A stretch of DNA of 21,715 nucleotides from a virus. The translations under genes were made by a program, and so were the position numbers. Within the stretch, counting starts at the first letter, position 1. Every line of letters starts with the position of its first letter. The DNA lies in the IMG/VR virus record IMGVR_UViG_3300027896_000256, positions 1-21,715 of that record. One strand, given 5' to 3'. The notes beneath the pieces were generated by a model. The model had not been told where the DNA came from. It searched no databases and worked only from the letters and a program-made list of their open reading frames with translations. Below are positions 1 through 21,715 of this stretch, in pieces.

Positions 1-21
1 TGTTTTATTTTTTCGTATGGA

Positions 22-552
22 TTAGATACCATCATCAGGAATAGTCGTATTACTAGATGATCCAATAGATGTGGGGGCATCAGTAATAATAGTCTTCTTA
101 TATACTTGCTTCTTTTCTATTTTATTCTTTCCAAAAATTGATTCTCCGCTCCAGGTATTATCTGGCCAGTCTTTATCATGCAACTTAATCCAGTTGTCGG
201 CAGATAACGTATCCACGACTTTATTGTATTTGGCTATCGCCGCAGTTGCTTTCACCGTATTTAATTGGGAGTTATCGTGATAATATTTGTTCCAGGCATT
301 TGTGTATTCTATTCCACATTTCTCCAACTTTGTAGGAATTGCAACTCTTACCGGTCTGAAATTTCGAAATCTCACTGCACGTTCGCTTTTTTCTTTATTT
401 TTAAGAATGTATTCGACACGAACTTCCCACGATACACATAATGGCTCCATTAACATGTCGTGATGACAACACCATGCCCATTTTGCGTTTGATACAGATT
501 TCCATGCTGCTTTGCAGTTCTCCAATTCTTTTTTAATTGTTCCTAGTTTCAT
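22..552 (-). CDS. Hypothetical phage protein with CCHH cluster
   Basis: I do not recognise this 176-residue protein. I start it at the ATG at 552 because the minus strand reads CCGAGAAAATATG there, giving a plausible purine-rich ribosome site; the frame stays open to a TTG at 597. The N-terminal third is charged and helical and contains a Trp-rich WAWCCHHDM stretch at residues 25-33, with C28, C29, H30 and H31 as a possible metal site. A basic segment near residues 60-70 (RFRNFRPVRV) follows, then a charged middle with several Trp. The C-terminal ~25 residues are low-complexity Ser/Thr/Pro/Asp and probably disordered. There is no signal peptide or membrane segment. A recurrent promoter-like motif lies about 53 bases upstream. 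It is the last gene of the minus-strand block that also contains the clamp and polymerase, but nothing in the sequence assigns it a replication role. Confidence 0.7.
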   Translation of the reverse strand: MKLGTIKKELENCKAAWKSVSNAKWAWCCHHDMLMEPLCVSWEVRVEYILKNKEKSERAVRFRNFRPVRVAIPTKLEKCGIEYTNAWNKYYHDNSQLNTVKATAAIAKYNKVVDTLSADNWIKLHDKDWPDNTWSGESIFGKNKIEKKQVYKKTIITDAPTSIGSSSNTTIPDDGI

Positions 553-604
553 ATTTTCTCGGATTTTAATTCTGCCACAGAATAACAGTACTAGCAATTG
601 TAGT

Positions 605-616
605 CAACTTATTATA
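605..616 (-). promoter_or_regulatory. Recurrent TATAATAAGTTG promoter-like motif, copy 1
   Basis: The minus strand reads TATAATAAGTTG. The identical 12-mer occurs at 4897-4908 and 6982-6993, each time upstream of a minus-strand start. No TTGACA-like -35 element sits 16-18 bases further upstream, so it looks like a -10-only, T4-late-type element. It overlaps the stop codon of the upstream gene (TAA at 612-614) and lies about 53 bases before the ATG at 552. Confidence 0.55.
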
Positions 617-1229
617 CTTGCAACGATGCTATTGTTTTCTGCATATCTTGCTTGTCTCTGAAGAGGAAGAACCAGCTATTGCTCTTTGTAAGGAAATATC
701 CAGATTTCTCCGAGATTTTCTTAGCAATATAATCATATACTTTCTCTCTTCGTCCTTCATCATAATCTTTGAACTTTATGCCCCGTGGAGAGTGTCTCTT
801 GATAAAAGTATATAAAACGCTCTGGATATATTTCAATACTTCTATTGGCTTATAAGAATTGGTCAACCCATACTCAAAGTCATTTAATTCTTGGGAGTAT
901 TTTTTAGGGTCTCCGCCATCCAATTTCGGTCTCTTTACAAATTGCGAATGGGTTCTAATAAAAACAAAATTATAGAAGCCACTCAACGTTTTCGAAGAAG
1001 TAATTTCTATATCGAACGTATCGTCGCCAATTGTTATTGTCTTACGAAAATGAGAAACATCTGGCGAATCAAAATCATACTTATCATTTTCTTCAGGATC
1101 GAGGATTTCGACGTAGTAATCATTTTCTACTTGCTCTTGTATTTCCTCGTAATCGGCATTAGAAATATAGAACTTGCCTATTTTTTTGCAATACCACTCT
1201 TTAATTATACTTTTGGTGATATTACTCAC
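612..1229 (-). CDS. Hypothetical protein, downstream of the clamp
   Basis: This is a 205-residue soluble protein that I cannot assign. The start is a GTG at 1229, only 5 bases after the clamp stop at 1235, which suggests co-transcription and possibly coupled translation. The N-terminal ~50 residues are acidic (EEIQEQVENDYY, then DPEEND). A beta-rich middle follows (TITIGDDTFDIEIT). The C-terminal third is basic and alpha-helical and ends with a hydrophobic aromatic strand (SNSWFFLFRD). No Cys pairs, signal peptide or membrane helix are visible. The operon position next to the clamp and polymerase allows a link with replication, but that is only context. There is no clear ribosome-binding site before the GTG, and no alternative Met occurs nearby. 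Confidence 0.65.
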   Translation of the reverse strand: MSNITKSIIKEWYCKKIGKFYISNADYEEIQEQVENDYYVEILDPEENDKYDFDSPDVSHFRKTITIGDDTFDIEITSSKTLSGFYNFVFIRTHSQFVKRPKLDGGDPKKYSQELNDFEYGLTNSYKPIEVLKYIQSVLYTFIKRHSPRGIKFKDYDEGRREKVYDYIAKKISEKSGYFLTKSNSWFFLFRDKQDMQKTIASLQV

Positions 1230-1234
1230 GCTAT

Positions 1235-1978
1235 TTAGGCTTTTTTATTGGCAAATTGGAAGCTGGTACATTCGTACTTATCATTTTTGAAGTATAATTT
1301 CGCAATGCCGCCATTGTTAATCGATAAAGTCCCATTAGGTATATCCCGATTTACTTTTAGTACTTCTGCTATATATGCAACAGGAAATGCCAATGATACA
1401 TCTAATTTGTTCTTAACTGGGTCAGTTGTAGGAGTGATGCGAATGCGGTTTGAGTTGGATGTGACATATCCAAGAACCACTTCAAAGATTCCTTTTTTAT
1501 TCATTCCTACCGAGAATGAATCTACATCTTTCAAGGCTGAACGAGCTTTTAAGAACTTCTCCAGGAATTCATCGGTTAATGGTACTATAACATGATAATC
1601 CGGGATGTCTTGTAATGATTTAGCAACCGGATCAATGGATGTGGGGTCTGCGCAAGTGCAATAACTTTCACAATTCTCGTCAGATATTGTAAATCCAAGA
1701 ATACGATCTCCTTGTTTGTTGATGGAAACATCAATATCATCACCAAATGGCGTCATCATGCTTTTAACCTTCTCGGTATCTCCAATACAAATAATAAGGT
1801 CTTCATTGCCGAAGTCGGTGAAATCATGCATGATTACATCAATAATAAAAGACCTATTATCAGCAGCGGCTCTAGTATGAAGAGTTTTGTCTGCGGGAAT
1901 ATATTTCCACTTTGTCTTGTTAATCTCTCCGCCTAAAGCGTAGCGCCGAATAAATGTCTCTAAAATTACCTTTTTCAT
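1235..1978 (-). CDS. Sliding clamp (T4 gp45-like DNA polymerase processivity factor)
   Basis: This 247-residue protein has the layout of T4-like sliding clamps (T4 gp45 is about 228 aa). The N-terminus is an FIRRYALGG helix-turn, followed by KTKWKYIPADKTL and RAAADNRSFI, which match the first clamp repeat pattern. Next come LIICIGDTEKVKSMM (compare the xIxDTEKLxxxL segment of phage clamps), a FTISDEN strand, and a second repeat starting PLTDEFLEKFLKARSAL. The family forms a trimeric ring around DNA that tethers the polymerase and, in T4, also activates late transcription. The gene lies in the same strand block as the family B polymerase and has its own sigma70-like promoter. The ATG at 1978 is the only sensible start. 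The assignment rests on pattern recognition, since clamps diverge strongly in sequence. Confidence 0.78.
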   Translation of the reverse strand: MKKVILETFIRRYALGGEINKTKWKYIPADKTLHTRAAADNRSFIIDVIMHDFTDFGNEDLIICIGDTEKVKSMMTPFGDDIDVSINKQGDRILGFTISDENCESYCTCADPTSIDPVAKSLQDIPDYHVIVPLTDEFLEKFLKARSALKDVDSFSVGMNKKGIFEVVLGYVTSNSNRIRITPTTDPVKNKLDVSLAFPVAYIAEVLKVNRDIPNGTLSINNGGIAKLYFKNDKYECTSFQFANKKA

Positions 1979-1989
1979 GATTTATGTGT

Positions 1990-2017
1990 AGTATAACATG
2001 GTTTGGGGGACAGTCAA
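1990..2017 (-). promoter_or_regulatory. Sigma70-like promoter of the clamp gene
   Basis: On the minus strand TTGACT (plus 2012-2017) and TATACT (plus 1990-1995) are separated by 16 bases, and the -10 lies just upstream of the clamp ATG at 1978. The 5' leader would therefore be very short. The match suggests early transcription by the host polymerase. Confidence 0.6.
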
Positions 2018-2033
2018 TTTTTTATATCGGTAG

Positions 2034-2249
2034 TCAAATCCACGTCCACTGCCGGTGTTCCGTTTGTAACATTGTACTTATTTTTTTCTCACACATTCGC
2101 AAGTCGTCAGCATGATTTCTCGAACAAATATCCATTAATTCCCATTTATTGCTTCCATTTTGTATCATCCAATTATGGATTTTGATTGCTGCATCTATCA
2201 CGTCTTGCGGCACGTCTATTTCGTGGTTTTTTGCAATTTCGTATATCAT
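2034..2249 (-). CDS. Small hypothetical protein after DNA polymerase
   Basis: This is a 71-residue protein of unknown function. The ATG at 2249 is the first Met. A TTG at 2264 would overlap the polymerase stop (TGA at 2261-2263) and lies close behind a GGAAGAG, so an alternative five-residue extension by coupled initiation is possible. The sequence is mostly helical: an acidic N-terminal helix (EIAKNHEIDVPQDVIDAAIK), then a Trp-containing segment and C44/C54-type scattered Cys with basic residues, ending in WTWI. No known motif is visible. It sits between the polymerase and the clamp, so it probably belongs to the same transcription unit as the polymerase. Confidence 0.55.
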   Translation of the reverse strand: MIYEIAKNHEIDVPQDVIDAAIKIHNWMIQNGSNKWELMDICSRNHADDLRMCEKKISTMLQTEHRQWTWI

Positions 2250-2260
2250 AGTTGTATATA

Positions 2261-4843
2261 TCAAAACTCTTCCGTAAAATCAAATGTTTTAGAAGCCAAA
2301 ATGCCTCCTCTATTTGGGTATGACCATTTTACCGCATTCCATATTTCCGACAATTTACTTTTAAGTTCCCGCTCATACATCTTCTTTCTATCAATATGCT
2401 CGGCAATGAAATCTAAAATCTGGTCTGGATCAGTATCATCATCCTTAAATGCCAAGGCTTCGATATTAAAATTATTGGGCAATAAATATACCCACTTTAT
2501 CTTCTCACTATGAGAGATTTTCTCGTATTGCCGATTCAATTTCCACACTTTCAATAAATCGTTATATCCTAATGCCGCTTTGACCTGAGCAGGAGTTCGA
2601 TTAACGAATTGAAATAACTGGCGATTGGAGGGATTGTAATTATATTCACCATCCCGAGAGACAAACTTAACTGATGTGGTTTTTGCAAGATCAGAAACAG
2701 GACGACTTTCAATGGTTTCCTCAAATTGCATAATACGTTCATCCAGTACTTCTTTAGGAATATCCCGAAGCAAGGAATCGAGCACATTACCAACAAACTT
2801 TCGGAAAGCAGCAGGGAAACTTGAACGAACAGCATCAATGCCTTTAACTTCCAATTTGCCTTCGCTGCCATCTTTAGACTTGATTGGGGTTTTCTTCTCC
2901 ATATCAAAAACCTTGAGCAGAGCATATCTCTTCTTAACTACCCACAAGGCTTTTCTGGCAATAACATCGGGAACAATTTTAATACAATTATATTCTGGGG
3001 CTATATTAAAAATACGAGGCACCATGTACTCGTAGAACTTATTAATTCTAGTTGCTACTTGCTGAACCCATTCAACAGTAAACTCGACCATTTTTTGTTC
3101 GGGAATATTTGATAATTGAGCGATGGGTAATGAAGAAAAAAATACACTGTCAGTATCGATATACTTCACGAAATCTTGTGTTGGGGGAACTACTTTTACG
3201 TCATTGAACTTTGTGAGATACATATCATTCACCAATTTCTCGGCAGAACGAATAATTTCTTGACCTGATAAAGTTACGGCCTCCGCATTCGCTTTATTAT
3301 AAAATCGCCACACAGGCAACCCAATGCACCCATAGACGGAATTCGAAAAGATTTTTTGCCTCTTTTGTCTTCGATCATAAAACTGTTCCTTTTCCTTATT
3401 ACCTTCTTTCCCATATTTAATTGCCAGTGCTCTATATTCTTTTCGTTCTTTAATCCATTCATTGAGAATTGTGGGTATAACGCCCCGCACATCTTGACGA
3501 TAAATTGCACCGTTCGAACCTATGCCAAATGTATAATTCGCAATCATTTTCTTAAAATCTGCGGCAGAATAAGATTGATCTCCAATGCGTACCACTGGTA
3601 TTTCACCTTTTCCAAACGCTATAGCATCCCATCCCTCGATTTCCCCAATCCTCGTTTCGGGACTTATATTTAATGATGTGATAGTACTGGGATACAGAGC
3701 CGAAATATCAGCAGAACACACCCAATCATACAATCCAGGAATGGGTTCTTTCACGAATGCTCCCGCAAATCCTTCTTCACCCTCTTTTTCCATTTCTTCA
3801 TACATCTCACGTCCACCAAGAGGCTTATTCGGCGCAACAATTCCCTTGGAATGAAGATAAGAAAGCATTGCACCATCAATCCAACGGGAACTCATCTGGA
3901 ACCACTCGTATTTTACAAATCCCTTATGACATACCGAACGAGCCAGATAAATAAAATCATACTTTTTATCCAATTCCACTACTACTTTAACATCTACCAG
4001 GTTATATTCGGCATATCTATGAATATCGGTTTTATACAAATTGGTTAAACTACCCTTATAGGTTAGTTTCTGAATCTTTAATTCTTCATCCTTGGCAACA
4101 TTGGCAAGAGACCACGAAGGTTTCATTTCACCAACGAACTTCTTGTAGAGTTCTTGATAATCCAAGCATGAGATGCCAGCAATGACCATGCGGCTATTAA
4201 ACTTATTTTGATATACAATCCCAACCGGAGAGAGCCGATAGGCTGTTTGTTTTCCGAGAACAGCACGAATACGATTAAACAGATATGGAAGATCAAATCG
4301 ATTGGACGACCATCCAGTTACAATGGATGGACGAATCTCTTCCCAGGTAGTCAGGAAAACATCCAACAAACTATCTTCGTTACTGAATGAACGAGTTTCT
4401 AGTTCGGGTGTGTTATTACTCGTAATTTTGCCTTCGGGGTCAAGAACATAAGAATAGTATTTATTTCCCGTCTGGTCATACAAGGCAATGGCAGTAATTG
4501 TCTTATCGCCTTTGGTGACATCCGGAAATCCTCCAGTACTATCTACCTCAATATCAATTACTACAATATTGGCATTTTTTGAGATTTCATCATCATTCGG
4601 ATAGCGGTCCAACAAGAACTTTGTTTCCAGCGGCACATCTGATTCGAATAATTCAGGATCGGCTTCATTAAAACTCGTTACTCTATCCAATTTATCGCCA
4701 TAAAGAGAAATGTATTTTCCGGTCGGACTTCTTCTGTATGCATACTTTACAATACTTATAGGGAAGGTCTCGTGCCCTTTAATATCATCCCAACAATGGA
4801 TAATCCCATTCTTTTTATCTATGAATACGTCTTGATAAGCCAT
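2261..4843 (-). CDS. Family B DNA polymerase with 3'-5' exonuclease (T4 gp43-like)
   Basis: The replicative DNA polymerase, 860 residues (T4 gp43 is 898). The proofreading exonuclease is intact: Exo I VVIDIEVDS (D97, E99), Exo II TGWSSNRFDLPYL (D184), Exo III YNLVDVKV (Y280, D284). The polymerase motifs are also present in order: motif A SADISALYPSTI (D379), motif B KIFSNSVYG (K497-Y504), motif C YIDTDSVFF (D563, D565), and the KKRY element at 637-640. All catalytic residues are kept. The C-terminus ends TFDFTEEF, which resembles the short hydrophobic clamp-binding tail of T4-type polymerases. It starts at ATG 4843 without a strong ribosome site, about 53 bases after a recurrent promoter motif. 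The stop overlaps the possible TTG start of the next small gene, and the clamp lies downstream on the same strand. Confidence 0.97.
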   Translation of the reverse strand: MAYQDVFIDKKNGIIHCWDDIKGHETFPISIVKYAYRRSPTGKYISLYGDKLDRVTSFNEADPELFESDVPLETKFLLDRYPNDDEISKNANIVVIDIEVDSTGGFPDVTKGDKTITAIALYDQTGNKYYSYVLDPEGKITSNNTPELETRSFSNEDSLLDVFLTTWEEIRPSIVTGWSSNRFDLPYLFNRIRAVLGKQTAYRLSPVGIVYQNKFNSRMVIAGISCLDYQELYKKFVGEMKPSWSLANVAKDEELKIQKLTYKGSLTNLYKTDIHRYAEYNLVDVKVVVELDKKYDFIYLARSVCHKGFVKYEWFQMSSRWIDGAMLSYLHSKGIVAPNKPLGGREMYEEMEKEGEEGFAGAFVKEPIPGLYDWVCSADISALYPSTITSLNISPETRIGEIEGWDAIAFGKGEIPVVRIGDQSYSAADFKKMIANYTFGIGSNGAIYRQDVRGVIPTILNEWIKERKEYRALAIKYGKEGNKEKEQFYDRRQKRQKIFSNSVYGCIGLPVWRFYNKANAEAVTLSGQEIIRSAEKLVNDMYLTKFNDVKVVPPTQDFVKYIDTDSVFFSSLPIAQLSNIPEQKMVEFTVEWVQQVATRINKFYEYMVPRIFNIAPEYNCIKIVPDVIARKALWVVKKRYALLKVFDMEKKTPIKSKDGSEGKLEVKGIDAVRSSFPAAFRKFVGNVLDSLLRDIPKEVLDERIMQFEETIESRPVSDLAKTTSVKFVSRDGEYNYNPSNRQLFQFVNRTPAQVKAALGYNDLLKVWKLNRQYEKISHSEKIKWVYLLPNNFNIEALAFKDDDTDPDQILDFIAEHIDRKKMYERELKSKLSEIWNAVKWSYPNRGGILASKTFDFTEEF

Positions 4844-4896
4844 GTAAAATTATAGTCCGATAATAGCCACATTATGCCACAATTGCACGAGAATGG

Positions 4897-4908
4897 CAAC
4901 TTATTATA
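4897..4908 (-). promoter_or_regulatory. Recurrent TATAATAAGTTG promoter-like motif, copy 2
   Basis: Minus-strand TATAATAAGTTG, identical to the copies at 605-616 and 6982-6993 and about 53 bases upstream of the polymerase ATG. No -35 hexamer is seen. The rest of the non-coding stretch 4844-4960 shows no other clear element apart from this motif. Confidence 0.55.
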
Positions 4909-4960
4909 ACGAGAACGTGTGGAATGATATGCCTAAACATATTTATTGCTGTGATTAAAC

Positions 4961-5044
4961 TCAAAGAAATGATGCGAGGGTACGATGCTGGTCAGGCAAT
5001 TCTAACCAACGATCCAGTCGAATTGCATTTTGCCGAACCATGTC
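4961..5044 (-). pseudogene. Proposed 3' fragment of gene split by the TnpB element
   Basis: Immediately beyond the right end of the TnpB element, the minus strand is open from the TTGAC at 5042-5046 to a TGA at 4961-4963. It encodes DMVRQNAIRLDRW followed by about 14 more residues, ending LASFL. The composition is protein-like, with an amphipathic helix. If the element is removed between its two TTGAC copies, this frame joins in phase to the frame of the fragment at 6232-6516 and gives a continuous protein of about 121 residues ending 50 bases before the polymerase promoter motif. The fragment alone has no visible ribosome site. A plus-strand reading of the same bases is also open, so the assignment is an inference. 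Confidence 0.4.
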
Positions 5045-5200
5045 AACTACCCACGACCCTAAAGGGTCGGGGCTTGTAAGACCCTGACACTTGCCAAGGA
5101 TTTACATACATTCGGCGTATTGACTGACGCCTGCCCATAAGTCAGATTTGTGGTCTGTGATACGGGAAGTCTGGATACTTTTGCAATGTTAATTGCTGCA
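5042..5200 (-). ncRNA. Probable omega RNA region at the tnpB 3' end
   Basis: TnpB guide RNAs are normally made from the 3' part of tnpB plus the right end, with the guide formed by the bases just beyond the element. Here the transcript would end in the right-end hairpin and TTGAC, and the first guide bases would be ATGGTTCGGCAAAATG. The 5' limit (5200) is only a rough guess from the family; only the hairpin is directly visible. Confidence 0.4.
5050..5072 (-). repeat. Right-end hairpin of the TnpB element
   Basis: CCC(A)CGACCC-TAAA-GGGTCGGGG on the plus strand forms a 9-bp stem with one bulged A (5053) and a TAAA loop. The tnpB stop codon (TAG on the minus strand, 5059-5061) lies at the loop. 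This matches the usual right-end structure of IS200/IS605 elements. Confidence 0.75.
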
Positions 5201-6204
5201 TTAATATCCGCATCGTATATCAATCCGTTCTTCGAGTAAAATCTACAACCTCGTCTTTCACCTTCAACCTTCCCTGTTACAGAATCGGTTTTAGAAGTGT
5301 TGTACGGGCAAACTAACACAACATGCTTTCCCATGTTGGTTGCCTTATAGGTTATTACTCTGCGAAGTTCATATAATGGAACTTGTGATATACTATGCTT
5401 ATTCTGGTATGGATTTTTCTTTCGTTTTATAGATTTGAGATTTTCTAAACAAATTGTATCGGCTTCTGTATTAAGAATGAGATTAGCAATTAAGTGAGTC
5501 TGGTTTTTATTTTGATGACGTTCTTTCCTCCTGAGAGAATATCTTAATTTTCTACGAGCACTTTTTGTCCCACGAGATTTTAATGCGTCTTTTTGATGTC
5601 TTAATCTTCGTTTTCTTTCATTGAAACATTTGTCGATAATCAATTTTCCTTCACTTGTGGCAGCACTTCGTCTAACGCCTAAATCAACTCCCAATGCCAA
5701 TCTCTGTTTTACTTTTTCTTGTTTATTCTCAAAAGATAAAGCAATATAGATACTTCCGTTATGTTCATAGATAAGCGGGTCTTTATATGAATATTTCTCA
5801 AGTAGTTCCTTTAATCGGGGATATACCACGAACTTATAGGTTTGCCTCTTTCCTGTGGTAGTAATACGAATAGAGAACTTATCCGGGATAGAATAAAGTC
5901 GTTTATCCAGTCGCATTGAGAGATTTTTCTTTACGATTGGTTTAGAAATCTTATGTTTGTTGGATTTAACAGACCTATATCCAGCCAATACATCATGTTC
6001 TGCTCTAATAATGACTTGGGCAGGAATTTCTGGATTTGACTTGCGGGCATTCTTATAGACTTTGGAATGGAGGATTACAAGGGATTTAGTTTTTTCCGTA
6101 AATTGTTCTTTGGAGGCGATATTATATACTAATTGCTCCATTTGGAGGAGTTTCCTTAGTTCTTCGGTATTTCCGAGCAATTTTGTATTATATGTAATCA
6201 TCAT
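5059..6204 (-). CDS. tnpB: TnpB RNA-guided endonuclease (IS200/IS605 OrfB)
   Basis: This 381-residue protein has the TnpB layout: an N-terminal helical/wedge region, then a split RuvC-like nuclease. RuvC-I is ALGVDLGVRRSAATS (D174), RuvC-II is DTICLENLKSIKRK (E254) and RuvC-III is YDADINAAINIA (D331/D333), so the catalytic triad is intact. A basic helical linker (residues 196-230, many Arg/Lys) lies between RuvC-I and RuvC-II, as expected for RNA binding. The usual zinc ribbon (two CxxC pairs between RuvC-II and III) is degenerate: the segment YNTSKTDSVTGKVEGERRGC keeps a single Cys (C320). I recall cysteine-poor variants like this among TnpB proteins, so it need not be inactive. The start is ATG-ATG at 6204/6201. 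The C-terminus runs into the right-end hairpin. In phages, TnpB is thought to favour element retention. Confidence 0.93.
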   Translation of the reverse strand: MMITYNTKLLGNTEELRKLLQMEQLVYNIASKEQFTEKTKSLVILHSKVYKNARKSNPEIPAQVIIRAEHDVLAGYRSVKSNKHKISKPIVKKNLSMRLDKRLYSIPDKFSIRITTTGKRQTYKFVVYPRLKELLEKYSYKDPLIYEHNGSIYIALSFENKQEKVKQRLALGVDLGVRRSAATSEGKLIIDKCFNERKRRLRHQKDALKSRGTKSARRKLRYSLRRKERHQNKNQTHLIANLILNTEADTICLENLKSIKRKKNPYQNKHSISQVPLYELRRVITYKATNMGKHVVLVCPYNTSKTDSVTGKVEGERRGCRFYSKNGLIYDADINAAINIAKVSRLPVSQTTNLTYGQASVNTPNVCKSLASVRVLQAPTL

Positions 6205-6207
6205 ATA

Positions 6208-6236
6208 TAAGTATCATAGTTTTTGGAAAAAGTCAA
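6208..6236 (-). promoter_or_regulatory. Possible sigma70-like promoter of tnpB
   Basis: The minus strand has TTGACT (plus 6231-6236) and TACTTA (plus 6208-6213) separated by 17 bases. The predicted start of transcription would fall at the tnpB ATG, giving a nearly leaderless message. The TTGAC here doubles as the proposed TAM, so the match may be coincidental. Confidence 0.3.
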
Positions 6237-6516
6237 GTTTTTTATGAAATAGATGAGAAATAATTAATGGCGGGCATTCCTCCCACACTCTAAAGAGAGT
6301 GGGTTTCCTGCCCGCACCGAGATGACACTCGGGGCATTCTACAAAAAACAAGTCCCCATCTCGATTAACCGCATGAAGATGTTGATTTTGCTTATAGCCT
6401 TTTACCTCGGCAACAATGTCGAGTGGTTTTGCTTCTTGTTCACCCATTGAATTATTTTCAGTAATCATATATTTCTTTGTTGCAATCTCCGCATCTATTT
6501 TAGCAAGGCGAGACAA
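6214..6516 (-). pseudogene. 5' part of a small Cys-containing gene, apparently interrupted by the TnpB element
   Basis: An open frame of 100 codons starts at TTG 6516, overlapping the end of the upstream gene behind a GGGG at suitable spacing; ATG codons at 6468 and 6447 are alternatives. The phage-like part contains EAKPLDIVAEVKGYKQNQHL and then FFVECPECHLGAG (C61, C64, H65) and C81, a possible half zinc site. The last six residues before the present stop come from the TnpB element if its left border is the TTGAC at 6232-6236. Joining codon 95 (Asp) to the frame at 5044 gives about 121 residues without a stop. Codons 68-82 run through a compound hairpin that looks IS-derived, so the gene may carry an older insertion scar. 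Function unknown. Confidence 0.5.
6270..6315 (-). repeat. Compound hairpin of IS200/IS605 end type
   Basis: GCGGGCA (6270-6276) pairs perfectly with TGCCCGC (6309-6315). Inside, CCCAC (6282-6286) pairs with GTGGG (6299-6303), and after an A-A mismatch CTC pairs with GAG around a TAAA loop. The minus strand has AGGAAACCC and GGGAGGAAT arms and a CTTTAG tip like the right-end hairpin at 5050-5072. It is either the left-end hairpin of the tnpB element or the scar of another element. Confidence 0.65.
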
Positions 6517-6949
6517 CCTTTACCCCACGCACGAATGCCCGATGTTCTACTACTACGGACCTCGTATCCGTCCAGTAGGACGGGAGAAAATATGGCTCAA
6601 ACGCCACCATGTAAATATGTGTAATGCCAAGAGTTCGAAGTTGACTAATTGCTAGTTGCTTGTTCTCGGATGTTTTAAGTTGTGATGACCTAGCCCATAG
6701 GTTCAATCTCGTATTTTTAACACAATAAGCCCGCCCATTTTCGATAAAACATGGCTTATCAACCCATTTAAATCCGGCATCAATAATTTCATATGGAGAT
6801 AAAATCATATATGGGTCGGAAATACCAGGATAATGCCCATATTTCATTTGGCCATGCAATTCTGGCTTGGAATTAATATCAAATGCTTTAATAAGACTGC
6901 CCACGAAAGGCAGAACGGCAAGATTTACAAAGAAAGTTCTTCTATTCAT
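6500..6949 (-). CDS. Exported hypothetical protein with twin-arginine-like signal
   Basis: A 149-residue protein. I start it at ATG 6949 (MNRRTFFVNLAVLPFVGSL), because this places a signal-like sequence at the very N-terminus: basic NRRTFF, a hydrophobic core of about 13 residues, then a polar region. NRRTFF resembles the twin-arginine (Tat) consensus (S/T)RRxFLK, although the +1 Ser/Thr is Asn; an ordinary Sec signal anchor is the alternative. The mature part has P/Y-rich segments, three Cys (as in KPCFIENGRAYC and the C-terminal SPC) and a helix-strand region (SQLRTLGITHIYMVAF). I recognise no enzyme family. A recurrent promoter motif lies 33 bases upstream of the ATG. The stop overlaps the start region of the interrupted gene, suggesting an operon. 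It shares the MNR(R/K)TF start with the protein at 12600. Confidence 0.65.
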   Translation of the reverse strand: MNRRTFFVNLAVLPFVGSLIKAFDINSKPELHGQMKYGHYPGISDPYMILSPYEIIDAGFKWVDKPCFIENGRAYCVKNTRLNLWARSSQLKTSENKQLAISQLRTLGITHIYMVAFEPYFLPSYWTDTRSVVVEHRAFVRGVKVVSPC

Positions 6950-6981
6950 GCGCAAAGAATACCACATATCAAAACACCACG

Positions 6982-6993
6982 CAACTTATTATA
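6982..6993 (-). promoter_or_regulatory. Recurrent TATAATAAGTTG promoter-like motif, copy 3
   Basis: Minus-strand TATAATAAGTTG, identical to the copies at 605-616 and 4897-4908, 33 bases before the ATG at 6949, without a -35 hexamer. It lies in the divergent gap between this gene and the tail tube gene at 7043. Confidence 0.55.
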
Positions 6994-7042
6994 TTTGCGA
7001 AAAATCTGGCGGAGACTCTATATATTGAGAAAGGAGTTCATT

Positions 7043-7588
7043 ATGCCCGAAACAAAGACGAAACCACAACAAGTTCAGCAATCAATTACACCAGACCCCG
7101 ATCTGGAGGCGCTAAGAGAAATAACAGAGAAGATATGGGAACCGAAAACCATTAGCAGGTTTGTGTGTTATATAACGGATAAAGACAAAAATCAAATTAT
7201 CCCACCATACTTAATCAAGGAAATCACACGACCCAGTGCAATCTTGAAACATGATCGTTGGGTATGGAACCCAATCCGAATCAAAGTATATGATCCAATC
7301 GTACCAACTACGGCACAAATATTTTATAATTATATAACTCAAGGTCATGCCAAAAAATTCGATATTACCATTAATGTATTGGGGCCGGTTGGAGATTCCG
7401 TAGAAAAGTGGGAAATCAAGAATGCCAAAATAGTCGAGGTTGACTTCGGTACTCTTGATTGGTGTGACGGGAAGTCAAATGAAAAATCAAAAATTGATGT
7501 TATAAATGTAGTGCACCATTATAAGGGATCGCCTCCACTCGCAATTGCGGCCACGATCAAATATAATTCTGCAACATTATTGTACTAA
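7043..7588 (+). CDS. Tail tube protein, gp19-like, longer paralogue
   Basis: A 181-residue protein of the T4 gp19 tail tube family (gp19 is about 163 aa), which stacks in rings to form the inner tube of the contractile tail. The start ATG at 7043 follows an AAGGAG at 7031-7036. Family-like segments are IIPPYLIKEITRPSA, the WNPIRIKVYDPI strand, and GDSVEKWEIKNAKIVEVDFG, with the C-terminal strand ATIKYNSATLLY. A longer N-terminal reading back to 6833 is only an open frame. Compared with the next gene it carries about 20 extra residues before the last strand (residues ~149-168, Lys/Asp/His-rich), which would form an external loop on the tube. The two genes are adjacent paralogues from a tandem duplication. 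Confidence 0.88.
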   Translation: MPETKTKPQQVQQSITPDPDLEALREITEKIWEPKTISRFVCYITDKDKNQIIPPYLIKEITRPSAILKHDRWVWNPIRIKVYDPIVPTTAQIFYNYITQGHAKKFDITINVLGPVGDSVEKWEIKNAKIVEVDFGTLDWCDGKSNEKSKIDVINVVHHYKGSPPLAIAATIKYNSATLLY

Positions 7589-7590
7589 GA
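7550..7590 (+). repeat. 41-bp direct repeat, copy 1 (tail tube 3' end)
   Basis: Bases 7550-7590 match 8040-8080 at 40 of 41 positions (A at 7566, G at 8056). The repeat encodes the last 12-13 codons plus stop of both tube genes. Confidence 0.9.
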
Positions 7591-7604
7591 AAAAAGGAGT
7601 TAAT

Positions 7605-8078
7605 ATGCCAAAAACAAAAAAGAAAACACAAGTTCATAAGAGATCAATAACTACAAACGATGCGGTGAAAAAAATGATGACTCATACGTGGGAACCAAAA
7701 CTCGATAGCAGGTTTTTGTGCCACATGACAGGAAAAGACGGAAATCCAGTCATTCCTGTATTCTTAATTAAAGAAGTCACGAGGCCAAGTATATCAGTGA
7801 AAAATAACTTACAAATGTGGAATCCACTCCAGATTAAAATGTATGATCCGGAATCGCCAAGTGCAGCGAAATTATTATATGATTATGCCAAAGCGGGCAT
7901 GGGCGAATTTGATATTATTATTGATGTGCTAAATCCTACTGGAAACTCAATAGAAAAATGGGAAATTAAAAATGCTAAAATAACCGATATTGATTTTGGT
8001 ACTCTCAAATGGTCTTCACGAGAACCAGTCGAAATTACAGCCACGATCAAATATAGTTCTGCAACATTATTGTACTAA
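7605..8078 (+). CDS. Tail tube protein, gp19-like, shorter paralogue
   Basis: A 157-residue paralogue of the preceding protein, nearer the usual gp19 length, so probably the canonical tube subunit. The ATG at 7605 follows AAGGAG at 7594-7599, the same strong ribosome site as its neighbour, suggesting both are made at high level. Shared segments include the RFLCHMTGKDGNPVIP N-terminal strand region, FLIKEVTRPS, MWNPLQIKMYDPESPSAAKL, SIEKWEIKNAKITDIDFGTL and ATIKYSSATLLY. The N-terminal ~20 residues are basic and differ from the paralogue. Its stop lies within the 3' end of the convergent exported-protein gene (12-base overlap). Confidence 0.9.
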   Translation: MPKTKKKTQVHKRSITTNDAVKKMMTHTWEPKLDSRFLCHMTGKDGNPVIPVFLIKEVTRPSISVKNNLQMWNPLQIKMYDPESPSAAKLLYDYAKAGMGEFDIIIDVLNPTGNSIEKWEIKNAKITDIDFGTLKWSSREPVEITATIKYSSATLLY

Positions 8079-8080
8079 GA
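8040..8080 (+). repeat. 41-bp direct repeat, copy 2 (tail tube 3' end)
   Basis: Second copy of the repeat at 7550-7590, with one mismatch. It also covers the convergent 3' overlap with the gene at 8067-8789. Confidence 0.9.
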
Positions 8081-8789
8081 CGCCCCGTACCCGTCCATCA
8101 ATCACAAAGAATTGAACGGCATTTGTCAATGCGTCTGCTTTGTTTTGCAAGGCAATAATAGAATCTCGTTCAACTGAACTAATAGTACGAATTGTGGAAA
8201 CGATGTCGGTATCAAGATGTCCTGTGATAGCTTTATTTCCTTTCTTGGCAATATCTATTCGACTTCTATCTCCACGTACTCGCAGCATTCCATCCAGTAC
8301 ATAGACAAGACTTCTATTATCACTGATATGGAAGAGAAACTTACCTGTTTCCATTTGGTACATTGCCAGCGGCGAACTAATTGAAAAACTTGAATTAGTA
8401 TCTTGAATTGGATATAATACCACAAAAGTACCCCGATTAAGTTCCAGACTAATATTGTGAGACCCAAATACTGCCGGTCTAGGAATATCTCCCAGGTTCT
8501 TAACTTCCTGGTCAAATACACTAATACTTAAAATTGAATTAGTCTCCGCCAAAACAATTAAACCACCACTAAAGTAAAAAGTGGTCTGAAGTAGCGGATG
8601 CAATTCAATAATCGCTGTACTCACCATCCGGGATTCACCGGCAGACATCTGATTAGTCGATGCTATACCTCCTTGTGTTATTAACTGATACTCAACAGGC
8701 TTATCAACGCAAAATACTCCGTTGGTAAAGTCGGCTCCCAAAAGACTTATCGTAAATAGTAAAATTGCAATTAAAATGGCTCTCATCAT
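8067..8789 (-). CDS. Exported FecR-like beta-domain protein
   Basis: A 240-residue protein starting MMRAILIAILLFTISLLG, a Sec signal peptide with probable cleavage after GA (residues ~18-19); no lipobox Cys. I chose the ATG at 8789 (or 8786) rather than the GTG at 8834 because it puts the signal at the N-terminus. The middle is beta-rich and resembles FecR-type domains: SLELNRGTFVVLYP, then SSFSISSPLAMYQMETGKFLFH and SLVYVLDGMLRVRG follow the usual pattern of a roughness strand, a 'SP-x-A' strand and a final 'V-x-G-x-V-x-V' strand. The C-terminus is helical. FecR itself is a periplasmic signal relay, but phage copies are uncharacterised; a role in host envelope interaction is an inference. 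It is convergent to the tube gene with a 12-base overlap. Confidence 0.65.
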   Translation of the reverse strand: MMRAILIAILLFTISLLGADFTNGVFCVDKPVEYQLITQGGIASTNQMSAGESRMVSTAIIELHPLLQTTFYFSGGLIVLAETNSILSISVFDQEVKNLGDIPRPAVFGSHNISLELNRGTFVVLYPIQDTNSSFSISSPLAMYQMETGKFLFHISDNRSLVYVLDGMLRVRGDRSRIDIAKKGNKAITGHLDTDIVSTIRTISSVERDSIIALQNKADALTNAVQFFVIDGRVRGVLVQ

Positions 8790-8792
8790 TAT

Positions 8793-8800
8793 TATAAATA
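8793..8800 (+). promoter_or_regulatory. TATAAATA late-promoter-like element
   Basis: An exact TATAAATA, the T4 late promoter consensus, lies 36 bases upstream of the nuclease ATG at 8836. No -35 element is evident. It sits in the short divergent gap between the exported protein and the nuclease. Confidence 0.5.
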
Positions 8801-8835
8801 GACCGACCTTGTTCTTTATGCTAAAATCGCCCACA

Positions 8836-9723
8836 ATGAGAAAGAAAACCGTATCATATTCTCAATTCTCAACTTGGTGGTGCTGCCCTCAGCGTTGGAG
8901 ACTTGATTACATCGAAAACTTGAAGACATTTGAGGATAGTATTCATATGTCCTTCGGAACTGCCATTCACGAAGCCATTCAACTTTTTCTCACTACTCTC
9001 TACAATAAAACCGAAGAAGAAGCCGAGGCCATTGATCTAATTCCTATTTTTATTGCCGCCTTTCAACGTGAAGTAACCAGAAAACATATTCCTCATACCC
9101 AAATCGAGTTCAATGAGTTTGTTGAAGACGGTAAAAGTATATTAAAAGAGTTTACCGACCCCGGAATACGAAAGTTTCATTTCCCAAAAAACAAGTACGA
9201 CTTGCTCGGCATCGAAAAAAAATTTCTTCTGGATGTCGTCAATAATGTCACCCTCGATACTCGCCTCGATATTGTACTAAAAGAAAAACAATCTGGCGAT
9301 ATTCGTATTGTTGACTTAAAAACATCTACTAATGAATGGTCAGCATATCAACGAGCAGATTTTACTAAAACCAGCCAACTTCTCCTCTACAAAGCAGCAT
9401 ATAGCAAAGCCAATAATATTCCTCTCGGCAAAATACACGTCGAATTTATTATCCTTAAACGTAAACTATATGAAAATGCCAAGTACAACCAATCTCGTAT
9501 TCAAGTATTTAAACCTCCGGCATTCCAAGATAATGTAATGCAAGTCCTCAAAGAGTTTCGACATTTCGTTGAATATAGTTTCACTTCAGAAGGCCAACAT
9601 AATACCACGGCTCGATATCCTAAAATCCCCGGTAAAAATCAAAATAATTGCCGCTTCTGTGCCTATGGCAAAAATGGCAAGTGCAACAAAATTGCGGAAT
9701 CCCCAATTAAAATAATCAACTAA
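8836..9723 (+). CDS. PD-(D/E)XK nuclease with probable Fe-S cluster (RecB/Cas4-like)
   Basis: A 295-residue single-domain exonuclease of the RecB/AddB/Cas4 type. It begins SYSQFSTWWCCPQRW, the family's usual N-terminal 'S-x-S-x-L-x-x-x-x-x-CPxxW' segment, followed by FGTAIHEAIQLF (H45). The active site is LDTRLDIVL (D145) and IRIVDLKTS (D160, K162), then the QLLLYKAAY helix (Q181, Y185). C16/C17 with C272, C275 and C283 (NCRFCAYGKNGKC) match the four-Cys arrangement that binds 4Fe-4S in AddB and Cas4. I start at ATG 8836 because this frame's upstream extension overlaps the divergent gene. Phage members are linked to recombination or DNA end processing. There is no CRISPR array or other cas gene in the window, so this is not a CRISPR locus. 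Confidence 0.9.
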   Translation: MRKKTVSYSQFSTWWCCPQRWRLDYIENLKTFEDSIHMSFGTAIHEAIQLFLTTLYNKTEEEAEAIDLIPIFIAAFQREVTRKHIPHTQIEFNEFVEDGKSILKEFTDPGIRKFHFPKNKYDLLGIEKKFLLDVVNNVTLDTRLDIVLKEKQSGDIRIVDLKTSTNEWSAYQRADFTKTSQLLLYKAAYSKANNIPLGKIHVEFIILKRKLYENAKYNQSRIQVFKPPAFQDNVMQVLKEFRHFVEYSFTSEGQHNTTARYPKIPGKNQNNCRFCAYGKNGKCNKIAESPIKIIN

Positions 9724-9761
9724 AAAGTCCGTTTTTCTTTCGGCTCCATAGTTATATGTCG

Positions 9762-9788
9762 ACTATGCATCTATGTTGATGCATTAGT
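9762..9788. promoter_or_regulatory. Inverted repeat before the ribbon-helix-helix gene (possible operator)
   Basis: ACTATGCATC (9762-9771) pairs with GATGCATtAGT (9778-9788) over 10 bp with one bulged T and a 6-base loop. It ends 13 bases before the next ATG. It is not followed by a T run, so it is a poor terminator. Ribbon-helix-helix proteins often bind such palindromes upstream of their own genes, so autoregulation is a reasonable guess. Confidence 0.45.
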
Positions 9789-9801
9789 ACTTACAATATA
9801 T

Positions 9802-10071
9802 ATGACAAAAAATAAAGTTGCAACGACAATTAAAATCCCACCGGATTTATACGATTATTTCAAAGTACTCGGAATAAGACACCGACTACATCTTCAAGGT
9901 CTCATCGAAAGAACTGTGTTCCGCTATGTTTATGATGAGAAATATCGTGAAGAAATGAATAATTTCGCTATTCCTCATACCACAGAACCACTGCCACCCT
10001 TCGATGCCCCATCTGTTGTTCCTCCAGATACTGCTAAATCTATTCTAACACCAGTTCCAACCAGTCAATAG
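9802..10071 (+). CDS. Small ribbon-helix-helix-like DNA-binding protein
   Basis: An 89-residue protein. The N-terminal half fits the ribbon-helix-helix fold: a short strand VATTIKIPPDLY, then helix A (DYFKVLGIRHR), a turn, and helix B (LQGLIERTVFRYV). Proteins of this class dimerise and insert the two-stranded ribbon into the major groove, usually as repressors. The C-terminal ~35 residues are Pro/Thr-rich (TEPLPPFDAPSVVPPD) and look like a flexible tail. The start is the ATG at 9802, right after an AT-rich TACAATATAT and an inverted repeat; no good ribosome site is visible. Similar small proteins lie at 10133 and perhaps 14591. Target and regulon are unknown. Confidence 0.6.
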   Translation: MTKNKVATTIKIPPDLYDYFKVLGIRHRLHLQGLIERTVFRYVYDEKYREEMNNFAIPHTTEPLPPFDAPSVVPPDTAKSILTPVPTSQ

Positions 10072-10082
10072 TAGTCCCGAAA

Positions 10083-10090
10083 TATAAATA
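10083..10090 (+). promoter_or_regulatory. TATAAATA late-promoter-like element, with leader hairpin
   Basis: An exact TATAAATA lies 43 bases before the ATG at 10133. The predicted leader contains TCTTAC-TTTC-GTAAGA, a 6-bp hairpin at about 10098-10113, which may protect the message 5' end. No -35 hexamer is seen. Confidence 0.5.
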
Positions 10091-10132
10091 AGATTTTTCT
10101 TACTTTCGTAAGATTGGTCTCTATTTATTGTT

Positions 10133-10330
10133 ATGATGAAGAAAAAATCTGATAAATGGTCAGTACAAATATCCGTTCCAACGGCGGGTGCTTTAAAGAC
10201 ATATTGCGATAACAATGGATTCAAGATGAATTGGTTTGTCGAACAAGCAATCCATCTTTGCATTAGCGGTTCGTTAATATTGTCTTGTGTTCGGGCATCT
10301 GTTTTGAGTTCTGGATCGTTTGGAAAATAA
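10133..10330 (+). CDS. Small ribbon-helix-helix-like protein
   Basis: A 65-residue protein that starts at ATG 10133 or the next codon (10136). DKWSVQISVPTAGALKTYC and NNGFKMNWFVEQAIHLCI fit the ribbon-helix-helix order: strand, helix A, turn, helix B. The C-terminal ~20 residues are hydrophobic and Ser-rich (SGSLILSCVRASVLSSGSFG), which could be a dimer surface. It differs in sequence from the 9802 protein, so the two are not recent duplicates. It sits directly before the glycosyltransferase at 10343 (12-base gap) behind a late-type promoter, so both may be one transcript. Targets are unknown. Confidence 0.55.
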   Translation: MMKKKSDKWSVQISVPTAGALKTYCDNNGFKMNWFVEQAIHLCISGSLILSCVRASVLSSGSFGK

Positions 10331-10342
10331 TAAAAATGTTAT

Positions 10343-11836
10343 ATGAATAAAAAGAAAAAGATACTATGGATAGGGGATGACATCCGGTTTTCCTCGGGAA
10401 TTAGTGTTTCGAGCCGACAATTAATTTTGTCGACCGTACATAAATATGATTATTTCTGTTTGGGTGGAGCAATAGCACATCCAGAAAAGGGCCATATATT
10501 TGATTTGTCTCAATCCACCAATGAGATAGCAAAAATAAAAGATGCTTACGTTAAAGTAATGCCAGTCGATGGGTATTCTGATGAGCAAACTTTATTTCAA
10601 GTTATGGCACTTGAAAAACCAGATGCAATTTGTTTTCAAACAGACCCAAGATTTTGGGGATGGTTGTGGGCATTGGAGAAACAAATACGAAATAATATTC
10701 CTCTCTGCTACTGGGCTTTGTGGGACAACCTCAACTACCCGATGTACAACAAACCATTTTATTTGTCTAATGATGCGATCTTTGCTATTAGCAAACAGAG
10801 CAACAATATTCATAAGTGGGTGTTAGGACCAGAAAACTGTATGACAATCAACGATAAGGGTCCGTTGAATGATAAAGTATTACTTCATTATGTGCCGCAT
10901 GGTATTGATCCTGAGACATTCAAGCCGATTCCCAGAGATGACAAAACTTTGATTGAGTTTCGGAAGCGGGTATTTTCTGGTAAGGATTACAAGTTTGTTA
11001 TTTTTTACAATAGTCGCAATGTACAGCGTAAGCGGACCAGTAATATTATTTTGGCTTACCGCCAATTTTGTGATAATCTATCAAAAGAAGAAGCAGCCAA
11101 GTGTGTTTTAATTTTACACACCGAAATTATGCAGGATGCTGGCACTAATTTACTTGCTGTCAAAGAAGCATTCTGTCCCAACAATAACATTATTTATTCA
11201 CCCGGAAGATTATCTCCGCAAGAGATGTGTATGCTTTACAATATAGCAGACGTGACGGTTAATGCTTCTAGTTCCGAGGGATTTGGATTGTCGGTAGCAG
11301 AGAGTATAATGTGTGGTACTCCTGTTACAGTAACAGTTACTGGAGGATTACAGGATCAGATAGGTCAAGTTACTGATGATGGGAAGCCAGTTGAGTTTGA
11401 TGCGGATTTTGGTTCCAATAATATTGGACGATATAAGAAGCATGGAATATGGGCATATCCAGTATGGCCGGTGACTCGTTTGGTGCAGGGCAGCATTCCT
11501 ACTCCATATATTTTTGATGATCTTGCCAGGTGGGAAGATTTTGCGGATGGATTCATGTATTGGTATTTGATGGATAGCAAGAAGCGTGAAGCCTGTGGAG
11601 CAGAGGGGCGCAGGTGGGCATTAAATGAGGGGGGGATCAATTCTGAAAATATGGGAAGAGCATTTATTGAAGGGATGGAGTATGTTTTTGCGAATTGGCA
11701 GAAGCCAAAGAGATTTGGAATGTACACGGTTAAGGATTATGCTGGCAATTTGATGATTGATGGTCATTTGGGGTTTCCTATACCGAAAATCGATAAAGAA
11801 ACCATACAAAAGAAAATTGAAGGTTTAGCAATATAA
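10343..11836 (+). CDS. GT-B glycosyltransferase, family 4-like
   Basis: A 497-residue retaining glycosyltransferase of GT-B fold. The N-terminal domain opens KKILWIGDDIRFSSGIS, a beta-strand and Gly-rich acceptor-side loop. The C-terminal donor domain begins around residue 215 with a KFVIFYNSRNVQRKR segment (R229-R231, phosphate binding) and has the E-x7-E signature SEGFGLSVAESIMCGTPV (E312, E320). VPHGIDP at 184-190 lies at the domain hinge. There is no signal peptide or membrane helix, so it acts in the cytoplasm, probably using a nucleotide-sugar. The ATG at 10343 lacks a strong ribosome site and follows a small DNA-binding gene by 12 bases. It is separated by about 4 kb from the main glycan cassette, but probably shares its purpose. 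Sugar and acceptor cannot be named. Confidence 0.9.
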   Translation: MNKKKKILWIGDDIRFSSGISVSSRQLILSTVHKYDYFCLGGAIAHPEKGHIFDLSQSTNEIAKIKDAYVKVMPVDGYSDEQTLFQVMALEKPDAICFQTDPRFWGWLWALEKQIRNNIPLCYWALWDNLNYPMYNKPFYLSNDAIFAISKQSNNIHKWVLGPENCMTINDKGPLNDKVLLHYVPHGIDPETFKPIPRDDKTLIEFRKRVFSGKDYKFVIFYNSRNVQRKRTSNIILAYRQFCDNLSKEEAAKCVLILHTEIMQDAGTNLLAVKEAFCPNNNIIYSPGRLSPQEMCMLYNIADVTVNASSSEGFGLSVAESIMCGTPVTVTVTGGLQDQIGQVTDDGKPVEFDADFGSNNIGRYKKHGIWAYPVWPVTRLVQGSIPTPYIFDDLARWEDFADGFMYWYLMDSKKREACGAEGRRWALNEGGINSENMGRAFIEGMEYVFANWQKPKRFGMYTVKDYAGNLMIDGHLGFPIPKIDKETIQKKIEGLAI

Positions 11837-11840
11837 AAAC

Positions 11841-11869
11841 TTGCCTAATGTTAGCAATTCGGTTATACT
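11841..11869 (+). promoter_or_regulatory. Sigma70-like promoter before the small-gene run
   Basis: TTGCCT (11841-11846) and TATACT (11864-11869) are separated by exactly 17 bases, followed by a leader of about 22 bases to the ATG at 11899. It lies just after the glycosyltransferase stop and would drive the small genes and the dUTPase. Confidence 0.6.
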
Positions 11870-11898
11870 TTGGGGCAAAATAGAAAAAGATATAAATT

Positions 11899-12153
11899 AT
11901 GACAGCAAAAGAAGCAAAACAAAATGTAGATTTGTATAATGCAGCGTATAAACCACCAACGGCGGCGACAATATTAAATGATTTATATTGGCTAATTAAA
12001 TCTAGATCAGAAAACGGATGTAATTTTATAATGTGGGCGTTTTCGGAATCTAAAATTCCTCGGCCTACTATAGATGCAATTTTGAAGATTCTCCGTGATA
12101 ATGGTTATACGGTAAGAGACACATGCACTGGGTATGAAATTAGTTGGGAATAA
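11899..12153 (+). CDS. Small hypothetical protein
   Basis: An 84-residue protein, predicted compact alpha/beta: a helix (AATILNDLYWLIKSRSENG), a strand (NFIMWAFSE), a second helix (PTIDAILKILRDNG) and a final strand pair ending YEISWE. The helix-strand order with a terminal beta pair is winged-helix-like, but no recognition motif is clear. The ATG at 11899 lies 30 bases after a sigma70-like -10. I do not recognise a family. It is the first gene of a tight plus-strand run that includes the dUTPase, so it is probably expressed early. Confidence 0.55.
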   Translation: MTAKEAKQNVDLYNAAYKPPTAATILNDLYWLIKSRSENGCNFIMWAFSESKIPRPTIDAILKILRDNGYTVRDTCTGYEISWE

Positions 12154-12169
12154 CAAAAAATAGAAAAAT

Positions 12170-12550
12170 ATGAATATACTACAAATTAAAAGTGGAACCA
12201 AACAAGAAATCGTGGAATATGTTCGTTCTAAAGTTAGCCGGATTATTATGGATATAACCACATCTGCGGGTGGTTCGCCAGAAACGTTTTCTCCAGGAGA
12301 TTTTAAGGAGGGAGAACTTGTGGAAATAGAAAGCAATCCTATTGAGCACCAAATCGACGAGTGGATTAAACAGGGAAGTCCTCTTGTTGTAGTATCGCTG
12401 GCTGGATGGCATGGGGTGGGAACCTATCAAGAACAATTTTTGGTTGCCGATTATGCCAATGTTAAGGTTGATATGGAAATAGAAAGATTGGATAACCCAG
12501 AATTGAACCGACGTTCGCTTAAATATAAAAACTGGATAATTCAAGTTTAA
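12170..12550 (+). CDS. Hypothetical protein
   Basis: A 126-residue soluble protein of unknown function. The N-terminus (IKSGTKQEIVEYV) resembles that of the protein at 15092 (CGTKRELVEHF), suggesting a shared N-terminal helix motif. A Gly/Ser/Pro-rich loop follows (SAGGSPETFSPGDF), then an acidic patch, beta strands (PLVVVSLAGWHGVG) and a mixed C-terminal region ending YKNWIIQV. No catalytic motif, signal peptide or Cys cluster is seen. It starts 16 bases after the previous stop, without a strong ribosome site, and is probably in the same transcript. Confidence 0.5.
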   Translation: MNILQIKSGTKQEIVEYVRSKVSRIIMDITTSAGGSPETFSPGDFKEGELVEIESNPIEHQIDEWIKQGSPLVVVSLAGWHGVGTYQEQFLVADYANVKVDMEIERLDNPELNRRSLKYKNWIIQV

Positions 12551-12599
12551 ACTGGATGGTAATAAATCAAGGCAAAAACAACTGAAAACTTAAAGCAAT

Positions 12600-12980
12600 A
12601 TGAATAGAAAAACTTTTCTCACATCAGTAGCAGTCAGTTTGGGAGCATTAGTATCTTTTCTCTCATTTCGAAATATATTTCTTGGTAAAAGACAAAAAGT
12701 TTCCGATGGATATATTGATCTGAGGGATAAAAGTGGCAAAGAAATCTGTGATGGTGACATAATTATCCACGATCTTTTTTCCGATTCCCGCCGTTGGAAT
12801 GAATCTGTTCCAACGAATTTTCAAATAACATCGGTTTCCACCAACAACGGAATAGTTTATTGCTTCCAACTCTATGGTGAATCTCCGATTCATAATAAAT
12901 GGAAAAGTGAAGATATAAAAATAATCGGAAATATTCATACTCATGTTGGAGAGATATGCCCGGCGATAAAATATGAGTGA
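12600..12980 (+). CDS. YopX-like domain protein with N-terminal membrane anchor
   Basis: A 126-residue protein. The N-terminal MNRKTFLTSVAVSLGALVSF is a basic-plus-hydrophobic signal or anchor of about 20 residues, very like the start of the protein at 6500-6949. The rest resembles the phage YopX family: LRDKSGKEICDGDIII (residues 41-56) matches the 'L-K-D-K-N-G-K-E-I-Y-E-G-D-I' hallmark, and WKSEDIKIIGNIH (101-113) matches its 'WEVIGNIYEN' end. YopX proteins are common in tailed phages and of unknown function, and are usually cytoplasmic, so an export signal is unusual. Cys at 50, 88 and 120. The stop overlaps the dUTPase start by 8 bases. Confidence 0.6.
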   Translation: MNRKTFLTSVAVSLGALVSFLSFRNIFLGKRQKVSDGYIDLRDKSGKEICDGDIIIHDLFSDSRRWNESVPTNFQITSVSTNNGIVYCFQLYGESPIHNKWKSEDIKIIGNIHTHVGEICPAIKYE

Positions 12981-14376
12981 TAAATTCGATCCTTATAATT
13001 TTGACTATAAGGCATATATGTTAGAGACTTATAATCTAACAGAAATGCCTACTAAATATTATCGGGGAGAGTATCGATGTGATGATGTATTTTTGAATGC
13101 GCAGGATGCGGTGTGGGTAGAACGGAAGGGAAAAGAACTTGGAGATTATAGAGTAAGCAGTTTTGTTTATAGATTATTTTCTTATGCCGAGGATAATGAT
13201 ACAACATATTATTTGCTGGAGAAAGATAGACCATTTATTGCAATGGAATACTCTTTTACTCGTATAACTACTCCTATTAAAGGCATTGAGAATAAACATA
13301 TCTGGAACTTTAAGGGGGATAAAGGACTGGCTAGAAACTTTTTTGATGATTATATATTAAAGCTGGAGCCTGTAATCATTTCTGATGCGGCACAAACCGA
13401 AAAAGGATTTAATTTTTGGAAGTATCTTTTCGAGGAGCACGTCAAACATAAAAAGACACACAAGATGTATGTAATTGACATCAACAATGAAAATGTAGGA
13501 GCACCGATTGAAGACGAAAAACAGATGGAATCATTTTATGCAGACACCAACACCGGAAAATATAGATTTGTATTAGAGAAAAATAACCGACAAAAAATAA
13601 TTATGGTTACAATTAACGTTAAAAATACTGCTGGAATATCTTTACCGAAGCAGGCCACCAGTTTATCGGCGGGATATGATATAATTACTATATCCGATCC
13701 CAAGATAGTCGGTGAGAAGTTAGATGATAAGTTCTTTCTTCCGGACGAACCTAAAGTAGAGTGGTGGAAACATATCTCTTATATTGAATATGAGACTGGG
13801 TTATTTATTTCTCCCTCCGACAAAATCATACACACATTGATTTATCCTCGCAGCAGTATAAGTTCAAAGACAAACTTAGTACTGGCAAACTCTGTAGGAC
13901 TTTTGGATGCTGATTATCGTGGGCATTTGTTATGTAGATTTCGTTATATATGGCAGCCATATGATCTGGCCTGGTTAAATGTAAAAGATCATTCCGATGC
14001 CAATGCTCCTTATGTATCAATGACTTTGGGACAAATAAATCCAGAGAAAATATATAAAAAAGGAGACGCCATTGCTCAACTCGTATTTTCTCCTACAACA
14101 AATGTCAATTTTCAGTTTGTAGATGAACTGGATCAAACGACTCGTGGAGAGGGTGGGTTTGGGTCAACTGACAAGTCACAATCGCAACCATCAACGATGC
14201 CACAAGACCCAAACAAACCTGGAGGGCACATTATTGAACTCTATAATAAGGCTGGCGGCATTCCGATTAAAAAGAGATATATCGATCAAGTAAGAGAGCG
14301 TGATAATCCTATATCTTCCAGACCTCCATCGGGTCAACCTATACCTCAAAAAAGTGGAATAAGAGAAAGAATATGA
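12973..14376 (+). CDS. dUTPase fused to an N-terminal domain of unknown function
   Basis: A 467-residue protein. Residues ~213-400 form a trimeric-type dUTPase, which hydrolyses dUTP to dUMP and keeps uracil out of DNA. All five motifs are present: SAGYDI (A233-D236), PRSSISSK (P292-S295), VGLLDADYRG (D312/D314), GDAIAQL (364-370) and RGEGGFGST (391-399). Motifs 1 and 2 are about 55 residues apart, longer than usual. Residues 1-205 are an added domain with ISDAAQTEKGFNFWKYLFEE and KMYVIDI, of a kind I have seen in phage hypothetical proteins but cannot assign. The last ~65 residues are Pro/Ser/Gly-rich and probably disordered. It overlaps the genes on both sides (8 and 4 bases). An internal ATG at 13603 (residue 211) starts exactly at the dUTPase domain but lacks a ribosome site. 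Confidence 0.93.
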   Translation: MSDKFDPYNFDYKAYMLETYNLTEMPTKYYRGEYRCDDVFLNAQDAVWVERKGKELGDYRVSSFVYRLFSYAEDNDTTYYLLEKDRPFIAMEYSFTRITTPIKGIENKHIWNFKGDKGLARNFFDDYILKLEPVIISDAAQTEKGFNFWKYLFEEHVKHKKTHKMYVIDINNENVGAPIEDEKQMESFYADTNTGKYRFVLEKNNRQKIIMVTINVKNTAGISLPKQATSLSAGYDIITISDPKIVGEKLDDKFFLPDEPKVEWWKHISYIEYETGLFISPSDKIIHTLIYPRSSISSKTNLVLANSVGLLDADYRGHLLCRFRYIWQPYDLAWLNVKDHSDANAPYVSMTLGQINPEKIYKKGDAIAQLVFSPTTNVNFQFVDELDQTTRGEGGFGSTDKSQSQPSTMPQDPNKPGGHIIELYNKAGGIPIKKRYIDQVRERDNPISSRPPSGQPIPQKSGIRERI

Positions 14377-14594
14377 AAAAGATAATTACAGAAAAAGCAC
14401 TAGAAGAAGCTCAATATTTCTGTGATAAGCATCCTGATAAAGAATGCTTCTCCGAAGTCAAAACTACCAGTTGGTATGGCAGCAAATTCGATATGACAGG
14501 CATTGAGTTCCATCTATGCGACGAATGTCTGGAAGAACTCTATAAAGAGTTTCAAGAGAAATATGGTGTTAAACCGAAAGATATAGAAATATGA
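14373..14594 (+). CDS. Small zinc-knuckle-like protein
   Basis: A 73-residue acidic protein. C17 and C25 (FCDKHPDKEC) with C49 and C52 (LCDEC) form a likely four-Cys metal site around a short beta segment, so it is probably a treble-clef or zinc-ribbon type of small phage protein. The C-terminus is a charged helix (LEELYKEFQEKYG). The ATG overlaps the dUTPase stop by 4 bases (ATGA), so translation is probably coupled. Partners and function are unknown. Confidence 0.6.
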   Translation: MKKIITEKALEEAQYFCDKHPDKECFSEVKTTSWYGSKFDMTGIEFHLCDECLEELYKEFQEKYGVKPKDIEI

Positions 14595-14797
14595 TAATAA
14601 AGACAAATAAAGAACAAGTATTCATTCGAGTTATGGCTAAAACCAAGAAAAAGTTTCTCAAAAAACTTGCTGCCTATGAAAACGTAACTCTCCATCATAT
14701 AATTTTAAAAGAAGATAGCGAGAGATGGGATAGTGAGCGATCAGAAATTGTTCCGCCAAAAATGTACGGAGCATTATTGTCTTACGACAAAGAATAA
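14591..14797 (+). CDS. Small hypothetical protein, possibly ribbon-helix-helix
   Basis: A 68-residue protein overlapping its predecessor by 4 bases. QVFIRVMAKTKKKFLKKLAA and NVTLHHIILKED fit loosely a strand, a basic helix and a second helix, as in ribbon-helix-helix proteins. The first half is strongly basic, the second acidic, and it ends in a short Gly/Leu turn. The match is weaker than for the proteins at 9802 and 10133. Function unknown. Confidence 0.45.
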   Translation: MIIKTNKEQVFIRVMAKTKKKFLKKLAAYENVTLHHIILKEDSERWDSERSEIVPPKMYGALLSYDKE

Positions 14798-14808
14798 GGA
14801 ACAAAAAT

Positions 14809-15090
14809 ATGAGTAAAATAACAAAATTGCCAGATGGTTCTGCCTTTTGGGTCACTACTGTCATGTCTAAAAAAGAAGCCATGAAACTTCCTCTAAAGAA
14901 ACGTCCACTTTGTTTCCGCATTTCTTCTGAAATGTATCACGCAGTTTTTGCGAGTATTGGTCAAGCTTCTTTGTGCTGGATTCCTGCGCCAAGCAAGGAA
15001 GTATTTGATTCTGAGAGAGCATCAAATCTTGCCGTGGAGTTATGCTTCAAAATTGCCGACGAAATAGAAAAAGAGAAAGAGAAAAAGTAA
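14809..15090 (+). CDS. Hypothetical phage protein of 'PDGSAF' type
   Basis: A 93-residue protein with a good ribosome site (AAGGAACA) 8 bases before the ATG at 14809. It begins KLPDGSAFWVTTVMSKKEAM, a start I recall in small conserved phage proteins of unknown function. Two further parts follow: a Cys-containing middle (PLCFRISSEMYHAVF and SLCWIPAPSKEVFDSERAS), and a charged C-terminal helix (IADEIEKEKEKK) that could form a coiled coil. No enzyme motif is visible. It ends 1 base before the next ATG. Confidence 0.5.
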   Translation: MSKITKLPDGSAFWVTTVMSKKEAMKLPLKKRPLCFRISSEMYHAVFASIGQASLCWIPAPSKEVFDSERASNLAVELCFKIADEIEKEKEKK

Positions 15091-15091
15091 C

Positions 15092-15391
15092 ATGAAAACA
15101 AAAGAAATACTTTGTGGAACGAAAAGAGAATTGGTAGAACATTTCTATAATATAGTAAAAGATACCGAGAAAATGCGCAGTGAGAAAAATCTTCTATATT
15201 CCAAAGACGGAATCGAAGGACAGTTGGATGCTATAGATAAAGATAGAAAAGGAATCGGGATAATTTTTTATATGACAATAAAAGAAGAAACTGGAGCAGA
15301 ACTCCATATGGAACTAAATAGTTCTTATGTTCATATAGATGCACCAGCTTTTGTAGATGAAAAAACAATGCCGACGGATATTAAAATATGA
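15092..15391 (+). CDS. Hypothetical protein
   Basis: A 99-residue protein of unknown function. The N-terminal helix (EILCGTKRELVEHFYNIVK) resembles that of the 12170 protein. The middle is charged and helical, and the C-terminal half has beta strands (GIIFYMTIKEE and ELHMELNSSYVHIDAPAF). There is no signal peptide or Cys cluster. The ATG follows the previous stop by one base and its own stop overlaps the next start by 4 bases, so it belongs to a coupled operon. Confidence 0.5.
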   Translation: MKTKEILCGTKRELVEHFYNIVKDTEKMRSEKNLLYSKDGIEGQLDAIDKDRKGIGIIFYMTIKEETGAELHMELNSSYVHIDAPAFVDEKTMPTDIKI

Positions 15392-15780
15392 AATCAAAAA
15401 AACAAACAAAAAACGAAATCGCAACTAAATGGGAACGCACCGGATTACTAAAACATCTTCGACCTCCCAACAAAGTTAAATGTGCCGGTTTATTGGAAGA
15501 TGTTGCAACTCTTCTTATCAAGAAAGCAAATGGAGGAAAGGATGTGTCGCCAAAATCAGAAATGATTGCTGGCACCCTTCTTCCAATTGTAAGAGTGCTT
15601 TATGGGAAAAAGTCCACAATTAAATCTATGCCAACTGCCCAATGGTTATATGATGATTATATCAAGTTTATAGATTCGGGTCATAATCCACTTGATGACA
15701 ACATTCCCGTCGTTGGTTATGATCCAGAAAAGAAATGTGTAGATTTGTATGTCAAAGATGTAATTGGGCGTTTGAAATAA
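15388..15780 (+). CDS. Hypothetical protein resembling the N-terminal part of T4-like capsid proteins
   Basis: A 130-residue protein. The order WERTGLLKHL, then CAGLLEDVATLLIKKA, then TLLPIVRVLYGK resembles the N-terminal region of T4-like gp23 major capsid proteins, which run 'KW-x-x-x-GLLEGL', 'LLENQAxxLL', 'LPIVRRVFG' in that order from memory. The remaining ~45 residues (AQWLYDDYIKFIDSG and onward) do not fit a capsid fold, and the protein is far too short to be a capsid subunit. It may be a small capsid-associated or duplicated segment, or the likeness may be chance. The start overlaps the previous stop (ATGA). Confidence 0.45.
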   Translation: MKSKKQTKNEIATKWERTGLLKHLRPPNKVKCAGLLEDVATLLIKKANGGKDVSPKSEMIAGTLLPIVRVLYGKKSTIKSMPTAQWLYDDYIKFIDSGHNPLDDNIPVVGYDPEKKCVDLYVKDVIGRLK

Positions 15781-15806
15781 CAACAAAGAGAATTAAGGAA
15801 CAAAAT

Positions 15807-17246
15807 ATGGGCAAACCTTTATGTGTTTTTGAGGCTCCTCTAATGACCCGGAGCGGATATGGAGACTGGGCAATGACTCTGGTAAAGAGTTTGCTTCGGC
15901 ATAATAAGTATGACATACATATTATACCTACAATATGGGGAGCATGTTCGAAAAGAAATCTTGATGCCGAAATGAACGATCCCGAAGGGAGAGAAGTTCT
16001 AAATAGAGTTCTGAGAGGTCCGTTGGCTCGACAACCAGACATTTATATGAAAGTTTCCATACCAAATGAACTGGTTCCACATGGGAAATATAATATAATA
16101 CTTACCGCAGGAATCGAAAGCTCTGTTCCGGCAGCACCATGGATAGAGGGAATTAATCGTGCTAATTTATGTATTGTAACCTCTCAACATGTCAAGGATG
16201 TCTTTACCGGGGCAACTTATACTAAAAAACTGCCTAATGGAACTACAGAGCCACTGAAGATGAAAACTCCCTGTGAGATTCTTTTTTGGGGAGCCGACAC
16301 TCGTTATTATCATAAAACTCAAGAGAAAGTGCCCTCTCTTGAAGAAGTTATGGCTGCTGTCAAAGAATCCTTCTCGTTCTTATTTGTAGGGCAATGGACC
16401 GCAGGCAATATGCGAGCAGACCGCAAGGCTATTGGATTTCTTATCAAAACATTTCTGGAAACCTTTGCTGGTATTGATAATCCTCCTGCTCTTATTCTTA
16501 AAACCAGCGGTGCACAACTCAATACCATGGATAGATATGATTGTATCAACAAAGTAACTGAAGTTACCAACCTGGTAAAAGGATCAATGCCCAATGCAAA
16601 ACTTCCTAATGTCTATCTTCTTCATGGAGAATTGACTGATGTTGAAATGAATGCATTATATAATCATGAAAAGGTTAAGGCGCATGTTAGTTTCGTACAC
16701 GGAGAGGGATTTTCCGCTCCGGCATTATTACAAACATTAACAGGGAAGCCTACAATTTATCCTCATTGGAGCGGTCATTTGGACTTTCTCAATCCAAATT
16801 ATGCTACATTTTTCCCAGGTAAATTAGTACCAATTCCCGACGAAGCCCTTAATGATTGGTTTATCAAGGAAGCCCAATGGTTTGATGTGGATTATGCCGA
16901 GGCGGGGAAAATGATGAAAAATGTTTTCTATAATTATGATGGATATACCGAAAATGCCGAGAGACTTAGGGTTGAGAATATGGAGAAATTCTCGATTACG
17001 GCAATGGATAAGGTATTTCATGCTTTATTAGATAAGTATGTTCCGCAGTTTGCCGTTGAAGAAACTATTAAACTCCCGAAATTGAAGAGGATTTCTCTTC
17101 CCACAGTCAAACCAGTCAACGTTCCAGAAACAAGTAATCCTGTAACAGCATCAAATGTAGTAATACCTGCAAGTGGATGTACTCCACAAAATTCACAATC
17201 GATTCCCGAGACTTCGGTTAAACCGACCATTGACAAGGTAAAATGA
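15807..17246 (+). CDS. GT-B glycosyltransferase
   Basis: A 479-residue glycosyltransferase of GT-B fold, start ATG 15807 behind TTAAGGAAC at 15793-15801. The N-terminal segment APLMTRSGYGDWAMTLVKSL (residues 10-29) is the nucleotide-sugar/acceptor loop seen in GT4-like enzymes. The C-terminal domain starts near FLFVGQWTAG (191-200). The donor motif is HGEGFSAPALLQTLTGKP (298-315), a variant of the E-x7-E signature with E300 kept but the second Glu replaced by Gln. IYPHWSGHLDFLN follows. The last ~60 residues are Pro/Ser/Thr-rich and probably disordered. It opens the glycan cassette and is followed 3 bases later by a GT2 enzyme. Sugar and acceptor are unknown. Confidence 0.88.
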   Translation: MGKPLCVFEAPLMTRSGYGDWAMTLVKSLLRHNKYDIHIIPTIWGACSKRNLDAEMNDPEGREVLNRVLRGPLARQPDIYMKVSIPNELVPHGKYNIILTAGIESSVPAAPWIEGINRANLCIVTSQHVKDVFTGATYTKKLPNGTTEPLKMKTPCEILFWGADTRYYHKTQEKVPSLEEVMAAVKESFSFLFVGQWTAGNMRADRKAIGFLIKTFLETFAGIDNPPALILKTSGAQLNTMDRYDCINKVTEVTNLVKGSMPNAKLPNVYLLHGELTDVEMNALYNHEKVKAHVSFVHGEGFSAPALLQTLTGKPTIYPHWSGHLDFLNPNYATFFPGKLVPIPDEALNDWFIKEAQWFDVDYAEAGKMMKNVFYNYDGYTENAERLRVENMEKFSITAMDKVFHALLDKYVPQFAVEETIKLPKLKRISLPTVKPVNVPETSNPVTASNVVIPASGCTPQNSQSIPETSVKPTIDKVK

Positions 17247-17249
17247 TCC

Positions 17250-17936
17250 ATGGTAAACATTTCATATCTTGTTACATGTCACAATGAAGATCGGACTCTT
17301 GCCAATCTTCTTGGGCAACTTTCTCGGTTTGCCGGGGATAGAGATGAAATTGTTATATTAGACGATTTTTCGGATAATCCAAAGACGCAGCAAATACTTT
17401 CCGACTATTCCAAAAAGGACAATGTTAGATTGTATCAACATGCACTTGATAAAAACTATGGAGGTCATAAGAATGCTGGTATTGCTCTCTGTAAAAGCGA
17501 GTGGATATTTCAGATCGACGGAGACGAATTACCTTCGGAGACTCTCTTACTTAATATTAAAGCCATCATCGAAGAAAATCCAGATACAGAGTTATTTGTT
17601 ATTCCTCGAATAAACAATTTTCGGGGAGTTACGCCAGAACACGCTAAAATGTGGGGATGGAGATTGACGCCATGTTTGTTCTGTCAAAATCGTCCGATAG
17701 TCAACTGGCCCGATTATCAAGGTCGGCTTCATAAAAATATTCCAGATAGAATTAAATGGGACCGGCGATTACATGAGAAATTAGAAGGTTTTAAGAAGTT
17801 TACTTCTTTGCCTGCCGATGAAGAATTGGCATTGTATCATGATAAAACTATTGAGGTTCAACTTGCTACCAATAAACGTTATAATGAATGGTTCACTCAA
17901 GCCGAAAATCGAGGACACGGAGGATTTAATAGATGA
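17250..17936 (+). CDS. GT-A glycosyltransferase, family 2
   Basis: A 228-residue inverting glycosyltransferase of GT2 type. It starts ISYLVTCHNEDRTLANLLGQ, has the conserved nucleotide-binding IVILDDFSD (D38, D39), a GGHKNAGIALCKSEWIF helix-strand, and the metal-binding QIDGDELP (D90, D92 as the DxD). The region after this (W-rich, RLHEKLEGF) is the acceptor side. No membrane helices are present, so it works on a soluble or lipid-linked acceptor from the cytoplasm. The start is ATG 17250, just after the preceding stop. Its stop overlaps the next ATG by 4 bases, which couples it to the three-domain protein. Confidence 0.92.
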   Translation: MVNISYLVTCHNEDRTLANLLGQLSRFAGDRDEIVILDDFSDNPKTQQILSDYSKKDNVRLYQHALDKNYGGHKNAGIALCKSEWIFQIDGDELPSETLLLNIKAIIEENPDTELFVIPRINNFRGVTPEHAKMWGWRLTPCLFCQNRPIVNWPDYQGRLHKNIPDRIKWDRRLHEKLEGFKKFTSLPADEELALYHDKTIEVQLATNKRYNEWFTQAENRGHGGFNR

Positions 17937-19801
17937 ACATTATTATTCCGTTGGGAGGAACCGGAGAGCGTTTTCGCCGACAAGACTATCATACTCCAAA
18001 ATGTCTAATTCCCGTTCTCGGGAAAGAAATCATCATGTGGGTATTAGAAAGTTTTAAGTTAAATGAAAACGATCATATTACAATCATTTATAACAACGAA
18101 TTGGAAAACTTCCATTTTGAGGACCGAATTCGAAAGAAAGTCAATAATCACTTCAACTTCGTCAGAATTCCATTCCAAACAAGCGGCCCCGTCGAAACAA
18201 TTCTCTATGGACTGGATAAACTACCCGAAGAACTGATGGATGAACAACTTGTTATTCATGATGGAGATTCATTCGTCAATGAAAATATCCTCAAAAATAT
18301 AGTTCCAGGCGAGACCCAAATTTTCTACACTATTGACAAAAATCCCACCCCCAACTTTTCTTACCTTAAGTTGAATGAACATGGCGAAGTCGTCGAAATT
18401 GGGGAAAAGAAGAAAATCTCCGACAATGCCAGTATCGGATGCTATGTGTTTGACAATGCTCACACTTTTGTTCGATATGGAAAATTGCTGGCAAACAATA
18501 TATCAGAACCTTATATTTCTGATCTGTATAATCAAATGCTTGCTGACGGAGTAACTATTAACTCCACCAAAGTCTCCCGTGAAAATTTCGTATGCCTCGG
18601 AACCCCCGAACAAATTATAGAATTTGCGTTAAGTCATGAAACTAAACCACTCAGGTTTTGCTTTGACCTGGACAATACGTTAGTTACTTTCCCAAAAATA
18701 CCAAATGATTATACCAGTGTAGAACCCATTGAAAAAAACATCAAATTCCTATGTCATTTGAAATCTAAAGGCCACACAATTATCATTTATAGTTCCAGGC
18801 GTATGTTGACGCACAGTGGAAATGTGGGGAAAATTGTTCGAGACATTGGCAAAATTACCCTCGATACCTTAGAAAAATTCGGCATTCCATATGACGAACT
18901 CTACTTTGGAAAACCCTATGCCAATTTCTATTTTGATGATTTAGGAGTGAATTCATTTGATAATTTGGAAAAACACACAGGATTCTATATCAACAACATT
19001 GATCCACGAGGATTTAACACCATCCAGATTAAAGATACGACCATAATCAAGACATCGAAGAAAGACCTCGACGGAGAGATTTATTTTTACCATCACGTCC
19101 CTGAAAACCTCAAGGGATATTTCCCACAATTTATTCAAACTAAAAACGGATGTTTAGAGATTGAAAAAATTGATGGTATTCTCTATACTAATATTTATTG
19201 CCATAATCTGTTTAATACCAATCACATGGATATGTTGTTTGCGGCGATGGAAACATTTCATCAAACTCCAGTAAAAAATGACGAGAGACACTCATCGATT
19301 TACACAAACTACGCCAGCAAACTCGCTGCAAGGTTTAATTCCTATGACTATACGAGATTCCACAATTCAAACGTGTTATTTGACAAGATTCATCAACGTC
19401 TAATTCAGTACGAAACCCACAACCGGGGTATTAAAGCGGTAATTCACGGTGATATGGTGTTCTCCAATATATTCCTAGTCAGAGGCAATAGTCTCAAGTT
19501 TATTGATATGCGAGGGAGGATGGGGACCGAACTTTCCATCTATGGCGATCAGTTCTACGATTATGCTAAAGTATATCAATCTCTCGTCGGATACGATTTT
19601 ATCTTGAACAATATCACCCCACCATTTGCTTACATTCAGAAAAGTGTGAACTACTTTGAAAAACATTTTTCGGAAAAATTTGGGGATGAACAATTGGAAT
19701 ATTTAAAATACTTGACCAGTAGCCTATTATTTAGTTTGATTCCGCTGCATGACAATAGAAAATGCTATGATTACTACAATCTGATAGAATACTTAATATG
19801 A
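17933..19801 (+). CDS. Three-domain nucleotidyltransferase / HAD phosphatase / kinase
   Basis: A 622-residue fusion. Domain 1 (~1-235) is a nucleotidyltransferase: IIPLGGTGERFR, then TPKCLIPVLGKEII (K23), and HDGDS (D110, D112), as in LicC-type or sugar-phosphate nucleotidyltransferases. Domain 2 (~240-350) is a HAD phosphatase: FDLDNTLVT (D245, D247), IIYSSRRMLTHSGNVGK and FGKPYANFYFDDLG (K327, D335/D336), closely following the EcbF/BcbF capsule-biosynthesis phosphatase pattern. Domain 3 (~360-622) is an aminoglycoside/choline kinase-like fold: VIHGDMVFSNIFL (H505, D507, N512) and FIDMRG (D525). So one chain could phosphorylate, dephosphorylate and activate a small alcohol or sugar, resembling LicA plus LicC for phosphocholine, but the substrate cannot be inferred. 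Catalytic residues are all present. ATGA overlaps couple it to both neighbours. Confidence 0.92.
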   Translation: MNIIIPLGGTGERFRRQDYHTPKCLIPVLGKEIIMWVLESFKLNENDHITIIYNNELENFHFEDRIRKKVNNHFNFVRIPFQTSGPVETILYGLDKLPEELMDEQLVIHDGDSFVNENILKNIVPGETQIFYTIDKNPTPNFSYLKLNEHGEVVEIGEKKKISDNASIGCYVFDNAHTFVRYGKLLANNISEPYISDLYNQMLADGVTINSTKVSRENFVCLGTPEQIIEFALSHETKPLRFCFDLDNTLVTFPKIPNDYTSVEPIEKNIKFLCHLKSKGHTIIIYSSRRMLTHSGNVGKIVRDIGKITLDTLEKFGIPYDELYFGKPYANFYFDDLGVNSFDNLEKHTGFYINNIDPRGFNTIQIKDTTIIKTSKKDLDGEIYFYHHVPENLKGYFPQFIQTKNGCLEIEKIDGILYTNIYCHNLFNTNHMDMLFAAMETFHQTPVKNDERHSSIYTNYASKLAARFNSYDYTRFHNSNVLFDKIHQRLIQYETHNRGIKAVIHGDMVFSNIFLVRGNSLKFIDMRGRMGTELSIYGDQFYDYAKVYQSLVGYDFILNNITPPFAYIQKSVNYFEKHFSEKFGDEQLEYLKYLTSSLLFSLIPLHDNRKCYDYYNLIEYLI

Positions 19802-20604
19802 CATTTGAAGAATCAATGCTAAAATGTAATACGGAAATGCAGTCTCCTGCTGAGTGGGAGATACTAGAAAAAGCATATAATGATTATTATCTGAATTATA
19901 AAGGAGATCGTACTCCGAGGATACCCAAGATAATACATCAGATTTGGTTAGGAAGTCCTTACCCCGATAAATACAAGGCTCTCACGGATATATGGAAAGC
20001 AAAACATCCAGACTGGACATTTCTTTTATGGACTGAGAAAGAAATTGAAGAGTTTGGGCTTATCAACAAGGACTTATACAATAAGATGGTTAATCCAAGT
20101 GCTAAGTCAGATGTGGTGCGATATGAAGTTGCTTATAGTTATGGCGGGATTTATGTAGATACTGATTTTTATTGTTGCCGCAGTCTTAATGATTTGCTCT
20201 ACCTCGATTTTTTCTGTGGTATGGTTGGTTCCTACGGAGGAAAGGCCGTCCTTAAAACCAGTGTTGCTCCGTCCATATTTGGGTGTTCACAAGGAAACGA
20301 GATGATTAGTCAAATCATTCGGGATATTGGTAAAATAACGGTAGTTCCCCGCAGTATTCCTGAAATTATGGGAATTACTGGTCCTGATATGTTTTCACGA
20401 AAAATAGTCGAAAATTTGGATAAAACGCCATGCTCGGTAATATTTCCTCCGAGTTATTTCTTTTCATTCCCATCTTTACGGCGTGAAGCAATTCGTCCAA
20501 TGTCTTTGGCAGAGACAGAAAATGTTTTGAGTAATTATATGTATCCCGAAACTTATGCTATGCACTTATGGTACTGTAGCTGGCAAAAACAAGAATTATT
20601 ATGA
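19798..20604 (+). CDS. GT32-type (DXD) glycosyltransferase
   Basis: A 268-residue glycosyltransferase of the DXD sugar-transferase group (Och1/capsular GT32 type). It has PKIIHQIWLGSPYPDKY (residues 43-59), the hallmark start of the family, followed by SDVVRYEVAYSYGGIY (104-119) and the metal-binding DTD (D121, D123). The C-terminus closes with HLWYCSWQ, a common family ending. Retaining transfer of hexose from a nucleotide-sugar is typical of the family. No signal anchor is present. ATGA overlaps link it to the three-domain enzyme upstream and the methyltransferase downstream. Confidence 0.93.
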   Translation: MTFEESMLKCNTEMQSPAEWEILEKAYNDYYLNYKGDRTPRIPKIIHQIWLGSPYPDKYKALTDIWKAKHPDWTFLLWTEKEIEEFGLINKDLYNKMVNPSAKSDVVRYEVAYSYGGIYVDTDFYCCRSLNDLLYLDFFCGMVGSYGGKAVLKTSVAPSIFGCSQGNEMISQIIRDIGKITVVPRSIPEIMGITGPDMFSRKIVENLDKTPCSVIFPPSYFFSFPSLRREAIRPMSLAETENVLSNYMYPETYAMHLWYCSWQKQELL

Positions 20605-21182
20605 TAGACGAACTCTTGAAAAGCATTCCGGAAAAAGGATATTCGGGGGATATGAACACCACGTCAAGAAGGTTCAAGAAAGACTTATATGAGTTCTTTA
20701 ATAAACCAGAATTCAAACACAAAGTTGCTCTTGAAATCGGGTGTTATTTTTGTCATACAAGTGTTGTCTTGAGTTACATATTTGATACGGTATATGCATT
20801 GCAAGAAGTAGATCGACCCGAGGCCAAGGAGTTTGCACTTAGTCAAGGTCGTCAGAACATTGTTCTCGTTATTCACGACATGTACGGTGGGCAGGATATT
20901 CCTATTGAAAGGGCGGATGTCATACTAATTGATGCTATGCATACCTATGATGCCGTGAAGAGTGATGTTCGGAGTGCTCTTAAACTAAAGTCAGATAGGA
21001 AAAAGTATTTTGTATTTGATGATTATGGTGCGGGACCGGATGTTAAAACAGCCATCGACGAAATGTGTAATTCGGGATCGCTTGTTAAAGTAATGACAAT
21101 AGGATATAAAAAAGGCGAGCCATGGGGATTAATCCCATATCCTTTACTTGACGATGAAGGCATAATTTGTAGGGAAATATAA
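20601..21182 (+). CDS. Class I SAM-dependent methyltransferase
   Basis: A 193-residue Rossmann-fold methyltransferase. Motif I is VALEIGCYFCHTSVVLSYI (E45-G-C; the usual GxGxG loop is relaxed), a D-type loop lies near DVILIDAMHTYDAVKSDV (residues 106-123), and KKYFVFDDYG (135-143) is the post-motif strand. The IDAMHTYDAVKSD segment resembles the Methyltransf_24-type family of sugar-linked O-methyltransferases. It may methylate the glycan made by the neighbouring transferases, which would block extension or mask the sugar; this is context-based. It overlaps its predecessor by 4 bases and is followed 14 bases later by another glycosyltransferase. Confidence 0.85.
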   Translation: MIDELLKSIPEKGYSGDMNTTSRRFKKDLYEFFNKPEFKHKVALEIGCYFCHTSVVLSYIFDTVYALQEVDRPEAKEFALSQGRQNIVLVIHDMYGGQDIPIERADVILIDAMHTYDAVKSDVRSALKLKSDRKKYFVFDDYGAGPDVKTAIDEMCNSGSLVKVMTIGYKKGEPWGLIPYPLLDDEGIICREI

Positions 21183-21196
21183 CACGGATAATTATT

Positions 21197-21715
21197 ATGA
21201 CATTTATACGAGGAGACTTATTCGCCGAGATAGCAGATTTCTGCTATACGGACATGAACAATGATGGGGACTATGAGAAAATTCCACATACATTTTCGCC
21301 AGAAGCCATTGAAAGTTTCAATGGCATTCCACTGGTCTATACTTCTGGTGCTAACATCCCAAAGGTGATTCCACTGCTCGCTGCCTTAAAGAAGAAACTT
21401 GTATTCATCGCCCATAGCAGCGAGAAGGGCATCACGCCCGAATTGTATGCTCAAATGCCTCCTAACATCATTAGGTGGTTTTCCCCGAATATTCAAGTCG
21501 TCGGGGAGCGCATAGAATCTATCCCGCTGGGAATAGAAACTCTCCAACGGTTTGAGTTCCATCACGTCCGCAAAGAGGAAAAGATGTTAGAAAAACTCAA
21601 GGAAGAAAAGACTCTTAAGAACTTGGTGTATATGTGCCACAGTTCGCATCAGGCCAATGTCGCAGACCGAGAAGAGGCGTATAAGGTACTTGGAAACAAG
21701 CCATATGTAACATCT
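21197..21715 (+). CDS. Exostosin-like glycosyltransferase, 3' end beyond the window
   Basis: An open frame starting at ATG 21197 runs to the window edge (173 codons, no stop), so the gene is partial. The pattern KKLVFIAHSSEKG, RWFSPNIQVVGERIESIPLGIE and NLVYMCHSSHQANVADRE resembles exostosin-like (GT47-type) phage glycosyltransferases, in which a short first domain is followed by an N-x-x-x-x-x-IPxG hinge and a second domain beginning KxLxYxxxSxxT. The end of the protein, including the donor-binding site, is not in the window. It continues the glycan cassette, 14 bases after the methyltransferase stop, with no strong ribosome site. Confidence 0.7.
   Translation, partial: MTFIRGDLFAEIADFCYTDMNNDGDYEKIPHTFSPEAIESFNGIPLVYTSGANIPKVIPLLAALKKKLVFIAHSSEKGITPELYAQMPPNIIRWFSPNIQVVGERIESIPLGIETLQRFEFHHVRKEEKMLEKLKEEKTLKNLVYMCHSSHQANVADREEAYKVLGNKPYVTS

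What the first reader, a model, noticed from the sequence alone, without database searches (positions are those of the whole stretch)
4961..6516. TnpB element with TTGAC at both ends interrupts a small gene; removing it restores an in-phase reading frame
On the minus strand TTGAC precedes the element (plus 6232-6236) and ends it (plus 5042-5046). Joining at these copies links codon 95 of the frame starting at 6516 (Asp, GAC) directly to ATG GTT CGG at 5041 in the same phase, giving about 121 codons that end 50 bases before the polymerase promoter motif. The omega RNA guide, taken from the bases after the right end, would match exactly this restored empty site next to a TTGAC TAM, which is what the TnpB retention model predicts. 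Against it: only 27 bases separate this left border from tnpB, with no left-end hairpin between them.
Basis: partly seen in the sequence, partly recalled or inferred. Interest (0 to 1): 0.62.

Follow-up and report, generated by a model that had tools for sequence, protein, structure and literature searches.

The report
IS605-type TnpB element inside phage gene

Summary
The element is real, but its left border and predicted TAM must be redrawn. It is a 1,280-bp tnpB-only member of an IS200/IS605 lineage of tailed phages (window 5042-6321, minus strand). Their left end is the hairpin at 6270-6315, which travels with the element, and the border lies just after the target pentamer: TTCAT in 16 of 19 insertions, GTCAT in this window and L037, TTCAC in one. 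The left search pattern required such a motif, but three related phages with empty or near-empty sites break at TTCAT. Removing 5042-6321 joins CPECH to MVRQN in the same phase, because the two borders differ by 90 bases; this gives 91 codons, not 121. The left part looks coding; the right part is ambiguous, and no uninterrupted homologue was found. The nuclease looks functional (RuvC D-E-D intact, dN/dS 0.08-0.16). Inferred mechanism: Y1-transposase peel-and-paste in trans, with TnpB cutting empty sites. New member of a known kind.

The parts
5042..6321 (-). complete tnpB-only IS605-type element (1,280 bp)
   Evidence: borders set by comparison with relatives (1,275-1,350 bp without tnpA) and by empty or near-empty sites of relatives
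6322..6326 (-). left flank and target GTCAT (variant of the family TTCAT); predicted TAM of this TnpB
   Evidence: same place as TTCAT in 16 of 19 insertions and GTCAT in L037; the search pattern required [TG]TCA[TC], so the empty sites are the independent support
6270..6315 (-). left-end hairpin: outer stem GCGGGCA/TGCCCGC, internal loop, inner stem, TTTA loop
   Evidence: fold z -4.2, no shuffle as good; outer stem changes sequence but stays paired in relatives, e.g. TCGTTGC/GCAACGA, GCAA/TTGC, AGTTGC/GCAACT
5059..6204 (-). tnpB, 381 codons, RNA-guided nuclease with RuvC residues D174, E254, D333
   Evidence: NF040570 107.9 bits (cut-off 100); PF07282 48.9 bits (cut-off 26.3); dN/dS 0.08-0.16
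5042..5076 (-). right end CAAG-hairpin-TTGAC; 3' end of the predicted omega-RNA scaffold
   Evidence: TTGAC in 23 of 23 relatives; stem re-paired with different sequences; omega RNA role inferred
5022..5041 (-). predicted guide (first about 20 bases after the right end)
   Evidence: inference from ISDra2 TnpB (PMC8612924)
6322..6516 (-). left part of the interrupted gene (65 codons from TTG; ATG at 6468 or 6447 also possible), ends ...FFVECPECH
   Evidence: best coding score of six frames, +0.208 per codon
4961..5041 (-). right part of the presumed interrupted gene, MVRQNAIRLDRWLELPDQHRTLASFL and stop
   Evidence: in phase with the left part; coding score weak, +0.061 per codon
   Evidence: conserved in L005 and L006 downstream of the left-end hairpin

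Best explanation
A tnpB-only (IS1341-like) member of a phage-borne IS200/IS605 lineage inserted 3' of GTCAT on the minus strand, inside what is probably a small gene upstream of the DNA polymerase gene of a T4-like phage. Mobility would come from a Y1 transposase (TnpA) supplied in trans by relatives that carry tnpA next to tnpB. [quoted passage not shown] TnpB, with an omega RNA made from the 3' end of its own transcript plus about 20 bases of flank, would cut empty copies of the site next to the (T/G)TCAT TAM, so that repair restores the element. Shown here: the borders, the conserved ends, empty or near-empty sites of relatives, selection on TnpB, and the read-through frame. Inferred: transposition in trans, the omega RNA, the cutting and the TAM.
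For: Relatives in unrelated flanks share the end structures. 19 left borders: TTCAT 16, GTCAT 2, TTCAC 1; 23 of 23 right ends TTGAC. Related phages break at TTCAT: the L007 site in L071 (70% over 426 bp, crossing the join), the L009 site in L063 (80% over 54 bp across the join), the L017 site in L060 (left side to TTCAT, right side rearranged). Hairpins keep pairing with different stems. Y1 transposases lie in three phage records of the set, one beside a tnpB of the same family with the same ends. TnpB families and purifying selection. Insertion 3' of the target with the TAM equal to the target is the published ISDra2 rule (PMC8612924), and in Sulfolobus the TAM is the outside site while the element's own end differs (PMC11043419).
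Against: No empty site is known for this very insertion: no homologue of the interrupted gene was found. The target here is GTCAT, shared with only one distant relative. The left-border pattern allowed only [TG]TCA[TC], so the logo is partly built in. The right 26 codons score weakly as coding and a plus-strand frame scores higher. No tnpA in this 21.7-kb fragment. The zinc-ribbon cysteines are lost in the whole family.
Confidence: 0.87

Rival explanations
1. One reading: the element runs from the TTGAC at 6232-6236 to the TTGAC at 5042-5046 and TnpB uses TTGAC as TAM.
For: Both motifs exist and the join is in phase.
Against: The left TTGAC is conserved inside the element in L005 and L006, and the hairpin outside it travels with the element; relatives' empty sites break at TTCAT; the 30 codons between the two borders score as non-coding.
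Confidence: 0.02
2. The element is as described, but it does not split a gene: the left frame is real and the 26 codons on the right are not part of it.
For: Right part scores weakly and ambiguously; most relatives sit next to a start codon and not within a gene; no homologue of the joined protein.
Against: The left frame is clearly coding up to the border and has no stop before the element; the right side stays open for 26 codons in the same phase.
Confidence: 0.25
3. TnpB is no longer a mobile-element nuclease but has been kept by the phage for another role, for example a guide-directed repressor (TldR-like) or a weapon against co-infecting phages.
For: Found only in viral contigs here; strong purifying selection; phage TldRs exist (PMC13418256).
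Against: RuvC D-E-D intact in all 11 aligned sequences; both ends intact; relatives lie at many different sites.
Confidence: 0.08

Closest known systems
ISDra2 and its TnpB (Deinococcus radiodurans, IS200/IS605 family)
   Same: end hairpins, insertion 3' of a pentamer, tnpA and tnpB together in full copies (L019), RuvC nuclease, guide predicted after the right end
   Different: target TTCAT/GTCAT instead of TTGAT; no tnpA in this copy; zinc-ribbon cysteines lost; phage-borne
IS1341-type tnpB-only elements
   Same: tnpB alone between IS605-type ends
   Different: different target and carrier; nothing further compared here
IS608 (Helicobacter pylori)
   Same: target kept outside at the left (TTAC there), a different sequence inside at the right end, short guide sequence 5' of each hairpin (PMC5934647)
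   Different: sequences differ; here the bases 5' of the hairpins are GGAA (left) and CAAG (right)
TldR nuclease-dead TnpB relatives of prophages
   Same: TnpB relative in a phage
   Different: active-site residues intact and transposon ends intact here

Membership tests
TnpB (RNA-guided nuclease) | profile match above curated cut-off | tested here: met
   NF040570 107.9 bits, cut-off 100; PF07282 48.9, cut-off 26.3; matches to solved TnpB 8bf8/8h1j at E 5e-8
TnpB (RNA-guided nuclease) | RuvC catalytic D-E-D | tested here: met
   D174, E254, D333 invariant in 11 sequences
TnpB (RNA-guided nuclease) | C-terminal zinc ribbon with four cysteines (common in TnpB, not required by the curated model) | tested here: not met
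   at most one of the cysteines left, family-wide; zinc-less TnpB subfamilies are known to me from memory only; the curated TnpB model is passed all the same
TnpB (RNA-guided nuclease) | omega-RNA-guided, TAM-dependent cutting | not testable with these tools
   needs biochemistry
IS200/IS605 element | subterminal hairpins at both ends that travel with the element | tested here: met
IS200/IS605 element | insertion 3' of a fixed short target without target duplication | tested here: met
   met for relatives by empty or near-empty sites; inferred for this copy
IS200/IS605 element | Y1 transposase acting on these ends | tested here: inconclusive
   none in the window fragment; PF01797 in 3 of 11 phage records, and beside a same-family tnpB in L019/L027
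TldR | inactivated RuvC site | tested here: not met
   active-site residues intact

The most novel reading that the evidence does not exclude
A phage-confined IS605 lineage whose target TTCAT is the complement of the common start ATGAA, so that it settles right at gene starts, with TnpB acting as a homing drive between co-infecting phages; some copies also carry an HNH-like gene between tnpA and tnpB.
Probability: 0.25. Interest if true: 0.55.

Novelty: new member of a known kind. Interest (0 to 1): 0.33.

Why it matters
It gives a well-bounded phage TnpB element with a testable TAM, (T/G)TCAT, and it shows how easily a matching pentamer in phase can mislead: the right end's last bases are not the TAM. 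About 30 related copies, some with tnpA and some with natural empty sites in other phages, make the TnpB retention or drive idea testable in phages.

Tried and rejected
DUF7101 match of the joined 91-aa protein (E 0.03-0.05): rejected, because shuffled right halves give equally good matches to other families. Homologues of the interrupted gene: none in IMG/VR, GenBank phages or 25 related records; the weak hits look like hairpins of other elements read as protein, and the 22% hit is not convincing. Relatives in 84,980 bacterial and archaeal genomes: none by two peptide-pattern scans, which are of limited sensitivity. Rfam: nothing. AlphaFold model of TnpB: mean pLDDT 56.5, pTM 0.43, not used. 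MAFFT alignments of the ends misplace the window's stem by one base, so pairing was counted by script; that script's automatic stem choice fails for several left ends (low inner-stem counts there are a parsing fault) and was read together with the sequences.

Full report
What is there. The minus strand of window 5059-6204 codes for a 381-residue TnpB. The surrounding genes are those of a T4-like phage: family B DNA polymerase (closest isolate Microcystis phage Mel-JY01, 38.7%; closest contig 55%), a weak clamp match, tail tube, exonuclease, glycosyltransferases.

Where the element ends. TnpB relatives were fetched from IMG/VR (31 loci, one of them a short fragment; 48-86% identity). Read side by side, they share the right end CAAG-hairpin-TTGAC and then diverge; TTGAC closes 23 of 23. 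On the left they share a hairpin with GGAA(A) before it and AGGA after it, and diverge outside a pentamer: TTCAT 16, GTCAT 2 (this window and L037), TTCAC 1 of 19. My search pattern demanded [TG]TCA[TC] on the left and TTGAC on the right, so these counts are not free of bias; in a few distant relatives (L028, L031, L032) and the divergent copy L015 one or both ends were not found. Independent support comes from related phages: the L007 and L009 sites are aligned straight across the predicted join in L071 and L063, and the L017 left flank matches L060 exactly up to TTCAT, with the right flank rearranged there. The L030 site is not a clean empty site: L059 has about 465 bp of other sequence in place of the element. 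For the window the same anatomy puts the border at 6321/6322, after GTCAT, and the element is 1,280 bp; relatives without tnpA are 1,275-1,350 bp.

The window's AAAAAACTTGACTTTTTCC has the counterpart AAAAAGATTGACTTTTTCC in L005 and L006, inside their elements, at unrelated insertion sites and downstream of their hairpins. The hairpin at 6270-6315 folds better than any of 200 shuffles (z -4.2), and its outer stem is replaced by other, equally paired sequences in relatives.

The interrupted gene. With the corrected border the frame from 6516 runs ...FFVECPECH and continues MVRQNAIRLDRWLELPDQHRTLASFL and stop, 91 codons. Both junctions are in phase because they differ by 90 bases. The left 65 codons have the best coding score of all six frames; the right 26 score +0.061 per codon, with 14% of non-coding open stretches as good and 14% of real ones as poor, and a plus-strand frame scores higher. 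One third of random stretches of this length are open. No homologue was found, and the one profile hint failed a shuffle control. I therefore hold the interruption as likely, not shown. As it stands, the frame runs into the element and stops at 6214 (100 codons).

Is it functional. D174, E254 and D333 are invariant, and dN/dS against relatives is 0.08-0.16 (synonymous sites are close to saturation, so the ratio is approximate), so TnpB has been under selection. The zinc-ribbon cysteines are missing in the whole family. No tnpA lies in the window, which is only a fragment. Y1 transposase genes occur in three of eleven related records; L019/L027 is a complete tnpA-tnpB copy with the same ends at TTCAT and TTGAC.

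Mechanism. By the published rule for ISDra2, insertion is 3' of the target, the target is the TAM, and the guide is the flank after the right end (PMC8612924); in Sulfolobus too the TAM is the outside site and not the element's own last bases (PMC11043419). IS608 keeps different left and right cleavage sites (PMC5934647). So TTGAC here is the right cleavage site and GTCAT the predicted TAM. A gene-drive role of such TnpBs has been reported for plasmids (PMC11870625, preprint). For this element all of that is inference.

Insertion sites. In joined flanks, 13 of 19 insertions lie directly 5' of a start codon on the other strand, against 12.6% of all TTCAT sites in the control contigs. The binomial p value of 3e-8 assumes independent sites and a control that includes sites within genes; selection against insertions in genes could explain the excess. 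The window copy is an exception.

Novelty. A new member of a known kind.

Noticed in passing
L005-L037, 19 left borders: 13 of 19 insertions abut a start codon (ATGAA or ATGAC) on the opposite strand, against 12.6% of TTCAT sites in related contigs; selection against insertions within genes is not excluded.
   Followed up: partly
L020 396-1872 with L024; L074 4189-6423 with L021: In two phage contigs an IS605-type element carries, between tnpA and tnpB, a 124-136-aa gene and a 161-aa gene with an HNH-like cysteine pattern that overlaps or abuts the start of tnpB; no Pfam match for either in the L020 copy.
   Followed up: partly
window 5059-6204 and relatives: The TnpB family has lost the zinc-ribbon cysteines (TSQTDSVTGK..GERRGCRFYSKNG) while keeping the RuvC residues.
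   Followed up: partly
L059 7986-8451: At the site where L030 has its element, the related phage G009 has about 465 bp of other sequence instead, so the element replaced it or the region was rearranged.
   Followed up: no
L024 4156 onward: Directly after the right end of this copy lies what looks like the 3' end of another tnpA (ETIKEYLDNQ), suggesting a nested insertion.
   Followed up: no
L074 10867-12003: G008 holds a further tnpB-like reading frame about 4.4 kb from the HNH-carrying element.
   Followed up: no
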